A stretch of 64,000 bases of DNA from Thermosulfurimonas sp. F29 (lineage in GTDB: Bacteria; Desulfobacterota; Thermodesulfobacteria; Thermodesulfobacteriales; Thermodesulfobacteriaceae). Position 1 is the first letter of the stretch; every line of letters starts with the position of its first letter. The position numbers were made by a program, and so were the translations under genes. The stretch is taken from assembly GCF_019688735.1 (NCBI RefSeq), contig NZ_JAIFYA010000002.1, positions 248,001-312,000 of the forward strand, in the 5' to 3' direction. Shown piece by piece: positions 1 to 64,000 of this stretch. Below the pieces are notes generated by a model. It was not told where the DNA came from and searched no databases. It was given only the letters and a program-made list of their open reading frames with translations.

Positions 1-645
1 TTTGCTCCCGCGCACGAGCTCTGGGTGAAGTTCCTCGTGCCTTTTGCGGTGCTCACGATGTTCGTGGGTGCGATGCTCGCGGTGGTTCAAACCAATATCA
101 AACGCATGCTCGCTTACTCCTCCGTGGCCCACGCGGGTTACATTCTTCTGGGGCTGGTGGCCGGCACCCGTGAGGGGCTTTCCGCGGTCCTTCTTTACCT
201 GTTTATCTACGCCTTTATGAACATCGGGGCCTTCGGTATGGTGACCCTGCTTCAGCGGGAGGCGGGGATAGGGGAGAACATTTTCGATTATCAGGGTCTG
301 GCCAAGCTGTCCCCGCTTCCGGCCTTTTTCATGTTGCTTTTCATGTTTTCTCTGGCCGGAATTCCGCCCACCGCCGGATTTATCGGAAAATTTTATGTGT
401 TCCGGGCGGCGGTGCACGCCGGATATCCGGTGCTGGCGGTGCTGGCGGTGCTGGCGAGCACCATAGCCGCCTATCCCTATCTTAGGATCGTCATGCTCAT
501 GTACATGAAGGAACCGGCGGGGGAGATTCGCACTGCTTCCTCACCCTATCTCTGGGCGGCTCTGGGGCTTTCCGCCCTGGGGGTGCTTCTTATCGGAATC
601 TATCCGGGCTCCCTTATCCATACGGTATTTTCCAGCGCCTTCTGA
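1..645 (+). CDS. nuoN: NADH-quinone oxidoreductase subunit N (C-terminal part)
   Basis: The reading frame is open from base 1, so the gene starts outside the window; 214 C-terminal residues remain. It encodes a hydrophobic antiporter-like subunit of complex I, which couples quinone reduction to proton translocation in the inner membrane. Visible hallmarks are the NIKRMLAYSSVAHAGY stretch and the FMLLFMFSLAGIPPTAGF stretch, both typical of NuoN/NuoL-type subunits, with about five membrane helices in this part. The last gene of a nuo operon is often nuoN, and here the next gene is convergent (tonB, 3 bases away) with no terminator between them. NuoN is preferred over NuoM from these motifs; the missing N-terminus leaves some doubt. 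Confidence 0.88.
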   Translation, partial: FAPAHELWVKFLVPFAVLTMFVGAMLAVVQTNIKRMLAYSSVAHAGYILLGLVAGTREGLSAVLLYLFIYAFMNIGAFGMVTLLQREAGIGENIFDYQGLAKLSPLPAFFMLLFMFSLAGIPPTAGFIGKFYVFRAAVHAGYPVLAVLAVLASTIAAYPYLRIVMLMYMKEPAGEIRTASSPYLWAALGLSALGVLLIGIYPGSLIHTVFSSAF

Positions 646-648
646 TCA

Positions 649-1515
649 CTACGGGTTCAGTTCGAACCGGATGGGGATGGTGAACTTTCTGGGGAAGGGC
701 CCCAGAGTGGGGGGCGGTGCAGGAAAGGGGGCGGCCCGGTGCACCATCCGGAGGGCCGCGCGATCCAGCACCCGATGACCCGATCCCTTTAGTATCCTCA
801 GGTCCACCAGTTCCCCGGAGGCCCCGATGGTTACGGCCAGAATAACCCGTCCCTCATATCCCCGGATCCGGGCCAGTCGCGGGTAATAGCGGTGTGAGGC
901 GATGCGGGCCAGAAGCAGGCTCACATAAGAGGTCTCCGCCTGCTCATCGAGGGAGGAACCCGGACGGGCACTTCTCTCCGGAGAGGCCGGGCCGGTTTGA
1001 GATGTGCGGTGTGTCGGGGGTGAAGGGCCCTCCCGGGGGGAAACCCTTTCGGAAGACTTTGCGGAGGCGGGTTTTCGGGGAGAAGACCCCGACCCGGAGC
1101 GGTTCCTGGCGAGGTTTTCTGAGGTGCGGGATCGGGATCTGTTTTCGGGGGATGGCGTGCCCCCCGAGGGGGGACCCGTTTCGGGAAGAAGGGGTTTCGG
1201 CTTAAGGGAAGTTGGAGGAGAAATCGGGGGTTTTCGGCGTAGGCGGATTCTTTTCGGCGGCGAAGGGGAGCGCAGGCGATGGAGCGATTTCCGGGACTTC
1301 GGTTTCGATGAGCGATGGCGGGACCCTGAGGACGGGAGGGAAGGGGAGGGGTGAGCGTTTCCTTTCCCGGGAACAAGGAAGATTTCAAGGGAGGTGCCGG
1401 ACCTTTGCGGGGCTCGTCTTTCGGTCCGGGGAAGACCGTAAAGAATAGCCAGGTGGAGGAGAATAGAGAGTGTGAGAGCCAGAAAAAAAGAGAGACCGGG
1501 AGGAGTTTCTCTCAT
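649..1515 (-). CDS. tonB: TonB energy-transducing protein
   Basis: A 288-residue periplasm-spanning protein that passes proton-motive force from ExbB/ExbD to outer-membrane receptors. One N-terminal membrane helix (residues about 9-28) contains the SILLH segment, matching the Ser-x3-His motif of TonB helices. A long Pro/Ser/Arg-rich spacer follows (about 30-195), then the C-terminal TonB domain (about 205-288) with YPRLARIRGYEGRV and the terminal IPIRFEL strand. It is last in the minus-strand operon, and its ATG overlaps the exbD stop (ATGA). The operon carries two TonB receptors nearby, so this is probably a dedicated energiser for them. The Arg-rich spacer is unusual, since Pro/Lys/Glu is commoner. 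Confidence 0.93.
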   Translation of the reverse strand: MRETPPGLSFFLALTLSILLHLAILYGLPRTERRAPQRSGTSLEIFLVPGKGNAHPSPSLPSSGSRHRSSKPKSRKSLHRLRSPSPPKRIRLRRKPPISPPTSLKPKPLLPETGPPSGGTPSPENRSRSRTSENLARNRSGSGSSPRKPASAKSSERVSPREGPSPPTHRTSQTGPASPERSARPGSSLDEQAETSYVSLLLARIASHRYYPRLARIRGYEGRVILAVTIGASGELVDLRILKGSGHRVLDRAALRMVHRAAPFPAPPPTLGPFPRKFTIPIRFELNP

Positions 1516-1919
1516 GGTTTGGGCCGGGATCTTACGGCCAGGGCCACTCCTCTGGCTCCGGCTCTGCGGGCCACCTCCATGACCGAGACCACCGCCTGGA
1601 GGGGGGCGCGGCGATCGGCCCTAATGAGAACCGAGCGTGTCTTACCGCTAGCGATTTTCCGGTTCAGGAGATGCTCCAGACCTTCCGTGGAAAGAGGCCG
1701 GCCCTCGAAGAAGATTCCTCCCCTTCGATCCACCTCCACCACTATGGGCCCGGTAACCGGAGCGGAGGTCCCGGCCTCGGGAAGTTCGAGTTTTAGACCC
1801 GTGCGGGAGACGAAGCTCGAGGTGAGGAGAAAGTAGATCAGGAGGAGGAAGACCACATCGATAAGGGCGGCCAGGGGCACGACTACCCGGGGACGGGATC
1901 TGTATCCGAGCTTAAGCAT
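1512..1919 (-). CDS. exbD: ExbD/TolR biopolymer transport protein
   Basis: A 135-residue inner-membrane stator subunit. A short cytoplasmic N-terminus is followed by a single helix (about 14-35) with the conserved proton-channel aspartate at residue 21 in LAALIDVVFLLLIYFLL, and then a periplasmic domain ending in a VxLAVRSRP-like segment. It overlaps exbB by 8 bases and tonB by 4 bases, so the three are translationally coupled. It could be TolR, but co-location with TonB receptors and the lack of tolA, tolB and pal favour ExbD. Confidence 0.93.
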   Translation of the reverse strand: MLKLGYRSRPRVVVPLAALIDVVFLLLIYFLLTSSFVSRTGLKLELPEAGTSAPVTGPIVVEVDRRGGIFFEGRPLSTEGLEHLLNRKIASGKTRSVLIRADRRAPLQAVVSVMEVARRAGARGVALAVRSRPKP

Positions 1920-2538
1920 GTCGCGTTCTTTCGTGAAGGGCCTTGAGAACCACGGCTCCGGCTTCTTCCAGTTCGGCCCGGATTCTGGCCAGGCGTCCTT
2001 CCAGCAGGGAAAGTCCCACCATGAGGGGGATGGCCACGGTGAGTCCCACCGCTGTGGTGAGCATGGCCTCCCAGATCCCCCCGGCCAGATCCGAGGGAGT
2101 CACCCGGGCGCCCAGGGCTTCCACGGTTTGGAAGGCCCGAATCATTCCGAGCACCGTACCCAGGAGTCCCAGGAGGGGGGCCACATTGGCCATGAGGGCC
2201 AGAAATCCGAACCCGCGGGAGAGACTCTCGAGTTCCCTCTCGGCGGCGAAGGAGAGGAGTTTTTCCGTGACCTCCGGATCGGTCTCCCCTAGGGAGAGAC
2301 CCTCGTGAAGCATGCGGGCCACCGGCCCCGAGGCCCTAGCGGCCTCGGCCCTCGCGGCCTCGAGTCCATCGGTGAGTATTCTTTCCGCTACCCTTTCGGC
2401 AAGCTCGCGAGCGCCCCGGGGGGCCAGAAGAAGATAAAAGAGCCGTTCCAGAAATACGGCCACCCCCAGGACCGAGACCGCCGCAAGCGGTCCCATCACC
2501 AATCCGCCCTTTTCGAATAGCCAGTTCACATTTGGCAC
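1912..2538 (-). CDS. exbB: ExbB/TolQ/MotA-type proton channel protein
   Basis: A 208-residue membrane protein with three predicted helices. The conserved MotA/TolQ/ExbB segment is seen as NVAPLLGLLGTVLGMIRAFQ, followed by the last helix with GLTVAIPLMVGLSLLEG. With ExbD it forms the proton-driven motor that energises TonB. The start used is a GTG at 2538 (MPNVNWLFEKGG), with only a weak ribosome binding site and a 15-bp palindrome just upstream. A later ATG (MGPLAAVS) exists but would lose the amphipathic N-terminus usual in the family. Confidence 0.92.
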   Translation of the reverse strand: MPNVNWLFEKGGLVMGPLAAVSVLGVAVFLERLFYLLLAPRGARELAERVAERILTDGLEAARAEAARASGPVARMLHEGLSLGETDPEVTEKLLSFAAERELESLSRGFGFLALMANVAPLLGLLGTVLGMIRAFQTVEALGARVTPSDLAGGIWEAMLTTAVGLTVAIPLMVGLSLLEGRLARIRAELEEAGAVVLKALHERTRHA

Positions 2539-2542
2539 CCTG

Positions 2543-2557
2543 TTCCCCCAGGGGGAA
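2543..2557. promoter_or_regulatory. 15-bp palindrome in front of exbB
   Basis: A perfect palindrome TTCCCCC-A-GGGGGAA lies in the 54-base gap between the DUF4198 gene and exbB. The one-base centre makes it a poor RNA hairpin, so a protein-binding site or an mRNA-processing site is more plausible than a terminator. It may set different levels for the receptor/DUF4198 part and the exbBD-tonB part. No regulator is assigned. Confidence 0.3.
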
Positions 2558-2592
2558 TTTCAGGCTAAATCTACCTACATTTTTACGAACCG

Positions 2593-3315
2593 TTAATCCC
2601 GTACCTCAAAGGTAAGGGAGGCCGAGAAATCAACCCGGTGATTGCATACCACCATCCACACTCCGGGACGGGCAATTTTGATGCGGGCTATGCCTCTGGC
2701 ATCGCTACGGGTAATCACCGGAAAAGGTTCTTTTTCGGACCAGTAGCCGGCATAAGTGGCATAGACAAAGGTGGAAAGGGGTTTTCCGTCAAACATAATC
2801 CGTACCGGAAGTTCCTCTCCGGGTTTTATCAGGGCGGGATTTTTCAGGGGGATAATTTCCAGTCTGTACCCCAAGGGTTCTGTGAAGGATCCTTTAAGGT
2901 TTTGTCCCACCACGATTATGGCCTTGGCGTACTTTCCGGAAGGAACCTGTTCCGGAGTACCCCTGCGTACCCGGGCAGTCCCCACTACATAAACCCCCTC
3001 CTCGGGAGGAGTGAAACGGGCTAACACAAAGCCCTTCCGAGAACGCGGTTTTTTGCTGAGGGGGTGTGGTTCGAGATCGTGGACCGTGAACTTTTTTCCG
3101 GATGGGCTCAGAACCACGAAAGGACTCAGGCTCTCCGGAGGAATTATGAGATCGTCATGGGGAAAATTGTGTCCAAAACAAATTTTAAGATTTACGGTTT
3201 CGCCGGGAGAAAAGTAAAAATGAGGGGTGTAGAGCCATAGGTCGTGGCCTCTGGCCGGGTTCGCCAGGATAAAAAATCCCAGGCACAGACTACCGAGAAT
3301 CACCAGTTTTTTCAT
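2593..3315 (-). CDS. DUF4198 periplasmic protein (NikK-like, probable Ni/Co-binding)
   Basis: A 240-residue exported protein with a clear signal peptide (residues 1-23, ending in NPARG). The mature chain would begin at or next to His in GHDLWLYTPHFYF, the HD-x-W N-terminus typical of DUF4198 proteins. The family includes NikK, a periplasmic component linked to nickel/cobalt ABC importers. Two beta-sandwich-like halves follow, the second with YATYAGYW and DARGIARIKIARPGVWMV. It lies between a TonB receptor and exbB in one operon. The inferred role is to accept or buffer metal in the periplasm; nickel is favoured because of the NikR box at 5403. Confidence 0.82.
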   Translation of the reverse strand: MKKLVILGSLCLGFFILANPARGHDLWLYTPHFYFSPGETVNLKICFGHNFPHDDLIIPPESLSPFVVLSPSGKKFTVHDLEPHPLSKKPRSRKGFVLARFTPPEEGVYVVGTARVRRGTPEQVPSGKYAKAIIVVGQNLKGSFTEPLGYRLEIIPLKNPALIKPGEELPVRIMFDGKPLSTFVYATYAGYWSEKEPFPVITRSDARGIARIKIARPGVWMVVCNHRVDFSASLTFEVRD

Positions 3316-3356
3316 AATATCACCTCCTCCTGCAAAGATTTTCGAATTTTAAAATT

Positions 3357-5258
3357 TTAAAAATCCATTCTGGCACGCAGAAGCCAGGTGGCTCCCCACC
3401 AGGTTCGATCAGGCTCTCCGTAGTCTGAATTGAAGATATTGTTGCCCTCCAGGGATAGGACCACTCGTCCAACATGTTTCAGAATCTTGATATCTACCAC
3501 CGAGTAACTGGGATTTCGTTCGGTATTGTCGGTATTGGTGTAGAGTTCACTTGCGAACTGAAAGCCCAGATCAAAGGTAAGCCCCAGGCCCTGATGAGTG
3601 AGAATCACATGAGCCGCAAGAACATGATGAGGAACGAAGGGGAGCTCCTTTCCGGTATCTTTGTCTTCGGTATCGGTATAGGTATAGGCTAGATTAAGAC
3701 GGAGAAAATCCTCAAAGAAACTCGCCCGCACATAGACCTCCGCGCCCTGAGTATAAGCCTTCCGGGCGTTTTTAAATGTGCGTATTTTTTCCGCCATTCC
3801 GTCCCCGTTTATATCTCGATAGGTGTAATAGCGGATGATCATGTGCTTCACATCGTTGCGAAACAGCGAAAGCCCGAGGCGCAGGCGAGCTCTCCAGATC
3901 TTTTCCAGTCCCAAGGAGCAACCCCAGGAAGTTTCCGCGTCGAGATCCGGATTGGAAACATAAAAGTAATGGCCATGGGGATAGGGTTCGGTATAGAAAG
4001 CCTGCCTGATGGTGGGAGCTTTGAAACCTCTTCCTATAGAAGCTCGAAGCCGCAGGTCCGGTGTCACTTTGAAAAGAAGGCTTACTTTAGGACAGATTTC
4101 GGTACCGTATACAGAATGGTGATCTAGACGGGAGCCTAAGACCAGGTTAAAGGGTTTTTTCCAAAACAGTTCCAGTTCGTCCTGAAGGTAAATGCTGTAG
4201 ATATCCATCTTACGATGGGAAAAGGTGTAGTCCAGCTCTTCATTCCGGTACTCCGCTCCCACCGTAAGGAGGTGAAGTTCTCCCACGGGTTTGGTATAGC
4301 GACTTTCAACCACCCGATAATACATATCCCCGCGATAAAGGGCGTAGGGATAGGGATCAGTACCGCGGGAGTGAGCGGTAAACTTCCAGTCATAATAGTA
4401 GGCTCGCACGAAGAGTTCGGAGTCATTGGAGAGGGTGAATTTGAGATAGGGGGAGATACGGTATTTCCAGGCCTTCCGGACCACGAAGGTGTCCTGGGTG
4501 CGATAGTCCGTGTGTCTTTCGTCCTGCTGTACGCTCATTTTGAGACCGGCCAGGAGCCCCTCCCCCAGCTTGTAGGTCCATTTGGCCATGAAGCTCTGGC
4601 GTTCGTAATCCTCGTTGCGGTTGTTCTTTACCCCGTAGGCTCCCATTTCGGATTCCTCCCGGGCCACCTGAAGAAGAAGTCCCCAGGGGTCTTCCCGGGT
4701 TCCCCAGTAGAGATATTGAAGATTGGTGTCATAACTTCCGTAGCCCCCCTCGAAACCGTAGATGGTGCGCTCGGGGATCTCTTTGGTGATAATGTTGACC
4801 ACTCCGGCCAGGGCATCGCTTCCGTAAAGCACCGAGGCCGGTCCCTCCACTATCTCTATTCGTTCGATCATCTGCGGGGGTATCTGGTTCAGTCCTATCC
4901 CGGAATCTCCCATTCCTTCACCCCGTACGCGTTCACCGTCTAAAAGGATTAATCCGTAACCCTCGTTGAAACCGAGACCCCGGATCAGGGCTCGCCAGGC
5001 GGATATTCCGGGAGCATCCTCATCCCTCACGAAGATACCGGGTACATAACGCAGAAGATCGCTTACGGTCTGAGAACTTGAACTTTCTATATCCTTCTGA
5101 GTGATTATGTAGGTTTCTACCGGAACCTCTTCCAGGGGGTGTGGAGTCTTGGTGGCGGTGATTACGATCTCCCTCGTGGAACCGGAGACTTCGCCGGCCC
5201 CGGCCTTGAAAGGGAACAGTCCCAGGGCGAGAAGCAGGAGGAACACGACCCGTCCCAT
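3357..5258 (-). CDS. TonB-dependent outer-membrane receptor 1
   Basis: A 633-residue receptor. The start chosen is the ATG at 5258 (MGRVVFLLLLALGLFPF), which gives a signal peptide and a good ribosome binding site (GGAGGTGAT); an upstream ATG at 5297 would place hydrophilic residues before it. After cleavage comes a TonB box-like REIVITATK, then the plug domain (about 40-155) with LLRYVPGIFVRDED, IERIEIVEGPASVLYGSDALAGVVNIIT, and a 22-strand-type barrel ending in Phe (RARMDF). It heads the minus operon with DUF4198-exbB-exbD-tonB. The substrate is not readable from sequence; the neighbours suggest a metal chelate. It resembles CirA/BtuB-sized receptors. Confidence 0.93.
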   Translation of the reverse strand: MGRVVFLLLLALGLFPFKAGAGEVSGSTREIVITATKTPHPLEEVPVETYIITQKDIESSSSQTVSDLLRYVPGIFVRDEDAPGISAWRALIRGLGFNEGYGLILLDGERVRGEGMGDSGIGLNQIPPQMIERIEIVEGPASVLYGSDALAGVVNIITKEIPERTIYGFEGGYGSYDTNLQYLYWGTREDPWGLLLQVAREESEMGAYGVKNNRNEDYERQSFMAKWTYKLGEGLLAGLKMSVQQDERHTDYRTQDTFVVRKAWKYRISPYLKFTLSNDSELFVRAYYYDWKFTAHSRGTDPYPYALYRGDMYYRVVESRYTKPVGELHLLTVGAEYRNEELDYTFSHRKMDIYSIYLQDELELFWKKPFNLVLGSRLDHHSVYGTEICPKVSLLFKVTPDLRLRASIGRGFKAPTIRQAFYTEPYPHGHYFYVSNPDLDAETSWGCSLGLEKIWRARLRLGLSLFRNDVKHMIIRYYTYRDINGDGMAEKIRTFKNARKAYTQGAEVYVRASFFEDFLRLNLAYTYTDTEDKDTGKELPFVPHHVLAAHVILTHQGLGLTFDLGFQFASELYTNTDNTERNPSYSVVDIKILKHVGRVVLSLEGNNIFNSDYGEPDRTWWGATWLLRARMDF

Positions 5259-5295
5259 AATCACCTCCGTAATATTTTTTAAAAATTGATGGCAC

Positions 5296-5323
5296 AATAT
5301 ATCGGAGAAGGGGTTAGTGTCAA
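5296..5323 (-). promoter_or_regulatory. Promoter of the minus TonB operon
   Basis: On the minus strand a perfect -35 TTGACA (5323-5318) and a -10 TATATT (5301-5296) are separated by 16 bases, about 40 bases upstream of the receptor 1 ATG. No NikR-type palindrome was found over this promoter. A lone 6/7 half-site (GTGCTAC, 5337-5343) lies just upstream and has no partner. Confidence 0.65.
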
Positions 5324-5374
5324 GATTTTATAAAAAGTGCTACTAATCGGAGTCCCTAGAGTTCCGGTTCCGGC

Positions 5375-5403
5375 TTGACAGTCCCGGGGGAAGCGGTTAT
5401 CTG
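5375..5403 (+). promoter_or_regulatory. Promoter of the plus nickel-uptake operon
   Basis: A perfect -35 TTGACA (5375-5380) is followed after 17 bases by a weak -10 (TATCTG, 5398-5403). The -10 runs directly into the NikR-like operator, which is the arrangement expected for repression by metal-loaded NikR. The ribosome binding site AGGAGGAAAG comes right after the operator. Confidence 0.6.
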
Positions 5404-5429
5404 TGTTACAAATTTTATGAAAATAACAC
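5403..5429. promoter_or_regulatory. NikR operator (nickel-responsive)
   Basis: GTGTTAC (5403-5409), a 13-base spacer, and ATAACAC (5423-5429). The consensus described by comparative genomics for deltaproteobacterial NikR sites is GTGTTAC-N13/14-GTAACAC, so 13 of 14 half-site bases agree with the correct spacing. It lies between the promoter and the ribosome binding site of TonB receptor 2. Inference: nickel-bound NikR represses the receptor-CooC-ABC-CobN-ChlID operon when nickel is plentiful. No nikR gene is in the window. Confidence 0.8.
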
Positions 5430-5440
5430 AAGGAGGAAAG

Positions 5441-7639
5441 ATGGGTGCCTGGTGGAAAATGGTCCTGGTGCTTACGGTTATTCTGGTTGCCGGGACGGGA
5501 CTGGCGGCCGAGAACCGGGGGTCAGAGATAGTGGTCACAGCCTCCAGGATCCCTCAGGTAATCGGTGAAGCCCCCGCGGCGGTGAGCGTGATCACCCGGG
5601 AAGACATGGAAAAGAAGAATCTCCAGACCCTGGACGAGGCGCTCAGGCACGAGGCCGGGGTCTTCGTCCACCGCCGCAAGGGAATAATGGACACGGTGGC
5701 TTCCGTGGAGCTAAGGGGGATGCCCCGCCAGGGACGAACCCTGGTTCTTCTGGACGGAATTCCTCTCAACGACGGATATTCAAACAGCGTCTGTTGGGCC
5801 ACCCTTTCGGTGGACGAGGTGAAGAGGGTGGAGGTGGTGCGGGGCCCCTTTTCCTCCCTCTGGGGTGGAAACGCCATGGGAGGGGTGATAAACATCATCA
5901 CCCGTCTTCCGGAAAGGTTTACCTTTTCGGTCACGGGCGGTGTGGGAGAGGATGTTACCCGCCGCTGGCGCGTAAGCCTGGGAGACCGGGTGGGGCGCCT
6001 GGCCTTTCTCGCCGGCTACGAGGAGGACCGCACGGAGGGATATCCCACGGTCCCGGTATTGAAATCGCCTGAAACCGGAACCGGAACCCTGACCGGAGGA
6101 TATCCCACCACCGACCCCACCGGAGAGAGGCTGCGCTGGGTGGTGGGAGACAAGGGAGATAATCGGGGCGAGCGCTGGAATTATCACTTGAACATCGGGC
6201 TTGATGTTAGGAACGAGGGAGAAATAAGACTCGGGTTCCAGCACGGGGTCCAGCGGTATGATTACGGGCATCCCCACACCTATCTTACCGATACCGCCGG
6301 AAATCCCTCCTTCTCCGGCACGGTAAAGATCCCCGGAGGACTTGCGGCCTCGGTTTCTCCTTACGACTTCATCTCCTATGCCGGTCTCGGAGACTATGAG
6401 ACGAGCATCGTCTCCTTCAACTATCGGGATGTCTTCGGGGAACTCGAAACCGAGCTCAACTTCGGCTTCCTGAGAAGGGACGGATACTATACGAGACCCT
6501 ACCGGGATGGGGATTACCACACCGCCTCCGGAGAAAAAAATGACAGCGACAGCGAGACCTATTACCTGGATGTGAAGGGCAATCTCCCCCTGGGAGAAAA
6601 GCACCTTCTTACCGCGGGGCTTACCCTGCGCAGGGACTGGTCGAATGTGGAAACTCACGAGCTGGCTTTCTATCGGGATGAGGATTCCGAGGGGGAAAAA
6701 CTCTATCTTTCCCGGGGGAAGAGCCGCGCGCTCGGCCTCTTCGTGCAGGACATCTGGACCTTAAGGAAGGATCTTTCCCTTTACCTGGGGCTGCGCTACG
6801 ACCACTGGTGGACCTACGACGGTAAGGCCGGAGAGGTGGGAGCCGTGGAGGAGTACGACGATCGGGACGACGGAGCCTTTTCCCCCAAGGCGGCCCTGGT
6901 CTGGCGTCCGGACAGTTCCACCAGCCTGAGACTTTCGGTAGGCAAGGCCTTCCGTCCCCCCAACCTTTATGAGCTCTACCGCACCTGGAGCTGGTACGGA
7001 CGCACCTACCGCTCCAATCCCGATCTTGATCCCGAGACCTCCTGGAGCGTGGAGGTGGGGGGAGAGAGGTGGTGGTTCGGAAAGCGCCTGCGTCTTAGTG
7101 CCTCCCTCTTCCGCACCTGGATGAAAGACTTCATATACCGGGCCTACCATTCCGATACCCGGGAATACATCTGGACCAACTCCGGTAAGGGAGAGATCCT
7201 GGGTTTCGAGGGCGAGCTCGAACTCAAACCCCTTTCCTGGCTTTCCGCCGTGGTTAACTACACCCGCAACGATACCAGGATCACGGACAATCCGGCCAGA
7301 CCCGAATCCGAGGGTAAACGCTTTGTGGATGTTCCGCCCTGGATCTGGAATTTCGAGCTCTCGGCCGAACCCCCCCTCCCCGGAAATCTACCCGGGCTCA
7401 AGTTCTCCGTATTCGGACACTATGTTGGCAAGGTCTTCCGTTACGACGACAACTCCGACAGGGCTGAAGGAGTTTACGGGACTTCGGAGGAGTACTTCGT
7501 GGCCGATGTCAAGGTGAGTCTTATCTGGCGCAGGGCGACCCTCTCTTTTTCCGTCAACAATGTCTTTGACGAGGATTACTACGATTACTACCGGGCCCCG
7601 GGAAGGACCTGGTTTGGGGAGTTGAAGTTTGAATACTGA
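5441..7639 (+). CDS. TonB-dependent outer-membrane receptor 2, nickel-regulated
   Basis: A 732-residue receptor. The ATG at 5441 is chosen: it has a strong ribosome binding site and a clean signal peptide (MGAWWKMVLVLTVILVAGTGLAA). An in-frame start at 5375 would overlap the promoter and NikR box. A TonB box-like SEIVVTASR is followed by a plug domain with EVVRGPFSSLWGGNAMGGVINIITR and a barrel ending with an aromatic residue (GELKFEY). It differs clearly from receptor 1, so the locus probably handles two ligands or two forms of one. The NikR site directly upstream suggests nickel in complexed form as cargo. It is first in a seven-gene operon with CooC, ABC and chelatase genes. Confidence 0.93.
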   Translation: MGAWWKMVLVLTVILVAGTGLAAENRGSEIVVTASRIPQVIGEAPAAVSVITREDMEKKNLQTLDEALRHEAGVFVHRRKGIMDTVASVELRGMPRQGRTLVLLDGIPLNDGYSNSVCWATLSVDEVKRVEVVRGPFSSLWGGNAMGGVINIITRLPERFTFSVTGGVGEDVTRRWRVSLGDRVGRLAFLAGYEEDRTEGYPTVPVLKSPETGTGTLTGGYPTTDPTGERLRWVVGDKGDNRGERWNYHLNIGLDVRNEGEIRLGFQHGVQRYDYGHPHTYLTDTAGNPSFSGTVKIPGGLAASVSPYDFISYAGLGDYETSIVSFNYRDVFGELETELNFGFLRRDGYYTRPYRDGDYHTASGEKNDSDSETYYLDVKGNLPLGEKHLLTAGLTLRRDWSNVETHELAFYRDEDSEGEKLYLSRGKSRALGLFVQDIWTLRKDLSLYLGLRYDHWWTYDGKAGEVGAVEEYDDRDDGAFSPKAALVWRPDSSTSLRLSVGKAFRPPNLYELYRTWSWYGRTYRSNPDLDPETSWSVEVGGERWWFGKRLRLSASLFRTWMKDFIYRAYHSDTREYIWTNSGKGEILGFEGELELKPLSWLSAVVNYTRNDTRITDNPARPESEGKRFVDVPPWIWNFELSAEPPLPGNLPGLKFSVFGHYVGKVFRYDDNSDRAEGVYGTSEEYFVADVKVSLIWRRATLSFSVNNVFDEDYYDYYRAPGRTWFGELKFEY

Positions 7640-7672
7640 CGCCTTTTCGAATTTCGTGAAGGGACGGGAACG

Positions 7673-8482
7673 ATGAAAATCGTAATCTGTGGCAAGGGGG
7701 GTAGCGGTAAGAGTACTCTTACCGCCTTATTGGCCGCATTCCTGGCCGAACAGAACCGGGGTGTGCTGGTAGTGGATGCGGACGAGTCCAACCCCGGGCT
7801 TTATCGTCTGCTCGGTTTCGAGAGCCCTCCCCGCACCCTGATGGATCTTCTGGGAGGCAAGGATTCCGTCCGGGAAAAACTGAGGCGGAAGATCCGGAAT
7901 GAAGGAAGAGAAGAGGTGAATCTTTTTGAAAGGGAGAGGATTTTTCCCGGGGATATCCCGGGGGACTTCCTGCGGCGGTGGGGGAGCTGCCTGCTTGTGG
8001 TGGTGGGGAAGGTCGCTCGTGCCCGGGAGGGATGTGCCTGTCCGATGGGGGTGGTGGCCAGGGAGTTTTTGAGGCGGCTTGAGACTCCTCCCGGAGAGAT
8101 CGTGCTGGTGGATACCGAGGCCGGGGTGGAACACTTCGGACGCGGGCTCGAGACCGCGGTAGACGGAGTGCTTGCGGTGGTGGAACCATCCCTGGAGTCC
8201 GTAGTGCTTGCGGAAAGAATAAGGGACCTCGCCATCGGTTCCGGAGCACACTTTCTGGGTGTGGTTTTGAACCGGCTCACCCCCGAGGCCGAGGTCATTC
8301 TGGGGGAGGAGGTCAAAAGGAGGGGACTCCCGGTGCTAGGAAGGTTCGGGGTGAGGCCGGAATTCACCGGGGCTTCCCTCCGGGGCGAAAGAGTCCCTCT
8401 ATCCGAAGAAATCCGGGGGGAGCTGGTCCACATTCTTCAGGGTATCCAGGGGCGAATCCTGGAGAGGGCCATCCGATCATGA
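7673..8482 (+). CDS. CooC-type nickel-chaperone ATPase
   Basis: A 269-residue MinD/ArsA-type P-loop ATPase. The deviant Walker A is GKGGSGKST at residues 7-15 with the signature lysine; DADESNPGLYRLLG follows, and VDTEAGVEHFGRG is the switch II region. A Cys-x-Cys pair (C121 and C123, in GCACPMG) matches the metal-binding motif of CooC, the ATPase that helps insert nickel into CO dehydrogenase. Its place inside a NikR-controlled uptake operon supports a nickel role. No CODH genes are in the window, so it may serve uptake or demetallation rather than enzyme maturation. The stop overlaps the next ATG. Confidence 0.85.
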   Translation: MKIVICGKGGSGKSTLTALLAAFLAEQNRGVLVVDADESNPGLYRLLGFESPPRTLMDLLGGKDSVREKLRRKIRNEGREEVNLFERERIFPGDIPGDFLRRWGSCLLVVVGKVARAREGCACPMGVVAREFLRRLETPPGEIVLVDTEAGVEHFGRGLETAVDGVLAVVEPSLESVVLAERIRDLAIGSGAHFLGVVLNRLTPEAEVILGEEVKRRGLPVLGRFGVRPEFTGASLRGERVPLSEEIRGELVHILQGIQGRILERAIRS

Positions 8483-9450
8483 GGGTGAGGTATGCACTCA
8501 TTTTCGCGCTTATTGTGCTGGGCTGGGGGAGGGCTCTGGCCGTTCCGCACATCCTGGTGGTCAAAGAGGCCTCCGGTCGCAGGGTAGAGGTTCGGGTACC
8601 GGTAAAGAGGGCGGTTTTCCTCATCGGCTACGAGCTCATCCCTTATCTCGATCTCTGGGATCAAACGGTGGGGATTAGTTTGTGGGCCAAACGATACAGT
8701 GATCTCCTCAGGGAGGTCGGCGCGGAAAGGTTGAGGAAAATTCCTTCGGTGGGGACGGCCACTCAGGTAAATCCGGAGGCCCTGGCCCTTCTTTCTCCTG
8801 ATCTGATCGTTACCTGGGCGTATCGCCCGGAAACCGTTAAGGTCCTTGAAGAGTTTCTGGGGGAGAGGAATCACACCGCGATTATCGCCATCTCTCCGGA
8901 GAGTCTTAAGGACTTGCGCTCTACCATGAGACTTCTGGCCGAACTTTTCGGCAAGGAGGAACGCCTCCGGCGGGTGAACAGAGCCATGGAGGGGATCTTC
9001 TCCCTGGTCAGGGAGCGCCTCCGGGGCCTTAAGGAAAACGAAAAGAAACGGGTCCTCTGGCTGTGGGGGGACCGATGTCACTGCCAGGTGGCCGGCGGAA
9101 GAGGGGTGGTGGCGGACATTCTGCGCCTTTCCGGCGGGAAAAACTGTGCCGGAGCCATCGATCATCCCTATCCCAGGGTCTCTCCCGAAAGGATTGTCCT
9201 CTGGAACCCGCAGGTCATCTTCATCTGGGGAAATGCCCCCTACGGAGTGAAGGACATCCTCCGGGACCGGAGACTGGCCGAGGTCGCGGCCGTAAAACGC
9301 GGAGCCGTTTTCAAGGCCCCTGCCTGGTCCACCTGGTCGCCCAGGGTGGCTCTGATAACCCTGTGGGTGGCCATGAAGATCTATCCCGAAAGGTTTCGCG
9401 GAATTTCCTTCAGGACCCTGGTGGAGAGGTTCAACCGGGATGCCCTCTAA
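8479..9450 (+). CDS. ABC importer periplasmic binding protein (FecB/BtuF type)
   Basis: A 323-residue class III binding protein with signal peptide (about 1-21, GRALA). The mature part shows the two-lobe PF01497 pattern: KRAVFLIGYELIPYLDLWDQ, SVGTATQVNPEALALLSPDLIV, then the long inter-lobe helix and the second lobe with RVSPERIVLWNPQVIFIWG. An unusual Cys-His-Cys (GDRCHCQVAGG) lies at the start of the second lobe and could bind metal. It starts with ATG overlapping the CooC stop and is coupled to a FecCD-type permease. The family carries haem, siderophores, cobalamin and chelated metals; nickel chelate is inferred from the operon. Confidence 0.88.
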   Translation: MRVRYALIFALIVLGWGRALAVPHILVVKEASGRRVEVRVPVKRAVFLIGYELIPYLDLWDQTVGISLWAKRYSDLLREVGAERLRKIPSVGTATQVNPEALALLSPDLIVTWAYRPETVKVLEEFLGERNHTAIIAISPESLKDLRSTMRLLAELFGKEERLRRVNRAMEGIFSLVRERLRGLKENEKKRVLWLWGDRCHCQVAGGRGVVADILRLSGGKNCAGAIDHPYPRVSPERIVLWNPQVIFIWGNAPYGVKDILRDRRLAEVAAVKRGAVFKAPAWSTWSPRVALITLWVAMKIYPERFRGISFRTLVERFNRDAL

Positions 9451-10474
9451 CCCTCTCTCCCCCTCGAGAGGCCTCTGGCGAAGGGAGGCCCTTATGGTAA
9501 TCGCAAGTATTCTGGCGATTTATCTTTCTATTTCCTTGGGACCGGCGGGTTTTAAACCCGGTTTGGCTCTCAAGGTCCTCTGGGCAAAACTCCGGGGGGG
9601 AGCTCCCGGAATAAGTCCCGGAATTTTAAATATTTTCTGGGAGATCCGAACCCCCAGGGTCCTGCTCGCGGCCCTGGTAGGGGCGGCTCTGGCCTCCTCC
9701 GGAGCGGCTCTTCAGGCCGTCTTTCGTAATCCGCTGGTGGATCCCTATCTCCTGGGGCTTTCCGCCGGGGGAGCGCTGGGGTGTGCGGTGGCCGTGGCCT
9801 GGTTGCCGCGGGTGCCGGTGTCGCTTCCGGCCTTTCTTTTCGCTTACCTGGCCGCCTTCCTGACCTACGGAGTGGCCCGATTATCCGGAGAGGTCTCCCG
9901 TATAAGTCTCATCCTCTCCGGGATTATCGTCTCCGCAGGACTCATGGCCCTGGTCTCCCTCATAAAATTCGTGGTGGATCCGCACCGCATGGCCGAAATC
10001 GTGACCTGGATGATGGGAAGCTTCGCTCTGAGCACCTGGGAGGTCGTCAGGCAGACCTTCCTTCCCGTGATCCTGGGACTTGTGGGGTTGCATCTATTGA
10101 GATTCCGGCTGAATCTCCTTTCCCTTTCCGAGGACGAGGCCAGGAGTCTGGGGGTCTCGGTGGAGAGGGAGCGAGCCGTCGTTATGGGCCTTGCGGCCCT
10201 GACGGTGGGGGCCGGTGTGGCCGCAGCCGGTATCGTGGGCTGGGTGGGATTGATGGTCCCTCACCTGGTTCGGCTCTCGGTAGGACCGGATCATCGGCGG
10301 CTGATCCCCCTTTCCATGTGCACCGGAGCGGGTCTCCTGGTGATCTCCGACACCCTGGCCCGCACCCTCACCTCCTTTGATCTCCCCGTGGGGATCATTA
10401 CCTCTCTCACCGGTATCCCCTTTTTCATTTATCTCCTCAGGCAGCAACGGACCGGGGGCTGGGAGCATGCTTGA
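9440..10474 (+). CDS. ABC importer permease (FecCD/BtuC type)
   Basis: A 344-residue polytopic permease of the FecCD family with about ten helices. Family signatures seen are EIRTPRVLLAALVGAALASSGAALQ and FRNPLVDPYLLGLSAGGALG near the N-terminal third, and GIVGWVGLMVPHLVRLSVGPDHR, the ATPase-contacting region, near the C-terminus. The ATG at 9440 overlaps the binding-protein gene by 11 bases; a second ATG at 9494 is possible but would leave a gap and trim little. It forms the membrane channel of the type II importer with the flanking genes. Confidence 0.93.
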   Translation: MPSNPLSPSRGLWRREALMVIASILAIYLSISLGPAGFKPGLALKVLWAKLRGGAPGISPGILNIFWEIRTPRVLLAALVGAALASSGAALQAVFRNPLVDPYLLGLSAGGALGCAVAVAWLPRVPVSLPAFLFAYLAAFLTYGVARLSGEVSRISLILSGIIVSAGLMALVSLIKFVVDPHRMAEIVTWMMGSFALSTWEVVRQTFLPVILGLVGLHLLRFRLNLLSLSEDEARSLGVSVERERAVVMGLAALTVGAGVAAAGIVGWVGLMVPHLVRLSVGPDHRRLIPLSMCTGAGLLVISDTLARTLTSFDLPVGIITSLTGIPFFIYLLRQQRTGGWEHA

Positions 10475-11249
10475 GGTCCGTGACCTCTCCTTCGCCCGGA
10501 TTCTCAATGCGGTAAACCTGAAGCTCCGCCGGGGGGAATTCGTGATCCTTCTCGGCCCCAACGGAGCCGGAAAGACCACCCTGTTGAGGTGTATTCTCGG
10601 ACTATGTTCTCCGATCGAGGGCGAGATCGTCGTCTGCGGACATCCTTTGAGACGCCTTGCCTCTAAAGAGAGGGCCCGGCTCCTGGCCTATGTTCCTCAG
10701 TCCTATCAACCGGTCTTTCCCTATACCGTCCTGGACTTCGTCCTGCTGGGACGCACCCCTCACTTGGGATTTCTATCGCATCCCGGAAAAAGGGACGAAA
10801 TCAAGGCCAGGAAAGTGCTTCGGGAGCTGGGGCTTGAGCCCCTCCTTCACCGTTACCTTACGAATCTTTCCGGCGGAGAGCGCCAGCTGGTGCTGTTCGC
10901 AAGGGCCCTCCTTCAGGAGGCTCCGATATTGCTCCTTGACGAACCCATCGCCAACCTGGATCTCAAACATCAGCTCCGGGTACTTTCCAGTGTCCACAGG
11001 CTGGTCAGAGAGAAAGGACTTACGGTGCTGGCCACCCTTCACGACCCGAATCTGGCCTTCGGTTTTGCCGATCGAGTCGTTCTTCTCAAGAAGGGGCGGG
11101 TACTTGCGGAAATGAACCCCCGGACACACCCCGGAGCCAAGGAACTTTTAGAGGAACTTTACGAGATTCCCCTGGAGATTCTACACTTTCGCGGCTATCC
11201 CCTAGTGTCCCTCACCGGTGCTTTTCCGAAAAATTTCCCTCGGAGGTGA
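10467..11249 (+). CDS. ABC importer ATPase (FecE/BtuD type)
   Basis: A 260-residue ATPase. The start is the ATG at 10467 (MLEVRDLSF), overlapping the permease end by 8 bases; an upstream frame extension is a shadow of the permease. Walker A is LGPNGAGKTT, the Q-loop VPQSY, the ABC signature NLSGGERQLVL, Walker B ILLLDEPIANLD, and the switch His is in ATLHDPNLA. It energises the importer made with the two preceding genes. The stop overlaps the CobN GTG (GTGA). Confidence 0.95.
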   Translation: MLEVRDLSFARILNAVNLKLRRGEFVILLGPNGAGKTTLLRCILGLCSPIEGEIVVCGHPLRRLASKERARLLAYVPQSYQPVFPYTVLDFVLLGRTPHLGFLSHPGKRDEIKARKVLRELGLEPLLHRYLTNLSGGERQLVLFARALLQEAPILLLDEPIANLDLKHQLRVLSSVHRLVREKGLTVLATLHDPNLAFGFADRVVLLKKGRVLAEMNPRTHPGAKELLEELYEIPLEILHFRGYPLVSLTGAFPKNFPRR

Positions 11250-14200
11250 AGACCGTGAAAATCGGGGCCATTTTGTGGGCCAGTTATGTTCCCGTTCTGA
11301 CCCGAGCCGCCGCCAGAGTCCGTGATCTGGGCCTTGAGGTCAGGATTTTTTCTTCCCGCACCCTGGAGGCCCATCCCGAAAAGAGGGAGGAGGCCCTTGT
11401 CGAGCTCGCCCGGGCCGACATCATCCTCCTTTACCGCTCCGGTGATTCTTTCTGGGAGGAAATACTCCCTCGCCTGACCGAACTGGGAAACACCCGTCCC
11501 CTGGTATCCCTGGGATACGATCCCGCGTATTTGACCCTTTCTAATGTCTCCCCGGAGGTGGTTCAGAAGGCCCTGCGTTATGTCCTCTACGGAGGAGAGG
11601 AAAACTTCGTGAATCTTCTTCTCTATCTCGCTTCCGCTCTGGGGGGCCTCGATGTTTCCCATCGGGACCCCGAGCCCCTTCCCCTGGCCGGTATATATCA
11701 CCCTCGGGCCCCTAAAGTCTTTACCGACACCGGGGAATACCTCGCGTGGTACCGCCCCTCTCCGGGAACCCCCCTGGTGGGGATCCTTTATTCCCGTCAC
11801 AACTGGGTAAACGGGGAAATGGAGGTGGAGAGGGCTTTGATAGAGGAATTTGAGGCTCAGGGGCTCGGGGTGATACCGGTGTTCAGCTATAGCGTGAAGG
11901 ACGAGAGTCTCGGAAGCGAGGGCCCCGGGGAGGCGATAAGAAAGTTTCTTCTGGCCGACGGGCTTCCCCGAATAGAGGCCCTGATCAAACTCGTCCTTTT
12001 CTTCCTGGGAAGTACCCGCGAGAAGGACCTTTCGGATCCTTCGGTTTCCACTTCCGGGGTGGAGGTCCTTCGCCGGCTCGGAGTTCCGGTATTTCAGCCG
12101 GTGGTGGCTTACTATCGCACGGTGAGCGAGTGGGAAGAGGATCCCCGGGGACTTTCGGCGGAGGTCGCCTGGTCGGTGGCCCTTCCGGAATTCGAGGGAG
12201 TCATAGAGCCTCTTTTCATCGGCGCCATGAAAAGGGAAGAGGATCCCCTGACCGGGGCCGTTCTGGAACGGCGGGTCCCGGTGAGGGAGAGGGTTCGGAG
12301 GCTGGTGAGGAGGGTTAAGGCCTGGATCGAACTCCGTTGCAAGCCTCCTGCGGAACGCCGGGTGGTCCTGGTGTTGCACAATAATCCCTGTGCCTCCGTG
12401 GAGGCCACGGTGGGGGCCGGGGCCCATCTGGATACCCTTGAGAGTGTGGCCCGGATCCTGAAACGGCTTAGGCTTAAGGGCTATCGCATCGAGGGAGAGC
12501 CCGAAAACGGAAAGGAACTGATTGACCTGATCCTCAAAAGGAAGGCTATTTCGGAATTCCGGTGGACCACGGTGGAGGAAATCGTGAAAAAGGGGGGTGC
12601 CCTGGCCATGGTTCCGCTTGAGGAGTACCTCTCCTGGTGGGAGGAATTTCCGGAGGAAGTTCGCCTGAGGATGAGGGAGGCCTGGGGGGAGCCCCCGGGG
12701 GAGGAGAAGAACGGTGTCCCCGCGGCCATGGTGCATGAGGGAAAGATCGTGGTCACCGGGCTTCGTTTCGGAAACGCGGTGGTCTGCGTTCAACCCAAGC
12801 GGGGCTGTGCCGGTCCGCGCTGTGACGGGAAGGTATGCAAGATCCTTCACGATCCCGAGGTTCCTCCTCCCCACCAGTATGTGGCCACCTACCGCTGGCT
12901 CGAGAGGGTCTTCGGAGCGGATGTGATCATCCATGTGGGCACCCACGGCAACCTGGAATTTCTTCCGGGAAAGGGGGTAGGGCTCTCCGCGTCCTGTTTT
13001 CCTGATCTCTCCATTCACGAGCGCCCTCATCTTTACATTTATAATTCCGACAATCCCCCGGAGGGCACCATCGCCAAACGGCGAAGTTATGCCGTTCTGG
13101 TGGATCACCTGCAGACGGTCCTTGAGGCCGGAGGGCTTTATGAGGGTTATCTTGAGCTGGATCGACTCCTTGAGGAATACGAGAGGGCGGCTGCGGGAAG
13201 CCCGGCCCGGGCCCACGAGATACTTCACCGTCTGGTTGATCTTGTTCGGAAAACCGGTCTCGACCGGGAGGTGAATTCCCCGGAGGAGATCGGACCGGAG
13301 GAGTTCGTCCGTCGCATTCACGAGGCCCTGACCCGCCTGCGAAGTACCCAGGTGCCCCGGGGTATGCACATCTTCGGAGAGATTCCCCGGGGCGAAAGAC
13401 TGGCCGAATTCATACGAGCCGTTCTGCGCCACGATTCCGGGGAGCCTTCGGATCTCCGGCGGGTGATGGCCCGGGCTCTGGGTTTTCGGCTGGAGGATCT
13501 CCTGCAGGACCCTTCCAGAGGTCGGCTCCTCGAGCGGGTGGAGAAACTTTCCGGCGAATTCGTCCGCGGCGTTCTCGATGGAAAAAAGGCCGGTGAAGTT
13601 CTCGTCCGTCTCTGCGGAAAGGAGGCTTCCGAGAGGATCCCCGCGGGACACCTGGAAGAGTTGGTCTCCCGGATAAAGGATCTCAAAAGCCGCATCGAGG
13701 CCTCGGACGAGATGGGGGCCCTACTTTACGGGATCTCCGGGGGGTACATCCCTCCCGGGCCCTCCGGACTCATAACCCGTGGCCGGGACGACATTCTTCC
13801 CACTGGGAGGAACTTTTACTCCCTTGATCCCGAAAGGGTTCCCACGAAAGCGGCCTACGCCGTGGGCGTCAGGCTGGCCGAGGCCTTACTCGAAAAGTTT
13901 CGGAAAGACGAGGGGAGGCTTCCCGAAAATGTGGCTTTTTACTGGATGTGCACGGACATCATGTGGAGCGAAGGGGAGGTCATGAGCCAGATACTCTACC
14001 TGCTGGGGGTGAGACCGGTCTGGCTCCCCAACGGCCGGATAAAGGGGCTTGAGGTCATTCCGCTCCACGAACTCGGTCGCCCCCGCATAGATGTCACGAT
14101 CAGGGTTTCCGGAATCACCAGAGACAACTTCCCCCGATGTCTGGAGCTGGTGGACGAGGCGGTGTGTCTGGTGGCGGAGCTTGAGGAACCCCCGGAGATG

Positions 14201-15112
14201 AACTTCGTGCGCAGACACACCCTGGAACGGCTCGAAAAGCTGGGAGGCAGAAAGGACGCCTTCCGCAGGGCCACCTTCCGGCTCTTCGCTTCTCCTCCGG
14301 GCACCTATCAGTCCGGGGTGAACCTTGCGGTTTACGCCTCAGCCTGGAAAACCGAGAAGGATCTCGCCGAGGTCTTTCTGTACTGGAACGGCTACGCTTA
14401 CGGAAAAGGCGTCTTCGGAGAGAAGGCCCATCGGGAATTTGCCGAAGGTCTCCGCACGGTGGAGGCCACCTTCAACAATTCCCTCACCGATGAATACGAT
14501 CTTTTCGGTTGCTGCTGCTACTTCGGTACCCACGGCGGACTTACGGTGGCCGCAAGGGAACTCTCCGGGAAAAGGATAAGGGCCTACTACGGTGATACCA
14601 GGGAGAGGGCGGCGGTTGAGGTTCGTGACCTTGCCGACGAGATCCGGCGGGTGGCCAGGGCCAAACTCCTGAATCCGCGCTGGATAGAGGGCATGAAACA
14701 GCATGGCTACAAGGGAGCGGCGGAGATCTCCAAGCGCATCGGGCGCCTCTTCGGCTGGCAGGCCACCACCGGTGAGGTGGACGACTGGATCTTCGACGAG
14801 ATTACCCGTAAATTTGTGGTGGACAGAGAGAATCGAGAGTTCCTCATGAGGCACAACCCTTACGCCCTGGAGGAGATAGCCCGAAGGCTACTTGAGGCGG
14901 AGAAAAGGGGTCTCTGGAAGCCGGAGGCCGGATTGCTGGAAAAATTGAGAGACGCTTACCTTGAGCTCGAGGGACGCCTCGAGGACGCGATAGGAGAGAC
15001 CGGAGGCGATTTTCAGGGCGGGGCCGTGGACATGTATTCCGCCGATGAGGTGGCTGAATGGCAGGCGAGGATGAAGGACCTCCGCCGGGAAATCGGAGAG
15101 ATGTGGAAATGA
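11246..15112 (+). CDS. CobN/BchH-type metallochelatase large subunit
   Basis: A 1288-residue protein, the usual CobN length. Family hallmarks include NPKRGCAGPRCDG-like VQPKRGCAGPRCDGKVC, the metal-site region HVGTHGNLEFLPGKGVGLS, IYNSDNPPEGTIAKRRSYAV, FYWMCTDIMWSEGEV and the C-terminal MYSADEVAEWQ. CobN inserts cobalt into hydrogenobyrinate diamide in the aerobic B12 pathway, BchH inserts magnesium into protoporphyrin, and HmuS-type CobN homologues act in anaerobic haem use. No other tetrapyrrole-synthesis gene is here. In a NikR-controlled TonB/ABC operon it more probably removes metal from, or inserts it into, an imported tetrapyrrole. The partner ATPase follows with an ATGA overlap. Confidence 0.9.
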   Translation: MKTVKIGAILWASYVPVLTRAAARVRDLGLEVRIFSSRTLEAHPEKREEALVELARADIILLYRSGDSFWEEILPRLTELGNTRPLVSLGYDPAYLTLSNVSPEVVQKALRYVLYGGEENFVNLLLYLASALGGLDVSHRDPEPLPLAGIYHPRAPKVFTDTGEYLAWYRPSPGTPLVGILYSRHNWVNGEMEVERALIEEFEAQGLGVIPVFSYSVKDESLGSEGPGEAIRKFLLADGLPRIEALIKLVLFFLGSTREKDLSDPSVSTSGVEVLRRLGVPVFQPVVAYYRTVSEWEEDPRGLSAEVAWSVALPEFEGVIEPLFIGAMKREEDPLTGAVLERRVPVRERVRRLVRRVKAWIELRCKPPAERRVVLVLHNNPCASVEATVGAGAHLDTLESVARILKRLRLKGYRIEGEPENGKELIDLILKRKAISEFRWTTVEEIVKKGGALAMVPLEEYLSWWEEFPEEVRLRMREAWGEPPGEEKNGVPAAMVHEGKIVVTGLRFGNAVVCVQPKRGCAGPRCDGKVCKILHDPEVPPPHQYVATYRWLERVFGADVIIHVGTHGNLEFLPGKGVGLSASCFPDLSIHERPHLYIYNSDNPPEGTIAKRRSYAVLVDHLQTVLEAGGLYEGYLELDRLLEEYERAAAGSPARAHEILHRLVDLVRKTGLDREVNSPEEIGPEEFVRRIHEALTRLRSTQVPRGMHIFGEIPRGERLAEFIRAVLRHDSGEPSDLRRVMARALGFRLEDLLQDPSRGRLLERVEKLSGEFVRGVLDGKKAGEVLVRLCGKEASERIPAGHLEELVSRIKDLKSRIEASDEMGALLYGISGGYIPPGPSGLITRGRDDILPTGRNFYSLDPERVPTKAAYAVGVRLAEALLEKFRKDEGRLPENVAFYWMCTDIMWSEGEVMSQILYLLGVRPVWLPNGRIKGLEVIPLHELGRPRIDVTIRVSGITRDNFPRCLELVDEAVCLVAELEEPPEMNFVRRHTLERLEKLGGRKDAFRRATFRLFASPPGTYQSGVNLAVYASAWKTEKDLAEVFLYWNGYAYGKGVFGEKAHREFAEGLRTVEATFNNSLTDEYDLFGCCCYFGTHGGLTVAARELSGKRIRAYYGDTRERAAVEVRDLADEIRRVARAKLLNPRWIEGMKQHGYKGAAEISKRIGRLFGWQATTGEVDDWIFDEITRKFVVDRENREFLMRHNPYALEEIARRLLEAEKRGLWKPEAGLLEKLRDAYLELEGRLEDAIGETGGDFQGGAVDMYSADEVAEWQARMKDLRREIGEMWK

Positions 15113-16968
15113 CCGGAAGGCTCTATCCCCTTTCGGCCATAGTGGGGCAGAAAGAAATGAAGCTTGCCCTCATGCTCTGTGCGATAAACCCGCGGCTTTC
15201 GGGAGTGCTCCTTTCCGGAGAAAAGGGCACGGGAAAGTCCACCGCTGCCAGGGCCCTGGCCCGTCTTATCGAGGGGCCTTTCGTGAATCTTCCCCTTTCG
15301 GCCACGGAGGAACGATTGATCGGTCATCTTTGCCTGGAGGAGGCCTTAAAGCACGGTCGAAGGGTCTTCGTGCCGGGCCTTCTCTCTCAGGCCGAGGGCG
15401 GCGTGCTCTATGTGGACGAGATAAATCTTTTGCCTCCATCCATCGTTTCCCTCTTACTTTCCGCCTCGGAGTCCGGGCGATTCCTTCTGATCGGTTCAAT
15501 GAATCCCGAGGAGGGTCCCCTCTCTCCGCAACTCCTTGACCGTTTCGGTCTCTATGTGGAGGTATCCGCCGAAAGGGATCCGGGTCTGCGGGTGGAGATC
15601 CTGAGGAGACGCCTCTTCTGGGAGATGGATCCCGAGGATTTTGAGAAGACCTTTGCGGAGGAGGAGAGGAAGCTCCGTGAGGAAATCTTAAAGGCCAGGA
15701 GTCTCCTCCCCGGGGTCAGGATTTCCGGCTACCTTCGTACTCTCATAGCCCGGCTGGTCCTGGAGTCCGCCGCAGCCGGTCACCGGGCGGAGATCTTTCT
15801 TCTGGAGGCCGTCCGGGCGCATGCGGCTCTGGCGGGCCGCTCCGAGGCCATCCCCGAGGATGTGGAGTCCGTGGCCGAACTGGTTCTCGCCCACCGCAGA
15901 CGGGAGAGATCCCGTGGCAGACCTAAACCTCAGCCCGAAAGTAAGCCCGGGGAGGAAAACAAGGAAGACACCAGACCTCCTCGGGATGATTACTCCCCGG
16001 GGGAAAAAGAGGCCCCTCAAGGTCGTTCTCACGAAACGCCGACGGAGGGGCCGGGTGGAGAAGAGAACGGTCGTACCGATAAGAAACTTGCCGAACCCGA
16101 GGAGGTAAGGCCCGAGGAGGGCGAGGACAAAGTCTTTTCCGTGGGAGAGGTCTTCCGGGTGAGGGAGTTTAGCGACCATCGTGAACGGCCGCAACGGGTC
16201 AAGATTTTCGGTAAAAGATCTAAGGGATTTTCTCTTACCGGAAGGGGCTATTTCGTGAGGGCCGTTCCCTATAAGGGAGAGGGGGAGATAGCCCTTGTCC
16301 CCACCTTTCTTTCGGCGGCCTTAAAGCAGAGGATTCGCGGGGGTGGTTTCGGAAGGTTCGTCATCAGGAAGGAGGATCTCCGGGCCAAGCTCAAGCTGGT
16401 GAGGAGCTCTCGTCTCGTGGTCTTCTGTGTGGACGGTTCGGGTTCCATGGCCGCCGAGGCCCGGATGAGGGAAACCAAGGGAGCCATCATGAGCCTTCTT
16501 CTTTCGGCCTATCAGAGGCGGGACCGGGTGGCGCTCATGGTGTTTCGCGGGGAGCGCGCCAGAATGGTCCTCCCGCCCACCAATTCCGTGGATCGGGCCG
16601 CAAGGGTCCTTTCGGAACTTGGAGTGGGAGGATCAACCCCGCTTTCCGCCGCCCTCAGCGAACTTTACCGGTGGCTTGAGGATATACAGAGAAAGGACTC
16701 CCGCCTTCTCACCACCGTTATTTTAATCACCGACGGGCGAGGCAATGTCAGTCTCACCGGAAGACCCCCGCGAGAGGAGATCGAGATCCTGGCTACCAGG
16801 CTTTCGAGGAACTTTCCGCAGACCGAATTCGTGGTGGTGGACACCGAGGCCGGGATGGTGAGACTCGAGATGGCCCGGAGACTCGCCGAGCTCCTTTCCG
16901 CCCGTTACTTCACCCCCGAGGCCCTTCGGGCCGACCGCCTGCTCGAGATCGCCCGCAAGGCCGTATAA
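15109..16968 (+). CDS. Fused ChlI/ChlD-type AAA-VWA chelatase subunit
   Basis: A 619-residue protein that supplies ATP-driven work to the CobN-type subunit. The start is the ATG at 15109, overlapping the cobN stop. The N-terminal AAA+ module (about 1-270) has Walker A GEKGTGKST and Walker B GGVLYVDEINLL. A charged low-complexity linker (about 280-350) follows, then a von Willebrand A domain with the MIDAS motif DGSGS (near 441) and GGSTPLS. Magnesium and cobalt chelatases keep I and D subunits separate or fused; the fused form is common with CobN homologues in anaerobes. The last 246 bases are overlapped on the other strand by the cas6 reading frame. Confidence 0.92.
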   Translation: MTGRLYPLSAIVGQKEMKLALMLCAINPRLSGVLLSGEKGTGKSTAARALARLIEGPFVNLPLSATEERLIGHLCLEEALKHGRRVFVPGLLSQAEGGVLYVDEINLLPPSIVSLLLSASESGRFLLIGSMNPEEGPLSPQLLDRFGLYVEVSAERDPGLRVEILRRRLFWEMDPEDFEKTFAEEERKLREEILKARSLLPGVRISGYLRTLIARLVLESAAAGHRAEIFLLEAVRAHAALAGRSEAIPEDVESVAELVLAHRRRERSRGRPKPQPESKPGEENKEDTRPPRDDYSPGEKEAPQGRSHETPTEGPGGEENGRTDKKLAEPEEVRPEEGEDKVFSVGEVFRVREFSDHRERPQRVKIFGKRSKGFSLTGRGYFVRAVPYKGEGEIALVPTFLSAALKQRIRGGGFGRFVIRKEDLRAKLKLVRSSRLVVFCVDGSGSMAAEARMRETKGAIMSLLLSAYQRRDRVALMVFRGERARMVLPPTNSVDRAARVLSELGVGGSTPLSAALSELYRWLEDIQRKDSRLLTTVILITDGRGNVSLTGRPPREEIEILATRLSRNFPQTEFVVVDTEAGMVRLEMARRLAELLSARYFTPEALRADRLLEIARKAV

Positions 16969-17865
16969 TCCAAAACCGAAGCTGGTGTTCCGCCCCACCT
17001 GGACATAGGTTCCCAGCCTAAGGATCTCGGCAAAGGGTTCAAAGTCCCCGGAAAACCCTGCCTCTCCCACGAACCCCTCCAGGGGATAGACCTCTCCGGT
17101 GCGGGCCGAGCGCCTCGTGAAACGCACCCAAAAAAGCCTCCGATCTACGGTTTTTATTCTTTCGGCCCGGGCTATGAGCCCCTTGAAATCCAGATCAAGC
17201 GGAGTCCCGGCGTGAAAGTAGGAGAGCATGGAGATCCGCCGCAGTAGGTTGCGGACGAGTATGTGAAACTCAAGGGCTTCCGGGCCTATGATCTTTCGGG
17301 AAAAGCGCAGGGCCGCCGGGGTGAAGAACTTTACCGTGAGGTTTTCGGGGATTGAGAGATCTTCCCTTTTCGGCGGCGGAATCGGCTCCGGATTCCTGAT
17401 CGTTCCCTCGCGGTAAAGCTCCCTCCCCGTGCCTTCTTCTTCCACCGAGACGAGCCGAAGGCGCACCCTCCTTCCTCCGAGTCCGTTTCTGGCCAGGGCC
17501 TCAAGCGCCAGAACCACATGCGGGAAGAACCGCAGGGCCCCTCCCACCAGGGTCATCCTTACCCGGAGGGGATTCCTTCCTTCGTAAGGGAAAGGGGGTG
17601 CGAAGGCGAAGGGATGCCCCACGAAGGGATACTTCCGAAGGCGGGCGGCGTGAGGGGGCCTCGGGGTCTCGAAGAGATATCCGTAGGCACACTCCTGGGA
17701 GAGGGGGCATTCCAGACAGGTCTTTACCCGCCGCGCCACGCAGGAAAGCCTTTTTAAGGCCCGGCCGAAGGCCCCCCTGAAGGTGGAGAAGAGCCTCACC
17801 GGCAAGGCCTCCGGTTCTTCGGCCTCTAAATAGACATGGAAGGTACTAAAAGGAAGCCAGATCAT
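16723..17865 (-). CDS. cas6: Cas6-like CRISPR RNA endoribonuclease
   Basis: A RAMP-fold protein of the Cas6 type that cuts precursor crRNA in CRISPR systems. The start is the ATG at 17865, overlapping the csx20 stop (ATGA). Features: an N-terminal FRGAFGRALKRLSC segment, a Cys cluster (CLECPLSQECAYGYLFE) typical of this Cas6 group, LRISMLSYFHAG-like RRISMLSYFHAG, and the C-terminal glycine-rich loop GRNTSFGFG (about 286-296). Cas6 proteins usually end just after this loop. Here the frame stays open for about 84 more residues, all antisense to the chlD end, giving 380 residues. No array, Cas10, Cas1 or Cas2 is in the window. The family call rests on motifs, not on a search. Confidence 0.8.
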   Translation of the reverse strand: MIWLPFSTFHVYLEAEEPEALPVRLFSTFRGAFGRALKRLSCVARRVKTCLECPLSQECAYGYLFETPRPPHAARLRKYPFVGHPFAFAPPFPYEGRNPLRVRMTLVGGALRFFPHVVLALEALARNGLGGRRVRLRLVSVEEEGTGRELYREGTIRNPEPIPPPKREDLSIPENLTVKFFTPAALRFSRKIIGPEALEFHILVRNLLRRISMLSYFHAGTPLDLDFKGLIARAERIKTVDRRLFWVRFTRRSARTGEVYPLEGFVGEAGFSGDFEPFAEILRLGTYVQVGRNTSFGFGLYGLAGDLEQAVGPKGLGGEVTGGKELGESPGHLESHHPGLGVHHHEFGLRKVPRKPGSQDLDLLSRGSSGETDIASPVGD

Positions 17866-18272
17866 CGTCCGTAGATCCTGAAGCGCACATGTTTGAAAAT
17901 CCTTTCCTGGATCACCGAGCCATCGGGGAGGCAATTCTCCCGAACCTCCCGGCGCGAGGTGGCGTAGATCGGGATCAGCCCGAGCTCGAACGCCCGGTTT
18001 ACGGTGAGATAGACCGCTCCGAATTCTCCCTGGATGAAAGCCAGGTCTCCCGGGGCCGCGGACCCGGCCATCCAGCGAAAAAGGGGCTCGAGATACGGCT
18101 CAAGGCTTTCAACCTCCGGAGGCACTCCGGCCCAGAGTTCCTGAAGTTCTGGAGGTAGATACACGAACTTTCCCGCTTCCCATCGCTCCGTAAGCTCCCG
18201 TTCCTGATCCGGGGTCAGCCGATGAGAGAAAATGAGAAGAACCTTTTTAAGGCCGGTTTCTTTTAGAGCCAC
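17862..18272 (-). CDS. csx20: Csx20-family CRISPR accessory protein (probable ring nuclease)
   Basis: A 136-residue Rossmann-like protein. It has KKVLLIFSHRLTPDQ at the first strand, KFVYLPPELQELW, FIQGEFGAVYLTVNRAFELG, IPIYATSRREV and a terminal FKHVRFRIY, which I recognise as the Csx20 pattern. Csx20, with Csx15 and Csx16, is associated with type III CRISPR loci, and recent work treats these families as cyclic-oligoadenylate-degrading ring nucleases; that activity is not shown here. The start is GTG at 18272 inside the end of vapC (10-base overlap), and the stop overlaps the cas6 start. Apart from Cas6 the usual type III partners are missing. Confidence 0.75.
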   Translation of the reverse strand: MALKETGLKKVLLIFSHRLTPDQERELTERWEAGKFVYLPPELQELWAGVPPEVESLEPYLEPLFRWMAGSAAPGDLAFIQGEFGAVYLTVNRAFELGLIPIYATSRREVRENCLPDGSVIQERIFKHVRFRIYGR

Positions 18273-18664
18273 CGGATCTTCACCTTCTCTTTAGCGGCCT
18301 TCTTAAACTCCGGGGCCCCGGTGATGAGTTCGGCCTTTTTGAGCCTGGCCAGCGCCAGGGCAAAACAGTCCGCATACGCTATGGGATACCGGGCCTTGAG
18401 CTTTGCGGCCTCGAGGGTGAGTTTTCGGTCGGCCTCAATTATTTCCAGAGGGTAATTTTCTATTTCTTGGATGACGCGTTTGGCAGCCTCTTCATCGTAA
18501 GCTCGCGAGGTAGCGTAATACACCTCTCCCCAGTTTACCACGGTCATAAAGCCCTGCGCCTTTCCTTCGAGAACCTCTTTGAGGAAGCCTTCCACCTTTT
18601 CAGCAGCCGACTCGTTTTCGAAAAAGGCTATCAGCGCATAACTATCAAAGACATACTTCTTCAC
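18263..18664 (-). CDS. VapC-type PIN-domain ribonuclease toxin
   Basis: A 133-residue PIN domain. Acidic residues fit the active site: Asp7 in YVFDSYALIAFFE, Glu in NWGEVYYA, Asp in YADCFALALA and Glu in TGAPEFKKA. VapC toxins cut RNA, commonly tRNA or rRNA, when released from the antitoxin. The start is GTG at 18664 with a strong ribosome binding site (AAGGAGGAA) inside the vapB end (20-base overlap). The gene overlaps csx20 downstream, so toxin, Csx20 and Cas6 should be translated from one message. Confidence 0.9.
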   Translation of the reverse strand: MKKYVFDSYALIAFFENESAAEKVEGFLKEVLEGKAQGFMTVVNWGEVYYATSRAYDEEAAKRVIQEIENYPLEIIEADRKLTLEAAKLKARYPIAYADCFALALARLKKAELITGAPEFKKAAKEKVKIRWL

Positions 18665-18884
18665 TTCGTTCCTCCTTCCTTCGCTCTTCCAGCAGGACCT
18701 TCAGGGCCATTCCTTTTTTGGGAAGGAGCCCACGCCCACGCCTGAGCAAATCTTCCACCGGTTTAAGGACGATTTTTTCGTCCTCAACGAATACCGCCAG
18801 TCGCTTTCCTTTCCTAAGTCCAAACTTCCTCCTTATTTCCGCCGGGATCACCACCTGTCCCTTTGAACTTACCGTAACGATCAT
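18645..18884 (-). CDS. VapB-type antitoxin, SpoVT/AbrB fold
   Basis: A 79-residue protein. The N-terminal swapped-hairpin DNA-binding domain reads MIVTVSSKGQVVIPAEIRRK and FGLRKGKRLAVFV, the standard AbrB/MazE-like pattern. A charged C-terminal tail (about 50-79) would wrap the VapC toxin. It is first in the VapB-VapC-Csx20-Cas6 unit and probably represses its own promoter. Confidence 0.9.
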   Translation of the reverse strand: MIVTVSSKGQVVIPAEIRRKFGLRKGKRLAVFVEDEKIVLKPVEDLLRRGRGLLPKKGMALKVLLEERRKEERSEEVCL

Positions 18885-18949
18885 GTCTTACTCCTTTAAA
18901 AAGTTTTACTCTATACTCTGTATTACCAAATTTTTCGTTTACCGAAAGT
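18885..18949 (-). promoter_or_regulatory. vapB promoter and candidate operator
   Basis: The 65-base gap between the SEC-C gene end and vapB is AT-rich. It holds a directly repeated AGAGTA (AGAGTA-T-AGAGTA on the minus strand), a TATAGA-like -10 overlapping it and AAAGGAG as ribosome binding site. Autoregulation by VapB on the direct repeat is inferred. No terminator for the upstream gene is visible, so read-through is possible. Confidence 0.4.
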
Positions 18950-21900
18950 CTAATCCGTAAGGCCCGCTTCCAGCATGGAGCGGAGTTTCCGGATGTCCAC
19001 GGCGGCGCGTCCCTTACGCCGGAAGCCTTTTTCCAGAAGCTCGAAGTACCGGAGCTTTTCCTCAACCCTAGGGCGCAGGGCCGGATCCCGGAAGGCTTCC
19101 CTGGGGGTCTTCCCGCCCCATTCCGGCTCGGGGGTGTCGAGCCAGACCAGGTATTCCAGCCAGCGCAGGTCCGCGGCTTCGTGGTCCGGAATTTCCTCCC
19201 TTTCGGTTTCGGGGCCTTCTCCGGCGGCCTTCCTCCAGTCCACTATTTCCTCCACCAGAAACTTCACTCCGTCCCCGGCCACTTCCTCGAAGGCCCGACG
19301 CAGCCGCTCGAGACGCGCTCGACTCATGGCCTCAAGCACCACCCGCTCCCTTTCCGGACGAAATTCCACGGTCCCCACTTCAGTGTATCCACCCGAAACC
19401 CGGCTCTGGACCACCAGGGTCCCGCAAGCCGCCTCCTTTGAGGAGGGAAACCCCGCGATGCTGAAGGCGCTCTCCGGAGTCTTTTCGAGAAGGGCATACC
19501 GGTGTTCCTCGATTCTGTGGAAGGATCCGGTGGGGAAACGCTCCTCCACCTCCGGGACGAGGAGCCGATAATGAGCCCGGGCCACCACCACCTCGTCCCC
19601 CTCCGGCGTGATCAGGCGAAACTCCACGGGTTCCGTAAGGATCCGGAGCACTTCAAGGAGCAACTCCGCGGCCTTCCGGCGAGCCCGATCGGGGTATTCC
19701 TCCGGCGTCGGATCCCCCAGAATCTGTCTCATTCGGGAAAGCACCTTCGGGGCCTTAAACAGGTTTACGGGAAAACCGATCCGGCACGGACGGAAGTAGC
19801 CCCGGACCCGAAAGAGCATGGTCCAGACCCTCTCCGTGGGCCCCAGGTTTTTCGCCAAGGAGTAATCCCTTACCCGGAAGGTTTCTCCGGTAAAGAGATC
19901 CCTGAAGGCGAGCTCTCCCCTCTCCTCGTCCACCTCCAGGACCTCAAATAGACTTGGATAACTCCGGGAAAGGGAGGCCAGTATCTCTCGTTCTTCCCGG
20001 GAGAGGTTGCGGCCCTTGGTGCGCAGGAATTCCTCCGAAAGGGGCCTTCCCTCCGGCGTGGAGGCGGTAAAGAGGAAGATCTCCCCCAGGGCGGTTGCCC
20101 CGTCAACCCCTTCCCCTCTCTCACCCAGCACCTCCTCGAAGCGTCCCATCCACTTTTCCAGAAAAGCCCGGAGCTCTCGCTTGTACTTTCTGGCCACGAA
20201 TCCCTCGTAGAGGTTGAAGGCCCGTTTTTCAGCCGCGCTCTGGGCGGTCTTCTTTTCCGAGGCGGCCTCCTCCTTCCTCATACAGCACTTCTTGTACTTC
20301 TTGCCGCTTCCGCAGGGACAGGGATCGTTCCGGCCCACCTTTCGGATGGGTCTTTTCTGGATTTCCTCAAAGTGAAAGGGAAGCCCCTTCTTCCGGGCGT
20401 AGGCCCGGGCCTCGCCGAAGATGTCCCTGAGGATGGCCTTACGATCCGGCGGATGGAAACGATAGAGGGGTTTGCCCAGGGCCACGGCCTCAAGGGCCTT
20501 TCTGTAAAATTCGAGGGCCTTCTCCGGCTCCTCCCTGAGGCGGTGATAGATTGCCCTCAGGTAAAAGTGATCCACCGACTCCGGACTGGCCCGCCCAAGG
20601 CGTTCCAGGACCTCCTCCGCTTCCTCGAGCCTCCGTCCCCGGAGGAGAAGGTGAAGGTATCCGCTGAGGATCTCCGGATTTCCGGGATCCCGTTCCAGCC
20701 TAATCCTATAGAAGGCCAGGACCTCCCGATAACTCCGGAAGGTCCTTTCCGAGCCCGCAATAAGAAGCCGAAAACCTCTGGTGTAAATTATCTCCTTTTC
20801 CCATTCGTCCTCTTCTCCGTCTTTCTTAAGGAGCAGAAGCCGTGCCCCGGCCCGAATTTTTTCCCTCTCCGGTATCTCGAAAAGATCCTCCGCCCCGCAG
20901 CGGGGGCACCGCACCCTCTCGGGAAGGTCCACCTCGTGGTCTTCCGCGTTGATTATTATTACCCGCGGAGAGAAGGGAAAAAGATAGCGGCAGTCCAGGC
21001 ACCTGAGAGCGAGGGTTAGTTCTTCTCCCGAAGGGTCGAGTTTTTCCTCTCTATAAAGCACTTTCCACAGCCGCAGCTCTTTTTCCCGGACCATCTTTTC
21101 CAGGCGTTCGAGCCCGGGAAAATCCGACTCAAAAAGCCGGGCCAGGACGACGAAGGCCTCGGGCCAGGCCGGGGTCTCGGGATGCACCAGGGCCTTCACC
21201 CTTTCCCACAGTTCCGGGTGAGGGAAACAAAGGGTGAGCCAGGAGAGAGCGTCGTGATCCTCTTCCAGCCACAGCTCGAAGTCCCGGGCCAGATCCCCGG
21301 CGGTGGTCCGGTCCGGGTAATGAGCAAGGAGGTAAAAGGGATCTAAACGGCGGTGGTCGCGGGCCAGTTTTCTCAACTCATCCCTGACTTTTTCGAGAGG
21401 AAGAAAGTCCCTCAGGGCCTCTTTTATGTATTCGTCTTCTTCGAAGTCTTCTTTTACGGAAATACGATAGAGTTCCAGCAGTTCCTCAAGAAAGGTCTCT
21501 CCGCACTTTCGGGCCAGATCCGCCCCTCTTTCGGCCCCGTAGGAGTCCTTACGGAAGACCTTTCGAAGCCTTTCCCGGACCTCCTCCACCACGGAGGGGT
21601 CCTTCTCGACGAGGTCCAGGATCTTTTCCCGCAGGGTGGAATCCTCGGGAAATAAGGGGCGGTCCTCATCAAAGTAAAGTTCGTAGAGGGTTTCCCGGGA
21701 GGGATTCTCCGAAAGCCCCAGGAGGGGTTTTCCCCACAGGAGGGTCAAAAAGAGGCGGCCCAGAGTTCGAACCACCGGTTCCGAAGCATCTCCTCGTGAA
21801 ACCTCAAGAAGGACCTCAAGACTCCTGAAGACCGGGCCCAGGCTTTCGGGTCTTTCCAGATGGCGCCGCAGGGCGATCTCCCCTCGAAGGTCGATCACCT

Positions 21901-22624
21901 CCTCCCTTAGTTTGCGAAATTCCTCCTCCACGAAGGCCCGAAGTTTCTCTCGCTCGGATTTCCGGGATAGATTTTCCCACCGGTCCCTTACCTCCTCCGG
22001 GAGTATCTTTAAGAAGTATTCATCTTCCGAAAGCACCGCCGGGAGTCCGTCGAGAAACTTCGGGAGATGTTCCCTCAGCCGGGGATAAATTTCCTTTACG
22101 GGGGCGGGCTCGGCGGTGGTCCACACCCGATAGCCCGCATAAAAGGCCTCCCAGGCCTTTCGACTTTCCGGATCGTCCAGAAGATCCATAAAGGGAGCCA
22201 TCTCCTCCGGAGGAAGGGTAAAGATGACCCTTTCCCACATTTGAAGACCGGCCATTTCGTCTTCCATGACTTTTTCCAGAAGATGGGGGCGTTCCTCAAC
22301 GACGGTTTTAAGGGAGGTCACCCGGGAAAGCACCGCAAACACGGAAACCATCAATTTCTTGTTTTCTTCGATTTCAAGACGCGTTAAAAGAAACTCTTTA
22401 AGTTTTTCTTTTACTTCGGAGGAAAGCTCCCCGGCCTCGCGAAAAAAATGAAGGCCATGTTCAAGGACCAGGTAATCCCTTTCCTCCTTAAGGGCGGCAA
22501 GGGCGATTTCGGTTTCCCGGGGATGGATGTCCTTCAGTCTCTCCCAGGCCCATTTCCGAATCACCGGGCTTTCGTGTCTTAAAAATCGGGCCAGTTCTTT
22601 CACCGGAAGTAGCAACTCTTCCAT
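18950..22624 (-). CDS. Large SEC-C zinc-motif protein, function unknown
   Basis: A 1224-residue acidic protein. Residues 1 to about 530 are helical and HEAT-like (LARFLRHESPVIRKWAWERLKD). A two-knuckle zinc ribbon (CLDCRYLF ... RCPRCGAED, about 541-580) follows, then TPR-like helices (about 635-715) and a SEC-C motif (GRNDPCPCGSGKKYKKCC, about 760-783), the metal-binding tail first known from SecA. The C-terminal third ends with LDTPEPEWGGKTPREAF, similar to a segment often found at the end of SEC-C proteins. No enzyme motif was seen, and the multi-domain make-up suggests a protein-binding scaffold. It precedes the vapB unit in the same direction but has its own divergent promoter region toward kdsA. 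Confidence 0.72.
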   Translation of the reverse strand: MEELLLPVKELARFLRHESPVIRKWAWERLKDIHPRETEIALAALKEERDYLVLEHGLHFFREAGELSSEVKEKLKEFLLTRLEIEENKKLMVSVFAVLSRVTSLKTVVEERPHLLEKVMEDEMAGLQMWERVIFTLPPEEMAPFMDLLDDPESRKAWEAFYAGYRVWTTAEPAPVKEIYPRLREHLPKFLDGLPAVLSEDEYFLKILPEEVRDRWENLSRKSEREKLRAFVEEEFRKLREEVIDLRGEIALRRHLERPESLGPVFRSLEVLLEVSRGDASEPVVRTLGRLFLTLLWGKPLLGLSENPSRETLYELYFDEDRPLFPEDSTLREKILDLVEKDPSVVEEVRERLRKVFRKDSYGAERGADLARKCGETFLEELLELYRISVKEDFEEDEYIKEALRDFLPLEKVRDELRKLARDHRRLDPFYLLAHYPDRTTAGDLARDFELWLEEDHDALSWLTLCFPHPELWERVKALVHPETPAWPEAFVVLARLFESDFPGLERLEKMVREKELRLWKVLYREEKLDPSGEELTLALRCLDCRYLFPFSPRVIIINAEDHEVDLPERVRCPRCGAEDLFEIPEREKIRAGARLLLLKKDGEEDEWEKEIIYTRGFRLLIAGSERTFRSYREVLAFYRIRLERDPGNPEILSGYLHLLLRGRRLEEAEEVLERLGRASPESVDHFYLRAIYHRLREEPEKALEFYRKALEAVALGKPLYRFHPPDRKAILRDIFGEARAYARKKGLPFHFEEIQKRPIRKVGRNDPCPCGSGKKYKKCCMRKEEAASEKKTAQSAAEKRAFNLYEGFVARKYKRELRAFLEKWMGRFEEVLGERGEGVDGATALGEIFLFTASTPEGRPLSEEFLRTKGRNLSREEREILASLSRSYPSLFEVLEVDEERGELAFRDLFTGETFRVRDYSLAKNLGPTERVWTMLFRVRGYFRPCRIGFPVNLFKAPKVLSRMRQILGDPTPEEYPDRARRKAAELLLEVLRILTEPVEFRLITPEGDEVVVARAHYRLLVPEVEERFPTGSFHRIEEHRYALLEKTPESAFSIAGFPSSKEAACGTLVVQSRVSGGYTEVGTVEFRPERERVVLEAMSRARLERLRRAFEEVAGDGVKFLVEEIVDWRKAAGEGPETEREEIPDHEAADLRWLEYLVWLDTPEPEWGGKTPREAFRDPALRPRVEEKLRYFELLEKGFRRKGRAAVDIRKLRSMLEAGLTD

Positions 22625-22759
22625 CGGTTTCCTCCTCGAGAATTAGATGGTTTTCCATTTTAATTTAATTTTTTTAACTGCCGATCTTCACTACTTCCTT
22701 ACTTCGAGACTTCCATCTCTTGTGAGTCCGGGATGTAGCGTCTAAAATTAAGATTAATC

Positions 22760-23581
22760 ATGGACTCTCTTAGGTCGTGGTGGCCTACGCACAAAAGGCT
22801 TCTTCTGATAGCGGGCCCTTGTGTACTTGAGAGCCTGGAGCTGGCTCTGGAGGTGGCCGTCTTTATGCGCGAGGCGGCGGAAAAGGCCGGCTTTACCTAT
22901 GTCTTCAAGAGCTCCTTCGATAAGGCCAATCGGACCTCTCTTTCCTCATTTCGGGGTCCCGGGCTGGAAAAGGGTCTCGAGTGGCTGGCGGAGGTGCGGA
23001 CCCGGGTGGGAGTTCCGGTTACCACCGACATTCACGAGCCCCGTCAGGCCGAACCGGTGGCCGAGGTGGTGGATCTTATTCAAATTCCGGCCTTTTTGTG
23101 CCGCCAGACGGACCTGATTCTGGCCGCGGCCCGCACCGGAAAGCCCATCAACATCAAAAAGGGACAGTTCATGGCCCCTTGGGACATGCGCTACGCCGTG
23201 GAAAAGGCCAGGGCCGGAGGGGCCGAAGGGGTTCTGCTCACCGAAAGGGGGACCACCTTCGGATACCGGAACCTGGTGGTGGACATGCGTTCGCTGGTCA
23301 TAATGCGTTCCCTGGGGGTCCCGGTGATCTTCGACGCCACGCATAGCGTGCAGCTGCCCGGGGGAGGGGAGGGGGCCTCGGGCGGGGATCGCCGGTTCGC
23401 CTTTCCCCTGGCCCGGGCGGCGGTGGCCTGCGGAGTGGACGGGGTCTTCATGGAGGTGCATCCGGACCCCGACCGGGCCCTGTGTGACGGTCCCAACAGT
23501 CTGCCGCTGGCCGAGGTTCCGAAAATTCTCGAGGTATTGAGAGATCTACGGGAGGTGCTGGACAGGTATGGAATTTCCTGA
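22760..23581 (+). CDS. kdsA: 3-deoxy-8-phosphooctulonate (Kdo-8-P) synthase
   Basis: A 273-residue DAHP-synthase-family aldolase that condenses arabinose 5-phosphate and phosphoenolpyruvate, the first step to Kdo of lipopolysaccharide. Motifs: IAGPCVLES at the N-terminus, [43 protein letters not shown] and [16 protein letters not shown]. The Cys in AGPC and the DGPN signature suggest the metal-dependent class. It starts an 11-gene operon that continues with kdsC and the lpt genes and overlaps kdsC by 14 bases. Confidence 0.97.
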
Positions 23582-24101
23582 GGCGGTTTTAAAAAGAGCC
23601 CAAAAGGTGCGCCTCCTTTTGCTGGATGTGGACGGTATCCTTACGGAGGGATACATAGTGGTGGATGCGGAGGGGCGTGAAATTAAAAGCTTTTTCGTGC
23701 AGGACGGGATGGGCATAAAGCTTCTCCAGAAGGCCGGTATCGAGGTGGGACTTCTTTCCAGTCGATCCTCCCCACCCGTAACCTTTCGGGCTAAAGAGCT
23801 GGGCATAGACATCGTCATTCAGGGAGAGCTTGAGAAGTATCGGCTCTACCAGGAGCTTCTTTCCGAGAAGGCTCTTCGGGACGAGGAGGTGGCTTACATG
23901 GGCGACGACTGGGTGGATATCCCGGTGCTCAAAAGGGTGGGGCTGGCCGTCACGGTGCCCGAGGCCTGGCCCCCGGTGAAAGACTATGCTCATTATGTGA
24001 CCCGGCGACCCGGAGGTCGGGGAGCGGTGCGGGAGGTGTGTGACCTCATTCTTAAAGCGCAGGGAAAGTGGGAGGCCCTATGGCAAGAATTTGGATCCTG
24101 A
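23568..24101 (+). CDS. kdsC: Kdo-8-phosphate phosphatase
   Basis: A 177-residue C0-type HAD phosphatase with no cap. Motif I is [13 protein letters not shown], motif II has LLSSRSS, and motif III/IV is [12 protein letters not shown]. It removes phosphate from Kdo-8-P to give Kdo, directly after the KdsA step, and acts as a tetramer in characterised homologues. Position between kdsA and lptC supports the call. Confidence 0.95.
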
Positions 24102-24628
24102 TAACCCTCCTGGTATTCCTGGCCGGAGGGTGTAGCCCTGCTCCGAAGGCCGTGGTGCCGACAAAGAAAAGTCCCCCCTCTTCCGGACCTTCCGGACCAA
24201 AAAAGAAACCGGAAAAGCCCGAGAATTCCTTTAAGGATCTGGAGTATGTCTTCTGGCGCGCGGGAAGGCCGCGCTGGTGGCTTCGGGCCGAGGAGGCCCT
24301 TCGCTTCCGGGATCGTCTGGAGATGAAGAGACCCTTCGTCCGCTCCCTGGAAAGAACCGGCCTTGAACTCACGGCTCTCAGGGGAGTATATCGGTTTGCC
24401 CGGCGGCTGTTTTTCTTTCAGGGAAAGGTGGTGCTTCGCACCCCTGACCGTGGCACCCTTTACACGGACCGACTCTATTACTGGCCGGAAAAGAAGCTCC
24501 TTTCCGGAAACCGTCCCCTCGTCCTCAGGAACGGGGGCCTGGTCATCCGGGGAAAGGGATTTGAATACGATTTAGTCTCCGGCAAGCTTCGGATTAAGGA
24601 GAGCACCAGGGTGGAATTTCATGGGTAG
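24080..24628 (+). CDS. lptC: LptC-like lipopolysaccharide export protein
   Basis: A 182-residue protein; the ATG at 24080 is chosen and overlaps kdsC by 22 bases. Unlike E. coli LptC, which has a plain N-terminal helix, this one has a lipobox-like LAGGC (Cys18) and a Pro/Lys-rich linker, so it may be a lipoprotein. The C-terminal half has the beta-jellyroll pattern of the OstA/LptC family (FQGKVVLRTPDRGTLYTDRLYYWPE, GFEYDLVSGKLRI). It would bridge the LptB2FG ATPase to the LptA filament. The identity leans on gene order (kdsC-lptC-lptA-lptB). Confidence 0.8.
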   Translation: MARIWILITLLVFLAGGCSPAPKAVVPTKKSPPSSGPSGPKKKPEKPENSFKDLEYVFWRAGRPRWWLRAEEALRFRDRLEMKRPFVRSLERTGLELTALRGVYRFARRLFFFQGKVVLRTPDRGTLYTDRLYYWPEKKLLSGNRPLVLRNGGLVIRGKGFEYDLVSGKLRIKESTRVEFHG

Positions 24629-25073
24629 GCGATTCCTGTTAGCCCTGCTTCTTCTGCTTGTGGCGATCCAGACTCTGGCGGCACCCATTGACATCCGTTC
24701 GGAGAAAATGGAGGTTCTCGAGGACGAGAAGATAGCGGTTTTTACCGGAAAGGTGGAGGCCCGCAAGGGAGACCTTCGTCTGTGGGCGGATCGTCTCTAT
24801 GTGTATTACCGGGTGGTGAAGGGACGCCGTGAGGTTCAGAAACTCATCGCCCTGGGCAATGTGCGTATCGAGAAGGACGGCTGGCGATCCCTTTCCGGAA
24901 AGGCCGTTTACTTTAAGGATCAGGATCGGCTGGTTTTAGAAGACCATCCCCGGGTCTGGCACGGCCGGGACGAGGTCCGGGGAGCGGTGGTGATTATATA
25001 TTTCAAGGAAAACCGCAGCGAGGTACTTTCCGGGGAAGGCAAGCCGGTGGAAGCCTATGTCTACACGGAATAA
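24621..25073 (+). CDS. lptA: Lipopolysaccharide transport periplasmic protein LptA
   Basis: A 150-residue exported protein (signal about 1-20, ending LAA). The OstA-like repeat pattern is clear: IDIRSEKMEVLEDEKIAVFTGKVEARKGDLRLWADRL, then GNVRIEKDGW and GKAVYFKDQDRLVLE. It builds the periplasmic bridge that passes lipopolysaccharide to the outer membrane. It overlaps lptC by 8 bases and lptB by 17. Confidence 0.92.
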   Translation: MGRRFLLALLLLLVAIQTLAAPIDIRSEKMEVLEDEKIAVFTGKVEARKGDLRLWADRLYVYYRVVKGRREVQKLIALGNVRIEKDGWRSLSGKAVYFKDQDRLVLEDHPRVWHGRDEVRGAVVIIYFKENRSEVLSGEGKPVEAYVYTE

Positions 25074-25794
25074 TGAAGTCCTGCGGGCGGAGAGCCTGAG
25101 TAAGCGTTTCGGAAATAGACAGGCGGTAAGGAATGTGAGCCTGGAGGTGCGAGGCGGAGAGATTGTCGGACTCCTCGGGCCTAACGGGGCGGGCAAGACC
25201 ACCACTTTTTACATGCTGGCCGGTTTCCTTCGGCCGGATGGGGGGCGCATTTTTCTGGGTGAGGTCGCCATAGAAGGGTTCCCGGTCTACCGGAGGGCCA
25301 GAGCAGGTATTATTTATCTCCCTCAGGAGGCCTCGGTGTTCCGCAAGCTTTCCGTGGAGGAGAATGTTCGGCTGGTGCTTGAGGAGATGGGGCGGAACGC
25401 GGAAGACCTGGAGGAACGACTGGAGCGATTACTCGGTCTTTTCGGTTTGAAGGAACTCCGGACTCAGAAGGCCTATTCCCTTTCCGGAGGGGAACGCCGG
25501 CGGGTGGAGATAATGCGAGCCGTGGCCACGGAGCCGAAATTCCTTTTACTCGACGAACCCTTTGCCGGCATAGATCCCATAGCGGTGGGGGAGCTTAAGG
25601 ATCTCCTCCGGGAGTTGCGCAGGCGAGGGCTCGGGATCCTTATTTCCGATCACAATGTGCGGGAAACGCTCGAGGTGTGCGACCGGGCTTACATAGTGGC
25701 CGGGGGAGAGATCATCGCCTCCGGCCCTCCGGCCACTATAGTGGCCGACGAGAGGGTCCGTAGACTCTATCTCGGGGAGGGTTTCCGGATCTGA
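25057..25794 (+). CDS. lptB: Lipopolysaccharide export ATPase LptB
   Basis: A 245-residue ATPase. Walker A is LGPNGAGKTTTFYM, the Q-loop is LPQEASVF, the ABC signature YSLSGGERRRVEI, Walker B FLLLDEPFAGIDP and the switch His is in ISDHNVRET. It powers extraction of lipopolysaccharide with LptF and LptG, which are not in the window. The stop is followed one base later by rpoN, a neighbour conserved across many proteobacteria. Confidence 0.96.
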   Translation: MSTRNNEVLRAESLSKRFGNRQAVRNVSLEVRGGEIVGLLGPNGAGKTTTFYMLAGFLRPDGGRIFLGEVAIEGFPVYRRARAGIIYLPQEASVFRKLSVEENVRLVLEEMGRNAEDLEERLERLLGLFGLKELRTQKAYSLSGGERRRVEIMRAVATEPKFLLLDEPFAGIDPIAVGELKDLLRELRRRGLGILISDHNVRETLEVCDRAYIVAGGEIIASGPPATIVADERVRRLYLGEGFRI

Positions 25795-25795
25795 T

Positions 25796-27181
25796 ATGGC
25801 CCTGGAACTGAAGATAGGTCTCGAACAGCGTCCGGAACTCATCATCACGCCGCAGTTGCGGTTGGCTTTAAAGCTCCTTCAGCTCAATAGGCTGGAATTG
25901 GAGCAGTATTTGCGGGAAGAACTGGAAAAGAATCCGGTTCTGGAGGCGGATTTTCCCGGCGGCGAGATTCCTCTTGAGGACTGGTCTTCCGAGGGGGGGC
26001 TGCGGATGGAGGAGGGATCCTGGGAGGACCTCTTCGAAGAAGAGTTTTCGCCCTATCCCTCCATGGTTTTTGAGGAAAGAGAATCCGTGGACTGGGAGGC
26101 CCGGGTTCGAAAGGAGGAGGGCCTTTACGATCATCTTCTCTGGCAGGTCTCGCTGGCCGGTTTTTCGGAGACGGAGCGCGGAGTAGCCGAGTACCTGATC
26201 CGGAATCTGGACGAACGGGGCTATCTGGTGGTGGATCCCGAGGAAGCGTCCGGGGATTTGGGGGTGCCCCTTGAGGTGGTGGAGAGGGTGCGGGAGCGCA
26301 TCAAGTTCTTCGATCCCGTGGGGGTGGGATCCCTTTCGGTAGAGGAGTGTCTGCTGGCTCAACTGTCCTATCTCGGGGTGCGGGACGGGCTGGCGGTGAG
26401 GATAGTAAGGGATTACTTCCGGGAAATTCCCCGGGGGGTGGACTTCCTGGCCCGACGGCTGGGAGCACCGGCCGAGGAGGTGGAAAGGGCCCTTTCCCTG
26501 ATCCGGGGGCTGGAGCCCTTTCCCGGGAGGGCTTTTTCCGGAGGGGCCACCCTTTATGTCGTTCCAGATGTGGTCTTTTTTCGGGAGGGGGATCGCTGGC
26601 GGGTCCGACTTTACGAGGAGGGATTCCCCCGGTTGCGTATAAGCGCCCGCTACCGGAGGCTTCTTGCCGATCCCACGGTGCCGCGCAAGGCCAAGATGTT
26701 CATCCGGGAAAAGCTCCGTTCCGCGGAATGGTTGTTGAAGAGCCTGGATCAGCGCGGGCGCACGCTGCTTCGGGTAGCCGAGGCCCTGGCGGAACTCCAG
26801 AGGGACTTTCTGGAAAAGGGACCGGCTCATCTCAAACCCCTTACCCTTAGGGAGGTGGCGGAAAAAGTGGGGGTGCACGAGTCCACGGTGAGTCGCGTCA
26901 CGCACCACAAGTATGCCGAGACCCCTCACGGACTCTTTGAACTGAAGTTTTTCTTTCCCTCCGGACTAAAAAGGGGAGACGGCACCGTCTCCTCCGAGGC
27001 GGTGCGGGAATATCTTAAAGAGCTGGTGGCCTCGGAGGATCCCCGGCGACCTTACAGCGATCAGGAGCTGGCCCGGATGCTGGTTGATAAATATAAGGTT
27101 AAAATAGCCCGTCGGACCGTGGCCAAGTATCGCGAACTCTTGGGCATTCCCCCGGCCCGGGCCCGGAAAAAACCGGTTTAA
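25796..27181 (+). CDS. rpoN: RNA polymerase sigma-54 factor
   Basis: A 461-residue sigma factor. The Gln/Leu-rich region I (LEQRPELIITPQLRLALKLLQ) contacts activators, the core-binding domain follows, then the helix-turn-helix (VAEKVGVHESTVSRVTHHKY), and the C-terminal RpoN box is ARRTVAKYRE. It recognises -24/-12 promoters and needs enhancer-binding ATPases. The gene order lptB-rpoN-hpf-ptsN-rapZ is the classic rpoN operon. Confidence 0.97.
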   Translation: MALELKIGLEQRPELIITPQLRLALKLLQLNRLELEQYLREELEKNPVLEADFPGGEIPLEDWSSEGGLRMEEGSWEDLFEEEFSPYPSMVFEERESVDWEARVRKEEGLYDHLLWQVSLAGFSETERGVAEYLIRNLDERGYLVVDPEEASGDLGVPLEVVERVRERIKFFDPVGVGSLSVEECLLAQLSYLGVRDGLAVRIVRDYFREIPRGVDFLARRLGAPAEEVERALSLIRGLEPFPGRAFSGGATLYVVPDVVFFREGDRWRVRLYEEGFPRLRISARYRRLLADPTVPRKAKMFIREKLRSAEWLLKSLDQRGRTLLRVAEALAELQRDFLEKGPAHLKPLTLREVAEKVGVHESTVSRVTHHKYAETPHGLFELKFFFPSGLKRGDGTVSSEAVREYLKELVASEDPRRPYSDQELARMLVDKYKVKIARRTVAKYRELLGIPPARARKKPV

Positions 27182-27193
27182 GGAGGTTGGCTT

Positions 27194-27709
27194 ATGCAGA
27201 TCAACATTACCTTCAGGCACCTGGACTCCTCGGAGGGACTCAAGGAGTATGTGCGGCGCAAGATCGGAAGGCTGGAAAAGTACTTCGAGGGGCCGGTGGA
27301 GGCCCATGTGATTCTCAAAGCGGAGAAGTTTCGCAACGAGGCCGAGGTTATCCTGCGGGGAGACGGGCTTGATATTACCGCTCGCGAGGAAACTCAGGAC
27401 ATGTACGAGGCCATTGATCTGGTCTCGGATGTGCTAGAAAAACAAATCAAGCGCCTCCGAGATAAACGCAAGGGGATAAACAAAAAGGGGCGTCGTGAGA
27501 CTCCTCCGGCAGCCTCTTCGGAGGAGACTATTCCCACGGAGATCCAGGTGGAGAGGGTATCTCTGAAACCCATGTCTGTGGACGAAGCGGTGGAACAGTT
27601 TTCCCGGGAAGATCGGACGGTGTTTTTCTTTCTCAACCCCGAGGAGGGAGATCGGCTCTGTGCCCTATATCGAAAAGGAGAGAAGGTCTTTCTCGTGATT
27701 CCGGAATAA
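27194..27709 (+). CDS. hpf: Ribosome hibernation promoting factor, long form
   Basis: A 171-residue protein. The N-terminal S30AE domain (about 1-98) starts MQINITFRHLDSSEGLKEYV and binds the decoding centre of idle ribosomes. After a basic linker comes the C-terminal dimerisation domain (about 115-171) with RVSLKPMSVDEAVEQF and FFFLNPEEGDRLCALYRKG. Having both domains makes it the long form, which dimerises ribosomes by itself. It has a good ribosome binding site (AAGGAGGT) after rpoN. Confidence 0.95.
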   Translation: MQINITFRHLDSSEGLKEYVRRKIGRLEKYFEGPVEAHVILKAEKFRNEAEVILRGDGLDITAREETQDMYEAIDLVSDVLEKQIKRLRDKRKGINKKGRRETPPAASSEETIPTEIQVERVSLKPMSVDEAVEQFSREDRTVFFFLNPEEGDRLCALYRKGEKVFLVIPE

Positions 27710-27713
27710 AATA

Positions 27714-28172
27714 ATGCGCCTATCCAATCTGCTTTCGGAAAGAGTTATCATCCTCGACCTCTCTGCGGAGGATAAGTGGGCCTTTTTTCGCACGGTGAGC
27801 AGGATTCTGGCGGAAGAAAGTGGTCTTAAGGCCCGACGCATTGAGGAGGCTCTGTGCGAAAGGGAGAGGTTGGGCTCTACGGCTCTGGGGGAGGGGGTGG
27901 CCCTTCCCCATGCCCGAGTTCCGCTACTTCCCAGGCTTTATGTGAGCCTGGCACGGTCGCTTAAGGGGCTTGAGTTTGACAGCCCTGACGGAAAGCCGGT
28001 GAAAATCATTTTTACCGTACTCGCCCCGGAAGAGGAAAGCGCCCTTTATTTGAGGTGTCTCTCCCATCTGGCGCGGCTTTTACGGGAAAAGGACTTTCGA
28101 GAAGGATTGCTCTCCGCCCGCAGTTTCCAGGAAATCCTGAAGGTGGTGCGTCGTTTTGACCGAGAGTTTTAA
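27714..28172 (+). CDS. ptsN: PTS EIIA protein of the fructose/nitrogen type
   Basis: A 152-residue EIIA domain. The phosphorylatable His is in GVALPHARV (about residue 66), with the family pattern RERLGSTALGEG before it. It usually receives phosphate from NPr/HPr and acts in regulation (potassium, nitrogen, cell envelope) rather than sugar import. It is in the rpoN operon next to rapZ, but no EI or HPr gene is in the window. It overlaps rapZ by 17 bases. Confidence 0.92.
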   Translation: MRLSNLLSERVIILDLSAEDKWAFFRTVSRILAEESGLKARRIEEALCERERLGSTALGEGVALPHARVPLLPRLYVSLARSLKGLEFDSPDGKPVKIIFTVLAPEEESALYLRCLSHLARLLREKDFREGLLSARSFQEILKVVRRFDREF

Positions 28173-29037
28173 CCGCTCACCGGAACTGGTTATTATTTCC
28201 GGTCTTTCCGGTTCCGGAAAGAGCACGGCGCTGAAGGCTTTTGAGGATCTTGGTTATTTTTGCGTGGACAACCTTCCCCCGGATCTTTTGCCTCCTCTCC
28301 TCGGGATCCAGAAAGAGGCCGGAGTGCGGCGCATTGCGGTGGTGATGGACATCCGTTCGGGAATTGCCCCCGAGGGCTATACCCGACTTTTCGAAAGACT
28401 TAGGGAGATGGGATGCTACTTCGAGGTGCTCTTTCTGACCGCGGCCCCGGAGGTGCTTCTTTATCGCTACAGCCAGACCCGTCGTCCCCATCCCTTGGCT
28501 AGGGATATCCCCCTGCGCGAGGCCCTGGAGCGGGAAAGGGAACTGCTCGCCCCTCTCAAGGAATGGGCTACGGTGGTGCTGGACACCTCCCGCTACAATC
28601 TCTATCAACTGCGCGAGGAAATTATAAGAAGATACGGAGAAAGGAAATCCCTGGCCTTTCCCACTTTCCACCTCATCTCCTTCGGTTTCAAGTACGGTAT
28701 CCCCGCCGAGGCGCACTTCGTGTTTGATCTTCGGTTTTTACCCAATCCCTATTTCGTTCCGGAACTCAAGGACTTTTCCGGAAAGGACGAAAGGATTAAG
28801 GCCTATGTACTGAAAAATCCCCAAGGGCGGAAATTCATGAACGACCTCGCGGGGCTTTTAAATTTTGTCTTTCCGTATTATGAAAAAGAAGGACGGGCTT
28901 ATGTGGTGGTGGCTCTGGGATGCACCGGGGGAAGGCATCGTTCGGTGGCGGTGGTGGAGGTCCTGGCGGAACGGTTGAAACAGGCGGGACGCCGGGTAAT
29001 GGTAACCCATCGAGATCTTGACAGGGAGAGTTCATGA
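28156..29037 (+). CDS. rapZ: RNase adapter protein RapZ
   Basis: A 293-residue P-loop protein. Walker A is ISGLSGSGKSTAL, DNLPPDLLPPLL follows, and the C-terminal domain has SFGFKYGIPAEAHFVFDLRFLPNP and ALGCTGGRHRSV. In enterobacteria RapZ guides RNase E to small RNAs that control GlmS; elsewhere it is a nucleotide-binding regulator. The start is TTG at 28156, inside the end of ptsN. No better start is seen upstream of the P-loop. Confidence 0.95.
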   Translation: MTESFNRSPELVIISGLSGSGKSTALKAFEDLGYFCVDNLPPDLLPPLLGIQKEAGVRRIAVVMDIRSGIAPEGYTRLFERLREMGCYFEVLFLTAAPEVLLYRYSQTRRPHPLARDIPLREALERERELLAPLKEWATVVLDTSRYNLYQLREEIIRRYGERKSLAFPTFHLISFGFKYGIPAEAHFVFDLRFLPNPYFVPELKDFSGKDERIKAYVLKNPQGRKFMNDLAGLLNFVFPYYEKEGRAYVVVALGCTGGRHRSVAVVEVLAERLKQAGRRVMVTHRDLDRESS

Positions 29038-29425
29038 CGGGCATTCTGGTGATCGCCCACGGAAATCTCGCCCGCGAACTGGTCAAGGTTGCCACATTCA
29101 TTCTCGAGGAAGAAGAGGGGGTTTTCCCCCTGGATATTGATCCCACCGAGGCCCCGGAGGGAATCAGGGACAGGATTGAGGAGGCCTTGCGACAGGCCGA
29201 TCAAGGCCAAGGGGTGCTTATTCTCACCGATCTATTCGGAGGGACCCCTTCCAATTTCGGACTGGCTTTTCTCGAGGAGGGTAGGGTGGAAGTGGTGTCC
29301 GGTGTGAACCTGCCCATGCTCATAAAGGCTCTGCAGCATCGCGAACTTCCTCCAGGCGATCTTGCCGCTCTGGTAACCGAGGCCGGAAGGAAAGCCATAG
29401 TACGCTCATCGGTCTTCCTTGAGGG

Positions 29426-29429
<4 letters not shown>
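29034..29429 (+). CDS. PTS EIIA protein of the mannose type
   Basis: A 131-residue EIIA-Man domain. The phosphorylated His is residue 9 (ILVIAHGNLA), and LILTDLFGGTPSNFG is the family signature. No EIIB, EIIC or EIID sugar-transport partner is adjacent, so a regulatory role is likely, as seen for lone EIIA-Man proteins behind rapZ in many deltaproteobacteria. It overlaps rapZ and rimI by 4 bases each. Confidence 0.92.
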
Positions 29430-30937
<1,508 letters not shown>

Positions 30938-30938
<1 letters not shown>

Positions 30939-33900
30939 TGATCGCCTTCACCTCAAAGGCGCTTTTGGCCAATCTGGCCGAAACCGCGGTTGGGGAGATT
31001 CGGCCGGACGAGAGGCATCTCGTTCTTGCGGAGGCGGTAGCGGGCTATCGGGGGCTGGAGAAACAGGCCGAGGAGCTCCTCAAAGAGGCTCATCACCCCT
31101 ATAGAAATCTGCGACTGGTTCTTACCGATCTGCGTTCCTTCGCCCTCAAAAATCTGCAGGTCATTCTTTCCCACGAAAAGGGGCCCCAGGCCCTCTGGGT
31201 GATCACGGACATTTTCTTCTGGGGGTTTGCGGAAAGAAAAAAAGAATTCTGGGCCCAAGCCGGCGAAGGGCTTTTTTCCGTCCTGGAGAGAACCTTTGAG
31301 GTCTTACAGGAGGAGACCTGGCCCCGGTTCCTTCCGGTTCTCGAGGGAGTATTCGAGGCCCTTTGCGGTCTTCCTGAGGATCGCTGGCAGGTTTTTCTGG
31401 AAAGTTATTATTCCTACAAACGCCTTGCGGAGAAATACCGTGAAAAGAGTCCCCTTCCGGCGCCGGATTCGCTAGTCGAGCTGGTGAAACGATCCCTCAT
31501 CTTCACCTATAAAACCTGGCTTCGGGGACCGGATCCTGCCCGCTTCTTTCCCGAGATCCGCGATTATGGAGAGATAGTGCGCCCGGTATCCCACAAAACC
31601 CTGCGGCGTTATCTTCGAGAGCTGGAAAAAAAGGAATCCCCCTCCCTGGAAGATCTCCTGGATTTTCCGGATCATCTGGATCTCATAAAGATTTTCAGAA
31701 ACATTCCGGAAAAGTTGGATACTATTTTAAATAAAAGTGGACAAGAAGATATTAAGCTCCTATTTTTCTTTAAAATAGTTGAAAATCCCGTTCTTTCCCT
31801 TATTCATGAGGAGGTTCTGCGGGAAATAAATAGGGCTCTGGTTTCTCTAATTCGAGCTGAGAGCCGGGAGAATCTGGATCAACTTGTGGTGCGAACCTTC
31901 GAGATCCTCAAGAAAAAGGTTCGTCTTTTCCCCTGGACGGCTCTTCAGTGCATCAAGAATCTGGGGTTCGAGATCCTGGAGCGGGAGGATCCTCATCTGG
32001 CCGAGGTGTTCGTGGAGGAGGTGATCCGTTTCGGATTCCAGTATCCCGAGATCAGGGGCGTGGACCAGGAATGGCATGTGCTGTGCAATCCGGCTCACCT
32101 TCTCAACATCCGGGTGTGGCTGGAGATCTTTGAGCGCAATCCCAAGTGGTGCGTAACCCTGCTTTCCGCGCTCATCATCAACCTGAAACTGGCCGGAACC
32201 TGCATCAGGGACACGGACCTCTTTCAAAAGGATGTTACCCGGTTGCTCAATGCCGACATAGCCCCGGTTTACAACCTGGTTAAACAGTTCTGCCGTCTTC
32301 TTCCGGTTTACTATCACGAGATAGGGGCCGAGGGGCGCCTGCGGGATGTTTCCACGGAGCTTGACGAAATATACAACCGCAGGGATCCCCTCATCCATTT
32401 TTTAAGAAAACAGAGCCATGTGGAAAGTTCCAACCTGATTCTGGATTTCATTGCCGCCATATTTCGTTTCTGGTTCACTCTGGACAAAAAGCCTCTCCGT
32501 GCTTTTTTGCCCGTGGAACTCTGGGAGAGTCTGTCTTCCAAAGGACCGCTGGTAGAAGAGGCCCATCGGGCTGTTTACTATCTCTTTCAAGAGCTGGGGA
32601 TCAAGCATCCGGAGGAACTCCTCCGCCATCCTCCTGAAGAGATTCGGAGAGTTCTTGAGAAAGCCCCGGTGCAGGAACCGGAAAGACGAAGGGTGTATCT
32701 CCTTTACGAGATGTATCTCCTCGAACACCAGAAATATAGCCTTGCTCCCGAGGATCTCCGGGCCTATCTGGAGGAAGTTCACTACTGGGGCTTTGAGGGA
32801 ATGGAGGAACTGCTGGAGAAGCTCAAGGAGAAAAAGCTCGAGAAGCGCCTTTCGGCCCTCCTTGATTATCTGGAATATCTTAAAGATGAAATAATCCTCT
32901 CTCCGAAAAAATTTACTCCCCGGGAAGACATATACCTCAAGCGGCACATCGCCGCAGACATCCCTTCCATGTACGGTCGCTATCACGAGAAGAAGTTTGA
33001 CGCCCTGGGGTTGAGCTTTCGTCTGGAGGCCCTGGCTCGGAACTGGTTCGAGGAACTGGTGGAGTCTTTCGATCCCCCCTTCATCACCCGGGCCACCTTT
33101 TTCCGCATCCTAAAACTCCTGAAACTCTTTCGGAAGGGGCTTTCCATCGAGGGCATCAGTTCCAAGAAGTTCGACATCTACCTCCACCTCCTGGAAAACT
33201 CCCTGGAAAAGCGGCGTTTTACCTATACCCAGTACCTGGACATATTCCGGGGACTTCTCGAGGGGGTTCGGCACATCATCAAGGCCTACTACATAAGTCC
33301 CCATGTGGAGAACCTGGGAATCATTCTCCGGCAGATGGGGCGTCGACGTCTTCTTCCCCGTTACCGTCGGGGAACCTCCGGGCTCTCCGAGGGGGAATTC
33401 ATTCACCGTGTTACCGAGACCTTCACCCGGGATCTGGTGGCCTCCTCCTTCGTGCTCCAGCCGCTGGACAATTTCGTTTCCCGCCTGTACCAGACCCTTC
33501 TCAAGCAGAGGGAGCGGCTGGACCCCCGGGACCTGGATCTCCTCATGAGCTACGACCCCGATCGGGCCCTCTGCGACCTGAACGATCCCAATCCCCTGGC
33601 CCGGGATCTCATACACCTGGGCAATAAGGCCTACAACCTGCTCCTTCTCACCGAGGAAAAACTTCCGGTGCCTCCGGGTTTCGTGATCACCACCGAGGTG
33701 TTTCGCTGTTATCCCGTGGTGTCCCGGTATCGGGAGGCTTACGGGGATCTCCTCGAACGCATCGAGGAAAGGGTACGGGAGCTGGAAAGGCGCACCGGGA
33801 GGCGCTTCGGGTCGGCGGAAAATCCCCTTCTTCTCTCCGTGCGCAGCGGGGCGGCCATTTCCATGCCCGGCATGATGTCCACCATACTCAACCTGGGATC

Positions 33901-35095
33901 CAATCCCGAAATTATTGAAGGGCTTGCCGAGCGGACCGGTAATCTCTGGTTTGCCTGGGACACCTACCGGCGTTTTATTCAGAGCTGGGCCATGGCCCAC
34001 GGACTGGAGCGGGAGCTCTTCAATCAGCTCATGAGGGCTCACAAGCGGCTTCACGGGGTCAAGAAAAAACGGGAATTTTCTGGAGAGGAGATGCGGGAGC
34101 TGGCCCTGCTTTACCGCAAAATGGTGGAAAATTACGGCCTCTCCATCCCGGACGATCCCTGGGAACAGCTGGCCCGCTCCATAGAACTCATCTTCTCCTC
34201 CTGGCAGGCCAGGAAGGCCCGGGTTTACCGGGAGATCATGGGGATCTCCGAGGCCTGGGGGACGGCGGTGATCGTGCAGGCCATGACCTTCGGCAATCTG
34301 GGGCTTCACTCCGGAACGGGTGTAGTGTTTACCGCTCCACCCTACGGAAAACTCTCGCGCCTGGCCCTGTGGGGGGATTACACCCCGGGGAACCAGGGGG
34401 AGGACATCGTTTCGGGTCTGGTGAACACCTATCCCATCTCCGTGGAGCAGCGAAAGCGCGAAAATCGCGAGGGTCCCTCCCTCGAGGAGGCCTTTCCCGA
34501 GATCTACCGGGCCCTTTTTGAGATCGCTCAATATCTGGTTTACGAGAAGAAGTGGTCTCACCAGGAGATGGAATTCACCTTTGAAGGACCCAGGCGTGAG
34601 GATCTCTACATCCTTCAGGTGCGGGACATGGTCACTCAGGAGGAAAGACCGCGGGTGCGCGTTTTCGAACGCATGGAGGAACTGGAGCGTTACTTCCTGG
34701 GCAAGGGGATCGGGGTCTCCGGAGGGGCCCTTTCCGGGCGGCTGGTGTTTGATCTGGAGGACATCCAGCGTTTTCGCCGGGAGGATCCCGAGGCTCCGCT
34801 CATCCTGGTGCGCTACGACACCGTGCCCGACGACATCAAGGAGATCAGCCAGGCCGACGGGCTCCTTACCGCCCGGGGAGGGCAGACCTCGCACGCGGCC
34901 ATCGTAGCCTCCCGCCTGGGTAAGACCTGCGTGGTGGGCTGCGAGAACCTAGCCATCGAGGAAAAGGAGAAGCTCGTGCGTTTCAACGGCCGGGTGGTGC
35001 GCCTCGGAGAGTGGATCAGTATAGACGGGTTGAGGGGAAATGTATATCTGGGTAAACATTCCGTAAGGGAAGTGGTGGGCTTAACTCCGCCCTAA
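30938..35095 (+). CDS. PPDK-like giant with novel N-terminal region
   Basis: A 1385-residue protein; the ATG at 30938 overlaps the gap1 stop. Residues 1 to about 880 are mostly helical and match no family I know. From about 880 it reads as pyruvate phosphate dikinase: LGNKAYNLLLLTEEKLPVPP, LSVRSGAAISMPGMMSTILN, YRRFIQSWA, GTAVIVQAMTFGNLG and GNQGEDIVSG form the ATP-grasp part. TARGGQTSHAAIVASRLGK is the phosphohistidine swivel domain with the catalytic His at 1319. The PEP/pyruvate-binding barrel that normally follows is absent; the protein ends about 60 residues later. It could move phosphate between ATP and an acceptor handled by the N-terminal region or by a partner. It sits between two gap genes. 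Confidence 0.8.
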
Positions 35096-35137
35096 CCGGG
35101 GCGGAAACTTTAAACCGGACGGGGAAAGGAGGGAAGG

Positions 35138-36376
35138 ATGAAACTGGGAATCAACGGTTTGGGAAGGATTGGGAAGTTGACTCTCTGGCATCATGTGGCC
35201 CGGAAGTACTTTTCCGAGATCGTGGTGAACACCGGGCGCGAGGTGGGTCGTTCGCTGGAGGATCTCGCCGCTTACATAGAGAAGGACAGCACCTACGGAA
35301 GGCTCTCCACCTACCTTAACGGCTACCGGGGCGGACGGGTCATCGAAAACCTCAACGAAAAGGAAGGTACCATGACCATTAACGGGGTCCCGGTGAAGAT
35401 CCTCCGCGAGCACCGCAATCCCAAGGACATCCGGTGGAAGGAGGAGGGGGTCCGCCTGGTGGTGGACACCACCGGGGTATTCCGGGATCCTCAGGCCGAG
35501 CCGGACCATCCCAAGGGAGCCCTGCGGGGGCATCTCGCCGCCGGGGCGGAGAAGGTCATTCTCTCCGCGCCCTTTAAACTCAAGGACAAGGAAAAGGGGT
35601 TTCCCGAGGATTCCGTCACCGTGGTTTACGGCATCAACACCGAGGACTATCGTCCGGAGAAGCACCGGGTCATTTCCGCGGCCTCCTGCACCACCACCTG
35701 TCTTTCCTACATGGTGAAGCCGCTTCTCGATCACTTCGGGGCCGACCGGATCCTTTCGGCCTCCATGGTCACGGTGCACGCGGTGACCAATTCCCAGTCG
35801 GTGCTGGACAAACCCCCCAAGGCCGGAGCCAAGGACCTCCGCAAGACCCGGAGCATATTCAACAACATCATCCTCACCACCACCGGAGCGGCCGAGGCCT
35901 TGGCCCTGGTAATTCCCGAGATGAGGCGGATCGGTTTCATGGCCGAAAGCGTGCGCATTCCCACCACCACCGGAAGTCTGATCGTGCTGGTGGTGAACCT
36001 TCAGGACGAGAGCCTGGAGAATCGCATCACCCGGGAGGTCATAAACGACATCTATCGCCGGGCTGCGGAGGGTCCCTACAAGCCCTATCTCCTCTTCACC
36101 ATGGAGCAGAATGTCTCCACGGACATCATCGGCTATCCGGTGGCGGCGGCCATCATTGAGGGGGCCGAGACGCACACCCGCACGGCGTTGGCCCGGGTGG
36201 ACCTTACCAAGGCCTGCAAGGGCATAACCCCTGAGGAGGTGAAGGGACTTTCCTGCGCCCAGGTGGAGGTCCCCATCACCCAGGCGGTGATCTACGGCTG
36301 GTACGACAACGAGTTCGGTTCCTATGTGCACATGCTGGGGGACCTCACCGTCCACATTGCGGAGAAGATGCTCTAG
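35138..36376 (+). CDS. Glyceraldehyde-3-phosphate dehydrogenase 2 (divergent, long)
   Basis: A 412-residue GAPDH homologue, about 80 residues longer than gap1. It keeps the N-terminal INGLGRIGKLTLWHH, the catalytic cysteine in SAASCTTTCLSY, MVTVHAVTNSQ and the C-terminal WYDNEFGSYVHML. Insertions include one before the active site (KLKDKEKGFPEDSV). The second Cys-box residue differs (CTTTC instead of CTTNC), and the nucleotide-binding region differs from gap1, so cofactor or direction of use may differ. It has its own strong ribosome binding site after a 42-base gap. Confidence 0.9.
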   Translation: MKLGINGLGRIGKLTLWHHVARKYFSEIVVNTGREVGRSLEDLAAYIEKDSTYGRLSTYLNGYRGGRVIENLNEKEGTMTINGVPVKILREHRNPKDIRWKEEGVRLVVDTTGVFRDPQAEPDHPKGALRGHLAAGAEKVILSAPFKLKDKEKGFPEDSVTVVYGINTEDYRPEKHRVISAASCTTTCLSYMVKPLLDHFGADRILSASMVTVHAVTNSQSVLDKPPKAGAKDLRKTRSIFNNIILTTTGAAEALALVIPEMRRIGFMAESVRIPTTTGSLIVLVVNLQDESLENRITREVINDIYRRAAEGPYKPYLLFTMEQNVSTDIIGYPVAAAIIEGAETHTRTALARVDLTKACKGITPEEVKGLSCAQVEVPITQAVIYGWYDNEFGSYVHMLGDLTVHIAEKML

Positions 36377-36400
36377 GAGGGTTGGACGGGGAGGATAGAG

Positions 36401-36985
36401 ATGGTCGGGATTTTTCGGTTTCTCTTAGTAGTAGGGGTGCTGCTGTTAGCGGGAGGACTTTGTCCGCTCCGGGCCGCTTCTCCCGACTCCGTCTCCAATC
36501 GTCAGATTTACGCGAAATTGCTGGAGATGGATCGAAGACTGGCCAATCTGGAGAAGCGCCAGGATATTCTGGAAGCCCGATACGAATCCCTGGAAAAAAG
36601 GCTGGAGGATTTTCGTGCGGAGATGAACGGGAGGTTTCAGGACCTGCGTGCCGAGATGAACGGCAAGTTCGACGATCTGCGTGGCGAGATGAACGGTAAG
36701 TTCGAGGACCTTCGTGCGGAGACGAACGCCAAGTTCGATCTTTTAAGTAGTCGGTTAGACGATCTGACGAAGTACATGGGCTGGATGGTGGCGGGGATAT
36801 TCGTGCTGGTGGCGGCGGTAGTGGGTTTAATCATCTGGGATCGACGCACGGCGGCCAGACTGGCGGCCCGGGAGGCGGAAAGAAGTTTCCGGGCGGAGGT
36901 GGAAAAGGTTCTCAATGTGCTTCGGGAGAGGGCCCGCACGGATGGGGAACTGGCCGCCATTTTAAGGAATTACGGTTTACTCTAG
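36401..36985 (+). CDS. Coiled-coil membrane protein with 11-residue repeats
   Basis: A 194-residue protein of unknown function. It has a signal peptide or N-terminal anchor (about 1-26), then a long coiled coil (about 35-125) containing four 11-residue repeats of the type DLRAEMNGKFD, a transmembrane helix (about 128-150, MVAGIFVLVAAVVGLIIW), and a charged C-terminus. Similar repeat proteins are common in thermophiles and often annotated DUF1640-like or as hypothetical. It lies between gap2 and pgk, but nothing in it points to glycolysis. Confidence 0.75.
   Translation: MVGIFRFLLVVGVLLLAGGLCPLRAASPDSVSNRQIYAKLLEMDRRLANLEKRQDILEARYESLEKRLEDFRAEMNGRFQDLRAEMNGKFDDLRGEMNGKFEDLRAETNAKFDLLSSRLDDLTKYMGWMVAGIFVLVAAVVGLIIWDRRTAARLAAREAERSFRAEVEKVLNVLRERARTDGELAAILRNYGLL
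36608..36739 (+). repeat. Four tandem 33-bp repeats inside a coding region
   Basis: Four in-frame 33-base units (36608-36640, 36641-36673, 36674-36706, 36707-36739) encode 11-residue coiled-coil repeats. The DNA units are still similar, so they arose by recent tandem duplication or are being homogenised. Eleven-residue periodicity fits a right-handed coiled coil. Confidence 0.85.
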
Positions 36986-36995
36986 GAGGTGGGGT

Positions 36996-38168
36996 ATGCG
37001 AAGTGTTAACGAGCTGGAGGTGACCGGGAAGAGGGTTCTGGTGCGGGTGGACTACAATGTCCCTCTTTCCGGGGGGCGGGTGGCGGACGACACGCGCATC
37101 CGGGCGAGTCTATCCACGGTGAGACACCTTCTTGAGCGCGGGGCCAGGGTCATTCTCTGTTCGCACCTGGGCCGGCCCAAGGGAAAGCGGGTGGCGGAGC
37201 TATCCCTGCGCCCCGTGGCCGACCGTCTCTCCGAGCTTCTGGGCCGCCCGGTGCGGTTCGCCGAGGACTGCGTGGGCGAGGTGGCCGAGCGGGCCGTAAA
37301 GGAGCTCGGGGAGGGGGAGGTTCTTCTCCTCGAAAACCTCCGCTTCCACGAGGGCGAGACAAAAAACGACCCATCCTTTGCCGAGGCCCTGGCCCGTCTG
37401 GCCGATCTTTATGTAAACGACGCCTTCTCGGTGAGCCACCGGGCGCACGCCTCGGTGGTGGGGGTGCCGGAGAGGGTAGGGGGAAAGGCCGCGGGGTTTC
37501 AGCTCAAGCGCGAGGTGGAGTACCTTTCCCGGGCCCTTGAGGCGCCGGAGCGGCCCTTCGTGGCCGTGGTGGGTGGGGCCAAGATTTCCGGAAAAATCGA
37601 AGTTCTCCGGAACCTTCTTCCCCGGGTGGACAAGCTGCTTATCGGCGGGGCCATGGCCAACACCTTCCTTGCGGCCGAGGGCCTTTCCCTGGGACGCTCC
37701 CTGGTAGAGGAATCCGAGCTGGAAACGGCCCGGGAGATACTTCTTTCCGCCCGGGAGAGAGGGGTCAAGGTCTACCTTCCCGTGGATCTGGTGGTGGCCG
37801 AAAGCGAGGAGGCGGAGGAGGGGGAGGAGGTTCCGGTGGATTCCGTGCCGGCGGACAGAGCCGCTTACGACATCGGGGAGGAGACGGTGGCGCTCTTTGC
37901 CGAGGCCCTTTCCGGGGCCGGGACTATAATCTGGAACGGCCCCCTGGGGCTTTTTGAAAAATCGGCCTTCGCTTACGGCACGGTGGCGGTGGCCCGGGCC
38001 ATGGCCGCGGAAAACGGGCTTACGCTGGCCGGAGGCGGAGATACGCTTGCGGCCATAAGGCGCGCCGGGGTGGCGCACGCCTTCTCCTACCTTTCCACCG
38101 GCGGCGGAGCCTTCCTGGAGTTCCTCGAGGGCAAGGAGCTTCCTGGGGTGGCCGCCCTCAAAGACTGA
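36996..38168 (+). CDS. pgk: Phosphoglycerate kinase
   Basis: A 390-residue enzyme that transfers phosphate between 1,3-bisphosphoglycerate and ADP. The N-terminal domain has RVLVRVDYNVPLSGG and LCSHLGRPKG; the middle has VVGGAKISGKIEVL; the nucleotide side has WNGPLGLFE and the C-terminal GGGDTLAA and STGGGAFLEFLEGKELPG. It follows gap2 and the coiled-coil gene in the same direction with ribosome binding site AGGAGGTGGG. Length and motifs are complete. Confidence 0.98.
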   Translation: MRSVNELEVTGKRVLVRVDYNVPLSGGRVADDTRIRASLSTVRHLLERGARVILCSHLGRPKGKRVAELSLRPVADRLSELLGRPVRFAEDCVGEVAERAVKELGEGEVLLLENLRFHEGETKNDPSFAEALARLADLYVNDAFSVSHRAHASVVGVPERVGGKAAGFQLKREVEYLSRALEAPERPFVAVVGGAKISGKIEVLRNLLPRVDKLLIGGAMANTFLAAEGLSLGRSLVEESELETAREILLSARERGVKVYLPVDLVVAESEEAEEGEEVPVDSVPADRAAYDIGEETVALFAEALSGAGTIIWNGPLGLFEKSAFAYGTVAVARAMAAENGLTLAGGGDTLAAIRRAGVAHAFSYLSTGGGAFLEFLEGKELPGVAALKD

Positions 38169-38181
38169 ACCGGAGCTCGGG

Positions 38182-39141
38182 GTGGCGGAAAGACTGCGTC
38201 TCGACGGCGCTTACTTCCAGAAGAGGCGCCTCATCATAGACTGGGAAAACGGCGATCCCTGCGTCTACTTCACGGAGGAGACCCCGGACGAGGCCCTGGA
38301 GGAGGTGCGCTTTCTCCTGCAGCGTCCCCTGCGGCTCCGGCGTCTGACGCCGGAGGAATTTGCGGAAAGGCTCGGACGCCTTCTCTCCGAGGAGGCGGAG
38401 GTGAGCCTTTCGTCCGGGGAGGAACAGGAGGGCGGAACGGCTCCGGACCTCCTCCACCACTATTCCGAGGCCCCGGTGGTAAATCTCATAAACCGCGTTC
38501 TCATCCGGGCCTCCCGGGTGGGGGCCTCGGACATACACTTCGATCCCGGGGAACGGGAGGCCCTGGTGCGCATGCGTCTGGACGGGGTTCTTCACGAATA
38601 CCGGCGCTTCCCCATGTCCCTTTATCCCCAGGTGGTGGCCCGCATCAAGGTCATGGCCAGCCTGAATGTGGCCGAAAAGCTGGTTCCACAGGACGGTCGC
38701 ATGCGCATCAGGATCGGGGAGCGGGAGCTCGACATTCGGGTTTCGGTGCTGCCCACCATTTTTGGCGAGCGGGTGGTGCTGCGTCTTCTCGAGCAGACCA
38801 ACCGCCTCCTTACCCTGGGGGAGCTGGGGCTCTCCGAGGCGGATTACCGGAGGGTGGAGGCCCTCGCCCGCAAGCCCTACGGGATGGTGCTGGCCACCGG
38901 GCCCACCGGTGCGGGGAAGTCCACCACCCTTTACGCCATGCTCCTTCTCGTGCGTGAGCTTTATCCCCACAGGAACATCATCACCATAGAGGATCCGGTG
39001 GAATATCAGGTAGCCGGAATCGGCCAGGTTCAGGTCAATCCCAAGGTGGGGCTCACCTTTGCCGCGGGGCTGCGTTCCATCCTGCGCCAGGATCCGGATG
39101 TGATCCTGGTGGGGGAGATCCGGGACGCGGAGACCATGGTC
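38182..39141 (+). pseudogene. GspE/PilB-type secretion ATPase, 3' end lost
   Basis: A GTG start at 38182, 13 bases after pgk, begins a type II secretion/type IV pilus ATPase without the usual N1 domain. Seen are DIHFDPGEREALVRMRLDGV, Walker A ATGPTGAGKSTT, the Asp box TIEDPVEYQV and Walker B VILVGEIRDAET. The protein should continue with the His box and C-terminal domain, but at about 39133-39145 the sequence becomes the antisense of a DUF1703 gene; the frame then runs on meaninglessly to 39282. A functional hexameric ATPase is unlikely. No remaining 3' piece is in the window. Confidence 0.85.
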
Positions 39142-40160
39142 ATTCCGACAGCTCTTTCCACGGACTCGAGAGTGAGGTATCCGGTCTGGAAGAGTAGTGT
39201 TTCCGGAGCGATGGAGTCCACATCAAAGCTTTCGAGGATTTCGTCTCCGGCCTGTAGGTGTTCCAGGTCGGGGATGAAGTAGCGGTTTTCCACAAGCAAC
39301 TTTATGAGGAAGGAGGGGGTGCCGGTCTCGAACCAGTAGGGGCGAAAGAGGCCGGACTTGAGACACAGCAGGATGTCGAAGGGGTTGTAAACGGGCTCCC
39401 CCAGGAAGTTATAGCCGTTGTACCAGCGGCGGATTTCGTCAAGGTCGAAGTCCTTGAGACGGTCGGCGAAGACGGTCTGCAATTCCTCCTCCGTATAGCC
39501 GCAGATGGTGGCGTAGTCGGGATGAAGGGTGAGGTCCTCCAGGTTGTTGAGACCGGAAAACAGGGAGACCTTGGAGAACTTGGAGACCCCGGTGATGAAG
39601 ACCAGCTTGAGGTAGGGGTCGGCCTCCTTGAGGACGGAATAAAGGTTTTTGAGGTGTTCACGGATTTCGACGGCGAGCTCCCGGTTTTCGAGGTTGTCGA
39701 GAATGGGTTTGTCGTATTCGTCTATGAGGACCACTACCGGGAGATCGTACTTTCGATATAGTTCGACGATGAGCTCCTCGAAGCGTTTGTTGTAGAGTTT
39801 TTCGGAAAGGGACAGGTTTTCCTCCCGGGCATGTCGGCGAAGAATGGAATCTATGGTTTCGAGCAATTCCTCCGTGGACTTTATGACCCCGGCCCCGAAG
39901 GAGATGTGGACGACGGGGTAACGGACGGACCAGTCCCAGTTATGTTCGAGGTAGAGCCCCTCGAAAAGGTCCCGGCGTCCCAGGAAGGCCTGGCGGAGGG
40001 TGTCGAGAAAGAGCGATTTCCCGAAACGCCTCGGCCGGGCGAGAAAGTAGAACTTTCCCTCGTCCACGACTTTTTTAACGAAGGGGGTCTTGTCCACATA
40101 GTAGTAGTTTTCAGAGCGGATGACCGTAAAGCTCTGGATGCCTATGGGGAGTTTTTTCAT
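39142..40160 (-). pseudogene. AAA-ATPase/PD-(D/E)XK (DUF1703) gene copy 1, 3' end lost
   Basis: The ATG at 40160 starts MKKLPIGIQSFTVIRS, the AAA-ATPase-like (PF09820) pattern; Walker A-like ARPRRFGKSLF, Walker B-like VVVLIDEYDKPILDN and SGLNNLEDLTL are present. The homology stops at GYLTLESVERAVGMT, where the nuclease (DUF1703) half should begin; from there the frame is antisense to gspE and stops at 39030. About 340 residues of the family remain, compared with 513 in the full copy at 46130-47671. It follows the LuxR-type gene in the same direction, 32 bases apart. Confidence 0.85.
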
Positions 40161-40220
40161 TCCGGGGGATATTTTACGCCCTTTTTCGGGATTTATCCAG
40201 CAAGGCTGCCCAGTTTCCGG
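39301..40220. repeat. 920-bp duplicated block, copy 1
   Basis: Nearly identical to 46812-47731 in the same orientation. It covers the first about 285 codons of the DUF1703 gene, its leader, and the last codons of the upstream LuxR-type gene. Similarity falls sharply below 39301, where the two genes encode clearly different residues. Confidence 0.85.
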
Positions 40221-41491
40221 ATGAGCTCGCTCTTGGAGGAGACTCCCAGTTTGCGATACACCCTCTGGAGGTAGGTCTTTACCGAGGACTCGGAGAGCCC
40301 CAGGGCGGAGGCTATTTCCCGAATGGGTTTTCCGGCCAGGGCCAGTTTCAGGGTCTCCCATTCGCGGTAGGAGAATAGCTCCCGCGGGGTGCCGAGAGCC
40401 CGACAGGCCTCGGCCAGGCGGGTTTCGTCCACCGGGGAAGCCGGGGCGGTTTTTTCCCGCGGCGAAACGACCTCGCGCCTTCGAACCGTCGTCTGCACCA
40501 GGTAGAAGAGAATCAGCCCCAGCCCCAGCACCAGGTTTCCCCCCACGCACATAAGCATGGGCCACCTTTCGGAGTAAAGCACCGGGAGACCCACCGTGGG
40601 CCCGAGGAGCATGGCCCCGGCCCCCAGGCCGAACCTGCGCACCACATCCCGTCCCCTTATGAAAAGCCCGAAACAGAAGACATCCATGAAACCGGCCGCG
40701 GCCTGAACCGCATACATGGCGAGATTGCTGGTCAGCCGGTTGAACTCGTGCAGGAAGGCCACGGCGAAGACCCCCATCCCCACGCCCACGGCCAGGGAGT
40801 AGTCCGGCTTGCGGCGGAAGAGGGTGGCCGAGGCCAGCACCGCCCCGATGTAAAAGACTAGCTCCACCCCGCTGAGGTAGCGATACTCCAGATAGGCCGG
40901 CATGAGGCACACATAGAAGGTGCCGATCAGGAGGTAGAAGGCGAAGATGAAGGGGAGATAGCGTTTGAGGTCCGCGAGGGGTTCGGGTCGTTGTTCGGGA
41001 AAGGGAGCTACCATCTGGATGAGGAGCAGAAAGCCCAGAAGGGGGAAGAGAATTTCCTTCGGGGGATCGAAAAGCAGGGTCATTCCGAGGAGCACATTTC
41101 CCAGGGCCAGGCCCAGGGCCGAGGCCAGGGGAGGGTCCCGGGAGTCGGAAAGGAGGCAGGCGATCCTCACTATGAGAAGGGCCGAGGCCGCTCCCACCGG
41201 GATCATCAGCGCGTCTTCGGCCCCTGCGGGCGCAAAGGGATAGATCGCGGTAAGAAGGGAGACCAGAAGACCGGCCCACCGCGAAAGCACGGGAAAACCC
41301 ATCCGATGGCCGAACACCCCGGTCAGGAAAAGCCCCGCGGTGTGGGGAACCACGAACCAGGCGAAGTTTCCCTTTCCCCCGGCCTTAAGGAGGAAGTATC
41401 CCTGAAGGGGGAAGGCCAGCAGCCACAGGTCATAGGCCGCAAGCGCCGCTATGGCCCCCGCCCCGCGACTTAAGGCGAACCTTTCCCTCAC
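40193..41491 (-). CDS. LuxR-family regulator with polytopic membrane sensor
   Basis: A 432-residue protein with a GTG start at 41491. Residues 1 to about 330 form ten to twelve hydrophobic helices, like the transporter-like sensors of some Gram-positive and actinobacterial LuxR proteins. The C-terminal helix-turn-helix (about 360-432) has FSYREWETLKLALAGKPIREIAS, LGLSESSVKTYLQRVYRKLGV, typical of GerE/LuxR domains. It probably senses a membrane or small-molecule signal and binds DNA near the membrane. The 43-bp element with phased CTACA boxes lies just upstream of its start, suggesting autoregulation. Confidence 0.85.
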   Translation of the reverse strand: MRERFALSRGAGAIAALAAYDLWLLAFPLQGYFLLKAGGKGNFAWFVVPHTAGLFLTGVFGHRMGFPVLSRWAGLLVSLLTAIYPFAPAGAEDALMIPVGAASALLIVRIACLLSDSRDPPLASALGLALGNVLLGMTLLFDPPKEILFPLLGFLLLIQMVAPFPEQRPEPLADLKRYLPFIFAFYLLIGTFYVCLMPAYLEYRYLSGVELVFYIGAVLASATLFRRKPDYSLAVGVGMGVFAVAFLHEFNRLTSNLAMYAVQAAAGFMDVFCFGLFIRGRDVVRRFGLGAGAMLLGPTVGLPVLYSERWPMLMCVGGNLVLGLGLILFYLVQTTVRRREVVSPREKTAPASPVDETRLAEACRALGTPRELFSYREWETLKLALAGKPIREIASALGLSESSVKTYLQRVYRKLGVSSKSELIRKLGSLAG

Positions 41492-41502
41492 CTTTCCCGC
41501 CT

Positions 41503-41545
41503 CGGTCTACACAAAGACTACAAAAGGACTACAAGATCGTCAACC
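41503..41545. repeat. 43-bp direct repeat A with three phased CTACA boxes
   Basis: Matches 42230-42272 in 41 of 43 positions, same orientation. It contains CTACA at 41507, 41518 and 41529, exactly 11 bases apart, so the boxes face one side of the helix. It lies 12 bases in front of the LuxR-type GTG and 97 bases before the DUF433 gene. It looks like a regulator-binding site; a recombination repeat flanking the DUF433/DUF5615 pair is the alternative. Confidence 0.75.
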
Positions 41546-41613
41546 GAAATCTAATGAAATCTAATTCTGATAGGTCTTAAAAGATTGCAAATGAGGGCAG
41601 TATCTTATAAGAT
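41546..41613 (+). promoter_or_regulatory. Leader of the DUF433 gene with tandem and inverted repeats
   Basis: Two perfect tandem copies of GAAATCTAAT (41546-41565) are followed by a perfect 12-bp palindrome ATCTTATAAGAT (41602-41613). Both lie in an AT-rich leader in front of the DUF433 ribosome binding site (GAGGGGAGGG). The palindrome is a candidate operator for autoregulation by the DUF433/DUF5615 pair; promoter elements are not clear. Confidence 0.4.
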
Positions 41614-41642
41614 CTTCACATAAATCGTGAGGGGAGGGATAC

Positions 41643-41873
41643 ATGCGATTTGATCGGATAACTTTGGATCCCGAGGTAATGGGGGGCAAACCCTGCATTC
41701 GAGGCCTGAGGATTACGGTAGGGACCATAGTGGGACTTATTGCCTCCGGTCTTACCGAGGACGAAATTCTTGACCTTTATCCTTATTTAGAAAGGGAAGA
41801 CATAAAGCAGGCCTTAGCCTATGCGGCCTGGAGAAGCGAAGAAATCGAAGTTCCCCTGGACAAAGCCGCATGA
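41643..41873 (+). CDS. DUF433 protein (VapB45-like antitoxin)
   Basis: A 76-residue protein: FDRITLDPEVMGGKPCIRGLRI, then TVGTIVGLIASGLTEDEIL and DLYPYLEREDIKQALAYAAW, the standard DUF433 pattern with a winged helix. DUF433 proteins pair with DUF5615/PIN-like proteins as proposed toxin-antitoxin systems (VapBC45 type). Its stop overlaps the next ATG (ATGA). Confidence 0.92.
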   Translation: MRFDRITLDPEVMGGKPCIRGLRITVGTIVGLIASGLTEDEILDLYPYLEREDIKQALAYAAWRSEEIEVPLDKAA

Positions 41874-42190
41874 AGCTCCGAGAATATGGAATCGAGGCTA
41901 TCCACTGGAGTGAAGTGGGATCTCTTACTGCCACCGATCGTGAAATTTTTTCGTGGGCTAGGGAAAGAGAATATGTAGTTGTTACTCACGACCTGGATTT
42001 TGGAGCCATTCTTGCCGCCACCCATGCAAAAGCTCCCAGTGTCGTTCAGATCAGAACTTTAAATGTAAAACCTGAAGTATTAGCTCCCAAAATTCTGGAT
42101 CTTCTACAAAAATTTGAAGATCATTTAAGAAAAGGAGCCCTGATGGTTCTCGAAGAGACGCGTTCGAGGGTCCGGATTTTACCTCTCTAA
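41870..42190 (+). CDS. DUF5615 PIN-like protein (putative toxin)
   Basis: A 106-residue PIN-like protein. The start MKLREYGIEAIHWSEVG lacks the usual first LLDENLP strand with its acidic residue seen in DUF5615 proteins. The later TDREIFSWAREREYVVVTHDLDFGAIL with the conserved Asp pair and VVQIRTLNVKPE are intact. The protein therefore seems N-terminally short by about 15-20 residues, which may weaken nuclease activity. It is translationally coupled to the DUF433 gene. Confidence 0.85.
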   Translation: MKLREYGIEAIHWSEVGSLTATDREIFSWAREREYVVVTHDLDFGAILAATHAKAPSVVQIRTLNVKPEVLAPKILDLLQKFEDHLRKGALMVLEETRSRVRILPL

Positions 42191-42229
42191 ACTCGGGGAC
42201 TCGTTTTCGCTTTTCCTTGAAATTTGCCC

Positions 42230-42272
42230 CGGTCTACACAAAGACTACAAAAGGACTACAGGGTCGTCAACC
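42230..42272. repeat. 43-bp direct repeat B with three phased CTACA boxes
   Basis: Second copy of the element at 41503-41545, with CTACA at 42234, 42245 and 42256. It lies between the DUF5615 gene and the DUF6765 gene, 79 bases before the DUF6765 ATG. If it is an operator, the DUF6765 pair would be in the same regulon as the LuxR-type gene. Confidence 0.75.
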
Positions 42273-42351
42273 CGAAGGATGACAAATCCGGCCCCGGGAC
42301 GACATCCGGCCGACTTGATACACTTCCGAATTTTTTGCTAAAGGAATTTCA

Positions 42352-43422
42352 ATGCAGAAGGATTTTCACTTTTATGTCCTTTACATCCTGGCCCGCAGTG
42401 TGGGGTTCGGCCCGGGGGAGGCCGGGGTGGTGGCTTACGCCTCGCAATTCACGGACGACGCCGTGGAGGGGGATTCCCTGCGGTTCGAGAACGGGGGTTT
42501 CTTTCAACCGGTGGTGACCGCGCACAACTACCACAGTTTGCGAGGGGCCTTTGAGTCCCCCACCCGCGAGGCCGGCTACCGGGTGTGGATTCCCTTTCAC
42601 TTCATGCCAGGAGGAGACGAGAGCTCCGGAAAGAGTGAAGATCCTTTTTACCGGCGGCTTGAGGTTAGGCCCGCAAGGCTCGGGGACGGTTCTCCCATGG
42701 ACCGGGTCCTGGGGAGGATACTTGAGGCCGGGGGAAGGTCTTACGGGCTTCATCTTCTCGGAATAGCCCTTCATGTGCTGGCCGACACCTGGTCGCACCA
42801 GGGGTTCATCGGTTTGACCCGGCCGGAAAACGAGGTGGACGACCTGGAGGTGGAGGGGGAGGGCAGGGGATTCTGGGAGTTTTTGAAGGAGGAATTTCAC
42901 GACCTTGCGCCTAAGACCGGGCATGCCGAGGCGCTTACCATTCCGGACGAACCCTATCGGCGCTGGTCTTACCGGGACTTCCGGGGGGACCGGCACGAAA
43001 TAGACAATGTGGAACGGTGCCTTTCCGCGGCCCGGGAGTGTTACCGGGTGCTTTCGGTCTGGCTTGAGAAATATCCGGGGTGGAGACGATGGGTGGGGCG
43101 TCCCCTCGAGGAGATAGAAAGCCTTTTCGGGGAGCTTTTTGAGGCTTCCGGGGATCTCGAGGAGAGGTGCCGCCGGTGGCGGAAGGCTCTTCGGGAAGGG
43201 CGATTTTTCGATCCGGAGCCGGGGGAGGAGCCGGTTTACCGCCGGGGAGCCTGGTTCCGGCAGGCGGTGGAGGTGGAGTTTGACGAGGAGACGGGCCTCC
43301 GCTACCGCTGGCGGCGAAACTTCAACCGCAGCCACTGGCGCCTGTTTCACGCGGCCGCGGCCTATCACCGATTTGTAGTGCTGAACGAAATCCTGCCCGG
43401 GGTGGGGGTGGTGTGTGGATGA
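42352..43422 (+). CDS. DUF6765 family protein
   Basis: A 356-residue protein starting MQKDFHFYVLYILARSVGF. His/Asp-rich helices (YASQFTDDAV, HLLGIALHVLADTWSHQGFIG, the latter like the zinc-binding HxxxD-W-SHQ segment of phospholipase C/S1-P1-type folds) suggest a metal-dependent hydrolase-like fold, but no activity is known for the family. No signal peptide is seen. It is coupled to a small membrane protein (ATGA overlap). Confidence 0.8.
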   Translation: MQKDFHFYVLYILARSVGFGPGEAGVVAYASQFTDDAVEGDSLRFENGGFFQPVVTAHNYHSLRGAFESPTREAGYRVWIPFHFMPGGDESSGKSEDPFYRRLEVRPARLGDGSPMDRVLGRILEAGGRSYGLHLLGIALHVLADTWSHQGFIGLTRPENEVDDLEVEGEGRGFWEFLKEEFHDLAPKTGHAEALTIPDEPYRRWSYRDFRGDRHEIDNVERCLSAARECYRVLSVWLEKYPGWRRWVGRPLEEIESLFGELFEASGDLEERCRRWRKALREGRFFDPEPGEEPVYRRGAWFRQAVEVEFDEETGLRYRWRRNFNRSHWRLFHAAAAYHRFVVLNEILPGVGVVCG

Positions 43423-43910
43423 GAGAAAATTTTTCCCGGAAAAGGGAGCAGGAAAGCGGGGAGGTTAGTAGGGTGAAGATGTCCGGGCTTTCATTCTGCT
43501 CCCTTGCCCTTCTAATCCTTGGACTGTGCACGGCTCTGGTGGTTTTCTTTTTGGTAAAGGGGATTCCCTCAGGAATCGGGGATTATTTGATTCTCGTTTT
43601 TATTGGAGTGGTTCTTTCGATCCTCATGGTGCTTGACCACACTTACGCTCTTGAGCGTTTGCGTCTCGGTGAACAGAAGGGAAGGGACGAGCACACCGGG
43701 GTTTCCGGGTATCGGCGTTCCATCATGGCCATAGGGCTAATTCTGATTTTCGGCTGGGTCCTTTTCCGCCTTCTTCAGCGTTCGGACGAACTTTCCCGTC
43801 ACATTTTGCAGAACGCGGTGGGCCTCCTTGAGGGAATCCTGGCCACCCTTACCGGCTTCTACTTCGGAGGCCGGGGTGGCCTGAAAATACGGAAAGGAGG
43901 GGAAGGATGA
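43419..43910 (+). CDS. Small membrane protein, unknown function
   Basis: A 163-residue protein with the ATG at 43419 overlapping the DUF6765 stop. Three hydrophobic segments (about 25-45, 50-70, 100-120) and a fourth near the end (NAVGLLEGILATLTGFYFG) are visible; the loops are charged. No family recognised. The coupling suggests that it works with the DUF6765 protein, for example as its membrane anchor. Confidence 0.7.
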   Translation: MRENFSRKREQESGEVSRVKMSGLSFCSLALLILGLCTALVVFFLVKGIPSGIGDYLILVFIGVVLSILMVLDHTYALERLRLGEQKGRDEHTGVSGYRRSIMAIGLILIFGWVLFRLLQRSDELSRHILQNAVGLLEGILATLTGFYFGGRGGLKIRKGGEG

Positions 43911-44640
43911 GGAGATTTTTTTCTTATATATTTTTTAAACTACTATTGTAAAGAGTGATTCGCCAATAATAGTAAATAAAAGTGATGCACAAAATTATGT
44001 ATTTAAGTTATTGTTTTTTTAAGATTTATGGTTCTTATGGAATTCAATTTTTTCCTAAAGTAAGTAGATGTGTCGAAGAAGAATGTTTAGAATTAAGCAC
44101 AGAAGATATCGCAGATTTAGCTAATGATTATTAAATAATGGTACTTCTCCTTCATTATTTGGTTTCTTTTCCTGGCTTGAGGAGAATGGTTATATAATTG
44201 ATTACTCTAATGCTACAGTCAAAACGATTTCTTTAGATTCTTACTCTTCCGAGATAAAAAATCAAATGGAACAAGATTTCTTAGATTATCTTAATGCGGC
44301 CTATGATGGTGTTAATTTCAATTTTATTTCAGAAAATGAGACTAAGAATTGGCCGTACAATGAGATTAGAAATTCACAATTTGTTGATGATTATTATTTA
44401 ACGGAACATTATAATGGTGCAAAAGTAGTAGGTATAATCCAAGTTAACATTGATGCTTACTTAAACGGAACATTTATAGCTGGTATATTATATTCTCCCC
44501 TGGTGAGTATATCTATATCTGGAAATGGGTCAGTTTTGACATATAGCAATAATTTATCATCACAAATGCCCAAATGTGTAAATAAGAATTGTGAAATACC
44601 TTTCCCAGAAGAAGATAATGTTGTGCTTACTGCTGTCCCT
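43911..44640. other. AT-rich island
   Basis: About 730 bases of markedly AT-rich sequence in an otherwise GC-rich window, with an abrupt return to high GC at about 44650. It holds the 5' part of the surface-protein pseudogene and no other gene. The base and codon use (AAT, TTA, ATA) suggests a foreign or recently recombined origin. Confidence 0.8.
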
Positions 44641-46084
44641 GCAAATGGCTACCTTTTAGCCGGCTGGGGCGGGGACTGCGCCGGATGCGGAAAGAATACC
44701 GAATGTACCATCACCATGGATGCGGACAGGACCTGCAACGCCACCTTCGTGGCCCTTCGTCCCGACATCTCCGTCTCGCCCGGCTCTTACGACTTCGGCA
44801 CAGTGCGGGTGGGGCAACAGCGCGGAGAAGGACTTCGTGGTGCGGAATGCGGGCGGGGCGGACCTCAACATCACCGAGGTTTCCATCACCGGAACGGACG
44901 CCTCGGAGTTTTCCATCTCGGTGGACCACTGCAACGGCACCACTCTTAACCCGGGCGGAAACTGTACGATAACCGTGGCCTTTTCCCCTGAAAGTGCCGG
45001 CTCCAAAAATGCTACCTTGGAGATCACCTCCAACGACCCGGACGAGGGCACGGTTTTGGTGGCCCTTTCCGGGACCGGGGCGGTGGTGACCCATACGGTG
45101 CGGATCGAGAAGCACGGTACGGGATTCGCCGAGATTTCCGGGAACATGACCTGCGAGCTCGAGCACTCGGCCTGTACCGCCACCTTTGAGGAGGGAGCAG
45201 AGATCACAATTGAAGTGCAGCCGGAGGACTCCACCTTCCTGGGCTGGGGCGGTGATTGTGAGAATTGTGAAAATAATACCCAGTGCACCATCACGGTAGA
45301 TGCGGACAAGACCTGTACGGTTCAGGTCAGGGCCGAGCACGAGCTGAATATCGACGAGGATGAGGAGGGTGACTGCGGAGTGGAGGCCGAGGGCGGAACG
45401 GTGGAGAACGCCACCGCCGAAGATGTGGCTTCGGAGGTGGAGAACGACCTGACTGCCAAGCTTCCGAACATGAGGATATCGGACGATTATCCCAGGATGC
45501 TCCAGGTGCGGGTGTCCGTTACCAGTACCGAGCCGGTGGTGCTCCGGTGGCGATTCGATCCGCCGCTGCCGGAGGACATCGTGCCCTACAAGTACGCGAA
45601 CGGCACCTTCTACAACCTGAGCGGCAACCTCACCGCGGACCGCACGCTTCTTGAGCTCGTGATCGAGGACAACGGCCCGTTTGACGCTAACGCCACGGAG
45701 GGCGTGATCGAAGACCCGATCGTGTTCCTTGAGCCGGCTGCGGCGGCGGGAGCGGTGGCCGCCGGAGGAGGCGGTGGAGGAGGCGGCGGATGTTTCATCG
45801 CCACCGCGGCCTACGGTTCGTATCTCGAGCCGCATGTGGTGGCGCTGAGGAAGTTCCGCGACCGGTATCTTTTGACCAATCCCCTCGGCCGCTGGTTCGT
45901 GGCCCTCTACTACCGGTATTCACCGCCGGTGGCCGCGGTGATCGCGGCGCACGAGAGCCTGCGACTGGCCACGCGCGTGGCGCTCACGCCGCTCGTCCTG
46001 GGGGTGGAGCACCCCTGGGCCGCTCTGGCCTTCCTGCTTCTGCTCGGGGTGGCTCTTGCGGGTCTTTTGATTTACCGGCGGTAA
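43939..46084 (+). pseudogene. Frameshifted surface protein with InlB-like repeats and CFI-box C-terminus
   Basis: Readable fragments join into one chain only with three frame changes: at the seven-T run 44014-44020, near 44125-44131, and at 44815, where removing one C restores [16 protein letters not shown]. Before 43939 there is a stop and no start or signal peptide, so the N-terminus is lost. After the AT-rich part come a GWGGDCAGC repeat (InlB B-repeat-like), a choice-of-anchor D domain, a second GWGGDCENC repeat, a Gly run with [10 protein letters not shown] (CFI-box C-terminal sorting-type region) and a final helix with RR. The 3' part from 44720 is open for 454 codons and may still be expressed. 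Confidence 0.75.
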
Positions 46085-46129
46085 ATTTCCCGGGGGCCCG
46101 GTCGCTCCGGGGCCGGGCCCCTTCCGCCT

Positions 46130-47671
46130 TCACTTAATCCGTTCCCACTGGAAACCGACGATGTTGCGGTCGGTGCGGCTGAACTCCACGCCCACGATAT
46201 AGACCTCACAGAAGCGCCCGAGGTATTTTTCGTGATAGTTACGGGCTTTAAGGGTTTCAAGGGCCCGGCCCTCCGGCTCAAGCTCCACCACCTTGAACTC
46301 GAAGAGGTAGGCCCGGTCGTCAAAGACCACGGCCATGTCCAGCCGTCCGTGGCTTGAGGCCTCCTCCACCCGCACCTCAAGGCCCAGGGCGCAGAAGTAG
46401 GCGTAAAAGATGGAGGCGTAGTAGCCCTCGTAGTTCTGGACTTCGGATTTGCGGTACCAGTCGTGCGGGATGGAAGCGAAAAAGGAGCGGAAGGCCCGCT
46501 TAAGGCCTTCGAGGTCGTTTTTCTCCAGGGCCAGATAGACCCGATCCAGGTTGCGCTCCTTTTCCGCCGGGACTCTGGTGTACCAGTTGAGGAGGTGATC
46601 GTTGAAGCTGATGCGGACCTCCAGGTTGGGGTAGGAGAGGAGGTAAGTGGTGCGGGGTCCTCTGCGGCGGACTTCGTTGATGGTGAGGTAACCGGTCTGG
46701 AAGAGGAGGGGTTCGGGTTCGATGTAGTCCACATCGAAGGAGGCGATGAGGGACTCTCCGGCCTCGAGGTGTTCGAGATCGGGGAGGAAGAAGCGTTTTT
46801 CGTAGAGGAGCTTTATGAGGAAGGAGGGGGTGCCGGTCTCGAACCAGTAGGGGCGAAAGAGGCCGGACTTGAGGCAGAGCAGGATGTCGAAGGGGTTGTA
46901 AACGGGCTCCCCCAGGAAGTTGTAGCCGTTGTACCAGCGGCGGATTTCGTCAAGGTCGAAGTCCTTGAGACGGTCGGCGAAGACGGTCTGCAATTCCTCC
47001 TCCGTGTAGCCGCAGATGGTGGCGTAGTCGGGATGAAGGGTGAGGTCCTCCAGGTTGTTGAGACCGGAAAACAGGGAGACCTTGGAGAACTTGGAGACCC
47101 CGGTGATGAAGACCAGTTTGAGGTAGGGGTCGGCCTCCTTGAGGACGGAGTAGAGGTTTTTGAGGTGTTCACGGATTTCGACGGCGAGCTCCCGGTTTTC
47201 GAGGTTATCGAGGATGGGTTTGTCGTATTCGTCTATGAGGACCACCACCGGACGATCGTACTTTCGATATAGTTCGACGATGAGCTCCTCGAAGCGTTTG
47301 TTGTAGAGTTTTTCGGAAAGGGACAGGTTTTCCTCCCGGGCGTGTCGGCGAAGAATGGAATCTATGGTTTCGAGCAATTCCTCTGTGGACTTTATGACCC
47401 CGGCCCCGAAGGAGATGTGGACGACGGGGTAACGGACGGACCAGTCCCAGTTGTGTTCGAGGTAGAGCCCCTCGAAAAGGTCCCGGCGTCCCAGGAAGGC
47501 CTGGCGGAGGGTGTCGAGAAAGAGCGATTTCCCGAAACGCCTCGGCCGGGCCAGGAAGTAGAACTTTCCCTCGTCCACGAGTTTTTTAACGAAAGGGGTC
47601 TTGTCCACATAGTAGTAGTTTTCGGAGCGGATGACCGTAAAGCTCTGGATGCCTATGGGGAGTTTTTTCAT
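46130..47671 (-). CDS. AAA-ATPase/PD-(D/E)XK nuclease-domain protein (DUF1703), full copy
   Basis: A 513-residue protein: an AAA-ATPase-like N-terminal domain (PF09820; about 1-230, ARPRRFGKSLF, VVVLIDEYDKPILDN), and a C-terminal DUF1703 PD-(D/E)XK-like domain (about 400-505). In the latter, GRLDMAVVFDDRAYLFEFKVVE carries the Asp and the E-x-K of the nuclease fold. The family is expanded in many anaerobes with unknown function; links to mobile DNA or defence have been proposed. It is intact here and is nearly identical in its 5' half to the truncated copy at 39142-40160. Confidence 0.88.
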   Translation of the reverse strand: MKKLPIGIQSFTVIRSENYYYVDKTPFVKKLVDEGKFYFLARPRRFGKSLFLDTLRQAFLGRRDLFEGLYLEHNWDWSVRYPVVHISFGAGVIKSTEELLETIDSILRRHAREENLSLSEKLYNKRFEELIVELYRKYDRPVVVLIDEYDKPILDNLENRELAVEIREHLKNLYSVLKEADPYLKLVFITGVSKFSKVSLFSGLNNLEDLTLHPDYATICGYTEEELQTVFADRLKDFDLDEIRRWYNGYNFLGEPVYNPFDILLCLKSGLFRPYWFETGTPSFLIKLLYEKRFFLPDLEHLEAGESLIASFDVDYIEPEPLLFQTGYLTINEVRRRGPRTTYLLSYPNLEVRISFNDHLLNWYTRVPAEKERNLDRVYLALEKNDLEGLKRAFRSFFASIPHDWYRKSEVQNYEGYYASIFYAYFCALGLEVRVEEASSHGRLDMAVVFDDRAYLFEFKVVELEPEGRALETLKARNYHEKYLGRFCEVYIVGVEFSRTDRNIVGFQWERIK

Positions 47672-47731
47672 TACGAGAGATATTTTACGCCCCTTTTCGG
47701 GATTTATCCAGCAAGGCCGCCCGGTTTCCGG
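46812..47731. repeat. 920-bp duplicated block, copy 2
   Basis: Direct copy of 39301-40220. It extends past the DUF1703 ATG for about 60 bases and includes a relic of the LuxR-type C-terminus (RKPGGLAG-stop against RKLGSLAG-stop in the real gene). This shows that the block came from a LuxR-DUF1703 arrangement such as that at 40160-40220. Confidence 0.85.
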
Positions 47732-47747
47732 TTAACGGAAACCGGGC
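47719..47747. other. Perfect 12-bp inverted repeat at the edge of the duplicated block
   Basis: GCCCGGTTTCCG, a five-base loop (GTTAA), and its exact complement. One arm lies in the LuxR-gene relic and the other just outside the duplication. No T-run follows on either strand, so it is not a standard terminator. It may be a product of the end-joining or inversion that ended the duplicated block. Confidence 0.55.
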
Positions 47748-47787
47748 ACGAGATTGACGATGGTGCGTTGAGGTAGAATTATAAAGT

Positions 47788-48648
47788 ATGCCTCTTGATA
47801 CCTTCAGGATCGGAGAGGCCGTCCGGAGAGCTCTTGAGGAGGATCTTTCCTTCGGGGACCTCACTACCGAAGCCCTTATCCCGGAAGAACTTTACGGAAG
47901 GGCCGTAATCCGGGCCAAAGAGAAGCTGGTGGTCTGCGGTCTTCCGGTGGCGGAGGAGGTCTTTCGTACGGTGGATCCGGAGCTTGCGCTCAAAAGAAGG
48001 GCGGGGGAGGGGGAGGAGGTTCCGGCAGGAGGAGTGCTTCTCGAGGTTTCCGGGTCGGTGCGCTCCATCCTGAAGGGAGAAAGGGTGGCCCTAAACTTTC
48101 TTCAGCACCTTTCCGGCATCGCCACCCTGACCCGTCGTTTCGTGGAAGCCGTAGCCGGACTCCCGGTGCGCATCGTGGACACCCGAAAGACCACCCCGGG
48201 GTTGCGTTATCTGGAAAAGTACGCCGTGCGGGTGGGAGGGGGGCACAACCACAGATTCGGCCTTTCCGAGGGGATTCTCATCAAGGACAACCACATTGAC
48301 GCCTGCGGAGGGGTACGGGCGGCGGTGGAGACGGTCCGCAGGGCCGCGCCCCATGTGTTTCGGGTGGAGGTGGAGGTGCGCACCCTAGAGGAACTGCGGG
48401 AGGCCCTTTCCGCCGGTGCGGAGGTGATCCTGCTGGATAACTTCTCTCCGCAGGAACTCCGCGAGGCGGTCAAACTGGCCCGATCCGTGAAACCGGAGGT
48501 CCTCCTCGAGGCCTCCGGGGGGATTTCCCTGGACAATGTCCGGGAATTCGCCGAAACCGGGGTGGACATCATCTCCGTGGGCCGACTCACCCATTCCGCC
48601 CCGGCCGTGGACATCCACCTCAGGCTGATCGAAACCTTTTCGAAGTAG
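47788..48648 (+). CDS. nadC: Nicotinate-nucleotide pyrophosphorylase (carboxylating)
   Basis: A 286-residue quinolinate phosphoribosyltransferase: FGDLTTEALIP, LKGERVALNFLQHLSGIATLT, DTRKTTPGLRYLEKYAVRVGGGHNHRFGL, IKDNHI and the C-terminal LLEASGGISLDNV, EFAETGVDIISVG. It makes nicotinate mononucleotide from quinolinate and PRPP. nadB is at 58547, while nadA is not in the window. The ATG follows an AT-rich stretch (GAATTATAAAGT) with little room for a leader, so the message may start very near the ATG. Confidence 0.97.
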   Translation: MPLDTFRIGEAVRRALEEDLSFGDLTTEALIPEELYGRAVIRAKEKLVVCGLPVAEEVFRTVDPELALKRRAGEGEEVPAGGVLLEVSGSVRSILKGERVALNFLQHLSGIATLTRRFVEAVAGLPVRIVDTRKTTPGLRYLEKYAVRVGGGHNHRFGLSEGILIKDNHIDACGGVRAAVETVRRAAPHVFRVEVEVRTLEELREALSAGAEVILLDNFSPQELREAVKLARSVKPEVLLEASGGISLDNVREFAETGVDIISVGRLTHSAPAVDIHLRLIETFSK

Positions 48649-48713
48649 GTCCGCGGTTCTCGCAATCGGGTGACAAAAATTTTTGATAAGAATTTGAAAA
48701 TTTTCACTTCTTA

Positions 48714-48742
48714 TTGTGAGACTCGTGAAATATGTTTATAGT
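48714..48742 (+). promoter_or_regulatory. thi4 promoter
   Basis: -35 TTGTGA (48714-48719), 17-base spacer, -10 TATAGT (48737-48742), about 30 bases before the thi4 ATG. No thiamine-pyrophosphate riboswitch motif is seen in the 125-base nadC-thi4 gap. Confidence 0.55.
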
Positions 48743-48773
48743 GAAACGGAAAAATACGGGAGAGGAGGCAGAG

Positions 48774-49556
48774 ATGGCGCTTGACGAGGTGAAAATCACG
48801 CAGGCCATCGTGGAGAGATTTACCGAGAAGTTGAAGTCCGCCCTGGATCTGGATGTGGCCATCGTGGGGGCAGGGCCGGCGGGGCTTACCGCCGCCTACA
48901 AGCTGGCGCGAGAGGGTTTTAAAGTGGCGATCTTCGAGAGGAAGCTTTCCATCGGCGGCGGAATGTGGGGCGGAGGGATGATGTTCAACGAGGTGGTGAT
49001 CCAGGAGGAGGGTGCCCGGATTCTTCAGGAGGTCGGAGTCACGGTGACCCACTGGCGGGAGAACTACTACACCGCGGATTCCGTGGAAGCGGTTTGCGCC
49101 CTGGGATACGCGGCCCGCAAGGCCGGAGCTCTGATCTTCAACCTCATCAGCGTGGAGGATGTCATGGTTCGGGAGGATAGGGTGGCCGGGCTGGTGATAA
49201 ACTGGACCGCGGTGGAGATGGGCGGGCTCCATGTGGATCCCCTGGCCGTGCGCTCCAAGTATGTGATCGAGTCCACGGGGCACGAACTCTCGGTTCTTCA
49301 TGTGCTTCAGCGCAAGATGGGGGTCAAGCTCATGACCCCCAGCGGAAAGATCGAGGGAGAGCGCTCGCTCTGGGCCGAGGTGGCCGAAACCACCACCCTT
49401 GAGAACACCCGGGAGGTCTATCCGGGTCTTTTCGTGGCCGGAATGGCTGCCAATGCCACCTTCGGTTCCTTCCGGATGGGCCCCATCTTCGGCGGCATGC
49501 TCCTTTCCGGGGAGAAGGTGGCCCGGGAGATCGCCGCGAGGTTACGCGGAAACTAA
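48774..49556 (+). CDS. thi4: Thiamine thiazole synthase, sulfide-dependent type
   Basis: A 260-residue Thi4 flavin-fold enzyme. The ATG at 48774 is chosen because of its strong ribosome binding site (GAGGAGGC); an upstream ATG would overlap the promoter. The dinucleotide fold is VAIVGAGPAGLTAAYKLA with GGGMWGGGMMF. The position that is a sacrificial cysteine in yeast Thi4 is histidine here (GGLHVDPLAV), as in archaeal enzymes that take sulfur from free sulfide catalytically. It ends with MRMGP-like FRMGPIFGGMLLSG. It fits a sulfide-rich anaerobe. Some databases call such proteins ribose 1,5-bisphosphate isomerase, which is less likely. Confidence 0.93.
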   Translation: MALDEVKITQAIVERFTEKLKSALDLDVAIVGAGPAGLTAAYKLAREGFKVAIFERKLSIGGGMWGGGMMFNEVVIQEEGARILQEVGVTVTHWRENYYTADSVEAVCALGYAARKAGALIFNLISVEDVMVREDRVAGLVINWTAVEMGGLHVDPLAVRSKYVIESTGHELSVLHVLQRKMGVKLMTPSGKIEGERSLWAEVAETTTLENTREVYPGLFVAGMAANATFGSFRMGPIFGGMLLSGEKVAREIAARLRGN

Positions 49557-49566
49557 ACGAATCAAA

Positions 49567-49590
49567 AAGGGCGGGCCCGCGCCCGCCCTT
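49567..49590. terminator. Hairpin terminator between thi4 and ppaC
   Basis: A 10-bp perfect stem (AAGGGCGGGC/GCCCGCCCTT) with a four-base loop in the gap between two convergent genes. The A/T ends are followed by TTCATCCTTT on the plus strand and preceded by AAAAA (T-run on the minus strand), so it can end transcription from both sides. Confidence 0.8.
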
Positions 49591-49613
49591 CATCCTTTCG
49601 AAGTTTCCGTATT

Positions 49614-50573
49614 TTAAGCGCCGAAGGCCTTCTCCAGCGGCGGCACCACCTGCTTCTTACGGCTCATCACCCCGTCAAGCCACACGCTCTTGCCCTCGAG
49701 CTTCTTTCCGAAGGCCTTTTCGATCACCCCAGGATCGTCGGTAACCACCAGGAGTTCGGTACCCTCCTTCATGATGTCGGTGAGCATGAGCACGATGGTG
49801 TGATAACCTCCCTCGGCCTTGACCTTCTGCATCTCCTCGTAGATGGCGTCCTTGACCTCGGCCAGAAGATCCAGGCTCACCACCTCGATCTGACCGGCAC
49901 CCACCTTGTTTCCGGCCATGGTGTAGTCCTTGAAGTCGCGGTAAAGGAGATCCCGCGGGGACTTGCCGGAGACATCGCTCTTGGCCTTGAACATCTCCAT
50001 GGCGAAAGCCATGATGTCGTCCACCCCGGCGATCTTGGCCAGCTCTTCGGCGGCCTTCTTGTCAAAGTCGGTGGTGGTTACGGACTTGAAGGCCACGGTG
50101 TCCGAAAGGATGGCCGCAAGCAGAATCCCGGCGATCTCCCTGGGAATCTCCACCTTGAAAAAGTCGAAGAGGGACTTCAGGATGGAAGCCGTGCAACCGG
50201 TGGGCATGTTGATGAAGGTGATGGGGTTCGGGGTGGTGATGTCTCCGATCTTGTGATGGTCGATGATGGCGATGATTTCGGCCTGGTCAATGTTGTCCAG
50301 GGTCTGACCCCGTTCGCTGTGGTCCACCAGCACCACCTTCTTGCCCGCCCCATCGGTCATGAGCTCGGGCACCTCCACCCCGAAGTGCTTGAGCACGAAC
50401 TCGGTTTCGGGATTGAGATCTCCCTGCCGCACCGCCACGGCCTCTTCCTTGTGAGTGGCGCAGTAGGGGCTGCCGCTCTTGACCAGCTGATTCCGCAGAT
50501 AGGCATACCCTATAGCCGAACAGATGGAATCCGTATCCGGGCTCTTATGACCGGCCACATAGATCTTGCTCAT
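49614..50573 (-). CDS. ppaC: Manganese-dependent inorganic pyrophosphatase
   Basis: A 319-residue family II pyrophosphatase of the DHH superfamily. Metal ligands lie in VAGHKSPDTDSICSAIGYAY, in ILLAAILSDTVAFKS, in the DHH motif IIDHHKIGD and in VLVDHSE; the C-terminal DHHA2 domain ends with GVMSRKKQVVPPLEKAF. It cleaves pyrophosphate from biosynthesis. It is much faster than the family I enzyme in characterised cases. Confidence 0.97.
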   Translation of the reverse strand: MSKIYVAGHKSPDTDSICSAIGYAYLRNQLVKSGSPYCATHKEEAVAVRQGDLNPETEFVLKHFGVEVPELMTDGAGKKVVLVDHSERGQTLDNIDQAEIIAIIDHHKIGDITTPNPITFINMPTGCTASILKSLFDFFKVEIPREIAGILLAAILSDTVAFKSVTTTDFDKKAAEELAKIAGVDDIMAFAMEMFKAKSDVSGKSPRDLLYRDFKDYTMAGNKVGAGQIEVVSLDLLAEVKDAIYEEMQKVKAEGGYHTIVLMLTDIMKEGTELLVVTDDPGVIEKAFGKKLEGKSVWLDGVMSRKKQVVPPLEKAFGA

Positions 50574-50614
50574 CTCTCCCCTCCTTCAGATATAATTTGG
50601 CCGATTTTTGGGTA

Positions 50615-52252
50615 TCATGTCGCCTGCTTTTTGTCAAGGAAAGTCGCAATCCGTGAGAGGAGGGGAGGAAGGGTTTCGGGATTTATAGCCGAAATTGCTT
50701 CCGCTTGGTAACGATTTTGAAGGGCCCGGACCTCCTCCGGCGGCACCAGGTCGATCTTGTTGAACACCAGAAGACGATCCGTAAAAGTGAGCTCCATTTC
50801 CTCGAGCAATTCCTCCACGGCTTCGATGTGCTCCTCAAAGTGGGGATGACTCACATCCACCAGGTGGAGAAGGAGATCGGCCTCGTAAAGTTCCTCCAGG
50901 GTGGCCTGAAAGGCCTTTTTTAATTCCCCGGGGAGATCCCGGATGAAACCCACGGTATCGGTAAAAAGGGTCACCCTTCCGTCGGGAAGACGGACCCGGC
51001 GGGTGGCCGGATCCAGGGTGGCAAAAAGCCTGTCCTCCGCCAGAAAGTCCTCCCGGGAGAGGGTGTTGAGGAGGGTGGTCTTTCCGGCGTTGGTGTAACC
51101 GATGATGGCCACCACGGGAAGTCCCTGGCGCCTGCGGCGCTTGCGCCGGAGGCTGCGCTGACGGGAGATCTCGCGCAGCTCCTTTTCCAGCCTGGCGATG
51201 CGTTCCCGAATGCGACGACGATCCACCTCCAGTTTGGTCTCTCCGGGACCGCGGCCCCCTATCCCTCCGGTAAGCCGGGAAAAGGCGTCGTCTTTGGCGC
51301 GAAGACGGGGAAGCATGTACCGCAACTGGGCCATTTCCACCTGAATTTTGCCCTCCCGGCTGCGGGCCCGCTGAGCGAAGATGTCCAGAATGAGCTGGGT
51401 ACGGTCGATGACCCGCAGGTCGGTAATTTCGGTGAGGGCCCGTACCTGCGAGGGACTGAGCTCTCCGTCGAAGATGAGGAGATTGGCCGAGGTCTGCATG
51501 GCCTGGATGATGATCTCCGAAAGTTTTCCCTTGCCCACCACATAACGGGGATCCGGTGCCGGGCGCCTCTGCAGCACCTCGCCCACCACCGCCACCCCCG
51601 CCGTACGGGCGAGTTCCCGCAGCTCGGCCATGCGTTCCTCCATCAGAACCCGGGGCCCCGGATGAACCGCCACCAGAAGGGCCCGATCCTCCCGGTCGCT
51701 CACCTCCTTAAGGGGGCGTGAGCGTTCGAGCTCCTCCTCGAGCGATTCCACCAGCTCGCGATAATCCCCCCGAAGCTCCCAGGGATAGAGAGGGTCCAGG
51801 TAGCCGTAATAGCCGTTCTCGTCCCTCCGGGGGAGGAGGTAGGCGGTGTGGAGACGACCCGGGAGTCCGTCGTCCCTGACCTCAAGGGCGGTCATGGTGT
51901 CCAGCCGCAGAAAGGCCAGATCCAGGAGGTCGTCCCGGTCCAGCCCCTCGTGGGAGAGGTGCGTGTGGATACACCGGAGCCCCAGGAGACGACCCGGGCC
52001 CTTCCTGGCCCGCGCGATCTCCGGAATGACGATCTGATGATAACTTCCCAGAATCACATATTCAATCTCCCCGCGCCGGTTGACGAGAATCCCCACCTGC
52101 CGGTTCAGGGTGCGCGATAGATGGGCCAGTTCCCTGGAGAGCTCGTGGGTGATGAGATAGTCCGGGGGCACGCGACGGCGGTAAAGTCGCTCTAGGGCCC
52201 TCCTTTCGCTGGGAGCTAACCCCCGGGTCTCTCCGTAAACCGTACGGGACAT
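50615..52252 (-). CDS. hflX: GTPase HflX
   Basis: A 545-residue ribosome-associated GTPase. An N-terminal extension (about 1-170) precedes the HflX domain (about 190-365, RYVVGKGKLSEI, GGIGGRGPGETKLE) and the G domain (G1 IIGYTNAGKTTLLN, G3 DTVGFIRDLP, G4 NKIDL). It splits stalled 70S ribosomes under stress. The extension is not in E. coli HflX but occurs in clostridial and deltaproteobacterial forms. It is followed 4 bases from the der stop region in the same direction. Confidence 0.95.
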   Translation of the reverse strand: MSRTVYGETRGLAPSERRALERLYRRRVPPDYLITHELSRELAHLSRTLNRQVGILVNRRGEIEYVILGSYHQIVIPEIARARKGPGRLLGLRCIHTHLSHEGLDRDDLLDLAFLRLDTMTALEVRDDGLPGRLHTAYLLPRRDENGYYGYLDPLYPWELRGDYRELVESLEEELERSRPLKEVSDREDRALLVAVHPGPRVLMEERMAELRELARTAGVAVVGEVLQRRPAPDPRYVVGKGKLSEIIIQAMQTSANLLIFDGELSPSQVRALTEITDLRVIDRTQLILDIFAQRARSREGKIQVEMAQLRYMLPRLRAKDDAFSRLTGGIGGRGPGETKLEVDRRRIRERIARLEKELREISRQRSLRRKRRRRQGLPVVAIIGYTNAGKTTLLNTLSREDFLAEDRLFATLDPATRRVRLPDGRVTLFTDTVGFIRDLPGELKKAFQATLEELYEADLLLHLVDVSHPHFEEHIEAVEELLEEMELTFTDRLLVFNKIDLVPPEEVRALQNRYQAEAISAINPETLPPLLSRIATFLDKKQAT

Positions 52253-52256
52253 AACC

Positions 52257-53576
52257 TTAACGACGGGCCCGAAAGATCACCCTGAGGGGGGATTTTTCAA
52301 ATCCCAGGTGGGTACGCAGACGATTTTTTACGAAACGCTCCACGCTCTTGGGAATCTCGTCCGGATAATTGGTAAAGACCACCACCGTGGGTGGCCGGAT
52401 TTCCGCCTGAGTGGCATAGTAAAATTTTAATCTCTTTCCCGAGGGGGTGTAAAGGGTCTTTTCTTTTTTGATCTCCTCCAGCACCCGGTTCACCCTGGCG
52501 GTGGGTACCCGACGGGAGTATTCCGCGTACACCTCGTCGATGAGGGGGAGGACCTCCTTCACCCGTCGTCCGGTCCTGGCCGATATGGTGAGGATAGGGG
52601 CCCAAGGGACGAAACGGGCTCCGTATCTTATTCTTTCCAGCAAAATGTTGCCCTGCTCGCGTTTTCCGTCCAGGAGATCCCACTTGTTCACGAGAATTAT
52701 GCAGGCCTTGTGGCGTTTCTCGATCTGGGAGAGGATCTTCTGATCCTGATCGGTTATTCCCTCCTCGGCGGTGAGGACGAGAAGAGCCACCTCGGCACGA
52801 TCCAGGGCCTCGAAGGCCTTGTCCACGCTGAACTTTTCCACCCGGGCCCTGATGCGCGGACGGCGCCGGATCCCTGCGGTGTCTATCAGCAGATAACGCC
52901 GACCGTCCGGAAGCTCGAGCAGGGTGTCGATGCTGTCCCGGGTGGTGCCGGGGATGTCGGATACGATCATGCGCTCGTATCCCACCAGACGGTTGAGAAG
53001 GGAACTCTTCCCCACATTGGGACGCCCCAGAATGGCCACCCTTACGGGAGGAAGTTCCCCCTCCGGCGGGGTCTCCTCCGCCTCCTCGGGGAGAAATTCC
53101 AGGATCAGGCCCTCCAGGTCTTCGATACCCCGGCGGTGTCGGGCCGAGATCGGTATCAGGGGTTCCATGCCCAGGGCATAAAACTCGGAGAGGTTGAGGA
53201 GATCCTGCCGGCCGTCCACCTTGTTCACCACCAGGAGGACCGGTTTTCCCCGTTCCCGTAGCAGATCAGCCACCTCCTCGTCCAGAGGGGTGAGCCCCTC
53301 CTTGGCGTCCACCACGAAGAGGATCAGATCGGCTTCGGAAAGGGCCGCCTCGGCCTGGCGCAGGGTCTCCCGCTGAAGACGATCCTCGCTCTCGAGCTCG
53401 ATCCCTCCGGTGTCGATGAAGGTGATTCGCCGGCCCTGAATCTCCGCCTCTCCGTAAACACGGTCCCGCGTGACCCCCGGACTCCGCTCCACCACGGCCT
53501 TTCGTTCCCCGATAAGGGTGTTGAAAAGGGTGGACTTACCCACATTGGGGCGTCCCACCAGGGCTATCTTAGGCAT
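52257..53576 (-). CDS. der: GTPase Der (EngA)
   Basis: A 439-residue protein with two G domains in tandem: first G1 LVGRPNVGKSTLFN with DTGGIE; second G1 ILGRPNVGKSSLLN with DTAGIRRR and NKWDL. The C-terminal KH-like domain ends TNYPDEIPKSVERFVKNRLR. It helps 50S ribosome assembly. It overlaps the RACo-like gene by 8 bases. Confidence 0.98.
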   Translation of the reverse strand: MPKIALVGRPNVGKSTLFNTLIGERKAVVERSPGVTRDRVYGEAEIQGRRITFIDTGGIELESEDRLQRETLRQAEAALSEADLILFVVDAKEGLTPLDEEVADLLRERGKPVLLVVNKVDGRQDLLNLSEFYALGMEPLIPISARHRRGIEDLEGLILEFLPEEAEETPPEGELPPVRVAILGRPNVGKSSLLNRLVGYERMIVSDIPGTTRDSIDTLLELPDGRRYLLIDTAGIRRRPRIRARVEKFSVDKAFEALDRAEVALLVLTAEEGITDQDQKILSQIEKRHKACIILVNKWDLLDGKREQGNILLERIRYGARFVPWAPILTISARTGRRVKEVLPLIDEVYAEYSRRVPTARVNRVLEEIKKEKTLYTPSGKRLKFYYATQAEIRPPTVVVFTNYPDEIPKSVERFVKNRLRTHLGFEKSPLRVIFRARR

Positions 53577-55107
53577 GGCTCGACCTCAACTTCTCCCGCA
53601 CGCTGGGAAAGAGGGACAGATCCGTGTGGGGCAGAAAGAGGGCCCCGGTCAGGAGCTGCATGAAACGATTCTCCACATTCATCTCCAGATAGGTGAGCCG
53701 GGAGAGAATCTCTCGCACCTCCTCAAAGTCACCCTGAAGGAGAAACCGCACCGTTCCCTCCCCGGCGGCGTTCCCCACCGCCCGAAACTTCTCCCGGGGC
53801 AGATCCGGCAGCATCCCTATGGTAATGGCCGCCTCCGGATCGATGTGAGTGCCGAAACTTCCGGCTACATAAAAATTCTCTATATCATCGAAGGTTACGC
53901 CTATGCTTTCGCAAATAACTCTAAGCATAGTATACATTGCTCCTTTAGAACGGATAAGATTTTTAATTTCTCCCTGGGTCACATATACGGGGCGGCCGTG
54001 AGCGGTTTCCTCCTCCCCGGCGAGCACGAAGGCCTTTTCTCCCCGGATTTCCCGGAACCTATCCGGGAGTCTGTCCGGCTGAAAGATCCCCTGAGGATTC
54101 ACCAGGCCGGCCAGGAAGAGTTCGGCCAGAAGCTCGATGGTGCCGGAACCGCAGATACCCGCCGGAGGCCCTCCGCCGATGGTGCGAAGCTCCACCCGTC
54201 CGTTGCGGATACGCACCCCCTCAATGGCCCCCTCCCGGGCCTGCATACCGCAGGAAAGCACCCCTCCCTCCAGGGCCGGCCCGGCGGCCCCGGCACAGGC
54301 CAGGAGAAATTCCCTGTTCCCCAGCACTATCTCCGCATTGGTTCCCACATCCACGAAAAGACTCAGACCCTCGCCCCGGTGAAGACCCACATAGAGGAGC
54401 CCGGCGATGAGGTCTCCTCCGAAGTAACTCCCCCCGGAGGGGAAGACGAAGAGGAGACCCTCGGGATGACCGGGAAGCTCCGCCTCCCTGAGCTTGAGGG
54501 TGTCCACCCAGTTTGCCGCGGGAATGTAGGGTTCCCGGTAAAGCCAGCGGGTGGGAAGGCCCAGGAAAAAGTGGGTCATGGTGGTGTTTCCGCAAAAGGC
54601 GTAATAGTAAAGACGCGAGAGGTTTTCTTCCCCCACGAAACGGACGATTTCTCTCCGCAGTCCCTCCAGGGTTACCCGGCGCAACTCCTCCAGTCCCTCC
54701 GGACGGGCGGCGCGGTGAAGACGCGTGAGGATGTCCTCACCGTAGGGAATCTGGGGATTCCGGAAGGAGGTCCTCTTCAGGACCTTTCGCGCCGCGAAAT
54801 CCACGAGATAAAGGGCCACCCCGGTGCTTCCCAGGTCGATACCCAGCCCGAGAATCGGACTTTCGTCCCCGGGAGGACGCACCTCAAGCACCTCCGGGGC
54901 CTCTTCCCGCCGGCCCACCAGTACCCTTACGGAAAAGTCCCAGGCCCGGAGCCGTTCGGGAAGTTCCCGCAGAAGGGAAAGGGGGATTGCGGGGGAGGCT
55001 CCCAGCCGATCCCGTAAGGCCTCCCGCAGACGCCTCTCGTCCGAACGCTGGTCGGAGAGGGAGGGACGGGGAAGGGCTAAATCGAAGACTTCCACCGCCG
55101 GTTTCAT
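53569..55107 (-). CDS. RACo-like ASKHA ATPase (DUF4445), no ferredoxin domain
   Basis: A 512-residue protein; the ATG at 55107 overlaps the archease stop (ATGA). The ASKHA fold is shown by GLGIDLGSTGVALYLVD, FCGNTTMTHFFLG, FVDVGTNAEIVLGN, GPALEGG and GICGSGTIELLAELF. RACo proteins use ATP and a [2Fe-2S] cluster to re-reduce the corrinoid protein of the acetyl-CoA pathway or of methyltransferases. Here the N-terminal about 80 residues have no cysteine-rich ferredoxin motif, so an electron partner must be separate, or the target differs. No corrinoid protein or methyltransferase gene is near. Confidence 0.88.
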   Translation of the reverse strand: MKPAVEVFDLALPRPSLSDQRSDERRLREALRDRLGASPAIPLSLLRELPERLRAWDFSVRVLVGRREEAPEVLEVRPPGDESPILGLGIDLGSTGVALYLVDFAARKVLKRTSFRNPQIPYGEDILTRLHRAARPEGLEELRRVTLEGLRREIVRFVGEENLSRLYYYAFCGNTTMTHFFLGLPTRWLYREPYIPAANWVDTLKLREAELPGHPEGLLFVFPSGGSYFGGDLIAGLLYVGLHRGEGLSLFVDVGTNAEIVLGNREFLLACAGAAGPALEGGVLSCGMQAREGAIEGVRIRNGRVELRTIGGGPPAGICGSGTIELLAELFLAGLVNPQGIFQPDRLPDRFREIRGEKAFVLAGEEETAHGRPVYVTQGEIKNLIRSKGAMYTMLRVICESIGVTFDDIENFYVAGSFGTHIDPEAAITIGMLPDLPREKFRAVGNAAGEGTVRFLLQGDFEEVREILSRLTYLEMNVENRFMQLLTGALFLPHTDLSLFPSVREKLRSSHA

Positions 55108-55532
55108 ACATCCACCACGCACTGGGCTATCCATAGATCCCCTTCCTTCTCCACCCGGGCCAGCGTAAAGGTGGCCCCCTTAACCTCTACCCCCAGCCGG
55201 TGGCGCTCCGGATCCAGGGGTTCCCCCAGGGCCCTTGCGGTGAGGCTCTCTCCGGAGATGTGCACCTCGAAATCCCGGAAGACCATCCCCTCCAGATCAC
55301 TCACGGTGATGAGCCGGTTGAGCCACATCACGAAAAGTTCCTCGGGCGTCTCGGCCGAGACCTCTACAGGCACGGAGTGCTCCGTACGGACATCCTCGAA
55401 GCTTTCCACCATCAGCGAGAAGAGGGCCCGGGCTCCGTTGGCGAAGGCCTCCTCCGGGGTGCGTCCCCTTCCGCGCACCCCTATGTCCGCGCCGTGCTCA
55501 AAGGTTTCGTAGGGAATGAAGCGTGTATTCAT
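55104..55532 (-). CDS. Archease
   Basis: A 142-residue archease: FIPYETFEHGADIGVRGRGRTPEEAFANGARALFSLM, FVMWLNRLI, AVGEPLDPERH-like ALGEPLDPERHRLGVEVKGATF and the terminal WIAQCVVDV with conserved Asp. Archease activates the RNA ligase RtcB in tRNA and RNA repair. No rtcB is in the window. It overlaps comEC by 35 bases and the RACo-like gene by 4. Confidence 0.93.
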   Translation of the reverse strand: MNTRFIPYETFEHGADIGVRGRGRTPEEAFANGARALFSLMVESFEDVRTEHSVPVEVSAETPEELFVMWLNRLITVSDLEGMVFRDFEVHISGESLTARALGEPLDPERHRLGVEVKGATFTLARVEKEGDLWIAQCVVDV

Positions 55533-57795
55533 CGCAGCCCCTTCCGGTCACATAGGGAATATAAGGCCAGAGAAGGGCTTTAGGAAGGCCTCCGCGTAAT
55601 CCCTCCTCCGAACAGATCAGGAAACCCCCGTCCTTAAGGAAGACGAAGAGGGCTCCCCTTTCACCGGTCACATAGAGAGGAACCCCCCGTGCGGCGAGCC
55701 ATTTCCGCACCACCGGATGGGGATGACGGATCCCCCGGGCCTGAGCCAGGGCCACCGCGGGGTGAATCTTCGTCCAGGCCGGGGGCCACAGTCCGTTACG
55801 GGCTCCGTGATGGGGAAGGACGAAGATCTCGGCGGGAAGGAGGCCTCCTTCTCCGGACAGGCGCCTGAGTCTGACGCGGTCGATGTCGCCGGGGAAAAAG
55901 ATGGTGAGTCCCCGGTACTCCAGATAAGCCACGAGGCTCTCCCGGTTTTCGTTTTCGGGAAAGGGCCGGCCCGGAAGGAGAAACACTTCCGCTCCCCTTA
56001 TCCGCAGGGCCTGCGGGGAGGAAAGCTCCTCGAGATCTCCCATCCACCCCACTTTTTCCCAGGAGGCCCGCCGAAAAATTCCCGAAAGCACGTGCCGGAG
56101 ATAAAACTCCTCGGCCAGAGCGGGAAGCCCTCCGGTGTGATCCAGGTCCGGATGGGATAGCACCACCAGATCGATCTCCTTTATTCCCAGTTTCCTGGGC
56201 ACCGGAGCAGTCACCCACCTTCCCGCGTCGAAGTCCCCGAAACGGGCCCCGGCGTCGAAAAGGAGGTTCCGATTCCCCGGAAGGTGAACCAGGACGGCAT
56301 TGGCTTTACCCAGGTCGAGGACCAGGAGATAGAAGAGGGATTCTCGCACCCGGATTCCGAGAATCACCATCAGAAAAGCGAAGAGAAAGGCCGGGATCGC
56401 CTTCCCGCGCTTTCCCTTCACCGTCCAGAGGATTCCCGTTCCGAAAAGGATCAGAAAAAGCACGAAGAGGCCCACGGGAAAGGGAGGGCGCAGAGTAGGG
56501 GAGGGAAGGGGCAGGGTTAGGGAGAGCTCGAAGATGCGTCCCAGGATTTCGGCCAGCCCGGAGGCCGCCTCCCGGAAAAACGGTGCCAGGAGGGCCACCG
56601 TGATCTCCCCGGGAATGAGGATAAAACACCACAGGGGAGAAAACAGGAGGGTGTAGAGCGGGCCCAGGAGGGGGACCTCGCCGAAGGTGTAAAGGAGAAA
56701 GGGGAGGGTGAGGAGCCAGGCTCCCAGGGAGACGGCCAGGGCCCTGAGGGGGTAACGCATAAGGGGCCTTAAGGAGGCCAGAAAGGGGTCGCTCAGCCGG
56801 TAGGCCAGGAGCACCCCGCCCACCGCAAACACCGAGAGCCGGAAGGAGAGATCCAGAGCGTTTCCGGGGAAAGCGATGAGGAGGACGAGGACCGTTCCGG
56901 CCAGAAGGTCGGATCCGGTGGTCCGGCGGAAGAGAAGGCGGGCCAGGGTGTAGAGGGAGAGCATGGTGAGGGCCCGTACCGCTGAAGTCGGGAAGCCGGA
57001 GAGGGCCGCGTAAAGGACGGCCCCGAGGAGTCCGGCAAGCAGGGCCGGGATCTGGGCCGGAAGATCCGGTCGGGCAAAGAATCTGGGCCACAGGCGACGG
57101 ACTATTCCGTAGAGCCCGGCGAAGAGGAGTCCCAGGTGAAAACCGGAGACCGCAAGGAAGTGATAAATTCCCCGGCGACGCACTTCGTCCCGCATCGGGG
57201 AAGGAAGAAGACCCTTTTCCCCCAGAACGAGGGCGGCCAGGAGGCCTCCGGCCGGAGGGGATAGCCCCCGGGCGAAGAAGAGAAGACGCTCCCGCGCCCT
57301 TGAGAGGAGGTCCGACCCTTCGCCGTAGCAAAGGACTTCCCGCGTTTTCGCATAGGCGCGAAAGGAAAGGCCCCGGGAAAGGAGACCGACTTCCGGTCCG
57401 GGGGAGAAGGGATTGAGATAGCCCCCGTGCCGAACTCGCACCCGGGCCCGAAGGTGCGCCCCTGGGAGGCATTCCGGAAGGAGATTACCGACGAAGATTT
57501 CCCCACGCCCGTAGGAACTTTTTACCACGAGGGCTTCCCCCTTTTCCAGAGGACGCACGACCTCTATCCTGCCTTCGAGAAGGAGCACTCGTTGCGGAGG
57601 AGGGGAGGGAAGGAAGCCGAGGTAAAGTGTTCCGTAAAAGAAACCGGCGGAAAGGGCCAGAGCCATAACCGCTCGCCGCAGGACGGCTCCGAAGAAGACT
57701 CCGACGATGAGGATCCATGCCGGGGAGTGCCACAGGGCCAGCAGAAGCCCCGCCCAGAACCCCGCCGCGCCTTCCACAAGAGGGGATCTAGACAC
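55498..57795 (-). CDS. comEC: ComEC/Rec2 DNA-uptake channel
   Basis: About 765 residues if the GTG at 57795 (inside the yggS end) is used; the open frame extends to 57873. The N-terminal part has membrane helices and a DUF4131-like soluble region (about 80-150). The competence core has HFLAVSGFHLGLLFAGLYG and GFPTSAVRALTMLSLYTLARL. The C-terminal metallo-beta-lactamase domain (about 520-765) has LVVLSHPDLDHTGGLPAL and LPHHGARNG. It moves single-stranded DNA across the inner membrane in natural transformation. All domains appear complete. Confidence 0.93.
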   Translation of the reverse strand: MSRSPLVEGAAGFWAGLLLALWHSPAWILIVGVFFGAVLRRAVMALALSAGFFYGTLYLGFLPSPPPQRVLLLEGRIEVVRPLEKGEALVVKSSYGRGEIFVGNLLPECLPGAHLRARVRVRHGGYLNPFSPGPEVGLLSRGLSFRAYAKTREVLCYGEGSDLLSRARERLLFFARGLSPPAGGLLAALVLGEKGLLPSPMRDEVRRRGIYHFLAVSGFHLGLLFAGLYGIVRRLWPRFFARPDLPAQIPALLAGLLGAVLYAALSGFPTSAVRALTMLSLYTLARLLFRRTTGSDLLAGTVLVLLIAFPGNALDLSFRLSVFAVGGVLLAYRLSDPFLASLRPLMRYPLRALAVSLGAWLLTLPFLLYTFGEVPLLGPLYTLLFSPLWCFILIPGEITVALLAPFFREAASGLAEILGRIFELSLTLPLPSPTLRPPFPVGLFVLFLILFGTGILWTVKGKRGKAIPAFLFAFLMVILGIRVRESLFYLLVLDLGKANAVLVHLPGNRNLLFDAGARFGDFDAGRWVTAPVPRKLGIKEIDLVVLSHPDLDHTGGLPALAEEFYLRHVLSGIFRRASWEKVGWMGDLEELSSPQALRIRGAEVFLLPGRPFPENENRESLVAYLEYRGLTIFFPGDIDRVRLRRLSGEGGLLPAEIFVLPHHGARNGLWPPAWTKIHPAVALAQARGIRHPHPVVRKWLAARGVPLYVTGERGALFVFLKDGGFLICSEEGLRGGLPKALLWPYIPYVTGRGCDEYTLHSLRNL

Positions 57796-58501
57796 CTTTT
57801 CGGGAGGTTCGCGGACCGAAAAGAGCCGTTCCGATCCGCACGATGGTGGCCCCCTCCTCCACCGCCACCTCAAAATCGTGACTCATTCCCATGGAAAGTT
57901 CGGTTAAGTCACTGAGACCAAGTTTTTCCTTAATTATATCGCGTAACTCCCGAAGTTTTCGAAAATAAGGACGCACTTCTTCCGGGTCCTCGCGGTAGGG
58001 GGGGAGGGCCATGAGGCCTTTCAGGTGCAGGTTGGGAAGCTCCACCACAAAACGGATCAGGTCCTCCAGGTCTTCCGGGAGGACTCCGGCCTTGTTTTTT
58101 TCCCGTCCTATGTTGACCTGGATGAGGACCGGAAGGACCCGTCCGGCCTCCCGGGCCAGGTTGGAGAGCCGGCGGGCTATCTCGGGGCGATCCACGGTCT
58201 CGATGAGGTCAAAAAGCCCCAGGGCCTTTCGGGCCTTGTTCTTCTGGAGGGGACCTATGAGGTGCCAGCTCAAGGGAAGGTCTGTAAGTTCCCTCTTCTT
58301 TCTTTCCGCTTCCTGAACATAGTTTTCTCCGACGAGGGTGAGGCCGGCGGCCGCGGCTTCCCGGATCTTTTCCGGACTCTGCCCCTTGGCGGCCCCCAGG
58401 ATGCGCACCTCCTCGGGACGGCGTCCCACCCTGAGCGCCGCCTCAGCCACCCTTTCCCGGATACGGGCCAGTCTTGTGGCCACATCCTCCCCTGTGGACA
58501 T
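57788..58501 (-). CDS. YggS/PROSC family PLP homeostasis protein
   Basis: A 237-residue alanine-racemase-fold protein. The PLP lysine lies in RILGAAKGQSPEKIREA, with GENYVQEAERKK, WHLIGPLQKNKARKAL, VNIGREKNKAGV and the C-terminal ELSMGMSHDFEVAVEEGATIVRIGTALFG. It controls pyridoxal phosphate and amino-acid homeostasis; no enzyme activity is known. The ATG at 58501 has ribosome binding site AAGGAGGG. Confidence 0.95.
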   Translation of the reverse strand: MSTGEDVATRLARIRERVAEAALRVGRRPEEVRILGAAKGQSPEKIREAAAAGLTLVGENYVQEAERKKRELTDLPLSWHLIGPLQKNKARKALGLFDLIETVDRPEIARRLSNLAREAGRVLPVLIQVNIGREKNKAGVLPEDLEDLIRFVVELPNLHLKGLMALPPYREDPEEVRPYFRKLRELRDIIKEKLGLSDLTELSMGMSHDFEVAVEEGATIVRIGTALFGPRTSRKGV

Positions 58502-58546
58502 AAACGCCTTCCCTCCTTTTCCCCGAAAAAGTATATAATAACTTTG

Positions 58547-60157
58547 CTAAAGGCGGAGAGCCTCCCGGGAAACCACGGTTTCCCTCTGAAAAGACGGATC
58601 CTTTTCCGGGAACTCACGGAGGTAGTGTGCTCCCCGGGATTCCCGGCGGGAAAGGGCGGAGGCCACGATGAGGCGGGCCACCTGGCATAGATTGCGAAGC
58701 TCCACGAATTCCGGGGTGAGGAGATAACGCCAGTAGTGGTCCTCCACCTCCCGGGCGATAAACTCAAGGCGCCTTCGGGCCAGCTCCAGGCGGTCGAGGC
58801 TTCTCACTATTCCCACATAGTTCCACATGAGACGCCTTATGGCATCCCAGTTGTGAGAAATGAGCACCTTCTCCTCCATGTCCACCGCTCCACCGGGATC
58901 CCAGTCGGGCACCTCGGGGAAAGACCACCCGCGCCATTCGGGCCACCTCTCCCGGATACGCAGGGCAGCCTGATGGGCGAACACCAGGGCTTCGAGCAGG
59001 GAATTGGAGGCCAGGCGATTGGCCCCGTGAAGGCCGGTGCAGGCACACTCTCCCACCGCAAAGAGCCCGGGGATGTCCGTTTCCCCGTAAAGATCCGTGC
59101 GCACGCCCCCACAAAGGTAGTGGGCGGCGGGGACCACGGGGATGGGCTCCCGGGTGATGTCGATCCCGAAACGCAGACAGGTTTCGTAAATGTAAGGAAA
59201 GCGTTCGCGGACGAAGTCTGCGGGGCGGTGCGTGATGTCCAGCCACACATGGTCGGCGCCGGAGCGTTTCAGTTCCATGTCTATGGCCCGGGCCACGATG
59301 TCGCGGGGGGCAAGTTCTCCCCGGGGATCGTATTTGTGCATGAAGGGTCGTCCCTCCGGGTCGAGAAGGCGCGCCCCTTCACCCCGGAGGGCCTCGGAGA
59401 TGAGGAAGTTCTTGGCCCTGGGATGGTACAGGCAGGTGGGATGAAACTGCACGAACTCCAGGTTGGCCGCCCGGGCTCCGGCCCGCACCGCAAGCGCCAC
59501 GCCGTCCCCGGTGGCGGTATCCGGATTGCTGGTGTAAAGGTAGACCTTTCCCGCCCCCCCGGTGGCGAGCACCACCATCCGGGCCAGGAAGGTCTCTATG
59601 CGCCGGGTTGACCACTCCATCACATAGGCACCCAGGATGCGGTTTTTCCCGGAGGCCCGGCCTATCTTTCCCGTGGTGATGAGGTCCACCGCGAGGTGCC
59701 CTTCCAGGATCTCGATGTTCGGATTTTCCCGTACCCTCTCCAGAAGGACCTTTTCTATCTCCCGTCCGGTGTGATCCTCCACATGGAGGATGCGTCGGCG
59801 ACTGTGTCCTCCCTCAAGCCCCAGTTCGAAGCGCCGGGGATCTCCGGGGTCCCTCGAGAACTCCACGCCCAGCTCCACGAGTTCCCGGATGCGTTCCGGG
59901 GCCTGGCGCACCACCAGTTCCACGGTCTCCCTGCGGCAGAGTCCATCGCCGGCCCGGAGGGTGTCCTCTATGTGCAGCTCGAAGGAATCGTCTTCCGAGA
60001 TCACGCAGGCTATGCCTCCCTGGGCCAGGGCCGTGGCCCCCTCCGGAGCCCTCTTCTTGGTGACTATCAATACCTCACCCAGGGAGGACAGTTTCAGGGC
60101 CAGCGAGAGACCGGCTATTCCCGAACCGATGACGAGAAAGTCCGTCCTGCGGGCCAT
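58547..60157 (-). CDS. nadB: L-aspartate oxidase
   Basis: A 536-residue flavoenzyme. The start is the ATG at 60157 (MARRTDFLVIGSGIAGLSLA), five bases after the apgM stop; the longer open frame upstream is antisense-like filler inside apgM. The FAD fold, ATGGAGKVYLYTSNPDTATGDG, EFVQFHPTCLYHP, HYLCGGVRTDLYGETDIPGLFAVGE and ASNSLLEALVF are diagnostic. It oxidises aspartate to iminoaspartate for quinolinate; in anaerobes fumarate is the likely acceptor. The product feeds NadA and then NadC (47788). Confidence 0.97.
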   Translation of the reverse strand: MARRTDFLVIGSGIAGLSLALKLSSLGEVLIVTKKRAPEGATALAQGGIACVISEDDSFELHIEDTLRAGDGLCRRETVELVVRQAPERIRELVELGVEFSRDPGDPRRFELGLEGGHSRRRILHVEDHTGREIEKVLLERVRENPNIEILEGHLAVDLITTGKIGRASGKNRILGAYVMEWSTRRIETFLARMVVLATGGAGKVYLYTSNPDTATGDGVALAVRAGARAANLEFVQFHPTCLYHPRAKNFLISEALRGEGARLLDPEGRPFMHKYDPRGELAPRDIVARAIDMELKRSGADHVWLDITHRPADFVRERFPYIYETCLRFGIDITREPIPVVPAAHYLCGGVRTDLYGETDIPGLFAVGECACTGLHGANRLASNSLLEALVFAHQAALRIRERWPEWRGWSFPEVPDWDPGGAVDMEEKVLISHNWDAIRRLMWNYVGIVRSLDRLELARRRLEFIAREVEDHYWRYLLTPEFVELRNLCQVARLIVASALSRRESRGAHYLREFPEKDPSFQRETVVSREALRL

Positions 60158-60162
60158 GCGAA

Positions 60163-61386
60163 TTATTCCTGCGGCAGTCGCGGCTCCCTCTCCAGGAAGC
60201 GGCTCATCAGGGTCTCCCCGTTGGGGATGAAGATCCCGGTGGATCGGGCCGTGGATTCGGAAAAACCCTCCGAGCGTCTCACGGATTCGTCTCTGGAGTC
60301 GAAGATCACGAAGGGTACGGGTTTGGAGGAGTGGGTGCGGAGAGGGATGGGGGTGAGGTGGTCGGTAACGGCGAGGATCCGATATTCTCCGAAGTTGGCG
60401 GCGGCTTCTTCGATCACGGTCCGCACCACATACCGGTCGAAGTCCTGAATGGCCTTGATCTTGAGATCCACCGAGCCCTGATGGGAGGCCTCGTCCGGGG
60501 CCTCCACATGGACGAACACGAAGTCCCGTTCCTTGAGGGCTTCTATGGCGGCGAGCGCCTTGCCCTCGTAGTTGGTGTCGAGATAACCGGTGGCTCCCTC
60601 CACCTCGATGATGTCCAGTCCGGCAAGACGCCCCAGACCCTTTATGAGATCCACCGCCGCCACCACCGCCCCGGAAAGTCCCCACTTTTCAGAGAAAGGT
60701 TCCAGCTGAGGCATGCGTCCCTGTCCCCAGGGCCACAGGGCGTTGGCCGGGGGCAGTCCCTGTTCCTGGCGCCGACGATTGACCGGATGCTTTTCAAGTA
60801 TCCGGATGGCCCGGATCAAAAAATCCTTGAGGATGGGTTCTTCCCGATAGGCCTGCCACGCGTGGTAGATGTTCTTGCCCAGGAGATCGTGGGGGGGGAC
60901 GGTGCGCAGTCCCTCCGGACCTCCCCGCCACAGAAGAATGTGACGGTAACTCTTTCCGCAGAAGAGCTCAAACTTGTCCGTACCCAGTTCCCGGTTGAGA
61001 TCCTCGATTATGGTTCGGGCCTCTTCGGTGGAGATGTGCCCGGCGCTGTAGTCCTCCATGACGAGGTGCTGTCCCACCTTCTTGAGGGTTACCAGGTTGC
61101 ACCGAAAGGCCACATCCTCGGGACGCATGGGAATCCCCAGACTTGCGGCTTCGATGGGTCCCCGACCGGTGTACTTTTCCTCGGGAGGATAGCCCAGAAG
61201 ACTCATATTGGCCACATCGCTTCCGGGGTGCATACCCTGCGGTATGGTCTGAACCAGCCCCAGTTCTCCGTGTTCGGCCAGGAAATCAAGCCCAGGGGTG
61301 GTGGCCACCTCAAGAGGAGTTCTTTCCGAGAGCTCTTTAAGGGGAAAGTCCCCCATTCCGTCACCCACCAGCACGATGTACTTCAT
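60163..61386 (-). CDS. apgM: 2,3-bisphosphoglycerate-independent phosphoglycerate mutase, archaeal type
   Basis: A 407-residue alkaline-phosphatase-fold mutase of the ApgM class, about 100 residues shorter than bacterial iPGM. Metal ligands and active site: MKYIVLVGDGMGDFP at the start, the nucleophile Ser in SDVANMSLLGYPPEEKYTGRGP, HVEAPDEASHQG and AVTDHLTPIPLRTHS. It interconverts 3- and 2-phosphoglycerate and so completes the gap/pgk steps encoded at 29934-38168. It overlaps the SlyD-like gene by 4 bases. Confidence 0.96.
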   Translation of the reverse strand: MKYIVLVGDGMGDFPLKELSERTPLEVATTPGLDFLAEHGELGLVQTIPQGMHPGSDVANMSLLGYPPEEKYTGRGPIEAASLGIPMRPEDVAFRCNLVTLKKVGQHLVMEDYSAGHISTEEARTIIEDLNRELGTDKFELFCGKSYRHILLWRGGPEGLRTVPPHDLLGKNIYHAWQAYREEPILKDFLIRAIRILEKHPVNRRRQEQGLPPANALWPWGQGRMPQLEPFSEKWGLSGAVVAAVDLIKGLGRLAGLDIIEVEGATGYLDTNYEGKALAAIEALKERDFVFVHVEAPDEASHQGSVDLKIKAIQDFDRYVVRTVIEEAAANFGEYRILAVTDHLTPIPLRTHSSKPVPFVIFDSRDESVRRSEGFSESTARSTGIFIPNGETLMSRFLEREPRLPQE

Positions 61387-61856
61387 GTTTCAGCCCTCCT
61401 TTCCTGAGATGGTTCGCCTTCGATTTCCTCGGGGACGGGCTTTTCCACCTTAACGATTTCGAGGTCAAAACGCAAATATTTCCCGGCCAGGGGATGATTC
61501 AGGTCCACCACGGCTACGCGGGGGTCCTTTCGGGCGAGCCGGGCGGGATGCAGGACTCCCAGCTCGTCCTGGACGAAGACGGTCTCCCCGGGGCGGGCCT
61601 CCCGGGGGAGCTTTTCCACGGGTATCAGGCGCACCTTTTTAGGATCGTAGCGTCCGTAGTGCTCCTCCGGTGGTACCCACACGGAGACCCTTTCGCCCTC
61701 TCTCTTTCCGATAAGGGCTGTCTCCACGGAGGGCGGAAAACGGCCCTCTCCAACGACGATGGTGACCGGTCTTTCCGAGGCGTCCACCAGGGACGCCTCG
61801 GAGAAAACCTGATATTTAAAGGTGACTCGATCTCCCTTTTCGATCTCCGGCCCCAA
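61383..61856 (-). CDS. SlyD/FKBP-type peptidyl-prolyl isomerase
   Basis: A 157-residue protein: EIEKGDRVTFKYQVFSEASLVDAS, the FKBP half with GREGERVSVWVPPEEHYGRYDPKKV and the inserted IF (chaperone) domain, then DLNHPLAGKYLRFDLEIVKV, typical of SlyD. It speeds prolyl turns and folding; SlyD in E. coli also supplies nickel to hydrogenase. The His-rich tail of E. coli SlyD is missing. The start is TTG at 61856, immediately after a terminator hairpin. Confidence 0.88.
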   Translation of the reverse strand: MGPEIEKGDRVTFKYQVFSEASLVDASERPVTIVVGEGRFPPSVETALIGKREGERVSVWVPPEEHYGRYDPKKVRLIPVEKLPREARPGETVFVQDELGVLHPARLARKDPRVAVVDLNHPLAGKYLRFDLEIVKVEKPVPEEIEGEPSQERRAET

Positions 61857-61859
61857 AGA

Positions 61860-61884
61860 TAAAAACCCCCTCTTTACGAGGGGG
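61860..61884 (-). terminator. Rho-independent terminator after the cytochrome gene
   Basis: On the minus strand, a perfect 7-bp stem CCCCCTC/GAGGGGG (61884-61866) with a five-base loop is followed by TTTTTAT. It should end the nrfD-FeS-cytochrome transcript. It stops only a few bases before the TTG of the SlyD-like gene, so SlyD expression would need read-through or a promoter in the 73-base gap. Confidence 0.8.
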
Positions 61885-61929
61885 AAGATAATATCAGTTC
61901 TATACTAAGACAAGAGGTTTTAAATAGCC

Positions 61930-62346
61930 TTATTCCTTACCAGATGATTCAGTCTCCGAATGTTTTACCAGTCGCTTATATCCCATAACTCCTATGTGAC
62001 AGGTAGCGCAGCGGGTATTGGAAGCAAAGGCTGTCTCTCCATCATGACAGGCTCCACAGTATTTTCCGTTATAAAGAGCCTGCATATTAAAATCCTCATT
62101 CTTTTGAGTACTTCCCGCTTCCATTTCAAATAAATCTTCATGACAATCCTCACAGGAAAGACCGGCTTTTTCTACATGAACCTTATGGTCAAAAATCACG
62201 GCTTTAAGCGGTTTAGTAAAAATAATGGGCTCGGTGGGATACTCGGCCTCTTCCTGATCATTCTGTGATTGACTGAAAGTGGGCCAGATATGAAAGGTCA
62301 ACCCTACTGCTAGAAAAATAATTAACAGAATAAGGATCCTTTTCAT
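61930..62346 (-). CDS. Tri-haem c-type cytochrome (c3/c7-like)
   Basis: A 138-residue exported protein with signal peptide or N-terminal anchor (about 1-26). Three CxxCH haem sites are seen (CEDCH, CGACH, CATCH), and FDHKVHVEKAGLSCEDCH gives a distal His pair as in cytochrome c7/c3 types. It probably takes periplasmic electrons from or gives them to the iron-sulfur/NrfD pair encoded upstream. It is last in that operon and followed by a terminator. Confidence 0.9.
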   Translation of the reverse strand: MKRILILLIIFLAVGLTFHIWPTFSQSQNDQEEAEYPTEPIIFTKPLKAVIFDHKVHVEKAGLSCEDCHEDLFEMEAGSTQKNEDFNMQALYNGKYCGACHDGETAFASNTRCATCHIGVMGYKRLVKHSETESSGKE

Positions 62347-62367
62347 GATAATCCCTCCTTAAGTGTA

Positions 62368-63132
62368 TTAATTGATGGTATAAAATACATTGGGTCTGGC
62401 TCCTATTTCCGGTCTCAACACCCATATGGCTCTATGAGGATCGTGAACCAACTGAAACACCCGACTTTCGGGATCAGAGAGATCTCCGAAGATTCGAACC
62501 CCCGCCGGACAGGCTTTGGCGCAGGCGGTAGGGAATTTACCCTTGGAAAGACGGGATTCCCAGCAAAAGTCGCATTTATCGATGGCTCGTTTTTCCTCAT
62601 TGAAGTAGCGCATATCATAGGGGCAGGCCGCGGCACAGGTCTTACAGCCGATACATTTTCGGGGATTTACCCGAACAATGCCCGTTTCAGGATCCTTAAA
62701 GGTGGCCTTGGTGGGGCACACTCTTACACAGGGTGGTTCGTTGCAGTGGTTACACAGAATGGGCATAAATCGTCGTTCCCAACCCCCCTTATTATCAGTG
62801 GGAAGATGTTGCTCAAGAATACGGGTTCTCCAGCCATAAGGAGGTACATTATTTGTTTTTCGACACGCCTCCATACAGCGTTCACAATCAATACACCGAT
62901 CAGTGCGCAAGACCATGCTGTAATGCGGCTTATAGGGATAATGCCCTACATATTCGGGAATGTCCGCATATACCTCCTGGACTTTGGATACTACGGAAAG
63001 TAATTTCCCTCCGGCATAAACTCCGGTGATTACCAATCCCATCTTGAGAAAAAGCCTTCTTTCCTCCGTAGAAATATGCTCCACCCCTTCATTTGGTAGC
63101 CTCTTAATCCATTTGGCAAAGTTTTTAAACAT
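62368..63132 (-). CDS. Periplasmic 4x[4Fe-4S] ferredoxin-like subunit, Tat-exported
   Basis: A 254-residue protein; the ATG at 63132 is chosen (ribosome binding site GAGGGGG), as the longer frame runs into nrfD. A Tat-type motif ERRLFLKMG precedes a hydrophobic stretch (about 25-45). Sixteen cysteines form four cluster sites (CIDCERCMEAC, CNHCNEPPCVRVCP, CIGCKTCAAACP, CDFC with CAKACP). It matches the DmsB/NrfC/HmcB group, which wires a catalytic or haem subunit to an NrfD-type membrane protein. Confidence 0.92.
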   Translation of the reverse strand: MFKNFAKWIKRLPNEGVEHISTEERRLFLKMGLVITGVYAGGKLLSVVSKVQEVYADIPEYVGHYPYKPHYSMVLRTDRCIDCERCMEACRKTNNVPPYGWRTRILEQHLPTDNKGGWERRFMPILCNHCNEPPCVRVCPTKATFKDPETGIVRVNPRKCIGCKTCAAACPYDMRYFNEEKRAIDKCDFCWESRLSKGKFPTACAKACPAGVRIFGDLSDPESRVFQLVHDPHRAIWVLRPEIGARPNVFYTIN

Positions 63133-63160
63133 GACACACACCCCCTCTTTTAACGAATTT

Positions 63161-64000
63161 TTAATGCTCCTCAGGCCGATGCCCGTCAAAAGTCATCTCT
63201 CCCCAGAGGAAAAGCGAGCCAAATAGTCCCAGCGATCCTATTACTATCAACCACTCAGAAAGAGATGGAACATAATGATAATATTCCGGCAGCCCGTAAA
63301 TATGCATTCCCGCATAGTGAGGGACTATCTGTCCCCCGATGACCAGGTCGTAACGCATAACAAAGATAGCCAGCAGGGCTAATCCGGATACATAAGCCAT
63401 GGCATTAATATCCCGAGCCCGGACTCCCACTACCACCAAGAAGGGTAATACCAGCCCCAGGAAGACCTCAAAGACCCAGAAATTAAAGGCAAAAGGTCCC
63501 TTCAGCATAGCCATAATAGTTTCCCATTTGCCGTGTGGTTTTCCAGCCAGGCTGGCAATGATTTTCCAGATCGTAAAGAAGATTACCACCGCGGTAAGAA
63601 GAGCATAGACCTTCCCGGTTACCCGAAGGGCCTCCCGTACGGAATCTTCCATGGGGCGTTCGGAGAGCCTATAAGCCAGCCAGGTGAAGAAAATAATTGC
63701 TGCAGCTCCACTCATCATGGCCGAAGCGATAAAATAGATAGGCATATAAGGTCCGTACCAGAATTCATGGGCATGAATAAGGCCGAAGACGGCTCCCAGG
63801 TTACTGTGTGCGGCTACTCCGGAAATAACCCCCATAAGACCGGCCAGAGCCGCTTCCTTATGCCTTCCCAACCTTATAAGACCGAACTCAATAAGCATAA
63901 AAAACAGATAAGCTCCGTAAAGGGTCCCCATCCACCAGATGTTTGACCGAAGATTGGGGGAAAGAGCATTCCAGATGGGCAGTCGCCATGGATTTTCAAG
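63161..64000 (-). CDS. NrfD/PsrC-type membrane subunit (5' end outside)
   Basis: The frame is open to the right edge, giving 279 C-terminal residues plus the stop; the start is outside the window. About eight hydrophobic helices are visible, with NIWWMGTLYGAYLFFMLIEFG, FGLIHAHEFWYGPYMP and HYYHYVPSLSEWLIVIGSLG, typical of NrfD-type quinone-interacting subunits. It precedes the iron-sulfur and cytochrome genes in the same direction. A molybdopterin or multihaem catalytic subunit would be expected beyond the edge, but cannot be seen. Confidence 0.9.
   Translation of the reverse strand, partial: LENPWRLPIWNALSPNLRSNIWWMGTLYGAYLFFMLIEFGLIRLGRHKEAALAGLMGVISGVAAHSNLGAVFGLIHAHEFWYGPYMPIYFIASAMMSGAAAIIFFTWLAYRLSERPMEDSVREALRVTGKVYALLTAVVIFFTIWKIIASLAGKPHGKWETIMAMLKGPFAFNFWVFEVFLGLVLPFLVVVGVRARDINAMAYVSGLALLAIFVMRYDLVIGGQIVPHYAGMHIYGLPEYYHYVPSLSEWLIVIGSLGLFGSLFLWGEMTFDGHRPEEH

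Follow-up and report, generated by a model that had tools for sequence, protein, structure and literature searches.

Organization of the locus

The DNA analysed here (the window; 64 kb, G000:C2:248001-312000) comes from a Thermosulfurimonas-group genome of 2.35 Mb. A predicted operator for the regulator NikR is located between two divergent TonB-dependent receptors. Seven genes, closely spaced or overlapping, follow downstream of this box, from a TonB receptor through a ChlI-ChlD fusion. The features of the locus are as follows.

649-1515, 1512-1919 and 1912-2538 (649-2538 overall), minus strand: putative TonB, ExbD and ExbB-like energy-coupling genes (open reading frames, named from sequence)
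2593-3315, minus strand: DUF4198 (NikK-like) protein, downstream of TonB2 (PF10670, 130 bits)
3357-5258, minus strand: divergent TonB-dependent receptor, TonB2 (family scan)
5269-5295, minus strand: degenerate NikR-like site GTGCCAT-N13-ATATTAC (minus-strand reading), 10 bp upstream of TonB2
5375-5380, plus strand: -35 element TTGACA of the operon promoter (exact; the TTGACA-to-box spacing is similar in L017 and L051)
5403-5429, no strand assigned: predicted NikR operator GTGTTAC-N13-ATAACAC, located 11 bp upstream of the TonB1 ATG (5441)
5441-7639, plus strand: TonB-dependent outer-membrane receptor, TonB1 (Pfam PF07715, PF00593)
7673-8482, plus strand: MinD-type ATPase resembling CooC, with the motif Cys121-Ala-Cys123 (best match among solved structures CooC 3kje, E 2.2e-14)
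8479-9450, plus strand: periplasmic binding protein, Peripla_BP_2 (family scan)
9494-10474, plus strand: FecCD/BtuC-type permease (family scan; start codon read from sequence)
10467-11249, plus strand: ABC transporter ATPase (family scan; start codon read from sequence)
11246-15112, plus strand: large subunit of a CobN-type class I chelatase, Cys-Cys-Cys clade (PF02514; HVGTHG at 563-568, GCCCYFGTHGG at 1088-1098)
15058-16968, plus strand: ChlI-ChlD-like AAA+/VWA chelatase motor subunit, overlapping cobN (family scan)

The large chelatase subunit belongs to the CobN/ChlH superfamily, with a PF02514 score of 1288.7 bits and the HxGTHG motif present as HVGTHG. It is 94% identical to the CobN of T. 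dismutans S95 and carries the NCBIfam name cobaltochelatase. Several same-family relatives (G009, G012, G018, G020, G023, G027 and G029; loci L111-L116 and L122) have a CobN divided into two frames near residue 780-805, possibly a split gene or a frameshift. The CooC-like protein aligns with 3kje over residues 1-241, and its CxC at 121-123 is in register with the CxC of CooC. Its gene and the CODH catalytic gene are ~80 kb apart. Another CooC-like gene (C1:589761-590495, 40% identical) is likewise positioned away from the CODH gene.

The predicted NikR box and the operon promoter

The box at 5403-5429, whose sequence and coordinates were read exactly from the window, is GTGTTACAAATTTTATGAAAATAACAC, laid out as GTGTTAC-AAATTTTATGAAA-ATAACAC with a spacer of 13 bp. 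Comparison with the deltaproteobacterial NikR consensus, GTGTTAC-[N13/14]-GTAACAC (PMC545781), showed agreement in 13 of the 14 half-site bases, confirming the near-perfect match claimed in the preliminary description. Weight-matrix scans of the 64-kb window ranked the site first, both with an independent matrix made without it (23.4 bits, next 12.6) and with one that used only the published half-sites (23.3, next 11.3).

The chance expectation was estimated from 100 Mb simulated under an order-3 Markov model fitted to sequence of the same genome. The perfect palindrome with at most one mismatch is expected 0.002 times per 64 kb and 0.07 times per genome, and exact matches to the relaxed form GTRYTAY-N13-RTARYAC are also expected 0.07 times per genome (rough values, each from a simulated count of 3). 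The genome contains exactly two exact matches to the relaxed form, the 5403-5429 box and one at C3:258045, a count that is not fully independent since the relaxed form was chosen after the sites of the relatives were seen. A scan allowing up to three mismatches was uninformative (4 matches in the window vs. 1.1 expected; 70 in the genome vs. 100 for the reversed control), and thus the exact relaxed motif alone was used. With two matches found per genome against the expectation of 0.07, both in metal-uptake promoters, the 5403-5429 box is beyond chance. A fortuitous match, which has the shortness of the motif and nothing more in its favour, is scarcely credible.

The preliminary description also had the box overlapping the -10 region of a TTGACA promoter. 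The TTGACA at 5375-5380 is exact. However, the overlap with the -10 is weak, as the candidate TATCTG at 5398-5403 (spacer 17) is poor and is not called by a consensus scan. The box sits over the expected transcription start rather than squarely on the -10. AGGAGG precedes the receptor ATG, and no riboswitch was found in the window.

The T. dismutans orthologue of TonB2 has an intact box, GTGCTAC-N13-GTAATAC, at the position equivalent to the degenerate site at 5269-5295. NikR may control both divergent units, a weaker claim than that for 5403-5429. The TonB2 -35 is overlain by another candidate, GTGTCAA-N13-GTGCTAC at 5317-5343, which was rejected because its half-sites score low (rank 62).

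The NikR regulator and recurrence of the box

A nikR gene, as anticipated for this genome, was located at C2:696623 by a profile search (117 bits vs. a cut-off of 22). The N terminus of the encoded protein, MSELVRFGVSIPESLL, includes LVRFGVSIP, which places Arg, Gly and Ser at alternate positions of the DNA-reading strand. Geobacter NikR has the same Arg-Gly-Ser triad and reads the GTGTTAC-N13/14-GTAACAC class of operator. Among the 60 genomes searched, nikR was detected in 43, and it is nearly universal in the family.

The box at C3:258045 lies 21 bp before a DUF4198 gene that is followed by CbiM and CbiQ, forming a NikK-NikM-NikQ-type transporter. This CbiM has a NikL-like C-terminal part scoring below the NikL cut-off. 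The same box is positioned ahead of DUF4198-CbiM-CbiQ in T. dismutans and ahead of DUF4198-CbiM in G007. The suggestion that the box would also precede nik-type genes is thus borne out in this genome and two relatives. For hydrogenase and CODH genes it is not: CODH and NiFe hydrogenases, both Ni enzymes, are encoded in the genome, but neither of its two boxes is near their genes.

Across 30 genomes of the family, the relaxed form has 10 exact matches vs. 0 for the reversed control pattern, and 7 of the 10 lie ahead of a receptor, a NikK-NikM operon, or genes of porin-like or chelatase type. These seven include the boxes of the DUF4198-CbiM pair in T. dismutans and G007 and that of the second T. 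dismutans receptor. The exact matches in G011 and G019, located inside epimerase-like coding sequence, and that on contig C19 of G013, with no recognisable metal gene behind it, are regarded as chance. In T. dismutans (L180, 6518-6544), an exact box lies directly after a precorrin methyltransferase-like open reading frame, downstream also of a CbiK-like one, and 30 bp before a porin-like one. In G013 (L181, 7869-7895), an exact box lies between divergent chlD-like and chlI-like genes, with the CobN matches of that genome on another contig.

The expected conservation of the box before orthologous receptors was found in some relatives but not in others. T. dismutans and HyVt-483 retain the TTGACA, the spacing and an intact left half (GTGTTAC), with a degenerate right half (GTGATAC or GTGCTAC). 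In G033 and G036, from another family of the order, ATGTTAC-N13-ATAACAC is located between the divergent cobN and receptor; the two stretches are nearly identical and hence count as one observation. In L018, a second more distant lineage whose genome has nikR, a box is ahead of an FmdE-like gene heading a receptor-CobN cluster. This FmdE-like gene (5028-5999) carries a C-terminal Cys motif. In G009, G012, G018, G027 and G032, all of which have nikR, no clear box was found ahead of the orthologous receptor, the sites being weak or unrecognisable. Several relatives with nikR and an unrecognisable receptor box are AT-rich. A relaxed-form search of the g6 genomes found the exact box nowhere in them, and drift of the motif is therefore possible. 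Some orthologous sites look more like direct repeats than inverted ones (GTGTTAC-N13-GTGATAC, GTGCTAC, ATGTTAT), namely those at L017 3726-3752, upstream of the receptor in L051, and near 6215 in L109.

The lack of the box in some nikR-bearing relatives would fit a different regulator with a similar palindrome, and the binding of NikR to the box is itself a prediction. Such a regulator would nevertheless have to account for the match to the published NikR consensus (PMC545781), the recurrence of the box before NikK-NikM-type operons and the near universality of nikR in the family, and is considered quite unlikely.

Two paralogous receptor-CobN operons

A paralogous TonB receptor-CobN operon at C2:100-107 kb (C2:100684-106712, L185) is headed by a cobalamin riboswitch. 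The CobN of this operon has a Ser-Cys-Asp-Cys (SCDC) motif in comparison with Cys-Cys-Cys (CCC) in the window CobN, and the two paralogues fall in different clades of the CobN tree. The motif letters are among the 461 columns of the tree, with a few columns involved, and thus slightly bias it towards the unity of the window clade. The riboswitch-linked clade has the motif LSCDCxNAYHGG. A riboswitch is present upstream of SCDC-type CobN in six of seven loci (this genome and five of six relatives), the seventh locus ending at a contig edge. The window clade has the motif GCCCYFGTHGG, in which nearly all members keep the first two Cys and some have Ser, Ala or Gly in place of the third. Alignment with HmuS-like copies showed that the third Cys corresponds to the metal-facing His of HmuS. 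The CCC clade spans Thermodesulfobacteriota, methanogens, ANME archaea and some clostridia.

CbiK is located just below another cobalamin riboswitch of its own in this genome, indicating that the window CobN is not needed to insert cobalt. A CbiG-like open reading frame is present in L007. As L185 and CbiK are each headed by a riboswitch, the cobalt and corrinoid needs of the cell appear to be wired to riboswitches and the window operon to the NikR box. This internal contrast between two paralogous receptor-CobN operons, one with a cobalamin riboswitch and the other with a NikR box, is the strongest new evidence.

A role in cobalt or corrinoid metabolism is nonetheless a live rival, because a cobalamin riboswitch precedes a CCC-type CobN operon in Syntrophobacterales (L062), in whose genome no nikR was detected. 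The CCC clade may therefore be metal-flexible or serve corrinoids generally. The window operon would then import corrinoids or cobalt, CobN would act on corrin rings, and the NikR box would merely couple the operon to nickel status, for example to nickel/cobalt balance. The CobN, BtuC and BtuF-like annotations fit this role, as does the CbiM-type gene behind the C3:258045 box, from a family named for cobalt. However, the genome already has a separate receptor-CobN operon and CbiK with their own cobalamin riboswitches, the window has none, and a CooC-like gene is inside the window operon. The absence of detected nikR also lessens the weight of L062 for this genome. Corrinoid or cobalt import is thus rather improbable, though less so than the other rivals.

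Relation to known systems

The predicted regulation resembles the NikR regulon of the deltaproteobacteria Geobacter and Desulfovibrio in the operator sequence and spacing, in the location of sites ~20-200 bp from the start codon, and in the control of NikK/NikM/NikQ-type transporters (PMC545781). The published regulon consists of nikMQO/nikKMLQO, an Fe hydrogenase and one unknown cluster and, unlike the window, names no TonB receptor, FecCD ABC, CobN/ChlID or CooC genes (PMC545781). A description of the combined NikR, CobN and TonB arrangement was not found in the literature searched, outside which most subscription papers lie. Some later work on NikR regulons predicts NikR-controlled TonB receptors. 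In Helicobacter pylori, the TonB receptors FrpB4 and FecA3 are referred to as repressed by NikR (cited in PMC11247825 and PMC7689651). Similar to the window operon, these receptors represent NikR-linked, TonB-dependent outer-membrane uptake. To our knowledge, they have a different operator, and their operons contain no class I chelatase or CooC.

The window CobN shares with the CobNST cobaltochelatase the CobN family and an AAA+ motor partner. However, the organism has CbiK and CbiG of the anaerobic route, and the active-site motif of CobNST is of the SDD type vs. CCC in the window protein. The CooC-like protein resembles CooC, the nickel-insertion ATPase of CO dehydrogenase, in being a MinD-type ATPase with an aligned CxC, whereas its gene sits in an uptake operon.

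HmuS, a de-chelatase, shows that the CobN/ChlH superfamily can run backwards (PMC12583661). The Hmu heme-iron system also comprises an uptake operon with a large CobN/ChlH-superfamily subunit and an HxGTHG-type motif (PMC12583661). As HmuS removes iron from heme and the window TonB receptor matches heme-receptor profiles (below cut-off), the operon could in principle harvest heme iron like the Bacteroides Hmu system, with the box being incidental. However, the conserved His of HmuS lies in LSLDHxxEFMGG (PMC12583661), a motif that is absent from the window CobN, where the Cys-containing motif of its clade is found instead. The window operon also carries ChlID and, in place of a recognised iron-regulator site, a NikR-type box. 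Heme-iron harvesting is therefore very unlikely.

A proposed nickel-responsive uptake operon

The proposal that the box ties the seven genes to nickel is supported by the consensus match and rarity of the box, the presence of nikR with its Arg-Gly-Ser triad, the box before NikK-NikM-type genes, the CooC-like gene in the operon together with the CODH and NiFe hydrogenases of the genome, and the division of the two CobN paralogues by clade and by regulator (riboswitch or NikR box). The box is probably a NikR operator controlling the uptake and handling of a nickel chelate. Nickel-loaded NikR would bind 5403-5429 across the transcription start and turn off the seven-gene operon, which would be expressed when nickel is scarce. 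The chelate, which we infer to be macrocyclic, would enter through the TonB receptor, the periplasmic binding protein and the FecCD-type ABC transporter. A class I chelatase, CobN/ChlID, would act on it, most likely by removing the nickel, which would then be handed by the CooC-like ATPase towards Ni enzymes such as CO dehydrogenase. Alternatively, the chelatase step could insert metal into an imported or internal ring.

Because methanogens and ANME archaea share the CCC clade, Ni-tetrapyrroles such as F430 are the favoured, though unproven, substrate. More speculatively, the CobN of the CCC clade might be a nickel-tetrapyrrole (e.g. F430-type) chelatase that works in reverse. Together with ChlID, it would remove the nickel from imported Ni-macrocycles and deliver it to a CooC-type ATPase, doing for nickel what HmuS does for heme iron.

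Strict anaerobes and archaea commonly carry homologues of class I chelatases, and the 2025 HmuS paper describes the role of the archaeal ones as unclear (PMC12583661). Sister receptor-CobN operons in one genome, split by both regulator and active-site motif (SCDC vs. CCC), provide a testable nickel-versus-cobalt assignment for a large clade. A nickel assignment would correct automatic 'cobaltochelatase' annotations. The results suggest that a widespread type of CobN-like chelatase serves nickel, not vitamin B12, in these heat-loving bacteria.
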